Below are positions 1-64,000 of a stretch of DNA of 64,000 bases, piece by piece. The stretch spans positions 3,534,001 through 3,598,000 of the forward strand of contig NZ_PDJJ01000001.1 in the NCBI RefSeq assembly GCF_002563715.1, given 5' to 3'. Positions within the stretch are counted from its first letter, which is position 1. Every line of letters begins with the position of its first letter. The stretch is from Isoptericola jiangsuensis (GTDB lineage: Bacteria > Actinomycetota > Actinomycetes > Actinomycetales > Cellulomonadaceae). A program made the translations under genes and the position numbers. Below the pieces are notes generated by a model, which saw only the letters and a list, made by a program, of their open reading frames with translations, had not been told where the DNA came from and ran no database searches.

Positions 1-855
1 GAAGTCACCCGTCCAGTAGGCGTAGGTCGCCCGGTCGCCCGTGAGGTACCCGTTGGCGCTGACCCCCAGGACCCAGTGCAGGGTGCCGTCCGCCGCCCGG
101 ATCCGGAACAGGTCGGGGCACTCGATCATGCCGAGGTCGTCGCGCACGAGCTCGGACACCCGTTCCCACGCGTGGAGGTCCGGCGAGGTCCAGAAGCTCA
201 CCCGGTCCGCCTCCGCGACGAGCGCGACCCAGCGTCCGCGCTCCTCGTCCCACACGACCTTCGGGTCGCGGAAGTCGGCTCGACCGCCGTTCGCCATGAC
301 CGGCTCGTCACCGTCGGGACGGAACGTGCGTCCGCCGTCGGTGGAGTACCACAGGAACTGGGCCTGCGGCCCGGAGGCGTCGGCGATCTCGGCGAGGGTC
401 GGGTGGTCCATCTGGGTGACGAGCATGATGACGGCCCCGGCGCCGAACCCCGCGGTGTCGTCGTGGTCCACGACGGTGGAACCGGACCACAGGTCGTAGT
501 TCGCGTTCGTCCCCTTGGCCGCCGCGACACCCTGGTCGCGGAAGACGACGCCGTCCGAGCTGGCGGTCAGGCGCCATGACGTGCCGACCTTCTCGTCGTA
601 GTCGGGGTTGTACAGGTAGTGGTACCGGAGCTCGCCGTCGACCCAGATCGGTCGCTGCGGGTCGTTCTTCCAGTGGTCCGGCACGGAGTGGTGGTAGACC
701 GGCCGGTACGTCGTCGCCTCCGTGGTCGTGGTGGTCGGCCGGACCTCGGCCGGCGCGGCTGCGCCCGCCGTCGGCGTGGCGGCCGCCAACGGTGCGGCGA
801 GGGCGAGGGCGAGCAGGGTGGGCGCGAGCACGCGCCCGGGGTTGCGGTTCGTCAT
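1..855 (-). CDS. Secreted GH32 fructan hydrolase, 3' end missing
   Basis: An exported glycoside hydrolase of family 32 that should cleave fructosyl links in levan, inulin or sucrose outside the cell. Translation from the ATG at 855 runs 285 codons without a stop to the window edge, so the C-terminus is missing. A basic N-terminus and an Ala/Leu core ending near AGAAAPA form a signal peptide. GH32 landmarks follow in order: a WKNDPQRP block equivalent to WMNDPNG with the nucleophile Asp, then FRDPKV (RDP motif), then ECPDLF (EC motif with the acid/base Glu). It is the last visible gene of a sugar-utilisation cluster on the same strand. Levanase and exo-inulinase cannot be told apart from this fragment. 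Confidence 0.85.
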   Translation of the reverse strand, partial: MTNRNPGRVLAPTLLALALAAPLAAATPTAGAAAPAEVRPTTTTTEATTYRPVYHHSVPDHWKNDPQRPIWVDGELRYHYLYNPDYDEKVGTSWRLTASSDGVVFRDQGVAAAKGTNANYDLWSGSTVVDHDDTAGFGAGAVIMLVTQMDHPTLAEIADASGPQAQFLWYSTDGGRTFRPDGDEPVMANGGRADFRDPKVVWDEERGRWVALVAEADRVSFWTSPDLHAWERVSELVRDDLGMIECPDLFRIRAADGTLHWVLGVSANGYLTGDRATYAYWTGDF

Positions 856-887
856 CGTGACTCCGTCGTCTCGATCCGTCAGGGGAC

Positions 888-921
888 GGCCTGCCGGGGT
901 CGCGCGCGACCCCGGCAGGCC
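888..921. terminator. 34-bp perfect palindrome after the second hydrolase gene
   Basis: Two 17-base arms meet at a CGCG centre just after the stop of the gene at 929-1909. It would form a very strong stem in RNA from the minus strand, without a T-run, as is usual for terminators in high-GC actinobacteria. It may reduce read-through into the secreted GH32 gene. Confidence 0.6.
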
Positions 922-928
922 GGGGGGA

Positions 929-1909
929 CTAGCGGGTGCCCGCGGGACGCGCCGTCGGGGCGGGCACACCGGTGACGACCAGGCGGTCGCCCTCCCGGTG
1001 GACCGGCATCGGGTCGCTGATGCTCCCCACGAAGGACCCGTCGGGCGCGTCGTGGTGGAACGCGAGCAGCATCCAGCGCCCGGACCGGTCGCGCACGAGC
1101 CGCCCGCTGTACATCGACGAGTCGGTGAGCTGCTGGGCCCGGGTGACGTCGAACGGGCCGAGCAACGACTCCGCGGGGGCCGCCCATACGCCACCGGTGG
1201 TCCCGGCGCGACGCTCCGCCGACATGTCGGCGGCGAGGCAGGAGAACAGCAGGACGGGCGCGCCGTCGACGATCTCGACCTGCGTGACCTCGAGCTGGCC
1301 GAACCCGTGACCGGGCTCGCTGAGCGGCGGGCGTAGCTCCCAGCGGCGCAGGTCGGGCGACCAGGCGTGGCCGACGACGCCGCGGTCGTCCGCCGGCCCG
1401 CTGCGACCGCGGGCGGTCAGGAGCATGTGCCACCCGTCGCCGTCCGGGTCGGGCAGCACCCACGGGTCGCGGAACGCCTCGTCGTGCCACTGGCCGTCGG
1501 CGAGCGTCTCGTACCAGCGCCCGTCGGCGGTGAGCACGGGGTTCTCCGGCGCCTTGGTCCACGTCGCCAGGTCGGACGACGTGGCGTACCCGACGCGCTG
1601 GACGTTGCCGGCCGGGGTCAGCGTGGAGCCGGTGTAGAAGAGGAACCAGGTGCCGTCGGGGTGCCGCACGACCGACCCCGTCCAGGTCGCGAGGTCGTCC
1701 CAGCCGCCGGCGTCGGACCGGACGAGCGCGTCCTCCACGCGCGTCCAGTGCACGAGGTCGTCGGACACGGCGTGCCCGATCGACGCCCGGTAGTGCCGCG
1801 CGTCGGGTTCGTGCAGCGCCCGGGACGCGTAGAGGAAGAACAGGTGGTGCCGGTCACCGTCGTCGGCGAACCAGAAGTCCCACACCCAGGAGTCGGGAAG
1901 CGTGAGCAT
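929..1909 (-). CDS. Five-bladed-propeller glycoside hydrolase (GH32/GH68-like clan)
   Basis: A 326-residue protein without signal peptide, probably acting on fructosides inside the cell. The first motif, VWDFWFADDGDRHHLFF, sits where GH32/68/43 enzymes carry the nucleophile Asp. A GHAVSDDLVHW strand follows near residue 45, then HDEAFRDPWV (RDP motif) near residue 143 and QLEVTQVEI near residue 205, where the acid/base Glu is expected. It is shorter than typical GH32 enzymes (about 450-500 residues) because the C-terminal beta-sandwich is absent. An AAAGGTC stretch upstream supports the start. It lies between the permease genes and the secreted GH32 gene, so it probably works on the imported oligosaccharide. 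Exact family and linkage are uncertain. Confidence 0.7.
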   Translation of the reverse strand: MLTLPDSWVWDFWFADDGDRHHLFFLYASRALHEPDARHYRASIGHAVSDDLVHWTRVEDALVRSDAGGWDDLATWTGSVVRHPDGTWFLFYTGSTLTPAGNVQRVGYATSSDLATWTKAPENPVLTADGRWYETLADGQWHDEAFRDPWVLPDPDGDGWHMLLTARGRSGPADDRGVVGHAWSPDLRRWELRPPLSEPGHGFGQLEVTQVEIVDGAPVLLFSCLAADMSAERRAGTTGGVWAAPAESLLGPFDVTRAQQLTDSSMYSGRLVRDRSGRWMLLAFHHDAPDGSFVGSISDPMPVHREGDRLVVTGVPAPTARPAGTR

Positions 1910-2017
1910 GCGAGAAGGACCTTTCGGGAGGCTCCGCGGAGGAGTCGAGCAGGAGCGCGGGGAGCGCGGGGCGGTCCACCGGGGGCCCGGTGGACGGGGG
2001 CGGGTGGGGGCGTCAGG

Positions 2018-2989
2018 TCAGCCCTTGACCCCGCTCGCCGCCACGCTCGAGACGAACGCGCGCTGGAAGGACAGGAAGACGACGAGCACGGGCAGGGTGA
2101 TGAGCGACGTGTACGCCATGACCTCTCCCCACGCGGTGTTGAGCTGGAAGAAGTACTGCATGCCGACCATCACCGGGCGCAGCTCCTCCTGCTGCACGAC
2201 CATGAGCGGCCACAGGTACTGGTTCCACGCCGGCAGGAACGTGAGGATGGCGACGGTCGCGAACGCCGGGCCCGCCAGCGGTGCGACGATGCGCCGGTAG
2301 ATGGTGAACCAGCCCGCGCCGTCGATCCGGGCCGCCTCGTCGAGCGACGTCGGGATCGTCGAGAAGTACTGGGTGAACAGGAAGATCGAGAACGCGTTCG
2401 CGATGAACGGGACGATCTGCACCTCGTAGGTGTTCAGCCACCCGAAGTCGTACTTCGGGATGCCGCCCTCCAGGACGATCGTCGGCAGCTTGGACACCCA
2501 GTAGACCATCGGGACGGCGATCGTCTCGAAGGGCACGATGAGGGTCGCGATGACGAGGCTGAGCACCAGGGTGCGGCCCTTCCAGCGCATGCGCGCCAGG
2601 GCGAAACCCGCCATCGAGTTGACGACCAGCCCGAGCCCGACGGTGAGGACGGTGACGAGCACGGAGTTCAGCAGGAAGCGGCGGACGGGGACGCGGTCGA
2701 ACACCCCGTAGTAGTTGTCGAGGCTGATGTCGCCGACGGGGAGGAACGCCCGGACGGAGTCGACGTCCCCGAGGATCTGCGCGTCCGGCTTGAGCGAGGA
2801 CACGAACATGAACACCAGGGGGAAGAGGAACACGACGGCGAGCGCGCTCATCGCGAGGTAGGACCAGGCCCTGCGGCGACGCCTCAGGTGGCGCTCGCCC
2901 TGGTGGTCGCCTCCGCCGGCGCGGCGTCCGGGGCGTGCGCCGCCCGGGTCGGGCGTCGTTCCCGTGGTGTCGAGGGATGCGGTGGTCAT
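2018..2989 (-). CDS. Sugar ABC importer permease, MalG-like
   Basis: Second membrane subunit of a binding-protein-dependent carbohydrate importer (323 residues, CUT1 type). A basic cytoplasmic tail of about 40 residues precedes six predicted membrane spans. The coupling loop reads EAARIDGAGWFTIYRRIVAPL near residue 230, the EAA motif that docks to the ATPase. It starts two bases after the stop of the upstream permease, so translation is probably coupled. No ATPase gene is present in the cluster, as is common for CUT1 systems that share an MsiK-type ATPase encoded elsewhere. Confidence 0.9.
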   Translation of the reverse strand: MTTASLDTTGTTPDPGGARPGRRAGGGDHQGERHLRRRRRAWSYLAMSALAVVFLFPLVFMFVSSLKPDAQILGDVDSVRAFLPVGDISLDNYYGVFDRVPVRRFLLNSVLVTVLTVGLGLVVNSMAGFALARMRWKGRTLVLSLVIATLIVPFETIAVPMVYWVSKLPTIVLEGGIPKYDFGWLNTYEVQIVPFIANAFSIFLFTQYFSTIPTSLDEAARIDGAGWFTIYRRIVAPLAGPAFATVAILTFLPAWNQYLWPLMVVQQEELRPVMVGMQYFFQLNTAWGEVMAYTSLITLPVLVVFLSFQRAFVSSVAASGVKG

Positions 2990-2991
2990 GG

Positions 2992-3951
2992 TCAGTCCTT
3001 GTCTCGGGTCAGGAAGCGCTGCACCAGGGCGATCACCAGCACGAGCACGAAGAAGATGAGCGAGATCGTGGCGCCGTACCCCGTCTCCATCTCCCGGTAG
3101 CCCTTGCGGACCGCGTGGTAGACGAGGGTCGAGGTCGAGTTGACCGGCCCGCCCTGCGTCATGACGTCGACCTGCACGAAGAGCCCCAGGGCCGCGATCG
3201 TGATGGTCACCAGGACGAAGACCATGGTCGAGCGCAGGCCCGGCCACGTGACGTTCGTGAACTGCTGCCACGGTGTGGCGCCGTCCATCCGGGCGGCCTC
3301 GTAGAGCTCCTCGGGGATGGTCTGGAGCCCGGACAACCAGATCAGCATGTGGAAGCCCACCGCCTGCCAGATCGACAGCACGATGATGGCGCCGAGCGCG
3401 GTGCTGGGGTCGTTCAACCAGGCGGTGCCCTGCCACGCCCCGAACGTGAGCGTGTCGATGAACGAGTTGACCAGGCCGTTCTCCTGGTACATGAACTTCC
3501 ACAGGATCGACACGACGACGATCGACGTGACGACCGGGATGAAGTAGATGACCCGGAACGCGGTGACGCCGCGGATCTTCTGGTTCACGAGGACCGCGAG
3601 GAGCAGCCCGAGCCCGGCCTGCACCGGGACGACCACGAGCGCGAACACGAACGTGTTGACCGTCGAGCGGAGGAACACCGGGTCGGCGGTGAACGCGCGG
3701 ACGAAGTTGTCGAGCCCGACGAAGCGGGGCGGGTTGGGCGAGATGAGGCGCGCGTTGGTGAAGGACAGCCCGAACGCGAGCATCACCGGGACGACGAGGA
3801 ACAGCACGAGGAGGACCAGGGCCGGCAGGACCATCGCGAGGCCGGAGCGGCCCTCGTGCCGGCGAGCCCTCCCGGCGCCTCGCCGGCGTGGGGGCAGGGG
3901 GTGGGAGGCGGCGCCCGCGCCGGTCGCGGGCGCGCTCGTGGGGGTGGTCAT
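2992..3951 (-). CDS. Sugar ABC importer permease, MalF-like
   Basis: First membrane subunit of the carbohydrate importer (319 residues). After about 50 mostly polar residues comes LAMVLPALVLLVLFLVVPVM, then further spans and the EAA loop EELYEAARMDGATPWQQF near residue 215. I place the start at the ATG at 3951 because a GGAG stretch precedes it. An upstream in-frame ATG would add 15 residues that look like non-coding sequence. It pairs with the MalG-like gene at 2018-2989 and the binding protein at 4016-5308. Confidence 0.9.
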   Translation of the reverse strand: MTTPTSAPATGAGAASHPLPPRRRGAGRARRHEGRSGLAMVLPALVLLVLFLVVPVMLAFGLSFTNARLISPNPPRFVGLDNFVRAFTADPVFLRSTVNTFVFALVVVPVQAGLGLLLAVLVNQKIRGVTAFRVIYFIPVVTSIVVVSILWKFMYQENGLVNSFIDTLTFGAWQGTAWLNDPSTALGAIIVLSIWQAVGFHMLIWLSGLQTIPEELYEAARMDGATPWQQFTNVTWPGLRSTMVFVLVTITIAALGLFVQVDVMTQGGPVNSTSTLVYHAVRKGYREMETGYGATISLIFFVLVLVIALVQRFLTRDKD

Positions 3952-3968
3952 GATCGACTCCGTCCGTG

Positions 3969-3997
3969 CGTGGGCGGGCCTGCACGGCCCGCCCACG
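3969..3997. promoter_or_regulatory. Stem-loop between binding-protein and permease genes
   Basis: Twelve-base perfect arms (3969-3980 and 3986-3997) around a five-base loop follow the binding-protein stop. Such stem-loops often stabilise the upstream message or cause partial termination, giving more binding protein than permease. This role is inferred from position. Confidence 0.5.
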
Positions 3998-4015
3998 CCG
4001 ATCTGGAGGGACGGC

Positions 4016-5308
4016 TCAGAAGCCGTACCCGTCGTTGGACTGGATGTTCGCGTCGATCTCGGAGACGGCGCCGTCGAGCGTCGACTGCACGTCGGCGCCG
4101 TTCATGATGTCCTTCGCCGCCTTCTCGAACGTCGAGGAGATCACGGGGTAGGCCGGGGTCTGCGGGCGCAGGACCGCGAGCTGCTGCGAGAGCTCGACGA
4201 ACGGACGCAGGTCGCCGTCGGTGGAGAAGTGCTCGGACGCCTCGGTCGCGCTCTCGGTGGCGGGGATGACGATCTGCTTGTCCGAGAACGCGGTGAGGTA
4301 CTCGTCGGCGAAGGAGAACTCCAGGTAGGCCCGCGCACCCTCGGGGCTCGCGCAGGTGGAGGAGATGCCCCACTGCCACGAACCGCCGCCGATCTTGGGG
4401 CCGTTCCCGAAGTCCGGCGGGGGCAGGATCAGCAGGTCGTCACCGACCGCGTCGAGCGAGTCGAGGGCGTTCCAGACGCCGGTGTAGCTGAGCGCGACCT
4501 CGTCGGCGTTGAACTCCTCGTTGCCGATCGTGCCCGCGTTGCTCGTGTACCCCTGGTCGAACGCGCCCTGGAACCAGGTGAAGAAGTCGACGGCCTCGGG
4601 GCCGTTGAGCGTCCCGTCCGAGGTGAGCATCGTGTCGCGGTCGACGAGGTCGCCGCCGGAGCTCTGCAGCATGGGCGAGTACGCGTAGGACCACCACTCG
4701 CCGGTGTCCTCGGCACCGATGTCGAGCGGGGTGTCGTAGCCGGCGTCCTGGAGCGTGGCCAGGACGGTGTCGAACTCGTCCACCGTCCACGGCTCGTCGA
4801 TCGTCGGGATGCGGACGTCGTTCGCGGTGAGCACGGACTCGCGCGCGAAGATCGACAGGGCGGCGTCCCAGTACCCCGCCGAGTAGATCTCGTCCTTGTA
4901 CGTGCCGACCGCCGTGGGCAGCAGCGAGTCGGTGATGTCCGTCGACAGCCCGAGGGGCTGGATGTAGCCGGCCCAGGCCCAGTTCGGGACGATGGGTCCG
5001 TCCATGTCGAGCAGGCAGGGCAGGTCGTCGGCGGCGGCCGCGGCGACGATGGCGTCGTTGTAGGCGCCCTGCGGGAACGACTCCTCGACGACCTCGTACT
5101 CGTCCTGCGACGCGTTGAAGTCGTCGATGATCTGCTGGTAGACCTCGAGCTCGGCCGGGTTGCCGGCGGAGTGGGTCCACATGGTCAGCTGCACGGGTCC
5201 GTCGCCGTCGGCGGCGGCACCGCCCTGGCCCGCCTGGCCGCAGGCGGTGAGCGTGAGTGCCGACACCGCCGAAGCGGATACGATCGCCATGAGGGATCTG
5301 CGGTTCAT
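4016..5308 (-). CDS. Sugar-binding lipoprotein of the ABC importer
   Basis: Extracellular solute-binding protein (430 residues, SBP family 1) that should deliver an oligosaccharide to the two permeases encoded after it. The N-terminus has a lipoprotein signal peptide with the lipobox LTAC, so the mature protein is anchored at Cys23. QLTMWTHSAGNPAELEVYQ and the repeated Trp/Tyr/Gly segments are typical of CUT1 binding proteins. The neighbouring GH32-type hydrolases and fructokinase suggest a fructose-containing substrate, but the binding site cannot be read from sequence. It starts the importer operon, 113 bp downstream of the repressor gene. Confidence 0.88.
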   Translation of the reverse strand: MNRRSLMAIVSASAVSALTLTACGQAGQGGAAADGDGPVQLTMWTHSAGNPAELEVYQQIIDDFNASQDEYEVVEESFPQGAYNDAIVAAAAADDLPCLLDMDGPIVPNWAWAGYIQPLGLSTDITDSLLPTAVGTYKDEIYSAGYWDAALSIFARESVLTANDVRIPTIDEPWTVDEFDTVLATLQDAGYDTPLDIGAEDTGEWWSYAYSPMLQSSGGDLVDRDTMLTSDGTLNGPEAVDFFTWFQGAFDQGYTSNAGTIGNEEFNADEVALSYTGVWNALDSLDAVGDDLLILPPPDFGNGPKIGGGSWQWGISSTCASPEGARAYLEFSFADEYLTAFSDKQIVIPATESATEASEHFSTDGDLRPFVELSQQLAVLRPQTPAYPVISSTFEKAAKDIMNGADVQSTLDGAVSEIDANIQSNDGYGF

Positions 5309-5329
5309 CTAAGGTTTCCTCTCCGGGTA

Positions 5330-5347
5330 CCGGACGTCGACGTCCGG
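5330..5347. promoter_or_regulatory. 18-bp perfect palindrome upstream of the binding-protein gene
   Basis: CCGGACGTCGACGTCCGG lies 22 bases upstream of the binding-protein start, in the 113-bp gap after the repressor gene. It could be an operator or a leader hairpin. It does not resemble the operator-like site at 6469-6480. Confidence 0.35.
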
Positions 5348-5421
5348 CATCTGATCGGTGACCGCCGTGTCTTGGCGGATGGGAGCGGTCACGATGGATC
5401 ACGGTTCGTCGCCGACGGCAG

Positions 5422-6450
5422 TCAGGCTGCTGTCGGCGGCGGACCTACCGAGTCCCGACGCACGATCGGGCACGGCATGAGGTGGGTGCTGTCCTCGCGC
5501 GGGGGTTCACGGACCCCCAGCGCGACCTCCGTCGCCCAGCGCCCCATCTCGTAGTGGGGCAGCGCGACGGTCGTCAGGGGCGGGTCCTGCTCGCCCGCGA
5601 CGAGCTGCTGGTCGTCGTATCCGACGATCGAGACGTCCCGGGGGACGTCCATCCCGCGGCGGTGCGCGGCGACGTACGCGCCGGCCGCCATGCGGTCGTT
5701 GAAGCAGAAGATGCCCGTGGGCCGCCGGTCGGCGGGCAGGTCGAGCAGCCGTCCGACGGCGGCGCACCCGCCCGCGGCGGAGGTCTCGCCGCGGGCGTGC
5801 AGGGCGGGGTCGGGGGTGATGCCCGCCTCCGCGAGCACCTCCAGGTAGCCCTGGTGGCGCAGGCCGGAGGCGACGGGCGGCTCGTCCTCGGCGACGTCCA
5901 CGTACGCGATCCGCCGGTGTCCCGCGGCGACGAGCTCGCGGACGGCGGCGACGCCGCCCTGACGGTCGTCGGGGACCACGGCCGGGAAGCCCCCGCCCGA
6001 GGGGCGGCAGTCCAGGAACACCGTGCCCGTCGGCAGGCCGGCAGGGGCTTCGACGACGCGGTGCCACATCGCGGCGTAGATCATGGCGTCCACCTGCTGG
6101 CCGACCAGGGCGCGGATCGCCTTCTCCTCGACCTTCGGGTCCGCGTCCGTGTCGACGAGGAACACCAGGTATCCGTGCTCGCGCGCCGCGTCCTGGGCCC
6201 CGGCCAGCATGCGGCCCGCGAACGGGGTCGTCGCGATGGTGTCGGAGATCAGTCCCAGGGTGTGGGTGCGCTGCGTCCGCAGACCGCGGGCGACGGTGTT
6301 GGGGGTGTAGCCGACGGCGGCGGCCGCCTGCCGGACACGGGCCGCCGTCGCGGGCGAGATCCGCTCGACACGGTCGTTGAGGACCAGCGAGACGGTGGCC
6401 GTGGACACGCCTGCCGCGGTCGCGACGTCGGAGATCCGTACGCGGGCCAT
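5422..6450 (-). CDS. LacI-family repressor of the sugar importer cluster
   Basis: A 342-residue LacI/GalR regulator. Residues 4-50 hold the helix-turn-helix and hinge (ISDVATAAGVSTATVSLVLN), followed by a periplasmic-binding-protein-like sugar sensor that contains GYDDQQLV and the usual DRMAAGAY element. It is the first gene of the set that continues into binding protein, permeases and hydrolases, so it most likely represses the cluster until the sugar or its phosphate is present. A strong GGAGG lies six bases before the ATG. The near-palindrome at 6469-6480 just upstream suggests autoregulation. Confidence 0.88.
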   Translation of the reverse strand: MARVRISDVATAAGVSTATVSLVLNDRVERISPATAARVRQAAAAVGYTPNTVARGLRTQRTHTLGLISDTIATTPFAGRMLAGAQDAAREHGYLVFLVDTDADPKVEEKAIRALVGQQVDAMIYAAMWHRVVEAPAGLPTGTVFLDCRPSGGGFPAVVPDDRQGGVAAVRELVAAGHRRIAYVDVAEDEPPVASGLRHQGYLEVLAEAGITPDPALHARGETSAAGGCAAVGRLLDLPADRRPTGIFCFNDRMAAGAYVAAHRRGMDVPRDVSIVGYDDQQLVAGEQDPPLTTVALPHYEMGRWATEVALGVREPPREDSTHLMPCPIVRRDSVGPPPTAA

Positions 6451-6468
6451 GCTGCCACCTCCTCGTGG

Positions 6469-6480
6469 TTAATCGATTGA
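6469..6480. promoter_or_regulatory. LacI-type operator upstream of the repressor
   Basis: TTAATCGATTGA is an AT-rich near-palindrome centred on CG, as LacI/GalR operators are, and stands out in this GC-rich sequence. It covers the expected transcription start of the promoter at 6486-6515, so a bound repressor would block its own transcription. Confidence 0.55.
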
Positions 6481-6485
6481 ACAGG

Positions 6486-6515
6486 ATGGTGCCCCTCGCT
6501 CACCGCGTTTGTCAA
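6486..6515 (-). promoter_or_regulatory. Promoter of the LacI repressor gene
   Basis: Read on the minus strand there is a perfect -35 box TTGACA (6515-6510), an 18-base spacer and a -10-like CACCAT (6491-6486). The start point would fall in the operator at 6469-6480. Confidence 0.5.
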
Positions 6516-6559
6516 GCGGCTCCGCCCGGGCGCCCGGCGCCGCGGCGCCGCGGGACGCG

Positions 6560-7558
6560 TCACGCGCCCTGCCGCGGGATCGGCGGCGCGGCGTCGAGCT
6601 CGGCCCGGCGCGGCGGGTTGGCACCGGCACGGGAGACGGTCACCGCCGCCACCGCGACGCAGTGGTCCAGGAGGCGCCCCAGCGTGGCGCCGTCGACCTC
6701 GCGCAGCGCGTCCCGACGGGCACCGCCGAGCAGGTCGGCCGCCCACAGGCCGTCGACGAGCGCACCCATGAAGGAGTCCCCCGCGCCCACCGTGTCCACG
6801 ACCTCGACCCGTGGTGCGACCGCCCGCCGCTCGCCCGCCGCCGAGACCGCGACGGCACCCTCGCCGCCCAGGGTCACGACCACGAGCGCGGGACCGAGGC
6901 CCAGCCAGGAGCGCGCCACGACGAGGGGGTCCGCACCCGGGGCCAGCCATCCGAGGTCCTCGTCGCTCACCTTGACCACGTCCGCGAGGGAGACGAGCTC
7001 CTCGACCGTCGGACGCACGTCGGCCGGGTCGCCCATGAGGTCGGGTCGGACGTTGGGGTCGTAGGTGATCGTCGCGGTCGGTCGCGCCGTCCGCACGAGG
7101 TCGCGGACCGCGGAGGCGCCGGGTTCGACCACGGCCGCGATCGAGCCCGTGTGCACGGCGAGCGCGTCGGGGGACGCGGCCGCGCCCGTCGGCACCCTCC
7201 AGTCGAGCCGGAACTCGTAGGTCGCCGCGCCGTGCTCGTCGAGGCGCGCGACGGCGACGCTGGTGGCCGGGGCGTCGGTGCTCCCCGGTGCGAGCAGGAC
7301 GCCCGAACCCTCCAGCCAGGTCCGCACCGCCGAGCCGCGGCCGTCGGCGCCGAGCCAGGTGACCAGCCGGACGTCGCGGTCCAGCCGGCCCAGGGTGAGG
7401 GCGACGTTCGCGGGGCTGCCGCCCGGCAGCTCGTCGACGCTGCCGTCCACCCGGTGGACGACGTCGAGGAGCGCCTCGCCGACGACGACCACGTGGGGTC
7501 GCCGGTCGTCGGCCGGCGGGGAGTCCGACCGGGTGACAACGATGTCAGTCTGTGCCAT
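6560..7558 (-). CDS. PfkB-family fructokinase
   Basis: Sugar kinase of the PfkB/ribokinase family (332 residues from the chosen ATG), most likely phosphorylating fructose released by the hydrolases nearby. VVGEALLDVVHR and the first signature LPGGSPANVALTLGRL stand near the N-terminus. DTVGAGDSFMGAL, the second PfkB signature with the catalytic Asp and anion hole, lies near residue 245. An in-frame ATG at 7576 would add six residues. The gene follows the second LacI gene by about 50 bp on the same strand, forming a probable two-gene operon. Fructose is inferred from context. Confidence 0.82.
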   Translation of the reverse strand: MAQTDIVVTRSDSPPADDRRPHVVVVGEALLDVVHRVDGSVDELPGGSPANVALTLGRLDRDVRLVTWLGADGRGSAVRTWLEGSGVLLAPGSTDAPATSVAVARLDEHGAATYEFRLDWRVPTGAAASPDALAVHTGSIAAVVEPGASAVRDLVRTARPTATITYDPNVRPDLMGDPADVRPTVEELVSLADVVKVSDEDLGWLAPGADPLVVARSWLGLGPALVVVTLGGEGAVAVSAAGERRAVAPRVEVVDTVGAGDSFMGALVDGLWAADLLGGARRDALREVDGATLGRLLDHCVAVAAVTVSRAGANPPRRAELDAAPPIPRQGA

Positions 7559-7611
7559 GGGGACATTGAACCCCATCGTGGGGACCGCGCGGAACAGGGT
7601 CCGGACGGCGG

Positions 7612-8646
7612 CTAGCGGGCCGGTCCGCGGATCTCCCCCGAGCCACGGGCGACGAGCGACGTCGGCACCACGACCCGGCGGCAGGGCCCCGCGTCACCGT
7701 CGAGCCGGGCGAAGAGGAGCTCGGCCGCACGCCTGCCGAGCCCGTCCGTGTCCTGCACCACGGCCGTCAGGCCAGGCACGACCAGGTCGCCCGCCTCGAC
7801 GTCGTCGAAGCCGACGCACGCGATCTCGCGCTCACGACCGGCCTGCTGCAGGGCACGGACCACACCCAGGGTCACGGTGTTCCGGGCCGAGAAGATCGCC
7901 GTCGGCGGGTCCGGCAGGGCGAGCAGCCGGTGGACCGCGGCGGTCGCGCTCGCCTCGTCGGGCAGACCCGGCACGACGAGGCGCGGATCCACGTCGAGCC
8001 CGGCGGCAGCCATCGCGGCCGCGTACCCGTCGCGGCGGAGCCGGGCCGTCTGGACGCTCTCGACGTCACCGAGGAACGCGACGCGTCGGTGCCCGTGGGC
8101 GACCAGGTGGCGCACGGCCGCACGAGCACCGTCGACGTGGGACGACACGACGCGGTCCGCCTCCAGACCGGTGGGCTCCCGGTCGACGCACACCACGGGC
8201 GTGCCCCGGTCGACGTGGACGGCCAGGTAGGACTGGTCGTCACGCACCGGCGTGACCACGAACCCGTCGACGCGACGACGCGCCAGCTCGGTGACGGCAC
8301 GCACCTCGGCGTCCGGGTCGTCCTCCACGCTGACCGCGAGCACGGCGTAGCCGTGGGCGGCGGCGACGCGCTCGATCCCGCGGTGCACCTGCCCGGCGAA
8401 CGGGTTGGCCACGCTGGACACCACCAGCCCGAGCGTCCGGGTCCGGCCGTCACGACGACGCAGGTTGCCGGCGTGCAGGTCGGGCTCGAAGTCCAGCCGG
8501 GCCGCTGCGGCACGCACCTTCGCCGCGGTCGCGCTCGAGACGTTCGGCTCACCGTTGACCACCCGCGAGACCGTCTTCACGCCGACGCCCGCCAGCGCGG
8601 CGACGTCGCGCATGGTCGGCCGCGGGCGGGTCGAGCGCGGTGTCAC
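7612..8646 (-). CDS. LacI-family regulator next to fructokinase
   Basis: A LacI/GalR repressor (344 residues from the GTG at 8646). The DNA-binding part TMRDVAALAGVGVKTVSRVV lies at the N-terminus and the sugar-sensing domain follows, with GFDDVEAGDL near the C-terminus. I chose the GTG because the helix-turn-helix then starts about ten residues in, as in the family. Longer upstream reading adds Pro/Arg-rich sequence without similarity. It probably controls itself and the fructokinase gene downstream. Confidence 0.85.
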   Translation of the reverse strand: MTPRSTRPRPTMRDVAALAGVGVKTVSRVVNGEPNVSSATAAKVRAAAARLDFEPDLHAGNLRRRDGRTRTLGLVVSSVANPFAGQVHRGIERVAAAHGYAVLAVSVEDDPDAEVRAVTELARRRVDGFVVTPVRDDQSYLAVHVDRGTPVVCVDREPTGLEADRVVSSHVDGARAAVRHLVAHGHRRVAFLGDVESVQTARLRRDGYAAAMAAAGLDVDPRLVVPGLPDEASATAAVHRLLALPDPPTAIFSARNTVTLGVVRALQQAGREREIACVGFDDVEAGDLVVPGLTAVVQDTDGLGRRAAELLFARLDGDAGPCRRVVVPTSLVARGSGEIRGPAR

Positions 8647-8870
8647 GTGTCCCGGCTCCGTCGTCAACGGCTGCCACCCCTCGTCTCGAACCTCGGTCCC
8701 GGACCCCGCAGCCCGACGACCCCGCCGGGGCGGGGAGGGCCCACGCCGCACATCCTCCCACCGCCCTCCCGGACGGCCGTCGCCGTGTCCCCTGGACGGA
8801 GGTCCCGGACGCGACGCACGTCACCGGGACGGCAGCCCGTCCGACCCCGCGGATCGTGGATGATGGAAGG

Positions 8871-9383
8871 GTGAGCCCGTACCGCGTGATGACCGTCTGC
8901 ACCGGAAACATCTGCCGCTCCCCCATGGCCGAGATCGTGCTGCGCGACCGCCTGGAGGCCGCCGGCCTCGGCGACCAGGTCGTGGTCGACTCGACGGGGG
9001 TGAGCGACGAGGAGCACGGCAACCCGGTGGACCCGCGGGCGCGCCGCACCCTGGCCGCGCACGGCTACCCGGCCGGTGAGGGTCACCGCGCCCGCCAGGT
9101 GTCGCCGGGCGACCTCGCCGAGCGCGACCTGGTGCTCGCGATGACGTCGCAGCACGCGCGGCGGCTGCGGACGCTGGCCCCGGGCGCGCCGGTGCGCATG
9201 TTCCGGTCGTTCGACCCGGCGGCGCCGGCGGTCGGCCTGCAGGACGAGCACCGCATCGACGTGGAGGACCCCTGGTACGGCGACCAGGCGGGGTTCGAGA
9301 CGACGATGGCGGAGATCGAGGCGGCGGCCGACGGCATCGTCGAGCACGTCCGCGCCGGTCTCGCCGCGCACGCGTCCGCCTGA
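8871..9383 (+). CDS. Low-molecular-weight protein tyrosine phosphatase
   Basis: A 170-residue LMW phosphatase that removes phosphate from phosphotyrosine. The P-loop CTGNICRS follows the first strand (YRVMTVCTGNICRSPMAE), with Cys as nucleophile and Arg binding phosphate. The general-acid loop is DVEDPWYGD near residue 130, with the expected DPWYG. The GTG at 8871 gives the usual short lead into the first strand, though a GGAAGG directly against it is too close to be a good ribosome site. GTG 8886 or ATG 8889 remain possible. Substrate unknown. Confidence 0.88.
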   Translation: MSPYRVMTVCTGNICRSPMAEIVLRDRLEAAGLGDQVVVDSTGVSDEEHGNPVDPRARRTLAAHGYPAGEGHRARQVSPGDLAERDLVLAMTSQHARRLRTLAPGAPVRMFRSFDPAAPAVGLQDEHRIDVEDPWYGDQAGFETTMAEIEAAADGIVEHVRAGLAAHASA

Positions 9384-9454
9384 CTCCCCCGGGCACCGGC
9401 GACGCGACGCCGGGCACACCTCGCCCGTGACGGCGGTCGAGGCGGCCGGTCCGG

Positions 9455-9988
9455 TCAGCCCCGGATGCCGCGGGCGTGGCGCCGTTCGCGCCACCGCCGC
9501 ACCTCGACGTCGACGTCGCGGGTGGGGGTGACCACGGGCGGTCCGCCGAGGAGCTGGCGGCGGGCGTCGACGACGCGGGCGTTGAACTCCTCGACGACGC
9601 GCCGCACGCCGCGCTCGTCGTGCTCCCGGTCGACGGTGTCGTCGAGCTCGGCGGCGTCGCGGCGCAGCTGCGCCGCGGGCAGGACCCCGGTGATCTGCTC
9701 CCGCTCGACAAGGTTCTTGAGCCACCAGTCGGGGTCGTGGGTGCCCTTGATCCCGCGCAGCGGCTTGCCCTGGCCGGGGAGGTCGTCGAACTCGCCGCGC
9801 CGCATCGCCTGGTCGATGACGGTGTCGACCCACAGGGCACGGTCGTCCATGCGGGGTCGCGGCTGTTCCACGCCCTCGTCGGACCCGGTGTCCTGACCGT
9901 CCTCGGGTCCGGGTCGCGCCCGGTCGCGGGCCGCCTCCCGGTCCACGCGGTACTGCGCCGCCCGACGGGCGGGGTCGTCGTCGCTCAT
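9455..9988 (-). CDS. DUF1992 (DnaJ-C28-like) protein
   Basis: A 177-residue protein with the DUF1992 domain, annotated elsewhere as DnaJ homologue subfamily C member 28, although no J-domain is visible. Diagnostic text is WVDTVIDQAMRRGEFDDLPG followed by GKPL and DPDWWLKNLVEREQ. The first 45 residues are charged and look disordered. Its function is not established. It points away from its neighbours and shows no operon partner. Confidence 0.8.
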   Translation of the reverse strand: MSDDDPARRAAQYRVDREAARDRARPGPEDGQDTGSDEGVEQPRPRMDDRALWVDTVIDQAMRRGEFDDLPGQGKPLRGIKGTHDPDWWLKNLVEREQITGVLPAAQLRRDAAELDDTVDREHDERGVRRVVEEFNARVVDARRQLLGGPPVVTPTRDVDVEVRRWRERRHARGIRG

Positions 9989-10057
9989 GCCCCCAGGCTA
10001 CGGACGGGCCGGAGAAATCGCTGTCCTCACCCGCGCCCGGCGGGGCACGATCGAGGC

Positions 10058-11059
10058 ATGCGGATCGACGAGGAGGCGCTGGCCCGGGCCGTGGAGCAGG
10101 GCACGTTCACGGGCGTGGTCACGGTCGACGTGGGTGACGAACGCGTGCTGGAGCAGGCGCACGGGTTCGCGCACCGCGCGGCGGGGGTGCGCAACACGCC
10201 GGCGACGCGGTTCGGGGTGGCGAGCGGGTCCAAGGTGTTCACCGCGCTGGCGGTGCTGCGCCTCGTCGAGGACGGCGCGCTGGACCTGGGCACGCGGGTG
10301 CGGGACGTCCTCGACGACGACCTGCCGGACGTGGACGACGGCGTGACCGTCCAGCACCTGCTGACGCACACGTCGGGGATCGGCGACTACCTGGACGAGG
10401 AGGCCGCCTGGGACCCGCACGACCACGTGCTGCGCACCCCGGTGCACCTCCTCGGAACGGCGGAGGCGTTCCTGCCGGAGCTCACCGGGTTCGCGCAGGT
10501 GTCGCCGCCGGGCGAGCGCTTCGCGTACAACAACGGCGGCTACGTGGTGCTCGCGGTCGTCGCCGAGCGGACCTCGGGCCGCACCTTCCACGACCTCGTG
10601 CGCACCGAGGTGATCGACCGTGCGGGCCTGACCACGACCGACCACCTGCGGTCGGACGACCTGCCCGGGGACGCTGCGCTCGGCTACCTGGACGCGGAGG
10701 GGAACGCCTGGAACGTGCTGCACCTGCCGGTGCTGGGCACCGGTGACGGCGGGGCGTGGACGACGGCGGACGACCTGCACCGGTTCTGGCGCGCGCTGCT
10801 CGACGGCCGGGTGGTGTCGCGGGAGACGGTCGCGTGGATGGTCCGGCCGCGGCACGACGTCCCCGGTGAGGACCTGCGCAGCGGCGCGGGAGTGTTCCTG
10901 CACCCCACGGGCGAGGCCCTCGTCGTCGAGGGGTACGACGCCGGGGTGTCGTTCCGGTCGACGCACGACCCGGCGACGGCCACGACGGTGACCGTGCTGG
11001 GGAACAGCTCGGAGGGCGCCTGGCCCGTGATCGGCGCGCTGGCGCCGCTGTTCGACTGA
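10058..11059 (+). CDS. Serine hydrolase, beta-lactamase class C fold
   Basis: A 333-residue penicillin-binding-protein-like hydrolase. It has the SxxK nucleophile motif in VASGSKVFTALAVLRL near residue 55, the YxN motif in FAYNNGGYVVLAVVAERTSG near residue 150 and GGAWTTADDL downstream, the usual order of the family. No signal peptide is visible, so it is probably a cytoplasmic esterase or peptidase rather than a resistance enzyme. Substrate unknown. The next gene starts about 90 bp downstream on the same strand. Confidence 0.82.
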   Translation: MRIDEEALARAVEQGTFTGVVTVDVGDERVLEQAHGFAHRAAGVRNTPATRFGVASGSKVFTALAVLRLVEDGALDLGTRVRDVLDDDLPDVDDGVTVQHLLTHTSGIGDYLDEEAAWDPHDHVLRTPVHLLGTAEAFLPELTGFAQVSPPGERFAYNNGGYVVLAVVAERTSGRTFHDLVRTEVIDRAGLTTTDHLRSDDLPGDAALGYLDAEGNAWNVLHLPVLGTGDGGAWTTADDLHRFWRALLDGRVVSRETVAWMVRPRHDVPGEDLRSGAGVFLHPTGEALVVEGYDAGVSFRSTHDPATATTVTVLGNSSEGAWPVIGALAPLFD

Positions 11060-11152
11060 CCGGCCGGGGACGTCCCGACCAGGCGTGTTGCCACGCGGAT
11101 CACGGCGTCCGCTCGTAGCATCGTCGCAGGACCGGCGACGGGGAGGCCCTCG

Positions 11153-11863
11153 ATGACCGACAGCGGCACACCGCTCTCCCAGCGGACGATGGGTACCGCC
11201 CGCAGACTGTGGGGGCTCGTGTACGTCCGCGCCGCCGCCTACCTGGTCGTCGGGGTGCTGCTGTTCGTCAACCCCGACGACGGCCTGGAGGCGTTGCGCT
11301 GGCTGATCGGCATCGCGATCGCCGCACAGGGGATCCTGCTGGCGCTGGAGGGGTACGCGGCCCGTACGGGGCCGGACGACGGCCAGTCGTGGCGCCTGAT
11401 CGCGGGCGTCGTCAGCATCGTGGCCGCGGCGATGATCGTGCTGTGGCCGTCGATGACGTCGTCGGTGGTGTTCCTCGCGGTCGGGATCTGGGCGTGCATC
11501 GCGGGCGTGCTGGGCACGATCGCGGGGCTGCGGGGCCGCGTGACGCGCAACCTCGCGTGGGACTGGCAGCTCGTCAACGCGATCCTGTGGATCATCCTGG
11601 GCATCGCCGTCCTCGCCCGGCCCACGGACGACGTGACGACGATCGCGATGCTGCTGGGTCTCTACCTCATCCTGTCGGGCGCGGTGCTCGCCGTCGGCGG
11701 GCTGTCCACCACGACCCGGCAGAAGGACCTCGACCGGCGGTCCGGTGGCCGTCGGGCGTCCCGGCGCACGCCCGACGCCGACGCGGGGACGGCCCCGGCG
11801 GGCGGGGCGGACGACGACGCGTGGCCGGACGACGCCGGCCCGGCGACCGACCGCACCCGCTGA
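11153..11863 (+). CDS. HdeD-family (DUF308) membrane protein
   Basis: A 236-residue integral membrane protein with six evenly spaced hydrophobic segments between residues 20 and 190, the layout of HdeD/DUF308 proteins linked in enterobacteria to acid resistance. Typical pieces are LLFVNPDDGLEALRWLIGI and AAMIVLWPSMTSSVVFLAV. The last 45 residues are Arg/Asp/Ala-rich and cytoplasmic. A GGGGAGG site precedes the ATG. Its role in actinobacteria is not known. Confidence 0.78.
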   Translation: MTDSGTPLSQRTMGTARRLWGLVYVRAAAYLVVGVLLFVNPDDGLEALRWLIGIAIAAQGILLALEGYAARTGPDDGQSWRLIAGVVSIVAAAMIVLWPSMTSSVVFLAVGIWACIAGVLGTIAGLRGRVTRNLAWDWQLVNAILWIILGIAVLARPTDDVTTIAMLLGLYLILSGAVLAVGGLSTTTRQKDLDRRSGGRRASRRTPDADAGTAPAGGADDDAWPDDAGPATDRTR

Positions 11864-11943
11864 GCGCGGCGCCTCCCCCGGCGCTGACCGGGTCACCGTG
11901 GCAGGGTGGTGGGTCGAGGAGCACCCGACCCGGAGGAGCACCG

Positions 11944-13143
11944 ATGGACCCGATCGTCGTCGTCGGAGGCGGGCTCGCCGCGGCCCGCGCCACCGAGACG
12001 CTGCGCAGCGAGGGGTACGACGGCGACCTCGTCGTCCTCGCCGCCGAGCCGCGCACCCCGTACGAGCGTCCCCCGCTGTCGAAGGACTACCTGCGCGGCG
12101 AGGCCGACGGCGCCTCCCTGTCGCCGTTGAACGCCGACTGGTACGCCGACCAGGGCGTGGACCTGCGCACCTCGACGAGCGCGACCGCCCTCGACGTCCC
12201 CGGCAGGGTCGTCGAGACCGCGCCCGGCGGCTCCCTGCGGTACTCCCGCCTCGTCCTCGCGACGGGGTCACGGGTGCGCCGGCTCGACGTGCCCGGGGCC
12301 GACCGGGACGGCGTGCACCACCTGCGCACCGTCGCCGACGCGGACGCGCTCGCCGCCGCCCTGCACGGCGACGGCCCGGTGGTGGTCGTCGGGGACGGCT
12401 GGATCGGGATGGAGGTCGCCGCGTCGGCGCGCCAGATGGGACGCGACGTGACGGTGGTGGGCCGCGGACCGCACCCGCTGGGCGTGCTCGGCGCGGAGGC
12501 CGCGACGATCTTCGCGTCGCTGCACACCGAGCAGGGGGTGCGCCTGCTGGCGGGCCGCAGCGTGGTCGAGGTGCTCGGGGACGGCCACGTCACCGGGGTC
12601 CGGCTCGACGACGGCAGCACCCTGGACGCCGCCACCGTCGTCGTGGGGATCGGCGTCACCCCGGAGGTCGGGCTCGCCGCCGAGGCCGGGATCGACCTCG
12701 TGCCGACCGGCGCGGGCGGCGGGATCGCCGTCGACGGGACGCTGCGCACGAGCGCGCCCGACGTCTGGGCCGCCGGCGACATCGCGGCCGTGCCGTCGCG
12801 GCGCTACGACCGGCTGCTCCGGTTCGAGCACTGGGCCACCGCCGACGAGACGGGCAAGCACGCCGCCCGGTCCGTCCTCGGCGACGCGTCGGCCTACGAC
12901 GTCCTGCCGTACTTCTACTCGGACCAGTTCGACCTCGGCATGGAGGCCAAGGGCCTCACCGAGGGCGAGATCGTGGTGAGCGGGTCCGCGGCCGACCGGG
13001 AGTGCGTGCTGTTCTGGGTGGACGGCGGGCGCGTGCAGGGCGCCATGGGGATCAACGTGTGGGACCGGATGGACGACGCGGAGGAGCTGATCCGCGCGAC
13101 CACGGCGGTGGACCGCGCCACGCTGGAGGGCTTCACCGGCTGA
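11944..13143 (+). CDS. FAD-dependent ferredoxin/rubredoxin-type reductase
   Basis: A 399-residue pyridine-nucleotide-disulfide-type oxidoreductase that moves electrons from NAD(P)H via FAD to a small carrier. The FAD Rossmann motif is at the start (IVVVGGGLAAARATETLR), then ERPPLSKDYLRG, the NAD(P)H motif VVVVGDGWIGMEVA near residue 145 and the second FAD motif VWAAGDIA near residue 275. The C-terminal part fits the ferredoxin reductase subgroup. No ferredoxin or P450 gene is adjacent. A GGAGG-like stretch precedes the ATG. Confidence 0.87.
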   Translation: MDPIVVVGGGLAAARATETLRSEGYDGDLVVLAAEPRTPYERPPLSKDYLRGEADGASLSPLNADWYADQGVDLRTSTSATALDVPGRVVETAPGGSLRYSRLVLATGSRVRRLDVPGADRDGVHHLRTVADADALAAALHGDGPVVVVGDGWIGMEVAASARQMGRDVTVVGRGPHPLGVLGAEAATIFASLHTEQGVRLLAGRSVVEVLGDGHVTGVRLDDGSTLDAATVVVGIGVTPEVGLAAEAGIDLVPTGAGGGIAVDGTLRTSAPDVWAAGDIAAVPSRRYDRLLRFEHWATADETGKHAARSVLGDASAYDVLPYFYSDQFDLGMEAKGLTEGEIVVSGSAADRECVLFWVDGGRVQGAMGINVWDRMDDAEELIRATTAVDRATLEGFTG

Positions 13144-13147
13144 CCGC

Positions 13148-13178
13148 GAGCCCCGTGCACACCTCCTGCACGGGGCTC
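13148..13178. terminator. Terminator after the FAD reductase
   Basis: A 12-base perfect stem (13148-13159 and 13167-13178) with a seven-base loop begins a few bases after the reductase stop. No T-run follows. Confidence 0.65.
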
Positions 13179-13215
13179 TCACCTGCCCGGACGGGCGGCC
13201 TGCCAGGATCGTGGC

Positions 13216-14553
13216 GTGCCCCGCCGCCTCGTCCTGCCGACCGCCGTCGTCGTCGCCGCGCTCGTCGGCCTGCTCTGGTGGAGCCCCTGGGACCCGGCGC
13301 TGCCGGGCGACGTCCGCCGCGCCGTCGACCGCGCCGCCGCCGTCCCCGGTGTCGTCGCGGTGGAGGCCGAGGCCTGGGACGACGACCTCGCGGCGGGCGG
13401 CGTGGACGTCACGGTCCGGCTCGACCCCGGGCTCGACCCCGACGCCGCGCAGGACGCCGCCGACGCCGCGGCCGCCGCGCTCGACGGCTCCCGGTCCCCG
13501 ACGCCCCGTGCCGTGCAGGTCACCGTCGTGGTCGGCGGGTCCGACGGGCCGGTCGACGCTCCCGTCCGCCTCTCCTCCGTCGAGGACGGTGCGGTCGCGC
13601 TCGCCTACCGGCTGCGCGCCGCCGGGGCGACGGCGGTCGACGACGTCTCCGTCACCGTGCCGCACGCGGCGGACCTGCCCACCGCCGCCGGCCTCGTCGT
13701 GGACGCCGACCTGTTCACCTCCCCCGCCACGTTGCGCACCGGCGACGGGAGCGTCGTCTACGACGCCGGGCTGGTGCCCCGCGCCACCACGGCGACGCTG
13801 CTCGCCGACCTCGCCGCGCGGCCCGCCGTCACGTCCGTCGCCTTCACGTGGAACCAGGGTGCTCCCAGCCGGCTGGCGGTGACCGCGACGTCCGCCGACG
13901 CCGCGGCCGACGTCGCCGCCTGGCTCACCGGCCAGGACGAGGAGTCGGTCGTGACCCCCGCCGTCGCGGAGATCACCGTCGCGGGCGACGACCCGGTGCA
14001 CGCCTGGGTCGCCGGGCTCGAGCCGGCCGTCGTCGTCCCGCACACCGTGCCTCTGCCCGACGACGTCGAGGCCTGGCCGGCGGACCACGCCGCGCCCGAC
14101 TGCGCGGGCGACGACCTCTCCCTGGCCCTCGGCGCGCCGGACGCCGCCGCCGGGCAGCGGTACCTGGCCGTGCTGGCCGAGAACACGTCGGGCCGCGCCT
14201 GTGCGCTCGACGGCGTGCCCCGGATCACCTACCTCGACGCCGACGACGAGCCGCAGGACGACGTCCGCACTGTCGCGGCGTCCGACGGCGTGGTGCCGGG
14301 ACGCGTCGTCGTCCCGCCCGGCGAGCGGGCGATGGCGACGCTGCAGTGGGGCGCGATGTCGACCGCGAACGACCCGGACGTCACCGTCGCCCTCGACGTG
14401 GTCGCCGTGGACGGGGCCGACGCGGTCCGGCTCGTGCCCCAGGTCCCCGCCGGCGCGGGCGCGGCCGGCCCCACGACCCTCGACGTGCTGGACGGCGCCG
14501 AGGTGCGCGTCAGCCCCTGGGTGCAGGGGGCGTCCGGCTGGGCGACGCCCTGA
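13216..14553 (+). CDS. Membrane-anchored protein with C-terminal DUF4232-like domain
   Basis: A 445-residue protein of unknown function. A single span (LVLPTAVVVAALVGLLWW, residues 5-22) anchors it, with the rest outside. The middle is an Asp/Ala-rich region with no family I recognise. Residues 290-440 match the DUF4232 pattern: a Cys near the start (APDCAGDDLSLALG), a second Cys in NTSGRACALDG, then a predicted beta-sandwich. Exported DUF4232 proteins have no established activity. It converges with dipZ with only four bases between stops. Confidence 0.65.
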   Translation: MPRRLVLPTAVVVAALVGLLWWSPWDPALPGDVRRAVDRAAAVPGVVAVEAEAWDDDLAAGGVDVTVRLDPGLDPDAAQDAADAAAAALDGSRSPTPRAVQVTVVVGGSDGPVDAPVRLSSVEDGAVALAYRLRAAGATAVDDVSVTVPHAADLPTAAGLVVDADLFTSPATLRTGDGSVVYDAGLVPRATTATLLADLAARPAVTSVAFTWNQGAPSRLAVTATSADAAADVAAWLTGQDEESVVTPAVAEITVAGDDPVHAWVAGLEPAVVVPHTVPLPDDVEAWPADHAAPDCAGDDLSLALGAPDAAAGQRYLAVLAENTSGRACALDGVPRITYLDADDEPQDDVRTVAASDGVVPGRVVVPPGERAMATLQWGAMSTANDPDVTVALDVVAVDGADAVRLVPQVPAGAGAAGPTTLDVLDGAEVRVSPWVQGASGWATP

Positions 14554-14557
14554 CCCG

Positions 14558-16726
14558 TCACCCGAAGGTGAACGTGTACACCGTGACCCCCGGCGGGACG
14601 TCCAGCTCGACCACGCCCGACGTCGGCCCGTCGCCCCGCAGGACGTCGTGGAGCGTCGGGCTGCCCGTCACGTCGACCTCACGCTCGGCGCGCACCGACC
14701 CGTCGTCGGCGAGGACCCGCGCCGTCACGGTGCCCTCCCCGCCCAGCACCGCGTACACGTCGGTCGCCCGGTAGGCGAGCCGCAGCCGCGCGTCGTCGGC
14801 CGCCGCCGTCGCCCCCTGGAAGTCGACCTCCCAGCGTCCCGCGAGCGAGAACGTGTCGTCCTGCTGGTCGGGCGCGGGCTCGTACGCCCGCTCGCCGCTG
14901 CCGTAGTCGGTCGGCCCCGCGTAGTTGAACACCCGGTTGAGGGACAGGTACGTCTCCGGGGTCCGCTCCCCGCCCGGCGTCGAGTCGACGACGTCCGTCG
15001 GGTCCGGCAGGACGACGTCGGGGTCCGCCGCGCGCAGCAGCTCGCGGACGTGGCCCTCCGTCGTGGCGTAGTCGCCCTCGCCGAACTTGAGGTACCGCAC
15101 CGTCCCCTCGGCGTCGATGAGGTACTCCGCCGGCCAGTACCGGTTCCGGTAGCCCGTCCACGTGGAGTACGCGTTGTCCTGCGCGATCGGGTGGTCGACG
15201 CCGAGGTCGGCCGCGCCCGCGACCACGTTGCGGGTCTCCCGCTCGAACGCGAACTCCGGCGTGTGCACCCCGATGACCTCGAGCCCGGCGTCGGCGTACG
15301 CGTCGTACCAGGCGTTGACGTGCGGCAGCGCCCGCTGGCAGTTGATGCAGGAGTACGTCCAGAAGTCGATGAGCACCACCTTGCCCCGCAGGTCCGCCAG
15401 GTCGATCGGCTCGCCGCCGGGCGTGTTCAGCCACTGCGTGATGCCGGTCAGCGGCGGCGCGGTCCCGCAGTCCGCCAGCTCGGTCGCGCCGCTCTCGCAG
15501 TTCGACAGCTCCCGGTTCGCGTCCGTGACAATGCCGCCGAGCCCGAGGGCCTCCTCCACCGTCCCGCTGGAGTCGAGCCGCTCCTGCAGGGTGCCCGTGT
15601 AGTCCGGGAGCGCCCGCTGCAGCTGCGCCGGCAGGTCGAGCGCGAGCGCACCCGCCAGCGCGATCATGACGATGCCGCCGGTGACGCGGATGCCGCGCTG
15701 GTGACGCTGGAAGCCGCGCACCCGCTCCGCCACGCGCCGCCCCGCCAGGGCGAACACGAGCAGGGGCACCGCCGCACCCACCGCGAAGCTCACCGTGAGG
15801 GCCACCGTGCCCGGGCCGATGTCGCCCGTCGCGCCCGCCACCGTGATCGCGGCCAGCACGGGCCCCGCGCACGGCACGTACAGCACGCCCAGGCCCAGAC
15901 CCAGCAGGAACGCGCCCCGGTCCTGGCTGGGCCCGCGCCGCGAACCCAGCGCCGCGAGCCGCAGGAACGGCCGCTCCAGCACCTCCTCGAACCGCGGCAC
16001 GACCATCCCCACCCCGATCGCCGCCAGGAGCGCGATCCCCAGCCAGCGCAGCAGGTCCTGCGGCAGGCCGAGCGCGCCCAGGAGCAGCGACCCCAGCAGC
16101 GTGAACACGCTGAAGCTCACCACCAGGCCCGCGATGACCAGGTACGGGCGCCACGACCGGGCCGTGGCCGGCCGGCGCGACGCCGCGTGCCGCGCCGCAC
16201 GCGCCCGCCCGTCGGCCGGGACCGCGCCCGTGCCGTCCGCCGCGGTGCCGCCGTCGGGGTCGCCGGTCGGGGTCGCGCCCGGTGCGGCGTCCGTCGACGT
16301 GGCGACCGACCGGTCCGTGCCCGACGGACCCGCCGAGATCGGCACCGTCACCCGGCCGCCCGGGCGCTGCGCCGCACCCGTCACGATCCGGCCGCCACGC
16401 CCCACCCGCACCGCCGACGGCGCCCCGGCGAACAGGCCCGGGTCCACGCCGCCGGTCGGCACCGGCAGCGGGTCGGACGTGGTGCCGGCGTCCGGGTCGG
16501 CCAGGCCGCCGGCGTCCGGGGAGCGCGACGGACCGCCCTCCGTGCCCGCCGTCCCGGGCGGACCGTCCAGGCCCGACCCACCGGAGGACCCGGCGTCCGC
16601 GGCGGCCCGCTCCCGGGCCGCCTCGACCCCGCCGGCGAAGAAGATGACCGGCAGCATCGGCAGGATGCACGGCGAGATCCCGGTGATCAGACCACCGAGC
16701 AGACCGATGAGGATGAGCGTCTCCAT
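14558..16726 (-). CDS. dipZ: DipZ: CcdA-type membrane reductant carrier fused to thioredoxin
   Basis: A 722-residue fusion that passes electrons across the membrane to an exported thioredoxin-like domain. The DsbD/CcdA part starts at residue 1 (GISPCILPML, Cys20) and continues with the partner Cys in YVPCAGPVLAA. Between the first and second spans lies an unusually long Gly/Ala/Asp-rich insert (about residues 36-190). The TlpA-like thioredoxin domain has CINC at 460-463, followed by the C-terminal beta domain typical of DipZ. In Mycobacterium tuberculosis dipZ sits between the fasciclin genes mpt83 and mpt70 in the SigK regulon. Here the fasciclin and sigK genes are next door, and the SigK-type promoter at 16734-16760 lies seven bases before the ATG. 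Confidence 0.9.
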   Translation of the reverse strand: METLILIGLLGGLITGISPCILPMLPVIFFAGGVEAARERAAADAGSSGGSGLDGPPGTAGTEGGPSRSPDAGGLADPDAGTTSDPLPVPTGGVDPGLFAGAPSAVRVGRGGRIVTGAAQRPGGRVTVPISAGPSGTDRSVATSTDAAPGATPTGDPDGGTAADGTGAVPADGRARAARHAASRRPATARSWRPYLVIAGLVVSFSVFTLLGSLLLGALGLPQDLLRWLGIALLAAIGVGMVVPRFEEVLERPFLRLAALGSRRGPSQDRGAFLLGLGLGVLYVPCAGPVLAAITVAGATGDIGPGTVALTVSFAVGAAVPLLVFALAGRRVAERVRGFQRHQRGIRVTGGIVMIALAGALALDLPAQLQRALPDYTGTLQERLDSSGTVEEALGLGGIVTDANRELSNCESGATELADCGTAPPLTGITQWLNTPGGEPIDLADLRGKVVLIDFWTYSCINCQRALPHVNAWYDAYADAGLEVIGVHTPEFAFERETRNVVAGAADLGVDHPIAQDNAYSTWTGYRNRYWPAEYLIDAEGTVRYLKFGEGDYATTEGHVRELLRAADPDVVLPDPTDVVDSTPGGERTPETYLSLNRVFNYAGPTDYGSGERAYEPAPDQQDDTFSLAGRWEVDFQGATAAADDARLRLAYRATDVYAVLGGEGTVTARVLADDGSVRAEREVDVTGSPTLHDVLRGDGPTSGVVELDVPPGVTVYTFTFG

Positions 16727-16733
16727 GCCCCGG

Positions 16734-16760
16734 GTTCGGAGCCGACGCCCACCCGGATGG
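16734..16760 (-). promoter_or_regulatory. SigK-type promoter of dipZ (leaderless)
   Basis: On the minus strand, CCATCC (16760-16755), 15 bases, then CCGAAC (16739-16734). The hexamers and the spacer length are identical to those upstream of the fasciclin gene and of sigK. The -10 box is only seven bases from the dipZ ATG, so the transcript probably starts at or next to the start codon. Confidence 0.8.
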
Positions 16761-16763
16761 CGC

Positions 16764-17369
16764 CTACCCCCGCACGGTCGTCGTCACCGCCGTCCACGAC
16801 GGCCGCCGCGGCGTCGACCCGAACCCGAACTTCACCGGCGGGTCGACGTCCGCGAGCGCCCCCAGGTCGGCGCCGTCCCACGACGCGCGCACCGCGTCGA
16901 CGGCATGCACGTCCCAGGCGCCGTACGTCTCCCGGCGCCCACCCCCGGCGCTCCCGCGGGTACGGACACCGTCGAGCAGCAGCCCCGCCACAGGATCGGT
17001 GAGCAGCGTGAACGACGACGACGCGGCCAGCCGCCGCGGCACCAGGCGCAGCACCCTCCCGAGCGGGGTGCGGCCGCCGAGACCGGCGACCAGCCGCAAC
17101 GGGCCGGCCTCGACCCGCACCGCGCCGTCGGCCACGACCGCCTGCACGTCCGTCTCCACGACGTCGTCGAACCCGTACGTCGACGCCACGAACCCGGCGA
17201 CGTGCGCCGGCGCCAGCAGCCGGCGGCGCCCCGCGGCGTCCTCCACCATGACGTCCGCGAACCCGCCGAACGGGGAGCGCACCCAGCACCCCACCACCAG
17301 CCGGGTCCCCGACGTCGTCCCCACGCCGAGGATCCCGCCCTCGAACCGTCGCACCGGCGCACCCGTCAT
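16764..17369 (-). CDS. Uncharacterised protein upstream of dipZ
   Basis: A 201-residue protein that I cannot assign. It has no signal peptide or membrane span and is rich in short beta-strand-like segments (TRLVVGCWVRSPFGGFADVM, then ASTYGFDDVV). It faintly recalls acetoacetate-decarboxylase-like folds, but no catalytic Lys context can be identified. It ends just upstream of the dipZ promoter on the same strand, so read-through could join them, yet dipZ has its own start signal. Confidence 0.65.
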   Translation of the reverse strand: MTGAPVRRFEGGILGVGTTSGTRLVVGCWVRSPFGGFADVMVEDAAGRRRLLAPAHVAGFVASTYGFDDVVETDVQAVVADGAVRVEAGPLRLVAGLGGRTPLGRVLRLVPRRLAASSSFTLLTDPVAGLLLDGVRTRGSAGGGRRETYGAWDVHAVDAVRASWDGADLGALADVDPPVKFGFGSTPRRPSWTAVTTTVRG

Positions 17370-17430
17370 GCCCCGAGTCTGCCCCGCCGACCCACCACGG
17401 ACCGCGCCGAAAAAACTTCCCGTCCGCCAC

Positions 17431-17457
17431 CCATCCACCCCGCGACCGGCTCCGAAC
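17431..17457 (+). promoter_or_regulatory. SigK-type promoter of the fasciclin gene
   Basis: CCATCC (17431-17436), 15 bases, CCGAAC (17452-17457), with the fasciclin ATG 50 bases further on. It matches the elements before dipZ and sigK exactly in both hexamers and in spacing. From memory, the mycobacterial SigK consensus is CCATCC with CCGAAT and a similar spacer. Confidence 0.8.
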
Positions 17458-17507
17458 CCTCCCTGAAGCCCCGGAGAGGTCGGGGCGACGACGCATAGGA
17501 GAGAACG

Positions 17508-18203
17508 ATGAACGCCTCCGCCCGCACCCGCACCGCCGCCGCCGGCTTCGCCACCCTGGCCCTGCTGGCCCTCGGCGCGTGCTCCTCCGACGACGGTGAC
17601 ATGACCGGATCCGAGGACTCCATGTCCGAGGAGTCGATGTCCGAGGAGCCCATGGACGACATGACGTCCGAGTCCCCCATGGAGGACGACGCCATGGCGA
17701 TGGACCCCGCCGCCAACCTCGTCGGCCCCGGCTGTGCCGCCTACGCCGAGCAGGTGCCCGACGGCGCCGGCTCCATCGAGGGCATGTCCACCGAGCCCGT
17801 CGCCGTCGCGGCGTCCAACAACCCCATGCTCACCACCCTCGTGTCCGCCGTCAGCGGCGAGCTCAACCCCGACGTCAACCTCGTCGACACCCTCAACGGC
17901 GGCGAGTTCACCGTGTTCGCGCCCGTCGACGACGCGTTCGCCGCCGTCGACGCCGACACCCTCGACACCCTCGCCACCGACGCCGACCTCCTCACCTCCG
18001 TGCTGACCTACCACGTGGTCGAGGGCCAGACCCTCCCCGAGGACCTCCCCGGCGAGCACACCACCGTCCAGGGCGACACCCTCGAGGTCACCGGCTCCGG
18101 CGACGAGCTCATGGTCAACGACGCCACCGTCGTCTGCGGCGGCGTCATGACGCAGAACGCCACCGTCTACCTCATCGACTCGGTCCTCATGCCGCCGATG
18201 TGA
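17508..18203 (+). CDS. Fasciclin-domain lipoprotein (MPT83-like)
   Basis: A 231-residue surface lipoprotein with one fasciclin (FAS1) domain. The signal peptide ends in the lipobox LGAC (Cys25). Residues 30-70 form a Met/Ser/Glu/Asp-rich tether with repeated SMSEE-type units. The FAS1 domain (about 85-231) has the H1 box [14 protein letters not shown] and the H2 region [11 protein letters not shown]. It resembles MPT83/MPT70 of mycobacteria, targets of SigK, and carries the same promoter as sigK and dipZ here. FAS1 domains mediate adhesion, and the partner is unknown. AGGAGAG precedes the ATG. Confidence 0.9.
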
Positions 18204-18243
18204 CCCCGCTCCCCGGGCACGCAGGGGGCGCCCGGGGCCCGTG

Positions 18244-18280
18244 CACCGGCCCGTCTCGTCACCGACGAGGCGGGCCGGTG
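18244..18280. terminator. Terminator after the fasciclin gene
   Basis: Two long arms (18244-18260 and 18264-18280) pair around a three-base loop with one mismatched position each side. It lies 40 bases after the fasciclin stop. Confidence 0.7.
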
Positions 18281-18294
18281 TCGTGCGCGGTCAA

Positions 18295-18450
18295 CCCCAG
18301 CGTTCATGGTCGGGACGACCTGCACTCGCGAGCTCGCTCCGGTCATCCCCAGCGTTCATGGTCGGGACGACCTGCACTCGCGAGCTCGCTCCGGTCATCC
18401 CCAGCGTTCATGGTCGGGACGACCTGCACTCGCGAGCTCGCTCCGGTCAT
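18295..18450. repeat. Three tandem 52-bp repeats between convergent genes
   Basis: Three essentially identical units (18295-18346, 18347-18398, 18399-18450) sit between the convergent fasciclin and rskA genes. Each contains two small inverted repeats, GGTCGGGACGACC and GCGAGCTCGC. The third copy overlaps the rskA stop codon at 18447-18449, so the array may have grown outward from the 3' end of rskA. Only three units with no spacer/repeat structure, hence not a CRISPR. Confidence 0.9.
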
Positions 18451-19286
18451 CCCTCCGCGAGCACGACGATCGGGTCCGACGTCGGCTGCTCCGAACCGCC
18501 CTCCGGCTCCATCGTCACCGCCACGCCCACGCCCGGGACGTCCTGCACCAGGTGCTCCACCGCGCCGTCGTGCGTGCTCAGCACGCCCGCCGGGGCCACG
18601 GCACCGTCGGCGCCCACGACCCACAGCTGGTAGTCCTGGCCGTCGCCCGGCCCGGGCAGGCCGCTCGCGCTGAACAGGTAGTCGTCGCTCGTCATGAGGA
18701 CCGTCGCCTTACCACCGCCGGCGACCTCACCACGCACGAGGTGCGCCGACGGGTCCGCCATGATCCGCGCGACGGCGTCCGCCCGCTGCTGGAGGACCGC
18801 CTGCTCCTGGCGGGCCTGCACGGCGACCGTGGTCGGCACCGCGACCGCGACCACCGCGGCGGCGGCGGCCGCGACGAACGTCCAGCGCCGCCGGCGCGGC
18901 CGGTCGATCGGCACCACCGCGTCGCCCGCACCGCCGTCGTCGGTCCCGACGTCCGCCGCTCCCCGCGCGTGCGACCCGGCCGGTCGGCCGTCATCGGCGG
19001 ACGGCTGCGCGGTCCCGGGAGCGGGCAGCGGCGCGATAGCTGCGGGGAGCCCTGCGTGGGCCGCGGGCAGTCCCGTGATGCGCGCCATGACGGCGTCACG
19101 GACGGACGCCGGAGGTTCGGTCTCGACGGTGAACGCCGCGACGACGTCGCGGTACTCGTCCAGCGCCCGGCGCGCGGCCGGGTCGGCGGCGAGCAGCCGC
19201 TCCACGGCACGTCGGTCCAGGTCGTCGACCGCGTCCAGCGCGTACGCGGGCAGCAGCTCCCAGGCGTCGCGGGCGTCGTCAGCCAC
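18447..19286 (-). CDS. rskA: Anti-sigma-K factor
   Basis: A 279-residue membrane anti-sigma factor of the RskA type. The N-terminal cytoplasmic part (residues 5-75, WELLPAYALDAVDDLDRRAVE) is the zinc-free anti-sigma domain that holds SigK. A Pro/Ala/Gly linker follows, then one span (about 135-155), and an external C-terminal domain with YQLWVVGADG, a hallmark of RskA C-terminal regions. It starts with GTG inside the last codons of sigK (eight-base overlap), so the pair is translationally coupled. Release probably needs site-1/site-2 proteolysis as in mycobacteria, which is inferred. Confidence 0.9.
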   Translation of the reverse strand: MADDARDAWELLPAYALDAVDDLDRRAVERLLAADPAARRALDEYRDVVAAFTVETEPPASVRDAVMARITGLPAAHAGLPAAIAPLPAPGTAQPSADDGRPAGSHARGAADVGTDDGGAGDAVVPIDRPRRRRWTFVAAAAAAVVAVAVPTTVAVQARQEQAVLQQRADAVARIMADPSAHLVRGEVAGGGKATVLMTSDDYLFSASGLPGPGDGQDYQLWVVGADGAVAPAGVLSTHDGAVEHLVQDVPGVGVAVTMEPEGGSEQPTSDPIVVLAEG

Positions 19287-19863
19287 GGTTCACCCCCAGG
19301 CAGTCGCGCAGGCGGCCGAGGCCGTCGCGGATGCGGGACTTCACGGTCGGCAGGGCGGCGCCCAGCCGGTCGGCGACCTCCCGGTAGGTGCGGCCCCCGT
19401 AGTAGGCGTCCACCACGGCCTCCCGCTGCGTGGGCGTGAGCGAGTCGAGGCAGCGTCGCACCGCGGCGTCCTCGAGGCGGCGCTCCACGTCCTCGGCGAC
19501 GACGTCCCGGTCGGCGCCCGCGCGGGAGCTGTCGACGTCCCGCTGGTCACGGTCGCGGCGGGCCTGCTCCGAGCGCACCCGGTCCACGGCCCGGCGTCGC
19601 GCGAGCGTCACGACCCAGGTGCGCGCCGAGGCGCGGGCCGGGTCGAACCGTGCTGCCGTCTGCCACACCTCGACCATCACCTCCTGGGTCACCTCGGCGG
19701 CGTGGTCGGGGTCGCGCAGCACGCCGAGCGCGGTGCCGTGCGCGACGGGCGCGAGCGCGTCGTACACGGGCGCGAACACCGCGGGGTCGCCGCCGGCGCA
19801 CGCGACGAGCGCGTCGTCGATCGGTGTCGTCCCCGGTGGTGGCACCCGCTCAGTGTGCCGCAC
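19279..19863 (-). CDS. sigK: ECF sigma factor K
   Basis: A 194-residue extracytoplasmic-function sigma factor. Region 2 spans about residues 25-95 with DPDHAAEVTQEVMVEVWQTA (2.1/2.2) and ASARTWVVTLARRRAVDRVR (2.3/2.4). Region 4 is near residues 135-185 with LTPTQREAVVDAYYGGRTYR and the DNA-reading helix ALPTVKSRIRDGL. The GTG at 19863 is the longest start and the GTG at 19845 is also possible. It is followed by overlapping rskA and preceded by its own SigK-type promoter, so it probably activates itself. Confidence 0.9.
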   Translation of the reverse strand: MRHTERVPPPGTTPIDDALVACAGGDPAVFAPVYDALAPVAHGTALGVLRDPDHAAEVTQEVMVEVWQTAARFDPARASARTWVVTLARRRAVDRVRSEQARRDRDQRDVDSSRAGADRDVVAEDVERRLEDAAVRRCLDSLTPTQREAVVDAYYGGRTYREVADRLGAALPTVKSRIRDGLGRLRDCLGVNRG

Positions 19864-19926
19864 CGCGCGTGCGGGGTCGATCTGCGTGCCTTCCGCCGTC
19901 GTCCCGGGCTCTCCGGGACACCAGTG

Positions 19927-19953
19927 GTTCGGCGCCGAGCCGCCCCCGGATGG
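19927..19953 (-). promoter_or_regulatory. Autoregulatory SigK-type promoter of sigK-rskA
   Basis: On the minus strand, CCATCC (19953-19948), a 15-base spacer and CCGAAC (19932-19927), the same as at dipZ and the fasciclin gene. The -10 box is about 64 bases upstream of the GTG at 19863. Confidence 0.8.
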
Positions 19954-19962
19954 GTCCCCCGC

Positions 19963-20023
19963 GTCGAGCGTCTCTGAAAGTCCGGGATCAGGTGCCGATG
20001 CCGGATTTTCAGAGACGCTCGAC
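19963..20023. repeat. Long hairpin repeat, left of the DUF559 gene
   Basis: A 23-base arm (19963-19985), a 15-base loop and a near-perfect 23-base return arm (20001-20023, one mismatch). The core of the arm reads GCGTCTCTGAAAGTCCGG. A nearly identical copy stands at 21061-21119 on the other side of the gene. Confidence 0.9.
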
Positions 20024-20101
20024 GGCGGGGCCTGTGGACGGCTGCGGCGAGCAGACCGCCGGCCTGGTTCGCTGCGTCAGGTGCCCAGCCGTCCCCCCGC
20101 C

Positions 20102-21055
20102 GTGCCCGACCGCCTCCGCGCCCTGGCCACCCGTCAAGAAGGTCTGCTCGCCGTCCGGCAGTGCGTGGCGGCCGGGATGACGCGGGAGCAGGTGGCCGCC
20201 CTGCTGCGCACCACGGACTGGGGACGCCCCGCACGCGGTGTCGTCGACCTCGGCGTCCCGGGAGGGTCCGACGACGTCGAGCACCGTCGACGTCGCGCCG
20301 CGGTCCTGGGGCTCCTCGCGCACCCCGGGTCGGTCGCGACCGGGCTGTGCGCCCTCGTGCTGCACGGGGTGCAGGGTGCTCCGCTCACCGTGGGGCCCGA
20401 GGTGTCGCTGCCGACGGGAGCGCCGCGCCGCGCGCGCACCGGCGTCCGGCTGCGACGCACCTCGATCGCCGAGGCGGTCGAGGTCGACGGGTGGCGGTGC
20501 GTCCCGCCCGGGCAGGCGCTGGCCCAGGCCGTGCCGGAGCTCGGGCGGAGGCACGCCGTCGCCCTCATGGACTCCGCGCTCCACCGGGGTGTCGTGACCC
20601 CTGGCGGGCTCGCGCTCGCGCACCGGGCGTCCCGCGGCCGGCGCGGCGTCGCCCGCACCCACGCCTGGTGGGGTGAGGCGGACGGCCGCGCCGAGTCGCC
20701 CGCCGAGACGTGGGCCCGGCTGTCGTGCCTCGACGCGGGCGTGCCGCCCGACGTCGTCCAGCTCCCGTTCGTCGCGGGCGGCGTCGTCGGGCGGGTCGAT
20801 CTCGCGTGGCGGCTCCCGGACGGGACCTGGCTGCTGGTCGAGGTCGACGGGCAGGACGTCCACGCCGCTCCGGCAGCCGTCTACCGGGACCGTCGTCGGC
20901 AGAACCTGCTGGTCACCCCGCGGACGGTGCTGCGCCGGTTCACCGGGACCGACGCCTGGCACGGTCGGGTGGGCGAGCACCTGGGACGTGTGCTCGACGA
21001 CGCGGGGTGGCGGGCCGGCCAGGTGCGGCCCGACGGCGTCCTCCGCCTGCCGTGA
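20102..21055 (+). CDS. AbiEi-antitoxin-like N-terminus with DUF559 endonuclease-like C-terminus
   Basis: A 317-residue protein of a common but uncharacterised actinobacterial type. The N-terminus (about 5-60, VRQCVAAGMTREQVAALLRT) resembles the winged-helix AbiEi antitoxin domain. The C-terminus (about 215-300) resembles DUF559/Vsr-like nuclease folds, with Asp in GRVDLAWRL, Glu and Asp in LLVEVDGQDVH, and DRRRQNLLV. No toxin partner is adjacent. The gene is bracketed by two near-identical long hairpins, suggesting an insertion unit or strong insulation. GTG start at 20102. Confidence 0.75.
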   Translation: MPDRLRALATRQEGLLAVRQCVAAGMTREQVAALLRTTDWGRPARGVVDLGVPGGSDDVEHRRRRAAVLGLLAHPGSVATGLCALVLHGVQGAPLTVGPEVSLPTGAPRRARTGVRLRRTSIAEAVEVDGWRCVPPGQALAQAVPELGRRHAVALMDSALHRGVVTPGGLALAHRASRGRRGVARTHAWWGEADGRAESPAETWARLSCLDAGVPPDVVQLPFVAGGVVGRVDLAWRLPDGTWLLVEVDGQDVHAAPAAVYRDRRRQNLLVTPRTVLRRFTGTDAWHGRVGEHLGRVLDDAGWRAGQVRPDGVLRLP

Positions 21056-21060
21056 CCGGC

Positions 21061-21119
21061 GTCGAGCGTCTCTGAAAGTCCGGGATCAGGGGCCGATGCC
21101 GGACTTTCAGAGACGCTCG
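21061..21119. repeat. Long hairpin repeat, right of the DUF559 gene
   Basis: Second copy of the repeat at 19963-20023: arms 21061-21083 and 21099-21119 with a 15-base loop that differs by one base between copies. It begins six bases after the DUF559 stop and also lies just after the aroG-type gene stop, so it could terminate both. Confidence 0.9.
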
Positions 21120-21129
21120 GCGACCGGGG

Positions 21130-22251
21130 TCAGCCCTCGCGACGCGCGCGGACGGCCGCCGCGAGCTCGGTGAGGAGCTCGGCGGTGGTGCCCCAGTCCA
21201 TGCACTTGTCCGTGACGGACCGACCGTAGACGAGCTCGTCGAGCGGCGCCGGAGCCTGGGCGCCCGCCTCGATGAAGCTCTCCATCATGAGCCCGGAGAT
21301 GCCGCGCTCGCCGTCGGCGAGGCGGGCCGCGATCTCGCGGACGACCTCGGCCTGGCGCACGTGGTCCTTGCCGGAGTTGCCGTGGGACGCGTCCACGACG
21401 ACCCCGGTCTCGACGGCGCCGCCCAGCCCGGAGGTGCGCGCGGTGGCGAGCGCGGCCGCGACGTCGTCCGTACCGTAGTTGGGGCCGCCCCGCCCGCCGC
21501 GGAGGATGACGTGACAGTCCGGGTTGCCGGCCGTCTTGACGGCGGCGGCGCGACCCTCGGCGTCCGCCCCGAAGAACGTGTGCTCGCTGGCGGCGGTGAT
21601 GCAGCCGTCGACGGCGATCTGGACGTCCCCGTCGGTGGCGTTCTTGAACCCGACCGGCATCGACAGCCCCGACGCGAGCTGGCGGTGCACCTGCGACTCG
21701 GCGTTGCGCGCCCCGATGGCGCCCCAGGTCACGGCGTCCGCGATGTACTGCGGGCTGGTCGGCTCGAGGAACTCGCACGCGGCGGGGACGCCGGCGTCGA
21801 GCACGCCGAGCAGGACCTCGCGGGCGAGGCGCAGGCCGTGGTGGACGTCGTGCGTGCCGTCCAGGTGCGGGTCGTTGATGAGGCCCTTCCACCCGACGGT
21901 CGTGCGGGGCTTCTCGAAGTAGACGCGCATGACGACCACGAGGTCCTCGGACAGCTCGCGGGCGAGCGGCGCGAGCCGACCCGCGTAGTCGAGGGCGGCG
22001 GCCGGGTCGTGCACGGAGCAGGGGCCGACGATGACGACGAGCCGGTCGTCCTCGCCGCGCAGCACGTCGCGGACCTCGCGGCGCGAGGTCGTGACGAGGT
22101 CGCTGCGGGTGGTGCCGAGCGGCAGCTCGGTGCGCAGGGACCGCGGTGCGGGCAGGGGGTCCAGCGCGCGGACGCGCAGGTCGGAGGTCTCGGCCATCAG
22201 CTCAGTATGGTCCGGGCGGGCGTCGCGCGCCGGGGTGGTCGTGGTGCTCAT
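21130..22251 (-). CDS. DAHP synthase, class I (AroG/F type)
   Basis: 3-Deoxy-D-arabino-heptulosonate-7-phosphate synthase (373 residues), which condenses phosphoenolpyruvate with erythrose 4-phosphate as the first step to aromatic amino acids. Type I motifs are visible: VIVGPCSVHDP (metal-binding Cys), MRVYFEKPRTTVGWKGLIND, GARNAES, GFKNATDG and DASHGNSGKDH near the C-terminus. It stands alone, with a 160-base leader region containing a short aromatic-rich reading frame and a hairpin, so attenuation by aromatic amino acid supply is likely. Confidence 0.93.
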   Translation of the reverse strand: MSTTTTPARDARPDHTELMAETSDLRVRALDPLPAPRSLRTELPLGTTRSDLVTTSRREVRDVLRGEDDRLVVIVGPCSVHDPAAALDYAGRLAPLARELSEDLVVVMRVYFEKPRTTVGWKGLINDPHLDGTHDVHHGLRLAREVLLGVLDAGVPAACEFLEPTSPQYIADAVTWGAIGARNAESQVHRQLASGLSMPVGFKNATDGDVQIAVDGCITAASEHTFFGADAEGRAAAVKTAGNPDCHVILRGGRGGPNYGTDDVAAALATARTSGLGGAVETGVVVDASHGNSGKDHVRQAEVVREIAARLADGERGISGLMMESFIEAGAQAPAPLDELVYGRSVTDKCMDWGTTAELLTELAAAVRARREG

Positions 22252-22353
22252 CGGGGCTCCAGGTCGTCGGTGCGTCGGGTTCGGGGCGGGAGGCTGGTCC
22301 GGCGTCGTCGCCGCACAGGACCCGATCCCGACCGGTGGCCCGTCCGACGACGA

Positions 22354-22384
22354 AGGGCCTGGACGCAGACGCGTCCCAGGCCCT
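22354..22384 (-). terminator. Attenuator hairpin before DAHP synthase
   Basis: Arms 22354-22366 and 22371-22384 pair with one bulge around AGAC. The hairpin lies between the aromatic leader peptide (stop at 22411) and the DAHP synthase start (22251), the position expected of an attenuator terminator. Confidence 0.6.
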
Positions 22385-22410
22385 GTGCTGGCTCCGGTGG
22401 AAGGTGTCGG

Positions 22411-22476
22411 TCAGGCGCGAGCCCGCCGAGCTCCCAGCGGAGCCGGCGTAAAGCGCCAATACCAACGGTTGTTCAC
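22411..22476 (-). CDS. Aromatic leader peptide (21 aa) for attenuation
   Basis: A GTG-started frame of 21 codons whose product begins MNNRWYWRF. Trp-Tyr-Trp and Phe within eight residues is the signature of attenuator peptides of aromatic biosynthesis genes: stalled ribosomes on Trp/Tyr/Phe codons would prevent the downstream terminator (22354-22384) from forming. The ribosome site is weak. The reading is by pattern and position. Confidence 0.65.
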   Translation of the reverse strand: MNNRWYWRFTPAPLGARRARA

Positions 22477-22590
22477 GGCGTCGACAGTACGCCGCGACCT
22501 CGTGCTCGTCCAGGCGTGTCCACGATGCGGGCCCGGAACGTGGCCGACGGCACACGCCACGCCCCGGCGGGCGTCGGCTAGCGTCGGGGC

Positions 22591-23088
22591 ATGCCGGTCC
22601 CCGACTTCGTCCTCGCCCTGCGCGCCCAGGTGGGCACCGCCCCGCTCTGGCTGCCCGGCGTGACGGCCGTGGTGCGCGACGACGCGGGCCGGCTGCTGCT
22701 CGGCCGACGCAGCGACAACGGCCTGTGGGCGCTGGTGAGCGGCATCCTGGAGCCCGGCGAGGAGCCCGCCCGCGGGATCGCGCGGGAGGTCCTGGAGGAG
22801 ACGGGCGTCGAGGTGGAGGTGCTGGCGCTGGCCGCGGTGTCCACCACGCCGGAGGTGACCTACCCGAACGGGGACCGCACCACGTACCTGGACCTCTGCT
22901 TCGTGGCCCGCCCCGTGTCGGCCGCCGCGGCGGCGGCCGCGCACGTCGCGGACGACGAGTCGACCGAGGTCGGCTGGTTCGCGCCGGACGACCTCCCGGC
23001 GGACCTGGCGGGCTCGACGCGCCACCGCCTGGGCCTGGTCGAGCGGTACCTCGCGGCCCCGCACGCGGGCACCGTGTTCGTGCACTGA
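22591..23088 (+). CDS. NUDIX hydrolase
   Basis: A 165-residue pyrophosphatase of the NUDIX family. The complete NUDIX box is visible from residue 51 (GILEPGEEPARGIAREVLEE plus TG), with the metal-binding REVLEE. The preceding LWLPGVTAVVRDDAGRLLLG strands and the late WFAPDDLP fit ADP-ribose/NADH-type members, but the substrate cannot be assigned. It converges with the amidotransferase gene. Confidence 0.88.
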   Translation: MPVPDFVLALRAQVGTAPLWLPGVTAVVRDDAGRLLLGRRSDNGLWALVSGILEPGEEPARGIAREVLEETGVEVEVLALAAVSTTPEVTYPNGDRTTYLDLCFVARPVSAAAAAAAHVADDESTEVGWFAPDDLPADLAGSTRHRLGLVERYLAAPHAGTVFVH

Positions 23089-23102
23089 CGGCACGCCGGG
23101 CA

Positions 23103-23834
23103 TCAGCGCCCGTAGCGCGCGACGAAGTTCCGCAGGATCTTCGGGGGCTGGGTGACCCGCCGCGACGAGGCGCGCGCGATGACGGCGTCGGCGTCGCCGG
23201 GCGCGAAGTACCCGTAGTCGCGGTAGACCCGCACGCGCTGGACCAGGCCGTCGAGGTCGAGCTCCGGGTGGAACTGGGTGGCGTACAGGTTGTCCTGGAG
23301 CCGGAACATCTGCACGGGCGACCGCGGCGACAGGGCGAGGCGCACCGCCCCGGGCGGCAGGGTGCGCATCGCCTCCTTGTGCCCGACGAACGCGGAGAAC
23401 GCGGGCGGCAGCCCGGCCAGCAGCGGGTCCACGGCGCCCTCCCGAGTGAGCTCGACGGTGGCGAGGCCGACGTCCTCCCCGAACGTGCGGTCGACCGCTC
23501 CCCCGGCGTACGCGCCGAGCGTCCCGACGCCGTAGCAGGCGCCGAGGAACGGCAGGTCGCGGGCGACGACGACGTCGAGCAGGGCGTTGATCTCCCGCTC
23601 GACGCGCCGCTGGTCCGCGGACTTCTCCTCGTCCGGGTCGGAGAAGTTGTAGGGCCCGCCGCCCACGAGGATGCCGGAGTAGTCGTCGAGGTCGAGGTCC
23701 GGCATCGGCCCGGCCTCCAGCCGCACCCGGTGCAGCTGTGCGGGCTCGAGGCCGCCGAACCGGCACAGCGCCGCGTACTCGGCGTCCGCGGCGTCGTCCT
23801 CCGCCCGCGACGCCAGCAGCAGGAACGGCTTCAT
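23103..23834 (-). CDS. Class I glutamine amidotransferase-like protein
   Basis: A 243-residue protein with the triad glutaminase fold: the nucleophile Cys in FLGACYGVGTLG near residue 100, and the His in QFHPELDLDGL near residue 190 with Glu two positions later. It is free-standing, like GMP-synthase-like amidotransferases that hydrolyse glutamyl compounds. No synthase partner is nearby and the substrate is unknown. Confidence 0.82.
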   Translation of the reverse strand: MKPFLLLASRAEDDAADAEYAALCRFGGLEPAQLHRVRLEAGPMPDLDLDDYSGILVGGGPYNFSDPDEEKSADQRRVEREINALLDVVVARDLPFLGACYGVGTLGAYAGGAVDRTFGEDVGLATVELTREGAVDPLLAGLPPAFSAFVGHKEAMRTLPPGAVRLALSPRSPVQMFRLQDNLYATQFHPELDLDGLVQRVRVYRDYGYFAPGDADAVIARASSRRVTQPPKILRNFVARYGR

Positions 23835-23870
23835 GCCGAAACCCTAGGCCGCGGTCCCCGACGACGCGCG

Positions 23871-23912
23871 GCACGACGGGAGCGGCGACGTGCTCGTCCG
23901 CTCCCGTCGTGC
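23871..23912. terminator. Terminator after the ABC-2 exporter operon
   Basis: A 14-base perfect stem (23871-23884 and 23899-23912) immediately after the permease stop at 23915 on the minus strand. Confidence 0.7.
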
Positions 23913-23914
23913 GT

Positions 23915-24703
23915 TCAGGACCAGCGGAACACGCGGATCGCGATCGGCAGCAGCACCACGGTCCACCCGATCATGACGACCGTCTGGACCAGCGGGAACC
24001 CGGTCTCGAACCAGCCCGTGGTGAGCGCCTGACCGGCGGCGCCGAGCGGCGTGAACTGGCCGACCTGGCGCAGCAGGTCGGGCATGATCGGCCCCGGTGT
24101 CCACAGCCCGGCGAGCAGCAGCATCGGGAAGTACAGGGACATCGCGACCGCGTTCGCCGCGGAGGCACGCGGGGCGAGGGCCGCCACCAGCATCCCGAGC
24201 GCGAACATCGACGTCAGGCCCAGGACGAAGGCGACGAGGACGACTCCCGTCCGGGTCGGCACGGGCACCCCGAACACCACCTGGGCGACGACGAGGGCCA
24301 GCACCACCCCGAGGACGGTCGTGACGGCGTTGATGATCAGGTGCGACACGACGATGCCCTGCGGCCGCATGGGCGTCGTGGACAGCCGCCGCAGCACGCC
24401 CTTCTCGCGGTAGGTCGCGATCGTCACCGGCATGACGGTGAGCGCCGCCGTGCCGATCGCCATGGCGAGCACGGTCGGCAGGTACGTCGCGATCGGGGTC
24501 AGGCCGTACCAGACGGACGACGGCGGCGCGTCGGTGATGGGGTCGCGCATGCCGGGGATGAAGAACCCGACACCGAGCAGGATGATCGTCGGGAACAGCA
24601 TCCCGAAGAACGGTGCGGCGAGGTCCCGTGCCCACACGCGGGCCTCGGTGCGCAGCAGCAGGCCGAATCCCCGCCAGGGGGCGGGTGCGGTGGTCGTGGT
24701 CAC
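23915..24703 (-). CDS. ABC-2 type exporter permease
   Basis: A 262-residue membrane subunit with six predicted spans, working with the ATPase encoded just before it (GTGA overlap). MPVTIATYREKGVLRRL is the cytoplasmic coupling segment typical of drug/antibiotic exporters of the DrrB/YadH type. The substrate is unknown. GTG start at 24703. Confidence 0.85.
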   Translation of the reverse strand: MTTTTAPAPWRGFGLLLRTEARVWARDLAAPFFGMLFPTIILLGVGFFIPGMRDPITDAPPSSVWYGLTPIATYLPTVLAMAIGTAALTVMPVTIATYREKGVLRRLSTTPMRPQGIVVSHLIINAVTTVLGVVLALVVAQVVFGVPVPTRTGVVLVAFVLGLTSMFALGMLVAALAPRASAANAVAMSLYFPMLLLAGLWTPGPIMPDLLRQVGQFTPLGAAGQALTTGWFETGFPLVQTVVMIGWTVVLLPIAIRVFRWS

Positions 24704-25674
24704 GGTCGTCCTCCTTCGGTGGCGGGCTCGACGTCCTGCGTGGCGTACGTCCGGCCGGTCACGGCGAGGAAGACGTCCTCCAGCGACCGGGTGACGGTGC
24801 GGACGTCGTCGGGCACCAGGTCGGCCTCCGCGAGGGCCGGGACGACGGCGAACAGCACGCGGGGCGACCCGGTGACGGCGACCTCGCCGCCCTGGCCCGG
24901 CTCGACCCGGTCGACGTCCGGGTGGGTGGCGGCCAGCGCGGTCAGCACGCCGCGCGCCCGGTCGGCGTCGGCGGCGGGGAAGCGCACGACGACGGTGCGG
25001 TCGTCGTCGAGGTCGTCGATCAGGCCCTGCGGGGTGCCGGACGCCACGACCCGTCCGGCGTCGATGACGACGAGCCGGTCGCAGAGGCGTTCGGCCTCGT
25101 CCATGAAGTGCGTGACCAGCAGGATGGTGACGCCGCGGTCCCGCACCCGCTCCACGAGGTCCCAGGTGGCGCGGCGGGCCTGCGGGTCGAGGCCGGTGGT
25201 GAGCTCGTCGAGGATCGCGACGCGCGGGTTGCCCACGAGGGCGAGCGCGATGGACAGTCGCTGCTTCTGCCCGCCGGACAGCCGCGCGAACTGCTTGTGG
25301 GCGTGCTCGGTGAGGTCCAGCAGCGCGAGGAGCTCGGCAGGGTCCGCGGGGTCGCGGTAGAACCCGGCGAACAGGTGCAGCGCCTCCGACACGGTGATCC
25401 GGTCGTGGAGGGTGGCCTCCTGGAGCTGCACGCCGAGGAGGTCCCGGACGGCCGCCGGGTCGCGCTGCGTGTCGACGCCGAGGACGCGGACGGTGCCGCC
25501 GTCGGCGGCGCGCAGCCCGGCGAGCGTCTCGACGGCGGTGGTCTTCCCGGCGCCGTTGGGGCCGAGGATCCCGAAGATCTCCCCGGGGGCGACGGCGAAC
25601 GAGACGTCGTCGACGGCCACCTTCGGTCCGTAGGTCTTGCGGAGGTTCGTCACCTCCACGACGGGTGCGGTCAT
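24700..25674 (-). CDS. ABC exporter ATPase (DrrA-like)
   Basis: A 324-residue ATPase: Walker A GPNGAGKTT near residue 40, signature LSGGQKQRLS near 138, Walker B VAILDELTTGLDP (DEL instead of the usual DEP) and a switch His in LLVTHFMDEAE. The C-terminal 90 residues form an accessory domain as in DrrA-type exporters. AGGAGG precedes the ATG, and its stop overlaps the permease start. Likely exports a hydrophobic compound, but the substrate cannot be inferred. Confidence 0.9.
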   Translation of the reverse strand: MTAPVVEVTNLRKTYGPKVAVDDVSFAVAPGEIFGILGPNGAGKTTAVETLAGLRAADGGTVRVLGVDTQRDPAAVRDLLGVQLQEATLHDRITVSEALHLFAGFYRDPADPAELLALLDLTEHAHKQFARLSGGQKQRLSIALALVGNPRVAILDELTTGLDPQARRATWDLVERVRDRGVTILLVTHFMDEAERLCDRLVVIDAGRVVASGTPQGLIDDLDDDRTVVVRFPAADADRARGVLTALAATHPDVDRVEPGQGGEVAVTGSPRVLFAVVPALAEADLVPDDVRTVTRSLEDVFLAVTGRTYATQDVEPATEGGRP

Positions 25675-25718
25675 GGTGTCCTCCTGGGACGGGGCGGGCG
25701 GGTCGTGCGGGGACGGGG

Positions 25719-26474
25719 TCAGCGGGTGGGGCGCAGCCGCAGACGGGACAGGTGGAGGTGCATCCAGCCGGCGGCGACCGCCAGGACGGCCACGCCGACA
25801 CCGGCCCAGAGGACGCCGGGGCCCACCCGCAGCGGGGAGAGCAGGTCGTCGGCGCTGCCGGTGCCCGCCGCGAGCTCCACGGCCGCGAGCAGCACCAGGC
25901 CGGGCAGGAGCAGCAGGGTGCCGGTCCAGGCGCCGTGGTTCTGGTAGCCGACGGCCACCGCGACGCCGACCATCACGTAGACGCTGACGACCAGCAGCTC
26001 GGACAGCGCCACACCGGTCCACCACAGCAGGTCGCCGGGGACGACGTCGACGGGGGCGGTCCAGGTCCAGCCGAGGCCCGTGAAGACCGCCCGTTCCACG
26101 AGGAACGCGACGACGTTGAGCACGCCGTACACCGCACCCGTGAGGAGCGCCGCGACGACCGACCCGGTGAACAGGGAGCGGCGCGTGCCGCCCGCGGCGA
26201 CGTGGTTCGTCATGATCGTCGACACCAGGATGATCCCGAGCGTGAACGCGAACCAGCGGGCGCTGTACTCGGCGCCGACGAGCACGCCGTTGCCCATCTC
26301 GTTGCCGGCGGCGTCGACGATCAGCGGCACGACGACCGCCACCAGGGTGAACACGGCCCAGAACCCGGCACCGACGATCACCCCGCCCTCGGTGACGCTC
26401 CGCACGACGCGGCGGAACCCGCGGCGGCGGGCGGCGGCGACGAAGACGTCGCGGTCGGTCAGGACGGTCGTCAT
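25719..26474 (-). CDS. Membrane subunit of YtrA-controlled ABC transporter
   Basis: A 251-residue integral membrane protein with six hydrophobic segments, start overlapping the stop of the ATPase gene before it (ATGA). No family signature is evident, but position in a GntR-ATPase-permease operon defines its role. Likely a cell-envelope stress exporter as in ytr operons of Firmicutes, which is an inference by analogy. Confidence 0.75.
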   Translation of the reverse strand: MTTVLTDRDVFVAAARRRGFRRVVRSVTEGGVIVGAGFWAVFTLVAVVVPLIVDAAGNEMGNGVLVGAEYSARWFAFTLGIILVSTIMTNHVAAGGTRRSLFTGSVVAALLTGAVYGVLNVVAFLVERAVFTGLGWTWTAPVDVVPGDLLWWTGVALSELLVVSVYVMVGVAVAVGYQNHGAWTGTLLLLPGLVLLAAVELAAGTGSADDLLSPLRVGPGVLWAGVGVAVLAVAAGWMHLHLSRLRLRPTR

Positions 26475-27454
26475 CGGGCTGCCCTCGCAGGGTCGGCGGC
26501 GCGGTCGCGCCGGGGGTCGGTGAGACGGACGAACAGGTCCTGCAGCGGCAGGGAGCCGATCTCGACGCCCGCGTCCCGGGCGGCCGCGGCCTCCCCGTCG
26601 ACGGGGGCGCCCTCGATCGTCACCTGGACGGTGCTCCCGAGCTGCTGGCGGTGCAGCACGCGCCGGCCGTCGACCAGCCGGTCCACGGCCGGGGCCGGGC
26701 CGGTGAGGCTGAACCCGCGCGCCTGCATCTCCTCGGCGGTCTCCGCCAGGAGGACGCGGCCCCGGTCGAGGACGACGACGTCCTCGAAGAGCCGCTCGAC
26801 CTCCTCGACCAGGTGGCTGGACAGCAGGATGGTGCGCGGGTGGGCGGCGTAGTCGGCGAGGATCTCGTCGTAGAACGCGTACCGGGTGGGTGCGTCCATC
26901 CCGAGGTAGACCTCGTCGAACACCGTCAGCGGCGCGCGGGACGCGAGACCGATGGTCGCGCCGACGGCGGACCGCTTGCCGCGGGACAGCGCCGCCGGCT
27001 TCTTGCGGACGTCGACCTCGAACAGGTCGAGGAGGCGGCCCGCGAGCTCCGCGTCCCATGCCGGGCGGAGCGCCTCGTAGTACCTCAGCGTCTCGACGAC
27101 CTTCTCGTCGTCCTGCAGGTCGCCGCTCTCACGGACCACCTGCACGTTGGCGGTCACCCACGGGTTCTCCCACGGGTCCTCCCAGCGGCCGGGGTCGACG
27201 TCCGCCGCGCCGACGCGCACCGTGCCCGACGAGGGCCGCGTGAACGCGGCCAGCAGGGACAGCATGGTCGACTTCCCGGCGCCGTTGCGGCCGAGCACGC
27301 CCGTGATGACGCCGGGTCGCAGCGTCACGCCGACGCCGTCGAGCGCCGTGGACGCGTCGTTCGTGACGGTGGTCCCGTCACGGGTGATGCGGCGCTGCCT
27401 GCCGAACTCGACGACGACGTCGTCGAGTCTCGCGCCGAAGGGTGGGGTCGTCAT
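26471..27454 (-). CDS. ABC transporter ATPase (YtrB-like)
   Basis: A 327-residue ATPase. Walker A is GRNGAGKST near residue 57, the signature is the divergent LSRGKRSAVG and Walker B is LTVFDEVYLGMD, where the final motif lacks the usual DEPxxGLD. These deviations are typical of the YtrB/GntR-linked subgroup. It overlaps both the regulator gene upstream and the membrane gene downstream by four bases. Confidence 0.85.
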   Translation of the reverse strand: MTTPPFGARLDDVVVEFGRQRRITRDGTTVTNDASTALDGVGVTLRPGVITGVLGRNGAGKSTMLSLLAAFTRPSSGTVRVGAADVDPGRWEDPWENPWVTANVQVVRESGDLQDDEKVVETLRYYEALRPAWDAELAGRLLDLFEVDVRKKPAALSRGKRSAVGATIGLASRAPLTVFDEVYLGMDAPTRYAFYDEILADYAAHPRTILLSSHLVEEVERLFEDVVVLDRGRVLLAETAEEMQARGFSLTGPAPAVDRLVDGRRVLHRQQLGSTVQVTIEGAPVDGEAAAARDAGVEIGSLPLQDLFVRLTDPRRDRAADPARAAR

Positions 27455-27837
27455 GACTTCTCCGGGGTGGTCGGACGGGCGTGGCCGTCGGTGCCGAGGA
27501 CGTAGGCGACGATCTCGTCGGAGCCGATGCCGAGGACGGCGGCCTGGGCCAGCGCCGGCGCGAGGACGTCGGTGAAGTAGGTGTCACGGTGCTGGTCGAG
27601 GAGGCGGCGGCGCGCGCCCGGGGCGACGAACATGCCGAGACCCCGCCGCTTGTAGAGCACGCCCTCGTCGACGAGCCCGGAGAACGCCTTGGCGGCGGTC
27701 GCCGGGTTGATGCGGAACGTCGTCGCGAACTGGGTGGTGGACATGACCTGCTCCTCCTCCGCGAGATCACCGGCGAGCACCTGCGCCCGGATCATCTGTG
27801 CGATCTGGACGTAGATCGGCTCGGGTCCGTCGAACAC
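27451..27837 (-). CDS. GntR-family regulator, YtrA subfamily
   Basis: A 128-residue repressor: a GntR winged helix at residues 8-75 (PIYVQIAQMIRAQVLAGDLA, then TQFATTFRINPATAAKAFSG) followed by only a short helical dimerisation tail, the mark of YtrA-type members. GTG start with CAGGAGG upstream. It heads the ATPase-permease operon and a perfect palindrome stands 28 bases before its start, so it is probably autoregulatory. Confidence 0.88.
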   Translation of the reverse strand: MFDGPEPIYVQIAQMIRAQVLAGDLAEEEQVMSTTQFATTFRINPATAAKAFSGLVDEGVLYKRRGLGMFVAPGARRRLLDQHRDTYFTDVLAPALAQAAVLGIGSDEIVAYVLGTDGHARPTTPEKS

Positions 27838-27864
27838 GCGGGCCTCCTGACCGTGTAGTGCTGG

Positions 27865-27888
27865 GGTTCATTACTTAACTAATGAACC
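27865..27888. promoter_or_regulatory. YtrA-type operator
   Basis: GGTTCATTA and its exact complement TAATGAACC are separated by CTTAAC. The AT-rich 24-bp inverted repeat is highly conspicuous in this GC-rich region and lies directly upstream of the GntR gene, overlapping its likely promoter. Confidence 0.75.
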
Positions 27889-27920
27889 ACAGATGCTGGG
27901 GAGCGTCAACCCCCTCCCGC

Positions 27921-27970
27921 GAGTCAGCGCACGACGGCGCGAGTCAGCGCACATCCGCGCGAGTCAGCGC
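27921..27970. repeat. 20-bp-step array, forward orientation (3 units)
   Basis: GAGTCAGCGC occurs at 27921, 27941 and 27961, exactly 20 bp apart, separated by variable decamers. Part of the repeat family found also at 28651, 50976, 63573 and 63831. No reading frame or known element explains it. Confidence 0.9.
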
Positions 27971-27978
27971 ACGACGAA

Positions 27979-28030
27979 GCGCACCGGCCTCCGGACCGAC
28001 GGGATGTCGTCGGTCCGGAGGCCGGTGCGC
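27979..28030. terminator. 22-bp perfect hairpin after the small gene at 28099
   Basis: Arms 27979-28000 and 28009-28030 are exactly complementary with an eight-base loop. It would terminate leftward transcription from the gene at 28099-28497 and lies beside the forward array. Confidence 0.75.
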
Positions 28031-28098
28031 TCGGGGGTCATGGCCGCACGGCGCGGCCGTCGCACGCCCGACTCCGGGCGGTGCGGCGCGGGCTCAGG

Positions 28099-28497
28099 TC
28101 AGAGGGCGGCGCGGATCTGGTCGGCGAGCTTCTGCGCGGACTTCTTGTTCTTCTTGCCGTCGAGCAGCGCGGTCGGCCGTCCCGGCATGTTCGCGACGTA
28201 GATCGCCACGTGCGACCCCTGCGCGGTCGGCGTGATCTCGATCCCCGTGGCCAGCTCCCAGCTCAGCCACGTCTTGCGCGTGATGACGGCGATGGTGCGC
28301 TTGTCGTCGCTCTCGCCGGCCACCTGGTGCTTGTTCGCCGCCACGACGGCGTGGACCGCGGCGCTCACTTGCTCCGGCGTCCCGGGCAGGTCGACCTCGA
28401 CGGCCGCGGACGAGTCGACGAATCCGAACGACGGGGCCAGCGCGGCACCGTACTGGTCGACGAAGCGCGACTCCAGGACCTTCTCAAAGATGGGCAT
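28099..28497 (-). CDS. Small conserved-looking protein of unknown function
   Basis: A 132-residue soluble protein that I do not recognise. It has alternating strand/helix character (FEKVLESRFVDQYGAALAPS, later KRTIAVITRKTWLSWELATG) that recalls SRPBCC-like domains, and a Lys-rich C-terminal helix. It is a single gene bracketed by strong hairpins and by the forward (27921) and inverted (28651) 20-bp-step arrays. Confidence 0.65.
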   Translation of the reverse strand: MPIFEKVLESRFVDQYGAALAPSFGFVDSSAAVEVDLPGTPEQVSAAVHAVVAANKHQVAGESDDKRTIAVITRKTWLSWELATGIEITPTAQGSHVAIYVANMPGRPTALLDGKKNKKSAQKLADQIRAAL

Positions 28498-28610
28498 GGG
28501 GGAACATTACTCACGAAACGGGCGCCGGTGATCGTCCGACCCGCAGGACGTCGCGCACGTCCTGCGGGCGACGCGGGCCTGCCCGGACTCCGGGACGCCC
28601 GCCGACGGCG

Positions 28611-28646
28611 AAGGCCCGTGGCGGGAGCACACCCGCCACGGGCCTT
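28611..28646. terminator. Terminator downstream of lysC-asd
   Basis: Fifteen-base perfect arms (28611-28625 and 28632-28646) with a six-base loop, about 100 bases after the asd stop on the minus strand. Confidence 0.75.
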
Positions 28647-28650
28647 CGTG

Positions 28651-28740
28651 CGCTGACTCGCGCTGATCAGCGCTGAGTCGCCGGAACCTGCGCTGAGTCA
28701 GCAGAACCTGCGCTGAGTCAGCAGGACCGGCGCTGACTCG
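28651..28740. repeat. Step array, inverted orientation (6 units)
   Basis: CGCTGA units at 28651, 28661, 28671, 28691, 28711 and 28731, so steps of 10, 10, 20, 20 and 20 bp, mostly followed by GTC or CTC. It is the inverse complement of the array at 27921-27970 and ends directly at the asd stop codon. Confidence 0.9.
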
Positions 28741-28742
28741 CG

Positions 28743-31163
<2,421 letters not shown>

Positions 31164-31306
31164 GTTGTGCTGCTTCCTCCTCCCGGCCTCCGTCTCTCTC
31201 AACGGTCCGCCGGTGCTCGATGCTTGCGCCGACCATCGTAACGGCCGACGCGGGCGGCGCCAGGGCACGTCCGTCCCGTGGGCGCCCGGGCGCCGGGGCG
31301 CGCCCG

Positions 31307-32086
31307 TCAGAGCAGGTCGCCGACGACGTCGTAGCCGAGCTTGCAGACGAGCGCCCCGACGACGACGACGAACACGACGCGCACGAACCCGCTGCCCTTC
31401 GCGACCGCCATCCGCGCGCCGACGTACCCGCCGACGAGGTTCGCCGCACCCATCGCGAGGCCGAGGCCCCAGATCACCGCGCCGTGCGGGACGAAGTAGA
31501 GCAGCGCGCCGAGGTTGGTCGCGAAGTTGACGATCTTCGCCAGCGCCGACGCCGGGAGGAACGCGTACCCGAGGATGCTCACGAGCGAGATGACGAGGAA
31601 CGTGCCGGTGCCGGGACCGAGCAGCCCGTCGTACGCGCCGATGACGAGCCCGATGCCGGCGGCCGTCCAGCGGTGCCGGTTGCCCTCCCAGCGGAGGTCG
31701 TCGTGCGCGCCGAGCTGCGGCTTGAGGATCGTGAAGAGCAGGACGCCGATCAGGACCACGAGGATGATCGGGGTGAAGAGCTCGGCGGGGATCAGGGTGG
31801 CGAGCGCGGCCCCGCCGAACGCCCCGACGAGCGCGGCGAGCGCCATCGGCCCCGCCGTGGTGAGGTCCGGCCCGACCCGGCGGTAGTAGGTCAGGGAGCT
31901 GACCGAGGTCCCCATGATCGAGCCCAGCTTGTTGGTCGCGAGCGCCTGCACCGGCGAGATCCCGGGGACGAGGAGCAGCGCCGGGAGCTGGATGAGCCCG
32001 CCGCCCCCGACGACGGCGTCCACCCACCCGGCCGCCAGGCCGGCGAGGACGAGCAGGAGGACGGTGGTGAGGTCGAGTTCGGGCAC
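31307..32086 (-). CDS. TauE/SafE (TSUP) family permease
   Basis: A 259-residue membrane protein with about eight spans and the duplicated TSUP motif ([21 protein letters not shown] in the first half, [17 protein letters not shown] in the second). Family members export sulfite, sulfoacetate or related anions. The substrate is not evident here. It lies upstream of lysC on the same strand without close coupling. Confidence 0.87.
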
Positions 32087-32135
32087 CCGGTGATCCTAGG
32101 CACCGCCCGCCCGCGGGGCGGCGGCTGCCCGCCCC

Positions 32136-32714
32136 TCAGGAGTGCAGGGCGTCGTACTCCGCCTCGGCGGCGACGTCGTCCTCCACGTCGAGGCGCAGGT
32201 GGGACAGCACGCCCTGCAAGACGCGCAGCACGGACGACGCGCGCTCGCCCCAGATCGACAGGTAGGAGAACTGCCACCACCACAGGCCCTCGAGCTCGTG
32301 GCCGTCGTCGTAGTGCTGGAGGCCCTTGGCGATCTCCTCCGTGACGCAGGCGAGGTCGCCGGACATCGTGGCGGGGGTGACGTCGCCGCCGAGCACGGGG
32401 TCGGGCACCTCGACGTAGTCGTCGAAGCCGTCGAACATCTGCGCGAGCGCGTCGCGCAACGGGTCGACGTCGGTCTCGCGTCCGGCGTCGGGCTCGAACC
32501 GTTCGACGGGGACGACGTCGACGATCGCGGCGAGGCGCGCGCCGGCCGCGAGGAGGTCGGAGGTCGCCAGGATGAGGAGGGACAGCTCGGCGCCGGGGAA
32601 GCCGCCGGACGCGACCTGCGTCGTCGTGGACAGGAACGTGCGGGCCTGCGCGGACATCAGCTCCGCGACCTCGCGGAGCTCGGAGTCGGCTGCGATCTCT
32701 GGCACGGTCCTCAC
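32136..32714 (-). CDS. DUF5063 protein
   Basis: A 192-residue cytoplasmic protein of the DUF5063 family, typically located between recR and lysC in actinobacteria, as here. It is mostly helical with a Trp-rich motif (ELEGLWWWQFSYLSIWGERA) near residue 145. No activity is known. Confidence 0.8.
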   Translation of the reverse strand: MRTVPEIAADSELREVAELMSAQARTFLSTTTQVASGGFPGAELSLLILATSDLLAAGARLAAIVDVVPVERFEPDAGRETDVDPLRDALAQMFDGFDDYVEVPDPVLGGDVTPATMSGDLACVTEEIAKGLQHYDDGHELEGLWWWQFSYLSIWGERASSVLRVLQGVLSHLRLDVEDDVAAEAEYDALHS

Positions 32715-32742
32715 CTGGTCCTTCCGGGGGCCGTGGTGCCGG

Positions 32743-33342
32743 TCAGGCTCCGACGACCCGTCGTCCTTCGAACGCCCGGCCGAGGGTGACCTCGTCGGCG
32801 TACTCCAAGTCTCCCCCGACGGGCAGGCCCGACGCCAGACGGGAGACGGTCACACCCATGGGGGCGATGAGGCGGGACAGGTAGGTGGCGGTGGCCTCGC
32901 CCTCGACGTTGGGGTCGGTGGCGAGGATGACCTCGGTGACGGTGCCGTCGGCGAGCCGGGTGAGGAGCTGGCTGATGCGCAGGTCGTCGGGGCCGACGTT
33001 CTCCAGCGGGTTGATGGCGCCGCCGAGCACGTGGTACCGGCCGCGGTACTCACGGGTGCGTTCGACGACGACGACGTCCTTGGGCTCCTCGACGACGCAG
33101 ATGACGTCGTCGGCGCGGCGCGGGTCGGCGCAGACGCGGCACTGCGCGGACTCGGCGACGTTCCCGCACGTCTCGCAGAACTGGACGCGCGCCTTGACCT
33201 GCGTGAGCGCCTCGACGAGGCGGCGGACGTCGGCCGCGTCGGTGGCGAGCAGGTGGAACGCGATCCGCTGCGCGCTCTTGGGCCCGACGCCGGGCAGCCG
33301 GCCGAGCTCGTCGATCAGGTCCTGGACCGCGCCTTCGTACAC
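32743..33342 (-). CDS. recR: Recombination mediator RecR
   Basis: A 199-residue RecFOR-pathway protein that helps load RecA at gaps. Order of elements: helix-hairpin-helix [20 protein letters not shown], the four-cysteine zinc finger [19 protein letters not shown] near residue 57, the Toprim region [15 protein letters not shown], and the C-terminal [20 protein letters not shown]. Length and motifs are fully standard. Confidence 0.96.
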
Positions 33343-33435
33343 GTCCTCAGCCTACGGCCCGCCGGTGACGCCGGTGCACGCGGCGCGCGTGACGCTCGCC
33401 GCCGACCGTCCGCGCCCCCGGCCGTCGGGCGCCCG

Positions 33436-34041
33436 TCACACCCAGCCCTGGGCGCGGGCGATCCGCACCGCCTCGTGCCGGTTGGCGACGCCCAGCTTGG
33501 CCACCGCCGACGACAGGTAGTTGCGCACCGTGCCCGGCGCGAGCGCGGCGCGGGCCGCGATCTCCTCGACGGGGGCGCCGTCGGCGGCGAGCTCCAGGAC
33601 GTCGGCCTCCCGAGCGGTCAGCGGCGAGTCCCCGGCGGCGATGGCGTCGGCCGCGAGCTCGGGGTCGACGTACCGGCCGCCGGCCGCGACCTGCCGGACG
33701 GTGTCCGCGAGCACGGTGGCGGGCACGGACTTGGGCAGGAACCCGCGCACCCCGGCGCCGAGCGCCTTCTTGAGGTGGCCGGGACGCCCGTGCCCGGTGA
33801 CGATGACGACCCCGCACCCCGGCTGCCCCGCCAGGACGGCCTCCGCGACCTCGATGCCGTCCGCGCCGGGCATCTGCAGGTCGAGCACGGCGACGTCGGG
33901 CCGCTCCCGCTGCACGACGGCCACCGCCTCGGGCCCGGTGCCCGCCACCGCGACGACCTCCAGGTCGTCCTCCAGGTCGAGCAGGCGGGCGACGGCGTCC
34001 CGGATGAGGGTCTCGTCGTCGGCGAGGACGATGCGGATCAT
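33436..34041 (-). CDS. NarL/LuxR-type response regulator
   Basis: A 201-residue response regulator with receiver domain (phospho-Asp in VAVLDLQMPG near residue 54, Lys in FLPKS) and LuxR helix-turn-helix (LTAREADVLELAADGAPVEE to VRNYLSSAVAKLGV). It overlaps the kinase gene start and stop (ATGA), and together they probably control the ABC exporter genes just upstream in the same direction. Confidence 0.92.
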   Translation of the reverse strand: MIRIVLADDETLIRDAVARLLDLEDDLEVVAVAGTGPEAVAVVQRERPDVAVLDLQMPGADGIEVAEAVLAGQPGCGVVIVTGHGRPGHLKKALGAGVRGFLPKSVPATVLADTVRQVAAGGRYVDPELAADAIAAGDSPLTAREADVLELAADGAPVEEIAARAALAPGTVRNYLSSAVAKLGVANRHEAVRIARAQGWV

Positions 34042-35270
34042 GCGGCGGCTCCGGCGGGGACGCGGGCGGTCAGGGTGAAGGAGTCGCCGGGGGCGGCGGC
34101 GTCGAGGGTGCCGCCGACGGCGGCGAGGCGTTCCCGCAGGCCCGTCAGGCCCGTCCCGGCGGACGGCCCGGGGCGGACCGTGGACGCACCGGCGGGCGCC
34201 GCGCCGTCGTTCTCCAGGCGCAGGACGACGGCGTCGCCGTCACGGTCGAGGTCGAGACGGCAGCGGGTGGCGCGCGAGTGCCGCACCACGTTGGTCACGC
34301 CCTCGCGCACGACCCAGGCGAGCGCCTCCTGGCGCGCCGGGTCCAGGGCGGGCACGTCCCCGACGACGCGCACGGAGATCCCTGCGGCGCGCAGGACGGA
34401 GCGCGCGCCCGCGAGCTCGGTGGCGAGGTCCGCCGTCCGGTACCCCGCGACGACGCCGCGCACCTCCCGCAGGGAGTCGTGGGCGAGGGTGCGGACCTCG
34501 ACCATCTCGTCGGCCGCGCGCGCGTCGCCACGGCGGGCCAGCGCCGCCGCGAGGTCGCTCTTGACCGCGACGGCGGACAGGGCGCGCCCGACGACGTCGT
34601 GCATGTCCCGGGAGATGCGCAGCCGTTCCTCGGCGACGGCGAGCCGCGCGGCGACCTCACGGGCCGCGGTGAGCTCGCGCACGACCTCCAGCACCCACAT
34701 CGACAGGCGCACGGTGCCCGTCCAGAACAGCGTCGCGAGGTAGAGGAACACGGCGACCGGGACGGTGCCCGCCCGCAGGTCCCCGTCGAGGGCGGCCGCG
34801 GCCACCACCAGCACGGGCACCGCGACCGCCGCGACCGCCAGCCGGCGGAACGGGAACCCGACGGCCAGCGCCCCGAACGTCGCCGCGCCGCACACGCCCA
34901 CGGCCGTCGCCCGGGCGTCCGACCAGCCGTCCCCGCCCGGCAGGACGGCGACGGTGAGCGCCAGGAGGACCGCGGTGGCCCCGAGCATCGCGACCATCGC
35001 CGGGTGCGGCCGTCCGCCGTCCACCAGCGGACGGTCGAACCCGGCGTGGATCGTCGCGAAGCACAGCCCCATGTGGACGATCGCGGCGACCGCCACCGCG
35101 CCCAGCGCGAGGTCCGACGGCATCGGTCCGGGGTGCTCGGACACCGCGGCGACCGGGTAGAGGTAGAAGAACCCCTCCAGCGGCACGAACAGGTAGAGCG
35201 TGACCCGCGTGTACAGCTCGACGCCGCGGGCACCGCCGGCGAGGGACGCGGCGGGCCGGTGGGAGGTCAC
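34038..35270 (-). CDS. NarL-family sensor histidine kinase
   Basis: A 410-residue membrane kinase. About six hydrophobic spans form the N-terminal sensor (residues 20-190), followed by a HisKA_3 dimerisation domain with the phospho-accepting His in RISRDMHDVVGRALSAV, and an HATPase with the N-box VREGVTNVVRHSRA and GTGLTGLRERL. The GTG at 35270 is chosen. The layout is that of DesK-like kinases that sense membrane state. The signal is unknown. Confidence 0.9.
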   Translation of the reverse strand: MTSHRPAASLAGGARGVELYTRVTLYLFVPLEGFFYLYPVAAVSEHPGPMPSDLALGAVAVAAIVHMGLCFATIHAGFDRPLVDGGRPHPAMVAMLGATAVLLALTVAVLPGGDGWSDARATAVGVCGAATFGALAVGFPFRRLAVAAVAVPVLVVAAAALDGDLRAGTVPVAVFLYLATLFWTGTVRLSMWVLEVVRELTAAREVAARLAVAEERLRISRDMHDVVGRALSAVAVKSDLAAALARRGDARAADEMVEVRTLAHDSLREVRGVVAGYRTADLATELAGARSVLRAAGISVRVVGDVPALDPARQEALAWVVREGVTNVVRHSRATRCRLDLDRDGDAVVLRLENDGAAPAGASTVRPGPSAGTGLTGLRERLAAVGGTLDAAAPGDSFTLTARVPAGAAA

Positions 35271-35305
35271 CCGGCCAGCCTGCCACGTCCCCGCGTCCGC
35301 ACCGG

Positions 35306-36133
35306 TCACCGGCGCGGCGCCCAGCGCATCCACCGCTGCGCCACCCACGCCGCGAGCGCCGTCCACGCCACGACCACCCCGAGGGGCTGCGCGGCCGCGG
35401 CGAACGTCGCGGCGAAGGTGAGGGTGGCGCCGTCGCCGGCGCTGCCGGTCAGCCCCAGCCACAGCAGGTCCGTGACGGCCCGCAGCGGCGTGAACCCGGC
35501 GACGACGTCCACCACGCTGCCGGGCGGCAGCGGGAACATGCCCGCGAACGGCAGGACCAGCACGATGACGGGCAGCGTGGTGAGCTGCACCGACTCGACG
35601 GTGCGCGACATGCCCGCCGTGGCGGCGGCGAGCGCCACCATGACGGCCGTGCCGCCCAGGGCCGCCACGAGCACGAGCACCGGGTTCGCGAGCCCCGGCG
35701 GGTCGAGCAGCAGCGCCACCGCGGTGTACCCGAGGACGAGCTGGACCAGCACGATCACGGCGGGCGGGACCGCGGGCGCCAGCAGCACGTCGAGCCGCGT
35801 CGACGACCCCGTGAGGAGCCGCTGCAGCACCCGGTCCTCGCGGCGGGCCACGTACGCGGTCGTGATGTTGTAGTAGACGACGAAGATCAGCGACACCGTC
35901 AGCAGCGTCACCAGGACGCCCGCCGCGACGTCCTGGCCGACGGCGTCGTCGCGACCCACCCCGCCGACGACGGAGAACAGCAGGACGAACGCGACCGGCA
36001 GCGCCAGGGCGTACATGAGGGCGGTGCGGTTGCGGACCAGCAGCAGCGTCTCCGCGCGGGTCAGGGCGAGCAGCCGGCGCACGCGCGGGGCGGTGGGCCG
36101 GGTCGTGCGGGTGGTGGCGGTGACGGCGCTCAT
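35306..36133 (-). CDS. ABC-2 exporter permease
   Basis: A 275-residue protein with six spans; ARREDRVLQRLLTGSS is the cytoplasmic coupling region. It overlaps the ATPase gene by four bases and precedes the two-component pair, suggesting an antibiotic- or lipid-stress-induced exporter under their control. Confidence 0.85.
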   Translation of the reverse strand: MSAVTATTRTTRPTAPRVRRLLALTRAETLLLVRNRTALMYALALPVAFVLLFSVVGGVGRDDAVGQDVAAGVLVTLLTVSLIFVVYYNITTAYVARREDRVLQRLLTGSSTRLDVLLAPAVPPAVIVLVQLVLGYTAVALLLDPPGLANPVLVLVAALGGTAVMVALAAATAGMSRTVESVQLTTLPVIVLVLPFAGMFPLPPGSVVDVVAGFTPLRAVTDLLWLGLTGSAGDGATLTFAATFAAAAQPLGVVVAWTALAAWVAQRWMRWAPRR

Positions 36134-37077
36134 GCGGCGACCTCCTCGTCGACGTCGGCGCCCTGCGCGAGGGACAGGAACGCCTGCTCGAGCGACGCGG
36201 ACCGCGCCCCGAGCTCCTCCAGGGCCAGACCGCGCTCGCGGGCCCACACCAGCAGGGTCTCCAGGTCGTGCTGCAGGGCGGTGGTGCGCACCAGGACGCG
36301 GTCCCGCTCGACCTCGGCGTCGACCAGGCCCGACAGGGCGGGCAGGTCGGCCGGCGTGAGGGTGAGGCGCTCACCGCCGACGCCGGACGGCACGAACTCG
36401 ACGCGCGCGGGCTCCGCGGCCACCGTCTCGGCGACGGTGCCCTCCCGGACGACCCGCCCGGCCCGCATGATCGCGATCCGGTCCGCGAGCGCCTCGGCCT
36501 CCTCCAGGTAGTGGGTGGTGAGCAGCACCGTCATGCCGTCGTCCAGCAGGCCGCGCACGAGCCGCCACACCGCACGGCGGCTCTCCGGGTCGAGGCCCGT
36601 GGTGGGCTCGTCCATGATCAGCAGCTCGGGGCGCCCCAGGATCGCGAGCGCCAGGTCGAGGCGGCGGCGCTCGCCGCCGGACAGGCTGCCGACGCGCACG
36701 TCGGCGCGACCGGAGAGCGACAGGGCGGCGAGGACGTCGTCGACGTCCCGCGGCGCGGCCAGGGTGCCCGCCCACGTGCGGGCGGTCTCGGCGGTGGTGA
36801 GGTCGGCGGAGAAGCCCGCCTCCTGCAGCATGATGCCGAGGCCGCCCACGACCTGGTGCCGGTCCCGGTACGGGTCGTGCCCGAGGACGCTGATCGTGCC
36901 GCCGTCGGCGGGCGCCAGGCCCTCGACGAGCTCGACGAGCGACGTCTTGCCGGCGCCGTTGACGCCGAGGAGGGCGAGGAGCTCGCCGCGGCGGACGTCG
37001 AGGTCGACGCCGCGCACCGCCTCGAAGCGGCCGTAGCGGCGCCGCACGCCGCGCAGGGAGATGATGTTCTCGGTCAT
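36130..37077 (-). CDS. ABC exporter ATPase
   Basis: A 315-residue ATPase with Walker A GVNGAGKTS near residue 40, signature LSGGERRRLDLALA, Walker B LLIMDEPTTGLDP and TTHYLEEAEALADR, plus a C-terminal accessory domain. First gene of the ATPase-permease-kinase-regulator operon. Confidence 0.92.
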   Translation of the reverse strand: MTENIISLRGVRRRYGRFEAVRGVDLDVRRGELLALLGVNGAGKTSLVELVEGLAPADGGTISVLGHDPYRDRHQVVGGLGIMLQEAGFSADLTTAETARTWAGTLAAPRDVDDVLAALSLSGRADVRVGSLSGGERRRLDLALAILGRPELLIMDEPTTGLDPESRRAVWRLVRGLLDDGMTVLLTTHYLEEAEALADRIAIMRAGRVVREGTVAETVAAEPARVEFVPSGVGGERLTLTPADLPALSGLVDAEVERDRVLVRTTALQHDLETLLVWARERGLALEELGARSASLEQAFLSLAQGADVDEEVAA

Positions 37078-37157
37078 GACCCCAGCCTGTCGCCGCGGCG
37101 TCGTCGCAGGTAGTGCCGCCTGTCACGGGTTCGTGTGAGGTCCGCACGGGCGGGGCG

Positions 37158-37169
37158 TGACATCTGTCA
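37158..37169. promoter_or_regulatory. TGACATCTGTCA inverted repeat upstream of the ABC operon
   Basis: Five-base arms TGACA/TGTCA lie about 80 bases upstream of the ATPase start and could bind the response regulator encoded by the operon. There is only one copy, so this is a tentative reading. Confidence 0.25.
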
Positions 37170-37179
37170 TCACGTGCGT

Positions 37180-37214
37180 GGACCGCCCGACCCGGAGGTC
37201 AGGAGGGCGGGTCC
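37180..37214. terminator. Terminator after the serine hydrolase
   Basis: Arms 37180-37188 and 37205-37214 pair with a single bulge directly after the stop at 37216 on the minus strand. Confidence 0.45.
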
Positions 37215-37215
37215 C

Positions 37216-38796
37216 TCAGGCGCCGAGACCGGTCGCGCGCAGCACCGCGGTGGGGCCGAACGAGACGTTCTGGTCGACGGCGACCTCCACGTGCCGGCCC
37301 TCGCCGTCGCCGCCGAACCGCAGCGTGACGTCGAGGGCGAACGGCGTCCCCCGCCAGAGCAGGCGCAGCAGGAGCGTGTCGGGCGCGGTCCACGCGGCGG
37401 CCCCCGCGACGCGCGTCGGGGCGCCGTCCAGGTCGACCTCGCCCGTGGTCCACGACCCGACGCCGCACCGCACGACGTGCCACGGCCCCTCCGGCGTCGT
37501 GGTCCAGGACAGCTCGATCCCGTCGCCCGTGTGGTGGACCGCGAGGGCGTGCCACCGGCCGAACGCCTCGGCGCGGTCGTCGTCGGGAGCGCCCGTGGCG
37601 ACGTCACCGGCAGGGGTGTGGTCGCCCGCGTGCGGCGCCAGGACGAACGGCGCGCCGTCGACCATGCGGCCGAGCAGCGTCGTGGCGGCACCGCTCGGGC
37701 GGGCGACGGCGAGACCGGTCGGGGCGAGGGGCGCCCCGAGGGTCGCCTCGGTCGCGGGACCACCGGGCGTCCCGGTGCCGGGCGTGCGCGGTGCGGCGCC
37801 GTCCGACGGCGCGCACGCCGCGCCCAGGTCCTCCAGCAGCACCGTGAGCTCCTTGGCCGTGCGCACGGTCCCGCTGGTGAGGACGGCCACGAGGTCGTGC
37901 TCCGGCCGGACGAGGCAGAACTGCCCGAACGCGCCGTCGGCGCGGTAGGCGTCGAACCGGCAGCGCCAGAACTGGTAGCCGTACCCCTGCACCCAGTCGA
38001 CCTGCTCCCCCGGTCCCTGCGGGTCGGTCGGCCCGTTCGGCACCTGCGCGGACGTCATCGCGTCCACCCAGGACGCCGGGACGAGCTGCCGGTCGCCCCA
38101 GCGTCCGCGCTGCAGCCAGAGCTGCCCCAGGACCGCCACCTGCTCGGTGGTGAGCGTCAGCCCGTACCCGCCGACGTCGATCCCTCGCGGGCACTGCTCC
38201 CACGTCGCGCCGGTGATGCCGAGCGGTGCGAACAGCCGCGGCGTCAGCCAGTCGAGCAGGCGCTCGCCCGTGAGACGGTGCAGGATCGCGCTGACCAGGT
38301 ACGTCGAGCCCGTGTCGTAGACGAACCGGGTGCCCGGCACTTGCGGCACCGGCGCGGCCAGGATGTCCCGCGCCCACGACGCGCCCGGTCGGTGCAGGGT
38401 GCGCAGCGTGAAGTGCATCGAGTCGGCGTCGTGCCCGCTCGTCATCGTCAGCAGGTCCCGCACGCGCATCCGGGCCAGGTTCTCCCCCACCTCGGCGGGG
38501 GCGTCGTCGGGCAGCAGGTCGACCACCCGGTCGTCCACCGACAGCAGGCCCTCGGCGACGGCGATCCCGACGGCGGTCGCGGTCACCGACTTCGACACCG
38601 AGAACAGCTGGTGCGGCTCGACCGGGCCGAACGGGTCCCACCACGCCTCGGCCACGACGTGCCCGTGCCGCAGCACCATGAGGCTGTGGACGTCCCGGAC
38701 CGTGTCCAGGCGCTCCACCATCCGGGCCAGGGCGGCGGGGTCCACCCCCTGGGACTCGGGGGTCGCGCGGGGCAGCAGGTGCGTCGTCGTCGTCAC
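37216..38796 (-). CDS. Serine hydrolase, beta-lactamase class C family
   Basis: A 526-residue penicillin-binding-protein-like enzyme. SxxK is in LFSVSKSVTATAVG near residue 85, and RFVYDTGSTYLVSAIL near residue 165 carries the Tyr of the second motif. The catalytic domain occupies about 1-360. The last 150 residues form a predicted beta-rich domain with no family I recognise. No signal peptide, so probably an intracellular esterase/peptidase. It lies four bases downstream of the NUDIX gene in the dnaX direction. Confidence 0.82.
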   Translation of the reverse strand: MTTTTHLLPRATPESQGVDPAALARMVERLDTVRDVHSLMVLRHGHVVAEAWWDPFGPVEPHQLFSVSKSVTATAVGIAVAEGLLSVDDRVVDLLPDDAPAEVGENLARMRVRDLLTMTSGHDADSMHFTLRTLHRPGASWARDILAAPVPQVPGTRFVYDTGSTYLVSAILHRLTGERLLDWLTPRLFAPLGITGATWEQCPRGIDVGGYGLTLTTEQVAVLGQLWLQRGRWGDRQLVPASWVDAMTSAQVPNGPTDPQGPGEQVDWVQGYGYQFWRCRFDAYRADGAFGQFCLVRPEHDLVAVLTSGTVRTAKELTVLLEDLGAACAPSDGAAPRTPGTGTPGGPATEATLGAPLAPTGLAVARPSGAATTLLGRMVDGAPFVLAPHAGDHTPAGDVATGAPDDDRAEAFGRWHALAVHHTGDGIELSWTTTPEGPWHVVRCGVGSWTTGEVDLDGAPTRVAGAAAWTAPDTLLLRLLWRGTPFALDVTLRFGGDGEGRHVEVAVDQNVSFGPTAVLRATGLGA

Positions 38797-38800
38797 GCGG

Positions 38801-39214
38801 TCAGTCTGCCCGACCTCCGGCCGCGGCGAGCAGGTCCACGGACAGCGGCGCCACGGGGTGGCTCGTCACCGGCGCCGCGGGGTCCACCCACACGGTCTCG
38901 GCGAGCTCGGCACGCGGCTCGGGCTCGAACCCCGCTGGGAGTTCGACGGCGAACACGTGCGCGTCGACCACGTGGTCCGGCTCGTTCGCGGCCACGGCGT
39001 GCCGACGCCCCAGCGGCCGCACGCTGCCGGCGTCGACGACGAGACCGATCTCCTCGGCACACTCCCGCAGCAGCGCCGCGAGCGGGTCCTCGCCGGGCTC
39101 GATCTTGCCGCCCACCTGCATGAACGCGCTCGTCCCCTGCTTGCGGACGAGCAGGGCACGGCCGTCGCGCTCGATGACGGCCGCGACGATGTGCAGCGTC
39201 GTCGGGGCCGTCAC
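38801..39214 (-). CDS. NUDIX hydrolase
   Basis: A 137-residue NUDIX protein with the box GKIEPGEDPLAALLRECAEE followed by IG, starting at residue 35. It is preceded by the strand HIVAAVIERDGRALLVRKQG. Its GTG overlaps the dnaX stop (GTGA), so it is translated after dnaX. Substrate unknown; a nucleotide-sanitising role beside a polymerase subunit would be plausible but is only inferred. Confidence 0.88.
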   Translation of the reverse strand: MTAPTTLHIVAAVIERDGRALLVRKQGTSAFMQVGGKIEPGEDPLAALLRECAEEIGLVVDAGSVRPLGRRHAVAANEPDHVVDAHVFAVELPAGFEPEPRAELAETVWVDPAAPVTSHPVAPLSVDLLAAAGGRAD

Positions 39215-42200
39215 GGCTGGTCCACGACCTCGTCGATGACGGTGCCGTCGAGCATCTTCACCACGAGGGGCACGCCCACCAGACCCGTGGACGCGATGTC
39301 CGGGTCGTCGTCGGACATGTCGTCGTAGCCGTCGGGGTACCCGGCGTCCGGCGCGGACGGTTCCGCGGCCCGCTGCGGTGCGGGGCGCTCCGGTGCCGAC
39401 GCCGTGGGTCGCACGGCGGCACGGGCCGCGGCGGTGGCGCCACCGGAGGCCGCCCTGCCCGCGGGCGCGCCGGACGCGGCAGAGCCTCCCGCCGGCGCGG
39501 ACGGCGCCGAGGACGCGGAGGCGGAGGGTCCGGAGGCGGTGGGTGCCGACGCGGTGGGTGCCGACGCGGGCGCACCGCCACCGGGACCGGACGGACGGCC
39601 GGTCGGTGCCGGCTCCGGGGCGCGGGTCGGATGCGCGGGCGTGCCGGCGAGCCAGGCCGCGTCGGCGGCCGCCGCGGCGGACCTTGCGCCCGCATCGGGC
39701 TGCGACGCGGTGGACCGCGCGCCGACGTCGGACCGGGCCGCGGACGCACCACCCGCGAATGCGGCCGCGGAGCCCGCGCCGCGGGCCGACGCCGCCCCCT
39801 CCTGCGCCGGGCGGTCGGGGTCCGTCGTGCGGGCGGCGGCCGGACCGGCAGGCGAACCGCCTGCGGGAGCCGGGTCCGCGCCGTGGGCAGGTACGGGCGG
39901 TGCCCCCGCGTCGGCGGGGAGGTGCTCGGTGTCGTCGTCGGGCGGGGGGACGTCTGGCCAGGGGTCGGCGTCGCCGGGGTCGTCGCCCGGCGGGACCTCC
40001 GCCGCGGTCCGGGACTCCCGGGCCGCGGGCGCGCCCTGCCGCGGGGCGTCCGTCCGGGTGGCGTCCGAGCGGGTGGCGTCCGCGCGGCCCGGACGGTCGA
40101 CCGGCGCGCTCGCGGGTCGCACCGCCTGCGGGGCGGCCTCCGGGCCCGGCGCCCCCACCGTCACGTCGAGCTGCACGCGCAGGCCGAGGGTCTGGTAGAG
40201 CGCGTCGCCGAACGCGTCCAGGTGCCGCGGCTGCGCGAAGTTGCGCGCCAGACCGTCGGTCTGGAACGCCAGCAGCAGCCGGTCCCCCGCGAGGGAAGCG
40301 ACCTGCGCGTTCTGGTCCACCAGGGCGCGCGTGACCGGGCTCGACAGGTTCGCGACGACCTCGTCCCAGCGGCGCCGCACCTCCTCGGCGGTCATCCCCC
40401 CGGCGGCCGGGGCCGCCGGCGCGGGCACCGTCGCGACCGGCTGCGGCTGTGCCGGCGCGGGCGTCGGCGCGGGCATCGGCGTGTCAGGCTGCGACGTGCT
40501 GCCGGTCCCCTCGGCGTGCTCCGGGCCGTCGGCGAGAGCCGGGGTGGCGTCCGTCGTCCCCGCGGCGGGCGAGGCCGTGGCGTCCGCCGCTTCCGTCGCG
40601 GACGCCCCGACGGAACCCTCGTCGGGGACGGCGGGCGACGACCCCGGTCCGTCGACCGCGGCCACGTCCCCCGGGTGGGCGGCGGGCTGCTCGGCGCCCG
40701 TCGGCGCCGCTGCCGGACCTGCAGCCGGACCGGCCCCGCGGGCCGGCGTGCCCGCGGCGGTCCCGGCAGCGTCGGGGGGCGCAGGGGAGCCCGCCGGCGC
40801 GCCGGAGCCGGGCGCAGCGGTCTCGCGCTCGACCTCCCGGTCCGCGGCGGCGGGGCTCGCGTCCTCGACGGCAGGGGTCGGACCCGCGTCGGACGCCGAC
40901 TCCGCCGAGGTGTCCGGGGCCGCGGGGACTGCCGGTGCGGAGGCAGCCGGCGCCGACGCGGCGGGCGCGCTCGACGCGGGAGCCGCCGGTGCGGGGGCGT
41001 CCCCCGCGGACCCGGCCGACGAGGTCGAGCGGCGGCTCGCCTGGAGCGCGGCGCGCGCAGCGGCAGCACCCGAGAGTCCGCCCGCGACGACGGTGGCGAC
41101 GGGAGCGGCGTCCGGCACCGGGCCCGGCACGGGGGCGGGAGCGGTGGGCCGATCCGGCGCGGCTCCGGCAGCCGGCGCCTGGCCCGCGGGGGCGACGGGA
41201 CCGGCGGCGACCGCGCCCCGCTCGAGGCGGTCGAGACGGGCGGCGAGACCCTGCGTGCCGTCGTCGGCGCCCGGCAGCAGGAGCCGCGCGCACAGGAGCT
41301 CCAGGTGCAGGCGCGGCGACGTGGCGCCCGCCATCTCGGTGAGGGCGTCGTTGACGAGGTCCGCGGCGCGGGACAGCTCCGCCACGCCGAGGTTCGCGGC
41401 CTGGTGCCGCATGCGGTCGAGCTGGTCGGCGGGCAGGTCCCGCAGGACGGCGGCCGCGGCGTCGCCGGACACCGCGATGACGATGAGGTCGCGCAGCCGC
41501 TCCAGGACGTCCTCGACGAACCGGCGGGGCTCGTGCCCGGTGGCGACGACGTGGTCGACGACGCGGAAGATCGAGCCGCCGTCGCGGGCGGCGATCGCGT
41601 CCACGACGTCGTCGAGCAGGGTGGCGTGGGTGAAGCCGAGCAGGCCCACGGCGGTGTCGTACTCGACGACCTTCCCGGTGGCCCCGGCGATGAGCTGGTC
41701 GAGGACGGACAGGGTGTCGCGGGCGGACCCTCCGCCGGCCCGCGTGACGAGGGGCGTGACGCCCGCGCCGAGCTCGACGCCCTCGGCGGCGCACAGCTGC
41801 TCCAGGTAGGGCCCGAGCACGTCGGGCGGCAGCAGCCGGAACGGGTAGTGGTGGGTGCGCGACCGGATGGTGCCGATGACCTTGTCGGGCTCCGTCGTCG
41901 CGAACACGAACTTGATGTGGGGCGGCGGCTCCTCGACGATCTTCAGCAGCGCGTTGAAGCCCGCCGGGGAGACCATGTGGGCCTCGTCGATGACGAAGAT
42001 CTTGAAGCGGTCGCGCGTGGGCGCGAACGTGGCGCGCTCGCGCAGGTCGCGGGCGTCGTCGACGCCGCCGTGCGACGCGGCGTCGATCTCGACGACGTCG
42101 AGCGAGCCGGAGCCGCCGCGGGCGAGCTCGACGCACGACGGGCACACGCCGCAGGGGGTGTCGACCGGCTGCTCGGGGGTGTTGGCGTGGCAGTTGAGCG

Positions 42201-42378
42201 TGCGGGCGAGGATGCGCGCCGACGTCGTCTTGCCGCAGCCGCGCGGGCCGGAGAACAGGTAGGCGTGGTTGACGCGGCCGGTGCGCAGCGCCTGCATGAG
42301 GGGCGCGGTGACGTGCTCCTGGCCGATCACCTCGGCGAACGTCTCGGGCCGGTAGCGGCGGTACAGAGCGGTGGTCAC
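39211..42378 (-). CDS. dnaX: DNA polymerase III gamma/tau subunit with very long linker
   Basis: Clamp-loader ATPase (1055 residues). YRRYRPETFAEVIGQEHV opens the protein, then Walker A GPRGCGKTTSA near residue 45, a four-Cys zinc module from CHANTPEQ to SCVELARGG, DEAHMVS and the sensor GSARDTLSVLDQL. Domain III ends near residue 365. Beyond it come more than 600 residues of Ala/Pro/Gly/Asp-rich sequence interrupted by a folded part near residues 665-760 (TAEEVRRRWDEVVANLSSPV). The C-terminus STGLVGVPLVVKMLDGT is the conserved actinobacterial tail. The E. coli tau subunit is about 640 residues. Confidence 0.94.
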   Translation of the reverse strand: MTTALYRRYRPETFAEVIGQEHVTAPLMQALRTGRVNHAYLFSGPRGCGKTTSARILARTLNCHANTPEQPVDTPCGVCPSCVELARGGSGSLDVVEIDAASHGGVDDARDLRERATFAPTRDRFKIFVIDEAHMVSPAGFNALLKIVEEPPPHIKFVFATTEPDKVIGTIRSRTHHYPFRLLPPDVLGPYLEQLCAAEGVELGAGVTPLVTRAGGGSARDTLSVLDQLIAGATGKVVEYDTAVGLLGFTHATLLDDVVDAIAARDGGSIFRVVDHVVATGHEPRRFVEDVLERLRDLIVIAVSGDAAAAVLRDLPADQLDRMRHQAANLGVAELSRAADLVNDALTEMAGATSPRLHLELLCARLLLPGADDGTQGLAARLDRLERGAVAAGPVAPAGQAPAAGAAPDRPTAPAPVPGPVPDAAPVATVVAGGLSGAAAARAALQASRRSTSSAGSAGDAPAPAAPASSAPAASAPAASAPAVPAAPDTSAESASDAGPTPAVEDASPAAADREVERETAAPGSGAPAGSPAPPDAAGTAAGTPARGAGPAAGPAAAPTGAEQPAAHPGDVAAVDGPGSSPAVPDEGSVGASATEAADATASPAAGTTDATPALADGPEHAEGTGSTSQPDTPMPAPTPAPAQPQPVATVPAPAAPAAGGMTAEEVRRRWDEVVANLSSPVTRALVDQNAQVASLAGDRLLLAFQTDGLARNFAQPRHLDAFGDALYQTLGLRVQLDVTVGAPGPEAAPQAVRPASAPVDRPGRADATRSDATRTDAPRQGAPAARESRTAAEVPPGDDPGDADPWPDVPPPDDDTEHLPADAGAPPVPAHGADPAPAGGSPAGPAAARTTDPDRPAQEGAASARGAGSAAAFAGGASAARSDVGARSTASQPDAGARSAAAAADAAWLAGTPAHPTRAPEPAPTGRPSGPGGGAPASAPTASAPTASGPSASASSAPSAPAGGSAASGAPAGRAASGGATAAARAAVRPTASAPERPAPQRAAEPSAPDAGYPDGYDDMSDDDPDIASTGLVGVPLVVKMLDGTVIDEVVDQP

Positions 42379-42430
42379 CGGCCCAACGATAGACGCCGAC
42401 GCCGACACGCACGAGGCCGGACCGGCCCAC

Positions 42431-42451
42431 AAATGTGAGTCTCTAACATTT
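42431..42451. promoter_or_regulatory. TetR operator
   Basis: AAATGT-n-AG-TCT-CT-n-ACATTT is a 21-bp palindrome with an AT-rich character, centred about 27 bp upstream of the TetR start. The -10-like TAGGAT at 42456-42461 follows it, so a bound repressor would cover the promoter. Confidence 0.65.
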
Positions 42452-42455
42452 GGCG

Positions 42456-42461
42456 TAGGAT
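42456..42461 (+). promoter_or_regulatory. -10 element of the leaderless TetR operon
   Basis: TAGGAT ends six bases before the GTG at 42468, which puts the transcription start at the start codon. No ribosome site is present. Confidence 0.5.
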
Positions 42462-42467
42462 CGATCC

Positions 42468-43025
42468 GTGAGCACCCCGGTGACCCCCCGCGCCCGGCGC
42501 ACCCGCGACCGCATCCAGGCCGTCGCCCTCGACCTGTTCGAGCGGCACGGCTACGGCGCGACCACCGTCGAGGCGATCGCCGGTGCCGCCGGCGTCACCC
42601 CCATGACGTTCTTCCGGCACTACCCCACCAAGGACGCCGTGGTCGTCACCGACCCGTTCGACCCCCTCGTCGCCGCCGCCGTCGGCGCACAGCCCGCCGA
42701 CCTCCCCGTCCTCGACCGCGTCCGGCGCGGGCTCCTCGCCGCCCTCGACGCCGTCGACCCCGACGAGGACGAGGTCGCCCGCCGCCGCGTCGCCGTCGTC
42801 GCGGCCGAACCGGCCCTGCGCGCCGCCGTCGTCGCGTCCACCGCCGCCACCGAGGCCGCGATCGTCGACCGTCTCGTCGCCGACGGCGCCCCCCGGCTGG
42901 ACGCGACCGTCGCCACCGCGGCCTGCCTCGCCGCGTGCACCGCCGCCCTGCTCGCCGCCGACCCCGGCACCCCCCTGCACGCCACCGTCGCGCGCGCCCT
43001 CGACGTCCTCGCGGTCGCACCGTGA
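42468..43025 (+). CDS. TetR-family regulator
   Basis: A 185-residue repressor. The helix-turn-helix is at residues 8-55 (RARRTRDRIQAVALDLFERH, then TTVEAIAGAAGVTPMTFFRHY). The C-terminal half is Ala-rich and divergent, so the ligand cannot be guessed. It overlaps the ABC ATPase gene (GTGA) and has a palindrome directly upstream, indicating autoregulation of the three-gene operon. Confidence 0.88.
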   Translation: MSTPVTPRARRTRDRIQAVALDLFERHGYGATTVEAIAGAAGVTPMTFFRHYPTKDAVVVTDPFDPLVAAAVGAQPADLPVLDRVRRGLLAALDAVDPDEDEVARRRVAVVAAEPALRAAVVASTAATEAAIVDRLVADGAPRLDATVATAACLAACTAALLAADPGTPLHATVARALDVLAVAP

Positions 43026-43738
43026 CCGCCCTCGAGCTCACCGCCGTGCACCACGCGTTCGCGGGGCGCCCCGCCCTCGACGGCCTCGACCTCGCCGTCG
43101 CGGCGGGCGAGGTCGTCGCGCTCGTCGGCCTCAACGGCGCCGGGAAGACCACGGCCCTGCGGGTCCTCACCGGCCGCCTCCGCCCCGACACCGGGCGGGC
43201 CCGGGTCCACGGGCAGGACCCCGCCCGGCTCGACCCCGCGACCGCCCGCCGGTTCGGGCACTGCGTCGGCGCCGGGCTCGTCACGCCCGACCTCACGGTC
43301 ACCGAGAACCTGCGCACCGCGGCCCTCCTGCACGGCCTGCCCCGCACCGCCGTCGACGCCGCGAGCGCCGCCGCCCTCGACCGGCTCGACCTCGGCCCGT
43401 GGGCCGACGCCCGCGCCCGCACCCTGTCGGCGGGGAACGCGCAGCGCCTCGGCATCGCGTGCGCCGTCGTGCACTCCCCCGCCGCGGTCGTGCTCGACGA
43501 GCCGACGGCCACGCTCGACCCGCGCGGCGTCGTCGTGGTCCGCACGCTCGTGCGGTCCCTCGCCGACGCCGGGGCGGCCGTGCTGGTGTCCAGCCACCAC
43601 CTCGACGAGGTGGCGCGCGTCGCCGACCGCGTGCTCGTGGTGCACGCCGGCCGGGTCGTGGGCGGGCTCGCGCCGGGCCCCGAGATGGAGCGACGGTTCT
43701 TCGCGGCCGTGCTCGCCGCGGACGGGGGCGCACGATGA
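43022..43738 (+). CDS. ABC exporter ATPase in TetR operon
   Basis: A 238-residue single-domain ATPase with Walker A GLNGAGKTT near residue 36, signature LSAGNAQRLGIACAVV, Walker B AVVLDEPTATLDP and SSHHLDEVARVADR. The signature has Ala-Gly-Asn rather than Gly-Gly-Gln. Its partner is the membrane protein downstream (ATGA overlap). Confidence 0.88.
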   Translation: MTALELTAVHHAFAGRPALDGLDLAVAAGEVVALVGLNGAGKTTALRVLTGRLRPDTGRARVHGQDPARLDPATARRFGHCVGAGLVTPDLTVTENLRTAALLHGLPRTAVDAASAAALDRLDLGPWADARARTLSAGNAQRLGIACAVVHSPAAVVLDEPTATLDPRGVVVVRTLVRSLADAGAAVLVSSHHLDEVARVADRVLVVHAGRVVGGLAPGPEMERRFFAAVLAADGGAR

Positions 43739-44526
43739 CGGGGCTCGCCACGGCGCTGCGCGTCGAGGCCGCGGCGTGGCGGCACTCGACGGTGGCCCGC
43801 CTGACGACGCCCCTGCTGGTGCTGCTCGTGCCCGCGGCCTGCGTCGGGCTGGTGGCGCTCGCCCGGTCCGGCGCGATCGTCGGCGCGGGCGGGGCCAAGC
43901 TCGTCGGCCTCGGTTCCGCGGACGCCGCGACCGACCAGCTCGTCGCCGCCGGGCAGGTCCTCGCCGTGGCCGGGCTCATGGCGGGCGGCTTCGCGCTGGC
44001 CGCGGCGTTCGGTGCACCCCTGGCCGACGGCCGGGTCGGCGGCTGGTTCGCGCTCGCCGTGCCGCGGGACGTCGTCGCGCTCGCCCGGGCCGTCGTCGTG
44101 CTGGCGTGGACGGCCGCGTGCGCGGTCGCGGCGACGGTGGTCGTGGTGGCGTGCGCCGCGACGACGGCGGCGCTCGACCCGGGCGTCGCCTGGGACGGCG
44201 GGCACTGGGCGGCCGCCGGGCGGGCCGTCGTCGCGGGAGTCCTCTCGGCCGGGCTCGCCCTGCCGTTCGGCGCGGTCGCGACATGGACGCGCAGCCCCCT
44301 GGCGACGGTCGGGGCGCTGGTCGGGACGGTCGCGGTGACGCAGGTCGTCGTCATGCTCGGTGGCGGCGCCTGGTTCCCGTGGGCCGTGCCGTCCCTGTGG
44401 ACGGGCACGGGCGGGGACGCCGCCGCGGCGGCGGTCCACGGGCCCGCGCTGCTGCTCACCGCTGCCGTCGCACCGGTCTTCCTCGCCGTCCTCGTCGGGC
44501 AGTGGCGCCGCCTCACCGACGTCTGA
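43735..44526 (+). CDS. ABC transporter membrane subunit in TetR operon
   Basis: A 263-residue membrane protein with six hydrophobic segments and very Ala/Val-rich composition. There is no family signature beyond the ABC-2 topology, and its role follows from the overlap with the ATPase gene. Last gene of the operon; its stop abuts the convergent gene at 44527. Confidence 0.75.
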   Translation: MTGLATALRVEAAAWRHSTVARLTTPLLVLLVPAACVGLVALARSGAIVGAGGAKLVGLGSADAATDQLVAAGQVLAVAGLMAGGFALAAAFGAPLADGRVGGWFALAVPRDVVALARAVVVLAWTAACAVAATVVVVACAATTAALDPGVAWDGGHWAAAGRAVVAGVLSAGLALPFGAVATWTRSPLATVGALVGTVAVTQVVVMLGGGAWFPWAVPSLWTGTGGDAAAAAVHGPALLLTAAVAPVFLAVLVGQWRRLTDV

Positions 44527-45393
44527 TCAGTGCGTCGTGACCGGGCTCAGGTAGAGCCAGGGCACGCAGCCGAGCTCGCCCGGCTCCAGCAGGACGCGGT
44601 CGAAGTCGCTGAACCGCCACGCCGCCTCGCCGTCGGGTCGCACCCCGACGACGCAGTCGCGGGCCCGCAGCACGCCCACCGCGGCGACCAGCTCGCTCCC
44701 CTTCCGCTCGACCCGCACGTCGACGAACCCGTCGAACGCCGCCGCGAGCGCCGACTCCGCCGCGGCGGCGGTCGCTCCCGTCGGCAGCCCGTCCAGCGTC
44801 GTCAGGACGACGGCCTCGGCGTCCGGGCCGAGCGACGGCAGCGGCGTCGGGGAGGGCGAGGGCCGGTCCGTCGGCGACGGCCCGGCGCGCACCACGTCCT
44901 GCGGGCAGTCGAACCGCTCGTGGTCCGCGACGTCGTCGTGCTCGTGGGCCCGCACGACGAACCGCCAGCACTGGGTCGTGCTGCTCGCCTCGCGCCGCTC
45001 ACCGAACATCGCGCCGTCCGACCAGGAGGCGACCTCGACGTGGATCGCGACGTCGACGGTGGCGCCGCCCTCCCCCGAGTCGCCCTCCCAGGCGAGAGCG
45101 ACGACGTCGTAGTCGACGGCCGGGTCGGGCGGCCGCCGCGGGTCGGCGACCGCCATCTGGACGAGACGTTCCGCGTCGAGCGGTTCGGCGTACGACCCCT
45201 CGACGTCGTCCGCGATCCCGATCGCGACGCGCTCGGCCAGCTCGTCGGCCAGGCCGCCACCCGACCGACCGGTCACCGCGGCGGCAGCCCACACCACGAC
45301 GGCGGCGAGCGCCAGGAGCATCACGAGGGCGAGTCCGCCGAGCACCTTCAGCAGAGTTCGGACGCCGTGCGCCCCCGGTCGGTCGTCGGCCAT
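44527..45393 (-). CDS. Membrane-anchored protein of unknown function
   Basis: A 288-residue protein with one span near residues 14-40 (KVLGGLALVMLLALAAVVVW). The external part has strand-rich segments, two Cys residues (TTQCWRFVVRAHE and ERFDCPQDVV), a Pro/Ser linker around residue 190 and a small C-terminal domain. I recognise no family. I chose the ATG at 45393 because sequence upstream of it in frame is unlike protein. It is divergent from the DUF2589 operon across a shared 301-bp gap. Confidence 0.65.
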   Translation of the reverse strand: MADDRPGAHGVRTLLKVLGGLALVMLLALAAVVVWAAAAVTGRSGGGLADELAERVAIGIADDVEGSYAEPLDAERLVQMAVADPRRPPDPAVDYDVVALAWEGDSGEGGATVDVAIHVEVASWSDGAMFGERREASSTTQCWRFVVRAHEHDDVADHERFDCPQDVVRAGPSPTDRPSPSPTPLPSLGPDAEAVVLTTLDGLPTGATAAAAESALAAAFDGFVDVRVERKGSELVAAVGVLRARDCVVGVRPDGEAAWRFSDFDRVLLEPGELGCVPWLYLSPVTTH

Positions 45394-45694
45394 CCGTCGA
45401 TCATGCCGGTGCGCCGGCGCGCCGACGACCCCTCTGAGCGGAAGGAGAGGTTCTCGGCCCGCAGCCCCCGCCGCGTTTTTCACCCGCACGGACCGAGCGA
45501 GCAACAGTGCCCGAGGCGACCATGAGAAGGACGGCGAGGCCGCACCCGCGACCAGCCCGTCCCCGCACCCCGCTGACCCCGGCCCGGCACCGTCCCCGGG
45601 GACACGACGACCACCCGCGGCAGTCCCGCGGAGGCCGCCACCTCGCAGGCGCGACGACGCGCCGCCTGTCCTCGCCCCCCGAGGAGGTGTCGTG
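45394..45694. other. 301-bp gap before the DUF2589 operon
   Basis: Shared upstream region of the divergent gene at 44527 and the DUF2589 operon. It should contain both promoters, but I cannot pick out clear boxes; a TTTTT run stands at 45476-45480. A GTG-started 62-codon frame (45507-45695) ends on the operon start codon, but its Arg/Pro composition and rare AGA/AGG codons argue against it being a gene. Confidence 0.4.
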
Positions 45695-45964
45695 ATGGCC
45701 GACGAGTTCCTCGTGCTCGGCCTCGGAGACGAGCACATGAAGGTCGGCAAGTCCTACCTGCTGCTCGGGGTCGCGCCCACCGCGGCGAAGGCCCGCGAGC
45801 TCGCCGAGGAGCTGCCCGCGGCCACGGCGTCCCGCGTCGTGATCGCCCAACGGCACGCCCTCGTCCGCCGGGTCCCCGCCGTCCGGCTCGAGGACCTCGA
45901 TGACAGCCTCGTCGACACGGCCACGTCGGCCCGCGCGACCTCCCGAAAGGAAGCCTCGTCATGA
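45695..45964 (+). CDS. Small protein opening the DUF2589 operon
   Basis: An 89-residue protein with no family I recognise. It begins MADEFLVLGLGDEHMKVGKS and has a helix rich in Ala/Glu in the middle (TAAKARELAEELPAATASRV). The ATG at 45695 is chosen over a GTG three bases earlier because GGAGG lies seven bases before it. It overlaps the first DUF2589 gene (ATGA), so it belongs to the operon. Confidence 0.7.
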   Translation: MADEFLVLGLGDEHMKVGKSYLLLGVAPTAAKARELAEELPAATASRVVIAQRHALVRRVPAVRLEDLDDSLVDTATSARATSRKEASS

Positions 45965-46575
45965 CACGCGCAGTCCAGGAGCTCTCCCAGATCCCCTTCG
46001 CCCACCTCATCGGCGGACCCATGAAGGCGGCCGTCGAGGCGCAGGCGCTCGCCGCGCAGAGCACGGTCGAGTTCATCCAGAAGGTCGGCTTCAAGCAGCC
46101 CGCCACGGGCGTCGCCGGCGACATGCTCTTCACCAACCAGTCCGGGAACGCCGAGGCGGGCGAGATCCGCAGCGTCACGTTCGAGTACGAGAAGACCGAC
46201 GAGAACAACGACGCCGCCACCTTCTCCCTGACCGTGCCGCTGCTCGCCATCGTGCCCATCCCGTACCTGCGCATCGACGAGATGACGATCGACTTCAAGG
46301 CGAAGCTCACCGACTCCGTCGTCCGCAACACCAACACGTCCTTCGAGCTCAACACGTCCGTGGGCGGCAGCTACAGCGCCTTCTGGTCCCCGGTGAAGCT
46401 CGACTTCCGCGTCAACGCCGCGTTCAAGACGTCCAGCGCGTCCCAGGCGACGTCGACCCGGGAGTACTCCATGGACATCCACGTGCGCGCCGTGCAGGAC
46501 ACCATGCCGGCCGGGCTGTCGCGCGTCATCGACATCCTCGAGGCCGCCATCGTCGAGGAGAAGGAAGCCGCGTGA
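45961..46575 (+). CDS. DUF2589 protein 1
   Basis: A 204-residue DUF2589-family protein, function unknown. The family pattern is clear: helix LIGGPMKAAVEAQALAAQST leading to VEFIQKVGF (residues 16-45), then a beta-rich core with VTFEYEKTDENNDAATFSLT, PLLAIVPIPYLRIDEMTIDF and the closing MPAGLSRVIDILEAAI. No signal peptide. It shares the start helix, the core and the end with DUF2589 protein 2 (47310-47879), so the two are paralogues. Such paired proteins may form a shared multimer, which is inferred. Confidence 0.82.
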   Translation: MTRAVQELSQIPFAHLIGGPMKAAVEAQALAAQSTVEFIQKVGFKQPATGVAGDMLFTNQSGNAEAGEIRSVTFEYEKTDENNDAATFSLTVPLLAIVPIPYLRIDEMTIDFKAKLTDSVVRNTNTSFELNTSVGGSYSAFWSPVKLDFRVNAAFKTSSASQATSTREYSMDIHVRAVQDTMPAGLSRVIDILEAAIVEEKEAA

Positions 46576-46594
46576 CGACCGGAAGGGCTGACAC

Positions 46595-47308
46595 ATGGCC
46601 AGGCTGAGCAGCATCGTCGGCGGCCTCCTGCGCGACCTCGCCGAGAGCCACAGCGTCGCCGACGCCTTCACCGTCCAGACGCTCGAGACGTACCGTCACG
46701 ACCCGGTGCTGTCCCAGCTGCCCGTCCCGAGGATGGCGATCGGCGAGGTGCAGCTCACGCTGCGCTTCGTCGTCGACGCCGTCGAGGACCCGACCGGCAC
46801 GGTCGACCCCCAGCAGCTCCTCGACGTGTGGCGTGCCGCCGTGCGGGACCGCGTCCTGCCCCGGGCGCTCGCGTCCGCCGGACGCCTCGACAACCCGCGG
46901 ATCGTCGCCGCCCTCGACAAGCGGCTCGCCCGCCCGGGGGTGGCGCAGGAGGTCGACCTCGCCTCGGCGCTCGACCCGAGCCGCACCGGCACCCTCGACG
47001 ACCTCACCGTGAAGTTCGTCGAGGAGCAGGTCGCCGCGCTCGCCCCCACCTTCCGCAAGAGCCTCGACGGCTCGTCGTTCTCCGAGGACCTGAAGGCGGT
47101 CGTGGCCGAGGAGGCCGGCGGGATCGAGCGCGAGGTGGAGGCGTTCCGGCAGGCGCAGGTCGCACCCCAGTCCGACGTCGACGTCCGCATCGACGCGGCC
47201 GCCCTCGCGGCGACGCCCGAGAGCCAGGTCAGCGAGCTGCGCCTCACCGTGCGGCCCGAGGAGCTGAGCCTCGGCGCGTCGGCCACCACCGGACTGAAGG
47301 CGGTGTGA
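46595..47308 (+). CDS. Companion protein between the two DUF2589 genes
   Basis: A 237-residue soluble protein without recognised family. Residues 40-60 (QLPVPRMAIGEVQLTLRFVV) recall the PIPYLRIDEMTIDF strand of the adjacent DUF2589 proteins. The middle is helical and charged, and the end again has strand-like repeats (VSELRLTVRPEELSLG). A GGAAGG ribosome site precedes the ATG. It may be a diverged structural partner of the DUF2589 pair. Confidence 0.72.
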   Translation: MARLSSIVGGLLRDLAESHSVADAFTVQTLETYRHDPVLSQLPVPRMAIGEVQLTLRFVVDAVEDPTGTVDPQQLLDVWRAAVRDRVLPRALASAGRLDNPRIVAALDKRLARPGVAQEVDLASALDPSRTGTLDDLTVKFVEEQVAALAPTFRKSLDGSSFSEDLKAVVAEEAGGIEREVEAFRQAQVAPQSDVDVRIDAAALAATPESQVSELRLTVRPEELSLGASATTGLKAV

Positions 47309-47309
47309 C

Positions 47310-47879
47310 GTGGCGACCGTCATCGACCCGCTGACCGCCCTGACGCTGGGCCAGGCCGTCGGCAACATCATGTCCGCGCTGGTCGACGCCCAGGCGGCCG
47401 CCGCCCGCACCACGGTCGACTTCATCGACGAGGTGGGCTTCGACGGCCCCGCCCTCACCGCGCCCGCCGACGCGCAGGACCCGCCCTCGCTGCGCCAGGT
47501 CTCGTTCAGCTACCGCAAGCGGGACGAGAACGGCGACGAGTCCGACTTCGAGGTACGCATCCCCCTGCTGGGCCTCGTCGACGTCCCCCTCATCGCGGTC
47601 CGGCGGGCCACCATCGACCTGGAGTTCCAGGTGTCGACGGTCGACGAGACCCCCACCAGGGCGACCCCGGCGTCGTCGTCGCCCGCCGTCGCGTCGTTCG
47701 CCCGGCCCGCCGTCCTGCGCGGGCAGGTGCTCAGCGGCCGGGCCACCCCGACCGACCAGCGGGCCTCCATCAAGGTGCGGGTCGAGGTGGAGAAGGCCGA
47801 GATGCCGCCCGGCCTGCTGCGCGCCCTCGACATCCTGGAGGTCGCCGCGAACGAGTCCAAGACCGAACCACAGGGGTGA
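47310..47879 (+). CDS. DUF2589 protein 2
   Basis: A 189-residue DUF2589-family protein. AVGNIMSALVDAQAAAARTT and VDFIDEVGF match the first paralogue, then VSFSYRKRDENGDESDFEVR, IPLLGLVDVPLIAVRRATID and the closing PPGLLRALDILEVAA. It is shorter in the middle, with a Thr/Ser/Pro-rich loop around residue 115. The GTG overlaps the neighbourhood of the previous stop (one base apart). Confidence 0.82.
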   Translation: MATVIDPLTALTLGQAVGNIMSALVDAQAAAARTTVDFIDEVGFDGPALTAPADAQDPPSLRQVSFSYRKRDENGDESDFEVRIPLLGLVDVPLIAVRRATIDLEFQVSTVDETPTRATPASSSPAVASFARPAVLRGQVLSGRATPTDQRASIKVRVEVEKAEMPPGLLRALDILEVAANESKTEPQG

Positions 47880-47883
47880 GCCG

Positions 47884-48429
47884 ATGTCCGTGGACGAGCT
47901 GACCCGCAACATCGTGCGGACCGTCGCCACCGCCGAGACGATCCTCACCCACTTCGAGGACGCCCTGCGCCGGTCCGGGTTCGCCGAGGGCGCCGAGCAG
48001 TACGGCCAGCTCGCCGACACCCTCCTCGGCCAACGGATGTGGGCGGCCTCCAGCGGCCAGCCGTCCGGAGCGCGCTTCGGCGCCGTGGGCGAGCGAGCCC
48101 AGGCGATCCACGCCCTGCTGCTGCCGTACGTGGAGGCGTTCCGCAAGATGGGGGCGCTCGCCGAGCCCGCGCTCGCCGACCCGCCGCCGACGGACGACGC
48201 CCCGCAGGACGCCGACGTCGCGCCCGTGCCGCAGGAGACCGGCGGCGCCGCGGGGCGCGTCCTCGCCGCCCTCGAACGGTCCGGCCGCCCGCTGTCGATG
48301 ACGGCCCTGCGGGCCGAGCTGCGGGTCCCCCGGGCCGAGCTCGACGCGGCGGTCCGGTGGCTCGGCGAGGAGCACCTCGTCGAGGTGCGGGACGCGGGCG
48401 GGCGCCAGATGGTGCGGAGCCTGCCGTGA
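47884..48429 (+). CDS. Helical protein with C-terminal winged helix
   Basis: A 181-residue protein in two parts joined by a Pro/Asp-rich linker (about 100-120). The N-terminal part is helical (TRNIVRTVATAETILTHFED). The C-terminal 60 residues look like a winged helix: RVLAALERSGRPLSMTALRA, PRAELDAAVRWLGEEHLVEV and a short wing. It could regulate the operon or join proteins, as winged helices do both. It overlaps the last gene (GTGA). Confidence 0.7.
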   Translation: MSVDELTRNIVRTVATAETILTHFEDALRRSGFAEGAEQYGQLADTLLGQRMWAASSGQPSGARFGAVGERAQAIHALLLPYVEAFRKMGALAEPALADPPPTDDAPQDADVAPVPQETGGAAGRVLAALERSGRPLSMTALRAELRVPRAELDAAVRWLGEEHLVEVRDAGGRQMVRSLP

Positions 48430-49076
48430 GGGTCGGGATCCTGAGCCTCGGCAGCCGCGGCGACGCGTCGACCTTCCAGGCCGGCGCGGTCGCGCTCGGG
48501 TTCACCGCGACCGCGCCGATCAAGAAGTCCGCCCCGACCCTCGCCGAGCTGAAGGACTTCTTCGCCCACGACCACGAGTGGCTCTACCTCGGGGGCCACT
48601 TCGGTGGGCGCGAGCTGTCCAACGACGCCGGCGACGTCACGCTCACCTTCCACGCCGACAGGATCGAGCTCGCCTCGGGCAAGGAGTCGGCGACCCTCCG
48701 TCGCGGTTCGGCGGACCTCGGCGTCGTCCCCCGGCTCGTGCTGTGGGGCGGGTGCAGCACCCTCGGCAACAACCAGCTCGTCGCCGACCTCGGCGTCCTG
48801 TTCGGCGCCCACGCCATGCTGGGCTTCCGCGACGTCACCGGCTGGAAGATGGTCGACGCCGCGCTCGGCAAGGGATTCCTGGCGGGCAAGAAGCACTTCT
48901 TCACCCGCGTCGCCGCGGACTCGACGCCCGCGGTCCTCACCGACGCGTGGATGCAGACCGCGAAGCTCGGCTGGGGCGGCGGGACCGAGGAGCACCGGTT
49001 CGCCGCCGTGGACGACACCGGTCAGCGCTGGGTCCTGCGCGACGGACGCGTCGTCAAGGACAAGAAGCTGTTCTGA
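48426..49076 (+). CDS. Putative caspase/CHAT-like protease of the DUF2589 operon
   Basis: A 216-residue protein, not a family I can name. The pattern fits the caspase fold: a first strand VGILSLGSRGDASTFQ, a helix and strand, the segment ELKDFFAHDHEWLYLGGHFG placing His58 after a hydrophobic strand, a stretch of strands, then PRLVLWGGCSTLG placing Cys110 after the next strand, and GAHAMLGFRDVTGW like the CHAT GA-V-x-x-x-W region. His and Cys are 52 residues apart, as in clan CD. GTG start overlaps the previous stop. The assignment is by eye and unproven. Confidence 0.6.
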   Translation: MRVGILSLGSRGDASTFQAGAVALGFTATAPIKKSAPTLAELKDFFAHDHEWLYLGGHFGGRELSNDAGDVTLTFHADRIELASGKESATLRRGSADLGVVPRLVLWGGCSTLGNNQLVADLGVLFGAHAMLGFRDVTGWKMVDAALGKGFLAGKKHFFTRVAADSTPAVLTDAWMQTAKLGWGGGTEEHRFAAVDDTGQRWVLRDGRVVKDKKLF

Positions 49077-49084
49077 GCCCGCCG

Positions 49085-49737
49085 TCAGCGACGCAGCGCC
49101 CGCTTCGCGAGCGTGTTCCCCAGCCACTGCACCAGCTGCACGATGACGACGATGATGACCACGACGACGGCCGTCACCGCCCAGTCGTACTGGCGGTACC
49201 CGTACTGGATCGCGAAGTCACCCAGACCGCCCGCGCCCAGGTACCCGGCGATCGCCGACATGTCGAGCACGCCCACGAACAGGAACGTGTAGCCGAGGAT
49301 CAACGGCGACAGCGCCTCCGGCACGACGACGGTGCGGACGATCCGCAGCGGCGTCGCCCCCATCGCACGGGCCGCCTCGATGACCCCCGGGTCGATCGAC
49401 ACCAGGTTCTGCTCCACCAGGCGCGCGAACACGAACGACGCCATCACGCACATCGCGAACGTGAACGCCTCGATGCCGATCGTCGTGCCGACGACGGCAC
49501 GCGTCACCGGGCCGAGTGCCACCAGGAAGATGAGGAACGGCACCGGCCGCACCACGTTCACTGCGAGGTTCAGCACGGCGAACACGCCCCGGTTCGCCAG
49601 CAGGTTGCCCGGCCGCGTCAGGTACAGCCCCAGCCCGATCACGAGGCCGAAGAACCCGCCCACGACCAGCGTGATGAGCACCATGTACACGGTCTGGCCG
49701 AACGCGTCGACCAGCAGAGGTGCGAGATCAGGTCTCA

Positions 49738-49738
<1 letters not shown>
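49085..49738 (-). CDS. metI: Methionine ABC importer permease MetI
   Basis: A 217-residue permease with five spans; the coupling loop is EAARAMGATPLRIVRTVVVP near residue 125. It partners MetN and MetQ in uptake of D/L-methionine. It is last in the order metQ-metN-metI and its ATG overlaps the metN stop by one base. Confidence 0.92.
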
Positions 49739-50946
<1,208 letters not shown>

Positions 50947-50975
50947 GACTCTCCTTTCGAACGACTCTCGACCGC

Positions 50976-51199
50976 GACTCAGCGCGGCTCCCCGCGACTC
51001 AGCGCAACTCTCCGCGACTCAGCGCAGGTTCCCGTGACTCAGCGCAACTCTCCGCGAGTCAGCGCGGGAACCCGCGAGTCAGCGCTGTCGGCCGCGAGTC
51101 AGCGCGGGATCTTGCAGGATCCCGCGCTGACTCGGACGGATCTGCGCTGAGTCACGGGAACCTGCGCTGACTCGGCGGAACCTGCGCTGACTCGCGGGC
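50976..51199. repeat. Palindromic 20-bp-step array between metQ and metN
   Basis: Seven forward units with GACTC or GAGTC at 50976, 50996, 51016, 51036, 51056, 51076 and 51096, each followed by AGCGC. At the centre 16-base perfect arms (51096-51111 and 51118-51133) flank TTGCAG. Four inverted units (GCGCTGA) then stand at 51124, 51144, 51164 and 51184. Every step is exactly 20 bp. The whole array could fold into one large hairpin within the met operon. Confidence 0.9.
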
Positions 51200-51207
51200 G
51201 GGACGGA

Positions 51208-52104
51208 TCAGCCCTGGGCGGCAAGGTTCGTCTCGATGCCGTCGAGGATGGCCTGGAGGTCGGCGGCGTCGTTGTCCTTGATGACGCCGGTGCCGCCGGA
51301 GGCCTCGATGACGCCCTCCTCGACCTCGGTGGTGTGGAAGATGTCGACGAGCTTGTTCAGCGTCTCGTCGTCGGCGTCCTCGGCCCGGGAGACCCAGATG
51401 TTGATGTAGGGCTCGGCGGCCGACGCGTCGGGGTCGTCGGAGAAGATCGCGTCGTCGACGGTGAGGCCGGCGTCGCCGACGAAGTCGTTGTTGATGATCG
51501 ACGCGTCGACGTCCTGGAGGGCGAGCGCGGTCTGCGCGGCGTCGACGGGGGTGACGGTGACCTTCGACTCCTCGGCGACGACGTCGGCGGGGGTGGAGAA
51601 CGAGTTGCCGCCGTCGCGCAGCGTGAGGAGGCCGGCCTCCTGGAGGACGAGAAGGGCGCGCGCCTGGTTGGTCTCGTCGTTGGGGATGGCGACCTGGCCG
51701 CCGGCGGGGATCTCGTCGAGGCTCGCGTGGGCGGTCGAGTAGAGGCCGAGCGGATAGACGGCGGTGGCGCCGATGGGGGTGAGGTCGTCGCCGCGGGCCA
51801 CGTTGTAGCCGGCGAGGAACTGCAGGTGCTGGAACTGGTTGAGGTCGAGGTCGCCGTCGGACAGCCCCTGGTTGGGCAGCTGGTAGTCGGAGAAGTTCTC
51901 GATCTCGACGGTGATGCCCTCGGCCGCGGCGGCCTCGGTGAAGGTGGTCCAGTAGTCCTCGCCGGAGGAGACGACGCCGATGCGGATCGGGTCCTCGGGG
52001 GTGCCGGCGGCGGGGGCGGCGGCCTCGCTGTCGCCACCGCAGGCGGCGAGGGCGAGGACGGAGGCGAGGGTGCCGGCGGCGAGCAGGGTGGAGCGCAGGT
52101 TCAC
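51208..52104 (-). CDS. metQ: Methionine-binding lipoprotein MetQ
   Basis: A 298-residue NlpA/MetQ-type binding protein. The GTG at 52104 is preceded by AAGGA and gives a proper lipoprotein signal ending LAAC. Core motifs are PIRIGVVSSGEDYWTTFTEA, FQHLQFLAGYNV and IPNDETNQARALLVLQEAGL. It should bind methionine outside the membrane and pass it to MetI/MetN, encoded after the repeat array. Confidence 0.9.
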   Translation of the reverse strand: MNLRSTLLAAGTLASVLALAACGGDSEAAAPAAGTPEDPIRIGVVSSGEDYWTTFTEAAAAEGITVEIENFSDYQLPNQGLSDGDLDLNQFQHLQFLAGYNVARGDDLTPIGATAVYPLGLYSTAHASLDEIPAGGQVAIPNDETNQARALLVLQEAGLLTLRDGGNSFSTPADVVAEESKVTVTPVDAAQTALALQDVDASIINNDFVGDAGLTVDDAIFSDDPDASAAEPYINIWVSRAEDADDETLNKLVDIFHTTEVEEGVIEASGGTGVIKDNDAADLQAILDGIETNLAAQG

Positions 52105-52237
52105 GATGGTGTCCTTCGGGCAGGGCTGCACGACGGCGGGTCTCGCCGGTGCGGGGAGGGTGAGGGGTGCGAGCCGCGGCCATCAGCGCGCGGCGGGCGA
52201 GCCGTCGGTGGTCGACGGCGGTGGGGGCGGGGGCGTG
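52105..52237 (-). promoter_or_regulatory. metQ leader region
   Basis: Untranslated region between the possible leader peptide and metQ. GCCGTCG and CGACGGC arms at 52201-52207 and 52213-52219 form a hairpin. No SAM riboswitch core could be recognised on either strand. Confidence 0.35.
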
Positions 52238-52336
52238 TCAGCCCCGGCGCATTCGCCCGCTGGCCGCAGGACAGCACATGCCGGCGCGCAGGGTGCGGCG
52301 CGCGGGGCTGGGTGCTGGGCTGACGGTGCGGTGCAT
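52238..52336 (-). CDS. Possible Cys-rich leader peptide upstream of metQ
   Basis: A 32-codon frame whose product has the segment LRAGMCCPAA near the end, with adjacent Cys codons next to Met. Poly-Cys upstream frames act as cysteine-responsive attenuators of sulfur genes in mycobacteria. A sulfur-amino-acid importer downstream makes the reading plausible. No ribosome site is visible. Confidence 0.4.
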   Translation of the reverse strand: MHRTVSPAPSPARRTLRAGMCCPAASGRMRRG

Positions 52337-52469
52337 GGCACCAGATGACCATCCGGGGGGCGGGTTCTCCAACTCGGAACCCGGGAAATCCCACTCTTCG
52401 GACGATTCGACGTCCGCATCGCGAGATCGGTGCCGAGAACGGGGCAAAACGCCCATCGTCGGGCAGCAA

Positions 52470-52563
52470 AGGACCCCTCGCGCACCCACCAGAGCTCACT
52501 TACCCTTGCTGCCTTCCGGCCCTGGGGGAGTTCGGCGAGATGGTGCCGCACGAGGGGTCTGCC
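52470..52563 (-). ncRNA. ffs: Signal recognition particle RNA (4.5S type)
   Basis: Read on the minus strand, the molecule is a long imperfect hairpin: 52551-52560 pairs with 52472-52481, and the apical loop has GGAAGGCAGCAAGGG, the conserved Ffh-binding core (E. coli: GGAAGGAAGCAG). Ends are approximate. A TAGGGT box at 52572-52567 serves as -10. It lies next to tRNA-Ser, as usual in actinobacteria. Confidence 0.92.
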
Positions 52564-52674
52564 CCCACCCTAACCGAGACCCGGGCCTGTTCCGAAACCC
52601 GTCCGCACCCCGGCCTCGCGAGCGGGTCGTGCACCTCACAGCACCCCGATTCGGAGTCCGGGCCCTGCGTCCGC

Positions 52675-52680
52675 TATTCT
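52675..52680 (+). promoter_or_regulatory. -10 element of tRNA-Ser
   Basis: TATTCT lies 41 bases before the tRNA and is an AT-rich step in its surroundings. A convincing -35 box could not be found. Confidence 0.35.
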
Positions 52681-52721
52681 GCTGAAGTTGCCTGCGCAGA
52701 CGTGCAGCGGGTGGCACCAAA

Positions 52722-52806
52722 GGAGGATTCGCCTAGCGGCCTATGGCGCACGCTTGGAAAGCGTGTTGGGTTCACGCCCTCGGGGGTTCGAATCCCCCAT
52801 CCTCCG
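52722..52806 (+). tRNA. tRNA-Ser (anticodon GGA)
   Basis: An 85-base class II tRNA with acceptor GGAGGAT pairing ATCCTCC, D-arm, anticodon stem CACGC/GCGTG enclosing TTGGAAA (anticodon GGA), a long variable arm and T-arm GGGGGTTCGAATCCCCC. It reads UCC and UCU serine codons. CCA is not encoded: after the discriminator G comes CCG. Confidence 0.96.
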
Positions 52807-52811
52807 CCGGC

Positions 52812-52843
52812 CGAAGGCCCGCACCGAACGGTGCGGGCCTTCG
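52812..52843. terminator. Terminator after tRNA-Ser
   Basis: Fifteen-base perfect arms (52812-52826 and 52829-52843), six bases after the tRNA end. Confidence 0.8.
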
Positions 52844-52881
52844 TCGTACCCGCCGGACGCACCGGCGGGGACGAGGTCACG

Positions 52882-54186
52882 TCAGAACGCCGGGTCGGCG
52901 AGGGCGATCAGCTCGTCCGCCTGCTCGACGAACCACTGGCCGGCCGGCGGGTCGACCATCCCGCGCTCGGGGTCGAGCGGGCCGCCCGTGCCGCGGTAGC
53001 ACTGGCCGTCCGACTCCCCCGGCACCTTGATCCACAGGTACGCGTCGACCAGCGGGTCGTCGACGTCGAGCGTGGGTCGCGCACCGAGCCCGCGGTCCGG
53101 CGGGTTGCACCACGTCTCGGCGTCCGGGTAGGTGTTCGCCGACGTCGACGGGTCCCACGGCCCCTGCCCGTTGCGGGAGGTGTCGATCACGAAGTGCGTG
53201 GACGGCTCGACGTCGCCCAGCGCCGCCGCGTACCGCGAGTCGATGCCGAGCGTGTTGCGGTCCAGCGGTACCTCGTCGAGCGGACCCGACGACCACGGGG
53301 CGAACGACGTCATGGCCGTGCCCTGCCAGTCGGTGGCCGGGCCGCCGTTCCAGTACTGGTTGCCGCAGTCGCCCGGCGCGCCGCCCACCTCCGTGACCAG
53401 CGCGAGGCACGAGCTGATCCAGCGGCCGTAGGCGGTGACGTTGGTCGTGTGCTCGTAGTTGGAGGCGTTGAGGAAGAACCCGTCGGCGCGCTCGACGCCC
53501 GCCTGGAGCAGCCGGTCCGTGATGTCGCCGACGTTGAGCCACCCGCTGTGGGTGCCGTCCAGGTAGACCGAGGTGCCGGCGAGGCCCGCGAAGGCGTCGA
53601 CGGCGTGGTTCAGCATGGCGAACCTCTCGGCGGCGGCGGTCTCCGCGTCGGCCTCGGCGGGTCGGCACCACTCCTCGGTGCCCTCGAACGTCGTGTACCA
53701 GGGGATGATCCCCAGGCCGTCCGGCTCGAGGACGACGATCGCCTGCTTGTTGCCGATGCCGCGGGCGAACGCGTCGATCCACGCCTCGTACTCGGCGGCG
53801 CTGGTGGCGCCGCCCGCGGAGTACTGGGCGCAGTCGCGGAACGGCAGGTTGTAGGCGACGAGCACGGGCACCTGGCCGGCGGCGTGCGCGTGCACGACGA
53901 CGTCCTTGACGTCCTGCTTGACGCTGACGGGGGTGCCGCCGGTGAACCAGGTGGCGGTCGGCACGGCGGCGAGGGCCTCGGCGTCGGCGCGGGCGTCGCC
54001 CTGGAGGTCGAGCTCGGCGACGTGCTGCCGGGTGGAGCTGTCGGGGTTCGTCCACAGGACGGGGTCGCGGGGCGGCGGCGGGGCCGCCGACGCGGAGCCG
54101 GCGACCAGTGCGGGAACGGTGAGGAGCGCGGCGGCGGCGATCGCCGCCACCCGACGGAGCGCGGGCGCACCGGCGTGGTGGGACAT
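52882..54186 (-). CDS. Secreted GH6 cellulase (endoglucanase)
   Basis: A 434-residue exported glycoside hydrolase of family 6 that cuts beta-1,4 links in cellulose with inversion. Signal peptide to about residue 34 (AGSASA). The catalytic domain follows at once: ATWFTGG, VVLEPDGLG with the catalytic acid Asp, DGTHSGWLN, and the late DTSRNGQGPW with SDGQCYRGTGGP. No cellulose-binding module is present. Length and open loops fit endoglucanases rather than cellobiohydrolases, which is an estimate. A CelR-type operator precedes it. Confidence 0.93.
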   Translation of the reverse strand: MSHHAGAPALRRVAAIAAAALLTVPALVAGSASAAPPPPRDPVLWTNPDSSTRQHVAELDLQGDARADAEALAAVPTATWFTGGTPVSVKQDVKDVVVHAHAAGQVPVLVAYNLPFRDCAQYSAGGATSAAEYEAWIDAFARGIGNKQAIVVLEPDGLGIIPWYTTFEGTEEWCRPAEADAETAAAERFAMLNHAVDAFAGLAGTSVYLDGTHSGWLNVGDITDRLLQAGVERADGFFLNASNYEHTTNVTAYGRWISSCLALVTEVGGAPGDCGNQYWNGGPATDWQGTAMTSFAPWSSGPLDEVPLDRNTLGIDSRYAAALGDVEPSTHFVIDTSRNGQGPWDPSTSANTYPDAETWCNPPDRGLGARPTLDVDDPLVDAYLWIKVPGESDGQCYRGTGGPLDPERGMVDPPAGQWFVEQADELIALADPAF

Positions 54187-54226
54187 GATCGATCTCCTTT
54201 GATCGGACGGTGGTCCCGACCGGCTG

Positions 54227-54240
54227 TGGAAGCGCTACCA
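54227..54240. promoter_or_regulatory. CelR-type operator of the cellulase gene
   Basis: TGGAAGCGCTACCA matches the CelR site known from Thermobifida fusca (TGGGAGCGCTCCCA) at 12 of 14 positions and stays palindromic except for the two paired A positions. It is 41 bases upstream of the cellulase start. Cellobiose is the inducer of CelR in that organism. Confidence 0.75.
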
Positions 54241-54346
54241 CGCCGGTCAGGGCACCAGTGTCCCGCATCCGCGGGGCCCACACCAGCCGACCCGACCCCG
54301 CCGGGCGCCCGGCCCGGCCCGACCGGTGCCCCCTACGATGGCAGCC

Positions 54347-54643
54347 ATGATCTTCAAGGCCGTGGGCGCAGGACGCCCCTACCCGGACCACGGACGCGAC
54401 GGCGTCGGGGACTGGTCGGACGTCCCGCCCCGACAGGTGCGCCTCGACGAGCTCGTGACGACCAAGCGGACCCTCGACCTCGACGCCCTGCTGGCCGACG
54501 ACTCCACGTTCTTCGGCGACCTCTTCGCCCACGTCGTCGAGTACCACGGGGTGCTCTACCTGGAGGACGGTCTGCACCGCGCCGTCCGGGCCGCCCTCCA
54601 GCAGCGGCCCATCCTCCACGCTCGCGTCCTCACGGTGGCGTGA
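54347..54643 (+). CDS. Small conserved protein, often annotated VapB-like
   Basis: A 98-residue protein of a highly conserved actinobacterial type: MIFKAVGAGRPYPDHG, then PPRQVRLDELVTTKRTLDLD and LYLEDGLHRAVRAALQQRPI. Public annotations call it a VapB antitoxin, but there is no toxin gene beside it. TACGAT at 54334-54339 puts the transcript start at the ATG, so it is leaderless. Its true role is unknown. Confidence 0.75.
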   Translation: MIFKAVGAGRPYPDHGRDGVGDWSDVPPRQVRLDELVTTKRTLDLDALLADDSTFFGDLFAHVVEYHGVLYLEDGLHRAVRAALQQRPILHARVLTVA

Positions 54644-54680
54644 GGCCGGTGATTCTCGGATTCTCGGGTAGTTTCGTCGC

Positions 54681-55346
54681 GTGACCTCGACAGCTCAGGA
54701 CCCGGCACGCGTCACCCGGCGCCGCCGCAAGCACGAACGCCAGGCCGTGATCTTCGGGCTGCTGCTGGCGTTCCTCGTGCTGGTCGGCCTGGGTGCCGTC
54801 GCCATCTACACGGACACGATCGAGGCGCCGTTCGCCGAGCCGATCCACACCCCGGCGGCCACGGCCACCGCCATGCGCCCGGCCTGCCTGCCGGAGTCCG
54901 CCGACGGCACCCTCCCGCTGGCGTACGACAAGGTGCGGGTGCGGATCTACAACGCCGCGGACGACCGGTTCGCCCTCGCCGGCGCCAACGAGGAGGTCCT
55001 CAGCGAGCGCGGCTTCGACGTCCGCGACTCCGGCGACTTCTCCCGCCCCGTCGAGGGCCTGTCCGAGATCCGGTACGGCGCGAAGGGGGTCGTCGCGGCC
55101 TACACGCTCGCCGCGCAGTTCCCCGACATCGAGCTGATCCTCGACGACCGCAACGGCGCCGTCGTGGACCTCGTCGTCGGCACGGAGTGGGTGGAGCCGC
55201 TGCCGGTCGAGGAGGTCCCGCTCGCGGCGGACCAGCCGATGCAGAACCTGCCGGGCTGCCAGCCGGTCGACGAGATCACCCCCGTCGCGCGCGAGTACGG
55301 GCTCGGGCGGGACCCCCAGGAAGAGGCCCCGCCCGAGGACGCCTGA
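54681..55346 (+). CDS. Membrane protein with LytR C-terminal domain
   Basis: A 221-residue protein with a basic cytoplasmic start, one span (about 24-46, IFGLLLAFLVLVGLGAVAIY) and an external LytR_C domain (about 80-175, VRVRIYNAADDRFALAGANE to IELILDDRNGAVVDLVVG). Such stand-alone domains are thought to act in cell wall polymer attachment, but no activity is shown. TAGTTT at 54669-54674 suggests a leaderless start at GTG 54681. Confidence 0.8.
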   Translation: MTSTAQDPARVTRRRRKHERQAVIFGLLLAFLVLVGLGAVAIYTDTIEAPFAEPIHTPAATATAMRPACLPESADGTLPLAYDKVRVRIYNAADDRFALAGANEEVLSERGFDVRDSGDFSRPVEGLSEIRYGAKGVVAAYTLAAQFPDIELILDDRNGAVVDLVVGTEWVEPLPVEEVPLAADQPMQNLPGCQPVDEITPVAREYGLGRDPQEEAPPEDA

Positions 55347-55348
55347 CG

Positions 55349-56692
55349 TCAGTCGGACGTCGTCCCGTCCGACCCCACCGGGGAGTCGTCGACGCGGTCG
55401 TCCGTCATCGACGCGGACGCCGGGGAGGCGATCTCCGCGGTCGTCCCGCGCCAGCGGCCGATCGTCCGCATGAGGTGGTAGATCACCAGGGCGGCCGCAG
55501 TGCCGAGCGCGATGCCCTCGAACACGAGGTCGCCCACGCCCCACGTGTAGTTGGCGATGCCGATGATGAGCGGCACGGCCGCCGTCGTGAGGTTCACCGG
55601 GTCGGCGAAGTCCACCTTGTTCTGCACCCAGATGCGGAACCCGAGCACGCCGATCATGCCGTACAGCACCGTGGTGACGCCGCCGAGGACGCCGACGGGC
55701 ACACTGTTGATGATCTCGCCGAACACCGGGGAGAACGACAGCAGCAGCGCACCGATGCCCGCCACCCAGTACGCGGCGGTGGAGTAGACGCGGGTGGCGG
55801 CCATGACGCCGATGTTCTCGGCGTACGTGGTGGTGCCGGAGCCGCCGCCGGTGCCGGCGAGCGTGGTCGCCACGCCGTCGGCGATGAGCGCGCGGCCCAT
55901 CCGGTCGTCGAGGTTCTGGCCGGTCATCGCGGCGACCGACTTCACGTGGCCGACGTTCTCGGCGACGAGGACGAACACGACGGGCAGGAAGAGCCCGAGG
56001 ACCGACAGGTCGAACGTCGGCGCGGTGAAGTCCGGGAGACCGAAGAGGTCCGCCTGCTCGACCTGGCTGAAGTCCACCTCGCCGCGGACGACCGCGACGA
56101 CGTAGCCGACCAGGACGCCGAGGAGGATGGACAGACGCCCCAGGATGCCGCGGAACAGCACGGAGATGAGCACCACGGACGCCAGGGTGACGGTGGCGGT
56201 CACCGGGGCGAGCTGGTAGTTGTTCCAGGCGGCCGGGGCCAGGTTGAGGCCGATGAGGGCGACGATGACGCCCGTGACGACCGGGGGCATGACGACGTCG
56301 ATCCAGCGCGGGCCCGCGAAGTGCACGACCACGCCGACCAGCACGAGCAGGAGACCGGTGACGAGGATGCCGCCGACCGCCGCCGAGTGGCCGCCGGACG
56401 CCGTCGCCGCGCCGATGGGCGCGATGAACGCGAAGCTCGACCCCAGGTAGCTCGGCAGGCGGTTGCCCGTGATGAGCAGGAACCCGATGGTGCCGATCGC
56501 CGAGAAGAACAGCGTCGTCGACGGCGGGAAGCCCGTGATCAGCGGGACGAGGAACGTCGCACCGAACATGGCGACGATGTGCTGGAGGCCGATGCCGATC
56601 GTCCGCGGCCACGAGAGCCGTTCGCCGGGGGCGACGACCTCGCCCGGGGCGACCCGGCGACCGTCGCCGTGCGTGGTCCATCCGCGCTGCAT
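55349..56692 (-). CDS. Uracil/xanthine permease (NCS2)
   Basis: A 447-residue permease with about fourteen spans that imports uracil (or xanthine) with protons. NCS2 hallmarks are QHIVAMFGATFLVPLITGFP near residue 37, the substrate loop GTGGGSGTTTYAENIGVMAAT near residue 255 and SFSPVFGEIINSVPVGVLGG. The C-terminal 50 residues are polar. It stands alone; TACAGT about 45 bases upstream is a possible -10. Confidence 0.9.
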   Translation of the reverse strand: MQRGWTTHGDGRRVAPGEVVAPGERLSWPRTIGIGLQHIVAMFGATFLVPLITGFPPSTTLFFSAIGTIGFLLITGNRLPSYLGSSFAFIAPIGAATASGGHSAAVGGILVTGLLLVLVGVVVHFAGPRWIDVVMPPVVTGVIVALIGLNLAPAAWNNYQLAPVTATVTLASVVLISVLFRGILGRLSILLGVLVGYVVAVVRGEVDFSQVEQADLFGLPDFTAPTFDLSVLGLFLPVVFVLVAENVGHVKSVAAMTGQNLDDRMGRALIADGVATTLAGTGGGSGTTTYAENIGVMAATRVYSTAAYWVAGIGALLLSFSPVFGEIINSVPVGVLGGVTTVLYGMIGVLGFRIWVQNKVDFADPVNLTTAAVPLIIGIANYTWGVGDLVFEGIALGTAAALVIYHLMRTIGRWRGTTAEIASPASASMTDDRVDDSPVGSDGTTSD

Positions 56693-56825
56693 GATGCTCC
56701 GTCCGTGAAGAAGGTGTGAAGAGTCGCCTCACTGTACCCGCGCGGACCGCAGCATCCCGCTGGTCCCGGCGTGGGCTGACTCACGCCGACCGGCACCGCC
56801 CCCCTGGCCGAACCCGCCGCTGCGG

Positions 56826-58925
56826 TCAGGTGCGCGACGCGATCCAGGCGAGCAGCCAGGCGCGGGTGGAGCCGTCGTCGATGCGCTCGTCCGGCAGGTC
56901 CCGGGCGACGTCGAGCGCCGCGGCGGCGTCCTGCGGCCCGAGCAGGGCCGCGTACCCGAGGAGCTGGTCGCCGAACATGACGTCCCAGGTCGCGGGGTCC
57001 GCCCACAGGTCGTCGGTGCCGAGCGCCTCGACGAGGTTCGCCCGCACCCGGTCCGGGTCGCCGCCCAGGTACGTCGAGACTCCCGTGACGGGCAGCACGA
57101 GGATCCCCAGGGCCGCGCTCGGCTCCGCGGAGAACCACGTGGCGCGCTCCCGCTTGCCGTCCCACACGAGCGACGTCACGGACGCCTCCAACCCGTCGAC
57201 CGCGGGGTCGGCGGTGTCGAAGTCCGTCCAGTAGGCCCGCGCGGACGCCGCCTCCGCGGACAGCAGCCAGCGCGCCTCCCCCGCGAGGGCGTCGTCGCCG
57301 CGGGCGTCCGCCCACAGCGCGAGCCCGTTCCACGCGTTCACCGCCTCCGACGACGACTCCTGGTTGTTCCCGTCCCCGAACGGCGCCTGGCCGGACGCCC
57401 ACGAGTGCCCCATGACGACGTCGAACACCCGCAGCGCGGGCATCGGGGCGCCACCGTCGACCGGCACGTCCGCGCCCGCGGCCACGTCCGCCGCGAGCAG
57501 GTCGACCACCGGCGCGAGGTCGTCGCCCAGCGCCGGGTCGTCGGCCGCCAGCACGCCCGCCGCGTAGAGCAGGTAGCCGTAGTGGAAGTGGTGGTCGTTG
57601 CCCTCGTCGCTGCCGAACGACGGCGCCTGCCCGACGACGGTGCGCAGGGACCCGTCGAACGTGAAGCAGCGTTCGGGGCGGGTCGTGCAGCCGTCCGGCT
57701 CGGTCCAGGTGCGCAGGTCCGTCACGAGGGAGTCGTGCAGGTCGGCGGCGACGCCGTCCAGCCCCAGCTCGCGGGCCAGCGACCACAGGTTCGCGTCCCG
57801 CGCCAGGGCCTTGCCGCCGAAGTAGGTGTCCGCCGGACGCACCTCCGCGAGCACCGCGGCGGCGTCCGCACGCACCTGGTCGGCGAGCTCGTCACGCAGG
57901 CCGGCGTCCACGCCGGACAGGTCGGGAGCGGCCGCCGGTTCGCGGGCGGGCACCGTCCAGCCGAGGGTCGTCGCGAGACAGACGTCGGCCGTGCCGAGCA
58001 CCGTGGCGTACGTGCCGAGCCCGCACGTCACGTCGTCCGCGGCGTCCCCCTGGTGCGGGAACCGCACGACCACCGCCGGACCACCGCCCGCCGTCGCCCA
58101 GGTGAGATCGGTGGTGACGTCGTCCGCGGACGTCGCGTACCCCACCTCCGCGGCGACCACCGGGTCGCGGACCGCCTCGACGAGGTCACCGAGCGACCCC
58201 TCGCCGCCGTCCGGAGCGACCAGCCACGACACCGTGTCGTCCGCCGCGAGCGCCAGCGACGTACCGTCCTCGGCGAGGACGCCGGTGACGTCGAGGCCGT
58301 CCGCCCCGACGAGCACGTGGGTGCGCCCCTCGACGTCCGTCGCGGCGACGTCGGCGGGCAGGCCGTCCGTCGCGGCGAAGGGCCGGCCGAGAGCGAGGTC
58401 CTGGTCGCGGCCCGCGGTGTAGGTGACCACCGGGGAGCCGCGGGTGAGGCGCAGGGTGCCGAGCACCGCGTCGTCGCCCGCGACGAGGTCGACGACGACG
58501 GTGGCCGCGTCGTAGCCCGACACGACACCGGTCACGGGCTCGCCCAGGTCGGCCTGCACCTGCGCCGCGTGCCCGCCCATGACGAGCGTGCCGTCCGCGG
58601 ACACGTCCGGCAGGCCGTAGGCGAACCCCGACGCGGTGAGGCCGACCGAGACGGGCAGGGGGAACACGGGCTGCGGGACGTCGCCGAACACCAGCCCGGA
58701 GAACCAGCGGTTCGTCGGCGGGGCGAGCCCGTCCGCGAGCCGCATCGGGACGGCCGGGGCGTCGGCGTCGGGCAGCGACGCCACGTCGACGTCGGGCGCC
58801 TCGGCGTCCGTCACCGTGACCCCGGACGCGGCCGGCGCCGGCGCGGAGACGACGTCCGCCGTCGTGCACCCCGCGAGCAGGGTCACGACCGCCGCCGCGG
58901 CGAGGACGCGACGCGTCCGGGTCAC
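56826..58925 (-). CDS. GH81 endo-beta-1,3-glucanase lipoprotein
   Basis: A 699-residue enzyme that should cut beta-1,3-glucan at the cell surface. The GTG at 58925 gives a lipoprotein signal with LLAGC. The long N-terminal beta part (to about 310) is followed by the GH81 helical barrel with GSDEGNDHHFHYGYLLYAAG near residue 430 and FGDGNNQESSSEAVNAW near residue 525, holding the catalytic Glu residues. It is the third gene after the GT2 synthase and HlyD-like adaptor and overlaps the adaptor (GTGA), like BcsZ-type glucanases in cellulose operons. Confidence 0.88.
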   Translation of the reverse strand: MTRTRRVLAAAAVVTLLAGCTTADVVSAPAPAASGVTVTDAEAPDVDVASLPDADAPAVPMRLADGLAPPTNRWFSGLVFGDVPQPVFPLPVSVGLTASGFAYGLPDVSADGTLVMGGHAAQVQADLGEPVTGVVSGYDAATVVVDLVAGDDAVLGTLRLTRGSPVVTYTAGRDQDLALGRPFAATDGLPADVAATDVEGRTHVLVGADGLDVTGVLAEDGTSLALAADDTVSWLVAPDGGEGSLGDLVEAVRDPVVAAEVGYATSADDVTTDLTWATAGGGPAVVVRFPHQGDAADDVTCGLGTYATVLGTADVCLATTLGWTVPAREPAAAPDLSGVDAGLRDELADQVRADAAAVLAEVRPADTYFGGKALARDANLWSLARELGLDGVAADLHDSLVTDLRTWTEPDGCTTRPERCFTFDGSLRTVVGQAPSFGSDEGNDHHFHYGYLLYAAGVLAADDPALGDDLAPVVDLLAADVAAGADVPVDGGAPMPALRVFDVVMGHSWASGQAPFGDGNNQESSSEAVNAWNGLALWADARGDDALAGEARWLLSAEAASARAYWTDFDTADPAVDGLEASVTSLVWDGKRERATWFSAEPSAALGILVLPVTGVSTYLGGDPDRVRANLVEALGTDDLWADPATWDVMFGDQLLGYAALLGPQDAAAALDVARDLPDERIDDGSTRAWLLAWIASRT

Positions 58926-59653
58926 AGGCCCAGCCTCTGCAGGAACCGCTGGAACGCGAGGTCGGGCCCGGCCAGGGGTCCGTCGTCGCGCAGCTCGACG
59001 CGCGCCACCACGGGGGTGCCGGGCAGCACGAGCTCGTCGGCGGCCTGCTGGTCCAGGGTCGGGCTGACCACCGACACCGTCGCCTCCGCACGGTTGCGGG
59101 TGTTCTGCACGGCGACGGACGCGACCTCGCCGGGCACCTCCGTCTGGTCCGGCAGCACGATGCGGACGTAGGAGCCCTTCTCGATGCGGGCGAAGTCCGC
59201 CGGGTCGAGCAGCATCTGCGCGTCCACGCGGGTCGTGCCCGCCTCGTGCAGCGTCGCGACGACCTCGCCCGCCTGGATGAATCCGCCCTGCGTCGCGTCG
59301 ATCTCCGCGACGACGCCGTCGACCGGCGCGACGACCGTGATCTCGCCGTCGTCCGTCACCTCGTTGACCGACGCCCGCTTCGACACCAGTCCCACGGACA
59401 GGTCGTGCGCGAGGACGAGGCTGCGCAGGCTGAACAGGGGCTCGCCCGCCGCGACGGTGTCGCCCTCCTCGACGAACGACTGCAGGATCGTGCCCGCGTA
59501 GTCCGTGCCGACCGCGACGTCCTCCGACACGATCGTGGCCTGCGACGACGTCGCCTGGGTCAGCCGGCGGTTCAGCACCAGCGTGAGCGTGGCGCACAGC
59601 GCCAGGACGACGACGACGCCGACGGCGAGCTTGAGTCTCGTGGCCCAGGTCAT
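58922..59653 (-). CDS. HlyD-like membrane-anchored adaptor of the glucan operon
   Basis: A 243-residue protein with an N-terminal span (about 8-28) and a HlyD/biotinyl-lipoyl-type core: VGTDYAGTILQSFVEEGDTV, then VVAPVDGVVAEIDATQGGFI, and a barrel-like end with GSYVRIVLPDQTEVPG. In other glucan/alginate operons such adaptors stand between the synthase and the outside. It overlaps both the synthase and GH81 genes by four bases. Confidence 0.82.
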   Translation of the reverse strand: MTWATRLKLAVGVVVVLALCATLTLVLNRRLTQATSSQATIVSEDVAVGTDYAGTILQSFVEEGDTVAAGEPLFSLRSLVLAHDLSVGLVSKRASVNEVTDDGEITVVAPVDGVVAEIDATQGGFIQAGEVVATLHEAGTTRVDAQMLLDPADFARIEKGSYVRIVLPDQTEVPGEVASVAVQNTRNRAEATVSVVSPTLDQQAADELVLPGTPVVARVELRDDGPLAGPDLAFQRFLQRLGL

Positions 59654-61419
59654 GCGGCACCTCCGGTGGTCACGACGTCGCGCCGGGTGGCCCGACGGGT
59701 GGGCGGTACTACATCGGCCCGGCGGGCGGCCCGGGCCGGTCGGCGCGCGGCGCGCTGCTCGCGCACGGCGGCCCGGTGCTCGCGCAGCGCCGTCACGAGG
59801 AAGCCGCCGAGGATGACGGTGTTGGTGATGTTCCAGGCCACCGAGAGGCCCGGCAGGCCGTCGTCGCCGCCGTGCTTCCACACCCCCACCACGGAGGTGA
59901 CCAGCAGGAACACGAAGCACAGCACCTGCGGCACGATCACCTCGAACGGGGACGTGGCGCCGCCGGTCCGCCCCGTGACCGACCAGGCCTGCTGCTTGCC
60001 GGTCAGGGCGTTCCAGAACGCCTTGACGTAGATCGGCCAGGACACCGCCGACAGCAGCAGCACCTCCCAGCGGAACGACCCGAGCGTGAAGAACGCCAGC
60101 GCGATCTGCAGGCCGTAGAACCCCAGGTAGTACAGCAGCCACGTGCCCACCGACACGTCCAGCCGCATCGGGGCGAGGTCCAGGTAGATCTGCAGCGGCG
60201 GCACCAGCAGGAGCAGCAGCGGCGCGATCCCCGACAGGTAGTGGGTCGAGGTGACGAAGTACTGCAGCCGCTGGTCGACGGTCAGCTTGCGGCGGGGCGA
60301 CAGCGGGTTGTGCTGCAGCAGGATCTCGAACCCGCCCGTCGCCCAGCGCAGCTGCTGCTTCGCGTACGCGACGATCGTCTCCGGGGTGTCGCCGACGGCA
60401 AGAGTCTGCGGGATGTAGACGGACCGCCAGCCGCGCTCGTGCAGGTGCAGGGACGTCCACACGTCCTCCGACTTCGAGTCCGTGCACATGCCGCCGATGT
60501 CGTCGATGGCCTCGCGACGGAACATCACGTTCGTCCCCACGCAGAACGCCGCGTTGAACCTGTTCCGGCCCGGCTGCACGAACCGGTAGAACACGGCCTG
60601 CATGTACCCGGCACCGCGCGAGATGAGGGTGTGCATGTTGCCGTACGTCTGCGGCGACTGGACGAACGCGACGTCGTCACGCACGAAGAACGGGACCATC
60701 TCGACGAGCAGGTCCGGCTTCGGCACGAAGTCGGCGTCCAGCACCACGAACAGGTCACCCTTCGCGATGCTCAACGCGTGGTTGATGTTCCCGGCCTTCT
60801 GCCCGCCGCTCGACATCCGCCGCACGTACCGGGCACCCAGCGTCGCCGCGAGGTCCCGCACCTCGTCGTCCCGGCCGTCGTCCAGCACCCACGTCCGGTG
60901 CGACCCGTGCACCGCCATCGCCGCGCGCACCGTCCGCGCGATCGTGTCCACGTCCTCCCCGCACGTCGTGACGAAGACGTCGACCTCCACCGGACGGTCG
61001 TGCAGGTACAGGCGCCACCGCGTCGGGTCGTCCGCCACCCCCTCGCGCAGGATCTCCGGCGCGTCGAACATCCGGTCCCGCGCATGGTGGTACGCGAAGT
61101 CGCGCGGGTTGTACCCCGACGACAGCACCGTCCACATCGCCAGCAGCGCCAGCCCCAGCAGCACGCACTCCGCCGTGATCACCAGCGCGTACGGCAGCCA
61201 GTCACCCCGATGGTCCGGGTCCAGCAGGAACACCGCGTACGCCACCGCACCCAGGGTGGCCAGCATCATGATCAGCATCAGCGACGGCGAGTGCGCCGCC
61301 GCGTTCGCGTCCCGACGGCGAGCCGCAGCCTGCGGGTCGCCCTGGATCGTCGTGGTCGGCACCGGCGGAGGACCCGCAGGGAACGGGAGCTCCGGGGTGC
61401 GCGTGTCGAGCGTGGTCAT
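59650..61419 (-). CDS. Processive GT2 glucan synthase (curdlan-synthase-like)
   Basis: A 589-residue membrane polymerase of the BcsA/CrdS superfamily that adds glucose from UDP-glucose. Two spans lie at about residues 47-100, then the GT2 catalytic domain: VDVFVTTCGEDVDTI (first Asp), FVVLDADFVPKP (DxD), KSEDVWTSLHLH (catalytic Asp in the TED position) and KQQLRWATGG (QxxRW). Four or five spans follow. No PilZ domain is visible, as in CrdS and unlike most BcsA. The beta-1,3 product is inferred from the GH81 gene in the operon. Confidence 0.88.
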   Translation of the reverse strand: MTTLDTRTPELPFPAGPPPVPTTTIQGDPQAAARRRDANAAAHSPSLMLIMMLATLGAVAYAVFLLDPDHRGDWLPYALVITAECVLLGLALLAMWTVLSSGYNPRDFAYHHARDRMFDAPEILREGVADDPTRWRLYLHDRPVEVDVFVTTCGEDVDTIARTVRAAMAVHGSHRTWVLDDGRDDEVRDLAATLGARYVRRMSSGGQKAGNINHALSIAKGDLFVVLDADFVPKPDLLVEMVPFFVRDDVAFVQSPQTYGNMHTLISRGAGYMQAVFYRFVQPGRNRFNAAFCVGTNVMFRREAIDDIGGMCTDSKSEDVWTSLHLHERGWRSVYIPQTLAVGDTPETIVAYAKQQLRWATGGFEILLQHNPLSPRRKLTVDQRLQYFVTSTHYLSGIAPLLLLLVPPLQIYLDLAPMRLDVSVGTWLLYYLGFYGLQIALAFFTLGSFRWEVLLLSAVSWPIYVKAFWNALTGKQQAWSVTGRTGGATSPFEVIVPQVLCFVFLLVTSVVGVWKHGGDDGLPGLSVAWNITNTVILGGFLVTALREHRAAVREQRAARRPARAARRADVVPPTRRATRRDVVTTGGAA

Positions 61420-61488
61420 CGGCGTGTCCCATCACGAGGCGGTCGGACTCGGTCCAGCACGACGGGGAGACCTCCCCCGGGACGCAGA

Positions 61489-61519
61489 AAGTGGGTCCCC
61501 CGCACTGGGGAACCCACTT
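61489..61519. promoter_or_regulatory. Leader hairpin upstream of the glucan synthase
   Basis: AAGTGGGT plus CCCC on the left pairs with GGGG plus ACCCACTT on the right around a six-base loop, with one bulge. It lies about 70 bases before the synthase ATG, so it could be a leader hairpin or attenuator of the operon. Confidence 0.4.
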
Positions 61520-61639
61520 CCTCGTCTGCTCACAACGTACGGTCGTCACGCCCCGCTGTCACCGGTCCGGGCACACCGGACGGGAATCTCCACGAGCCCG
61601 CAACGCCCGGAGGCTCTGCCCGCAACCGCCCGTTCACAC

Positions 61640-61666
61640 GGCACCGGCCCGCCGGTCACCGGTGCC
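61640..61666. terminator. Terminator after the LLM oxidoreductase
   Basis: GGCACCGG (61640-61647) pairs with CCGGTGCC (61659-61666) 15 bases after the stop at 61681 on the minus strand. Confidence 0.55.
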
Positions 61667-61680
61667 GACGGCGGGGACGC

Positions 61681-62604
61681 TCAGAGCTGCGTCGCGACCT
61701 CCCGCGCCACCAGGTCCAGGTGGTCCAGGTCCTGCAGGTCCAGGACCTGCAGGTACACCCGCTCCACACCCGCGTCGCGCAGCGCACCCAACCGGTCCAC
61801 CGCCTCCGACACCGTGCCCGCGATCCCGTGCTCCCTCAGCTCCGCCGGCTCCCGGCCGATCGCCGCCGCACGACGCGCGAACTCCGCCTCGTCCCGGCCG
61901 ACCGCCGACACCAGCGCCACCGACTGCGTCAACGACCCCGGCTCACGACCCGCCGCCGCCAACGCCTCCTCGATCACCGCGATCCGCGGCCCGATCGTGT
62001 CGAACTCCGGGAACGACTGGTTGTACTCGTCCGCGAACCGCGCCGCCAGCGCCGGCGTGCGACGCGGGCCGCCGCCACCCACCACGATCGGGATCCGCGC
62101 CTGCGCCGGCTTCGGCAACGCCGGCGAGTCCGTCAGCGTGTAGTGCTCGCCCGAGAAGCTGAACGTCTCCCCCGCCGGCGTACCCCACAGACCCGTGACG
62201 ACCTCCAGCTGCTCCTCCAGCAGACCGAACCGCTTCGCCGGGAACGGGATGCCGTACGCCGCGTGCTCCGCCGCGAACCAGCCCGCCCCCAGACCCAGCT
62301 CCACCCGGCCGCCCGACATCTGGTCGACCTGCGCCACCTGGATCGCCAGCACCCCCGGATGGCGGAACGTCGCCGACGACACCAACGTCCCCAACCGGAT
62401 CGTCGACGTCTCCCGCGCCAGACCCGCCAAGGTCGTCCACGAGTCCGTCGGCCCCGGCAGCCCGTCCCCACCCATCGCCAGATAGTGGTCGCTGCGGAAG
62501 AACGCGCCGAACCCCAGCCGCTCCGCCGCCAGCGCGACGGCGAGCTGGGTGTCGTACGACGCCCCCTGCTGGGGCTCCGTGAAGATACGCAGGTCGAGAG
62601 TCAT
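61681..62604 (-). CDS. LLM-class (probably F420-dependent) oxidoreductase
   Basis: A 307-residue luciferase-like TIM barrel. Typical elements are RSDHYLAMGGDGLPGPTDSW near residue 38, IRLGTLVSSATFRHPGVLAI near 72, VELGLGAGWFAAEHAAYGIP near 105 and IPIVVGGGGPRRTPALAARF near 170. These fit the F420-dependent subgroup common in actinobacteria. F420 use and substrate are inferred from family. It precedes the glucan operon on the same strand but is separated by a terminator. Confidence 0.85.
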   Translation of the reverse strand: MTLDLRIFTEPQQGASYDTQLAVALAAERLGFGAFFRSDHYLAMGGDGLPGPTDSWTTLAGLARETSTIRLGTLVSSATFRHPGVLAIQVAQVDQMSGGRVELGLGAGWFAAEHAAYGIPFPAKRFGLLEEQLEVVTGLWGTPAGETFSFSGEHYTLTDSPALPKPAQARIPIVVGGGGPRRTPALAARFADEYNQSFPEFDTIGPRIAVIEEALAAAGREPGSLTQSVALVSAVGRDEAEFARRAAAIGREPAELREHGIAGTVSEAVDRLGALRDAGVERVYLQVLDLQDLDHLDLVAREVATQL

Positions 62605-62640
62605 GATTCTCCAGAAGTGCTCGGTGCAGGACAGGCCAGG

Positions 62641-63264
62641 TCAGTCGTGGACGGGCGACTCGGTACGCGTCCGCTTCAGCTCGAAGAAGTGCGGGTACGC
62701 CGCCAGCGTCACCGCCGCGTCGAAGATCCCCACCGCCTCCTCGCCGCGCGGCACCCGCGTCAGCACCGGACCGAAGAACGCCACCCCGTCCACGTGGAAC
62801 GTCGGCGTCCCCACCTCGTCGCCCACCGGGTCCATGCCCGCGTGATGGCTCTGCTCCAGCGCCGCGTCGTACTTGTCCGACGACGCAGCCTGCGCCAGCT
62901 CCGCCGGGAGACCCGCCTCGGCCAGCGACTCCGCCACCACCACGTCGACGTCACGCACCTTCGCGTCGTGCCAGCGCGTGCCCCACGCCGTGTAGAAGCG
63001 GCCGAACGCCTCCGCACCGTGCTCCGTCTGCACCGCCGACGCCACCCGGCCCGGGCCACGGCTCGACGCCAGCATCTCCCGGTAGTCCGCCGGGATGTCC
63101 TTGTCCGCGTTCAGCAGGTACAGGCTCATCTGCTTGAACGTCAGCGCGACGTCACGGTGCTCCGCGACCTCGAGCGCCCAACGGGACGTCACCCAGGCGA
63201 ACGGGCAGAAGGGGTCGACGTACACGTCGACGACGGGCATGGCGGTCTCGGTGGAAGTCACCAC
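62641..63264 (-). CDS. DsbA-family protein, Rv2466c-like, lacking the second active-site Cys
   Basis: A 207-residue thioredoxin-fold protein close to the mycothiol-dependent reductase Rv2466c: [20 protein letters not shown] at the start, [20 protein letters not shown] and the C-terminal [14 protein letters not shown]. Rv2466c has CPWC, whereas here the motif is CPFA, so the resolving Cys is Ala. It may act by a one-Cys mycothiol mechanism or bind other substrates. The GTG at 63264 or the ATG at 63240 may be the start. Confidence 0.85.
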
Positions 63265-63338
63265 CGCACGGTACCCCCGCTCGCCGCCCGCACCGACGTC
63301 GGTGACCCGCCGCGCCCTCGGACCGGTAGCCTCGCAGG

Positions 63339-63569
63339 GTGCTGCAGAACGTCGTCCGCGCCGTCCGCGAGGTCCGCTGGTCCAGCGTCGCCACCGTCGT
63401 CGGCGCCGGCGTCATCGCCCTCGTCGCCCTCGTCGCCGCCCTCCGCGGACGCACCTGGGCGTGGCTGCCGTTCGTCCTCGCCGCCGCCATCGCCGTCCGC
63501 GAGGTCCGCTACCTCCAGCGCCTCCTCCACCCGCCGGCCGGCTTCGACGAACCCGACCGCCGCGACTGA
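63339..63569 (+). CDS. Small membrane protein
   Basis: A 76-residue protein with two probable spans (about 16-36, [20 protein letters not shown], and 40-55). Short charged tails follow, and it has no family I recognise. It points away from the DsbA-like gene and ends at the repeat array region. Confidence 0.6.
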
Positions 63570-63663
63570 GCGCCACTCAGCGCAGATTCCCGCGAGTCAG
63601 CGCAGGTCCCGGCGAGTCAGCGCAGGTCCCGGCGAGTCAGCGCGGATTCCCGCGAGTCAGCGT
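63563..63663. repeat. 20-bp-step array, forward orientation (5-6 units)
   Basis: TCAGCGC stands at 63577, 63597, 63617 and 63637, and a degenerate TCAGCGT at 63657, all 20-bp steps. A degenerate extra unit 10 bp before the first starts at 63563. The array begins inside the last codons of the small membrane protein gene. Confidence 0.88.
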
Positions 63664-63830
63664 GGCGCGCTCGGGTTCCGGACGTGGGAGGGGGCCGCGC
63701 GACGTCGCGTTCACGGGCGCAGGGCGCCCTCCACTTCGGGTCTGACGACGACGCGCGACCCCCTCCCACGTCCTTTCAGCGTCGCGTCCGATGTCGGTCC
63801 CGCAACCAGCACTGACCGGTGGCAGCTTGC
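63664..63830. other. Centre between the forward and inverted arrays
   Basis: No gene seen. A long interrupted inverted repeat runs from ACGTGGGAGGGGG (63682-63694) to CCCCCTCCCACGT (63759-63771), so the whole 63563-64000 region is one large palindromic structure. Confidence 0.6.
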
Positions 63831-64000
63831 GCTGACTCGCGCACAACTGCGCTGAGTCGCGTCGGAGAGCGCTGAGTGGCGGGGTTCTGCGCTGAGTCGC
63901 GTCGGAGAGCGCTGACTCGCCAGACGGTGCGCTGACTCGCGGAGTTCTGCGCTGAGAGGCGGGGTTCTGTGCTGAGTGGCGAAGTTCTGCGCTGAGTCGC
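63831..64000. repeat. 20-bp-step array, inverted orientation (9 units, cut by window edge)
   Basis: GCTGAGTCGC or close variants (GCTGACTCGC, GCTGAGTGGC, GCTGAGAGGC) begin at 63831, 63851, 63871, 63891, 63911, 63931, 63951, 63971 and 63991, exactly 20 bp apart. The spacer decamers are semi-conserved, often GGGGTTCTGC or GTCGGAGAGC. The array continues past the window. Confidence 0.92.

Follow-up and report, generated by a model that had tools for sequence, protein, structure and literature searches.

The six-gene operon analysed here is a laterally acquired cassette of Isoptericola jiangsuensis, and its central genes, a DUF2589 gene followed by a companion of an unnamed family (g2-g3) and often by a second DUF2589 gene (g2-g3-g4), form a core that is conserved in distant phyla, with the gene after the core changing. 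It lies in a 64,000-nucleotide stretch of contig NZ_PDJJ01000001.1 (positions 3,534,001 to 3,598,000 of the forward strand), referred to as the window, and carries the following features.

45695-45964, + strand: g1, opening protein of 89 aa with no family; Leaf334 orthologue 56% identical over 72 aa, E 8e-21 (blastp)
45961-46575, + strand: g2, DUF2589 protein A, 204 aa; Pfam PF11655, E 2.9e-29
46595-47308, + strand: g3, 237 aa, unnamed family distantly related to DUF2589
47310-47879, + strand: g4, DUF2589 protein B, 189 aa; Pfam PF11655, E 2.5e-20
47884-48429, + strand: g5, 181 aa, winged-helix-like C-terminus
48426-49076, + strand: g6, 216 aa, GTG start, putative clan-CD-like cysteine peptidase (His58, Cys110)
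45416..49069, no strand: acquired segment, with a 34-bp stretch at the corresponding place in the relative G504 (tblastn of flanking genes, blastn of junctions)

We read this operon tentatively, at a probability of about 0.42, as a conflict or programmed-lysis module in which g6 would be a regulated putative cysteine-peptidase effector. The ORFs at 45695-49076 agreed with a preliminary description of six co-directional, tightly spaced genes that begin with a small protein: g1/g2 and g5/g6 overlap by 4 bp, and the remaining pairs are separated by 19, 1 and 4 bp. All six genes were also present, in the same order, in Cellulomonas sp. Leaf334, with identities of 56% (g1), 78% (g2), 41% (g3), 62% (g4), 46% (g5) and 60% (g6), so the arrangement is not a chance one. 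The Leaf334 operon adjoins divergent glycoside-hydrolase-like genes (by eye) and so does not occupy the same genomic place as in the window.

The distribution of the operon was then compared among relatives. Within the genus, one genome out of 18 encodes a g2 relative, and within the family three out of 221 do, namely the window's own, G589 (inferred to be Leaf334) and G552. In seven relatives' stretches, one of them cut by a contig end, a search with g1-g6 at E 1e-5 gave no alignment longer than 40 residues. G504, whose MetI is the most similar among the relatives (94%), keeps the flanking gene order from MetQ to dnaX, with MetI directly adjoining the left-flank gene; blastn homology to it ends at window position 45415 and restarts at 49070, with the 34 bp lying between. 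Neither junction showed a noticeable integrase or insertion sequence. The GC content is indeed ordinary, as had been described (0.723 in the operon, 0.782 and 0.718 in the left and right flanks), but the statement that recent transfer is not evident does not hold up, given the empty site in G504.

Both g2 and g4 matched the DUF2589 family with 102.8 and 73.8 bits (curated Pfam cut-off, 23 bits), bearing out the two paralogues described before; g4 is the shorter one and about 32% identical to g2. The most conserved subunit is g2, which is still 62% identical in G931, from the class of Stutzerimonas. Twelve aligned g3 homologues share an N-terminal helix and an 'FPVPR...VEL' strand motif, and no Pfam family was common to more than one of the 12. 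The strand motif of g3 had been called similar to that of DUF2589, and the two profiles did align (hhalign, 62 columns, probability 75, E 2.7e-5 for this single comparison); a homologous helix-strand unit is thus common to g2, g3 and g4. As for g5, 37% identical in G931, the winged-helix assignment holds in so far as its C-terminus is winged-helix-like, although the match to Pfam DUF2582 (E 0.0015) stays under the Pfam cut-off. Two further candidates were rejected: a relationship of the g5 N-terminus to a helical gene that follows g3 in four loci (L074, L096, L098 and L101; E 0.016, probability 3), which is not claimed, and one of DUF2589 to Trypco2, seen with a single one of 11 members (12.9 bits against a Pfam cut-off of 24.2, E 0.14). 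The DUF2589 structure model had a pLDDT of 55 and was left out of the fold search.

In a small census of 43 loci (18 non-viral ones and 25 viral contigs), the neighbourhoods of DUF2589 genes were compared; these included G552, five plasmid loci and the 4-kb gut record MT839761, whose filing as Bacteriophage sp. is unverified. PF11655 occurred in 1 of 98 relatives, 1 of 396 genomes of the phylum, 2 of 369 genomes in the class of G650 (centred on the genome of a Stutzerimonas locus) and, for the class of G658 (centred on a Saprospiraceae locus), 7 of 247. A g3 gene directly followed DUF2589 in 12 of the 18 non-viral loci (the window, L061, L074, L076, L081, L082, L095-L099 and L101), six of which had built the g3 profile and matched by construction; Bacteroidia provided an independent test, with 6 of 7 loci positive at E 6e-12 to 1e-24. 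After g3, a second DUF2589 gene was found in 8 of the 12, with one intervening gene in L097. No g3 gene directly followed DUF2589 in L100, in the five plasmid loci L008-L012, or in any of the 25 viral contigs (L015-L039), which carry DUF2589 genes, are near-copies of a few kinds and are in some cases cut close to the gene. In five of these contigs (L016, L021, L023, L025 and L033) a protein of 164-170 aa with a DUF2589-like strand motif (by eye) is encoded upstream, with at most one gene between, and on the Streptomyces plasmid p3 (L009:5805-7738) the DUF2589 genes are in pieces, as if decaying.

The outer genes of the operon were rarer, with g5 in 3 of the 43 loci and g6 and g1 in 2 each; every one of these matches comes from a locus used to build the respective profile. 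The preliminary description had proposed looking for a GGH/GGC protein beside DUF2589 elsewhere; among the 43 loci such a pairing was seen in Leaf334 besides the window. Among the 12 loci with g3, two have the g6 family after the core, and other genes take this place elsewhere. In detail, L096 has a Peptidase_S8 protein (E 2.3e-51) after a helical gene, L076 a muramidase that also carries a peptidoglycan-binding domain (E 1.3e-69), preceded by a 159-aa gene, and L101:186-6818 (Bacteroidia genome G1255) a DUF2589-g3-helical gene series and then a 1398-aa SpvB/TcdB-like protein. L074 has, after its helical gene, an HxxGxxxD motif that we take to be M15-like, with no Pfam match and an NCBIfam match of only E 0.07. 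A small zinc-ribbon-like gene lies directly after the second DUF2589 gene at L095:9001-9318 and L099:4599-4832 (Pfam below cut-off) and at L097:6251-6682 (by eye only); L082 has a 329-aa protein without a family, L098 the helical gene alone, and L081 reaches the contig end. The helical gene of L098 (3317-3913) also matched Pfam Sf6_terminase, at 29.6 bits for a cut-off of 27. At loci lacking g3, DUF2589 adjoins GH24 lysozymes (L011 and L035) or has a muramidase 2 kb downstream (L010). A LuxR-type regulator-like gene was seen by eye near the DUF2589 and lysozyme genes at L011:5015-5698 and L035:5818-6417.

The last protein, g6, contains the GGH (His58) and GGCS (Cys110) motifs reported earlier. 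Both residues were invariant in all four full-length homologues (window, Cellulomonas, Verrucomicrobia MAG and Sinorhizobium), in the contexts GHF and WGGC, and each comes after a strand in the predicted model; a conserved His followed by a conserved Cys is one of the marks of clan CD, the others being a caspase-hemoglobinase fold with His and Cys side by side and peptidase activity. The proposed likeness to CHAT and caspase proteins was borne out in this His-then-Cys order but not by Pfam: CHAT (PF12770) and Peptidase_C14 matched none of the four homologues at E 10, a ceiling at which the HMMER filters drop most matches above 0.1, whereas the same library detected CHAT in P0010, the protein beside the Sinorhizobium homologue (E 8e-17). 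CHAT membership by Pfam was thus rejected. No sequence relative of g6 was found in the PDB, and when the Foldseek list was re-examined with VIA-align, the best structural match of the predicted model was Tce1. Should g6 prove to be a clan-CD peptidase, the caspase-type enzymes of bacteria would gain a new family, one for which Pfam and the PDB gave no sequence relative here.

Further relatives of g6 were sought. Single-sequence searches of 101 genomes of the family returned it from the window's own genome alone, and those of 396 genomes of the phylum from two, its own and G492; the latter match (E 1.2e-4 over 142 residues), apparently opposite an oxidoreductase-like ORF, was taken as chance. 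A DNA pattern for W-[GA]-G-C-[NS] followed by [VI]-T-G-W gave 28 stretches in genome contigs, two of which encode g6 relatives, in Leaf334 and in a Verrucomicrobia MAG (38%); PF11655 was found in none of the nine genomes behind pattern hits, and two peptide patterns from A1 gave 108 stretches in a genome scan, none encoding a relative. The Verrucomicrobia gene is solitary, beside transposase-like remnants (by eye), and DUF2589 had no match at E 0.001 in that MAG; its product (L052:5196-5963) has a possible N-terminal signal-like stretch (by eye), partly masked. The plasmid collection held one relative, in Sinorhizobium terangae (31% identity, E 3e-21), which as a query returned 11 further Bradyrhizobium records; the one protein read from 2 of these 11 is a shortened copy that keeps the GHF His and lacks the Cys region. 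No ORF of the 16.6-kb Sinorhizobium stretch matched g2-g5, g3 was absent from the plasmid collection by tblastn, and neither g6 nor g3 was found in the viral scans. The lone Sinorhizobium homologue (L005:7986-15842) comes after two membrane-like proteins (by eye) and is followed by a CHAT protein (weak AAA match) and a 1595-aa protein (weak AAA matches), so that this part of the plasmid resembles a further conflict locus rich in caspase-type proteins.

For the conflict or programmed-lysis reading, we infer that the core proteins assemble, that they control or carry their partner and that the partner is the effector. In this mechanism g2, g3 and g4 would come together in a single cytosolic assembly, which either senses a trigger or restrains the partner, and g5 might serve as an adaptor or, by binding DNA, regulate the operon. 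Activated by the core, g6 would act as the effector through His58/Cys110 and cleave proteins of the cell or those of the core. Elsewhere, a subtilase, a muramidase or some other partner would be coupled to this core, and the cell that makes the system, or one next to it, would probably be damaged or lysed. The preliminary interpretation, a sensor/effector defence or stress module with the DUF2589 proteins as assembly and the protease as effector, is partly supported. More broadly, with a chance only slightly short of even, DUF2589 and g3 may be the core of an undescribed mobile system, present in three or more phyla and in a gut contig that is filed as phage, in which one assembly is coupled to lytic or toxic effectors that can be exchanged (caspase-like peptidase, subtilase, muramidase, SpvB/TcdB-like protein), the g3-less DUF2589 genes of viral contigs and proteobacteria being a lysozyme-tied sister form.

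The main rival, though itself unlikely, is that the DUF2589 core carries or releases an extracellular payload, in a lysis cassette, in antagonism or as injected cargo, with g6 as that payload and no intracellular executioner. Tce1, to which the g6 model is structurally closest, is an effector that enters a secretion tube (PMC13323088); partners elsewhere include a muramidase, a GH24 lysozyme, a subtilase and the SpvB/TcdB-like protein; and in L035 lysozyme genes, one by Pfam and the other by eye, flank the locus on either side, with a small hydrophobic holin-like protein (by eye). Against such a payload, none of the six operon proteins matched a secretion component, holin or lysozyme family (Pfam, NCBIfam, PADLOC, PHROGs), and in three Bacteroidia loci the core is followed by nothing more than a zinc-ribbon-like protein.

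That g6 is no working peptidase, being inactive or another alpha/beta enzyme, and that the hydrolases beside DUF2589 elsewhere are a coincidence, seems rather doubtful given the invariance of H58 and C110 with their contexts and their position after two strands of the model. A regulatory or maintenance module, in which g6 processes g2-g5 on a physiological signal and g5 adjusts transcription with no killing, would suit the winged-helix-like C-terminus of g5, itself below the Pfam cut-off, and the up-regulation of the DUF2589-related genes AF0414-AF0417 on lactate in Archaeoglobus fulgidus, as given in PMC3949148. Patchy distribution and the empty site in a relative oppose a housekeeping role, however, as do lytic or toxin-like partners at several other loci, and we regard this explanation as improbable.

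The composition had been said to match no known system, and PADLOC 2023 anti-phage models matched none of the six proteins at E 0.001, the best value being 0.033 for g5 with a CARF model; for g1, g3 and g6, no convincing match came from Pfam, NCBIfam, PADLOC or PHROGs. No description of the g2-g3-g4 core, the g3 family or the changing partner was found in the literature searched on DUF2589 and accessions, preprints lying outside that search. Pfam assigns no function to DUF2589, of which g2 and g4 are clear members; its function becomes testable through the fixed core order, the Pfam-less companion family g3 and the recognisable enzymes among some partner genes. The operon differs from CHAT and caspase systems such as SAVED-CHAT in that the g6 homologues had no Pfam CHAT or Peptidase_C14 match at E 10. 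Tce1 and Tce2 are putative cysteine-protease effectors of the P. aeruginosa T6SS, and the extra N-terminal domain and packing into Hcp3 described in PMC13323088 belong to Tce1; the likeness of g6 to it is structural, from the predicted model, and the six operon proteins lack a secretion-family match. NTP-dependent conflict systems carry Trypco/trypsin or caspase modules and resemble the operon in that effectors, some of them caspase-like peptidases, are exchanged on a constant core (PMC7159879). They differ in that the window operon has no NTPase match in Pfam and DUF2589 no supported Trypco2 resemblance. The DUF2589-g3 core matches no system found here, and its organisation, a constant core with an exchangeable effector, is one already known from conflict systems.
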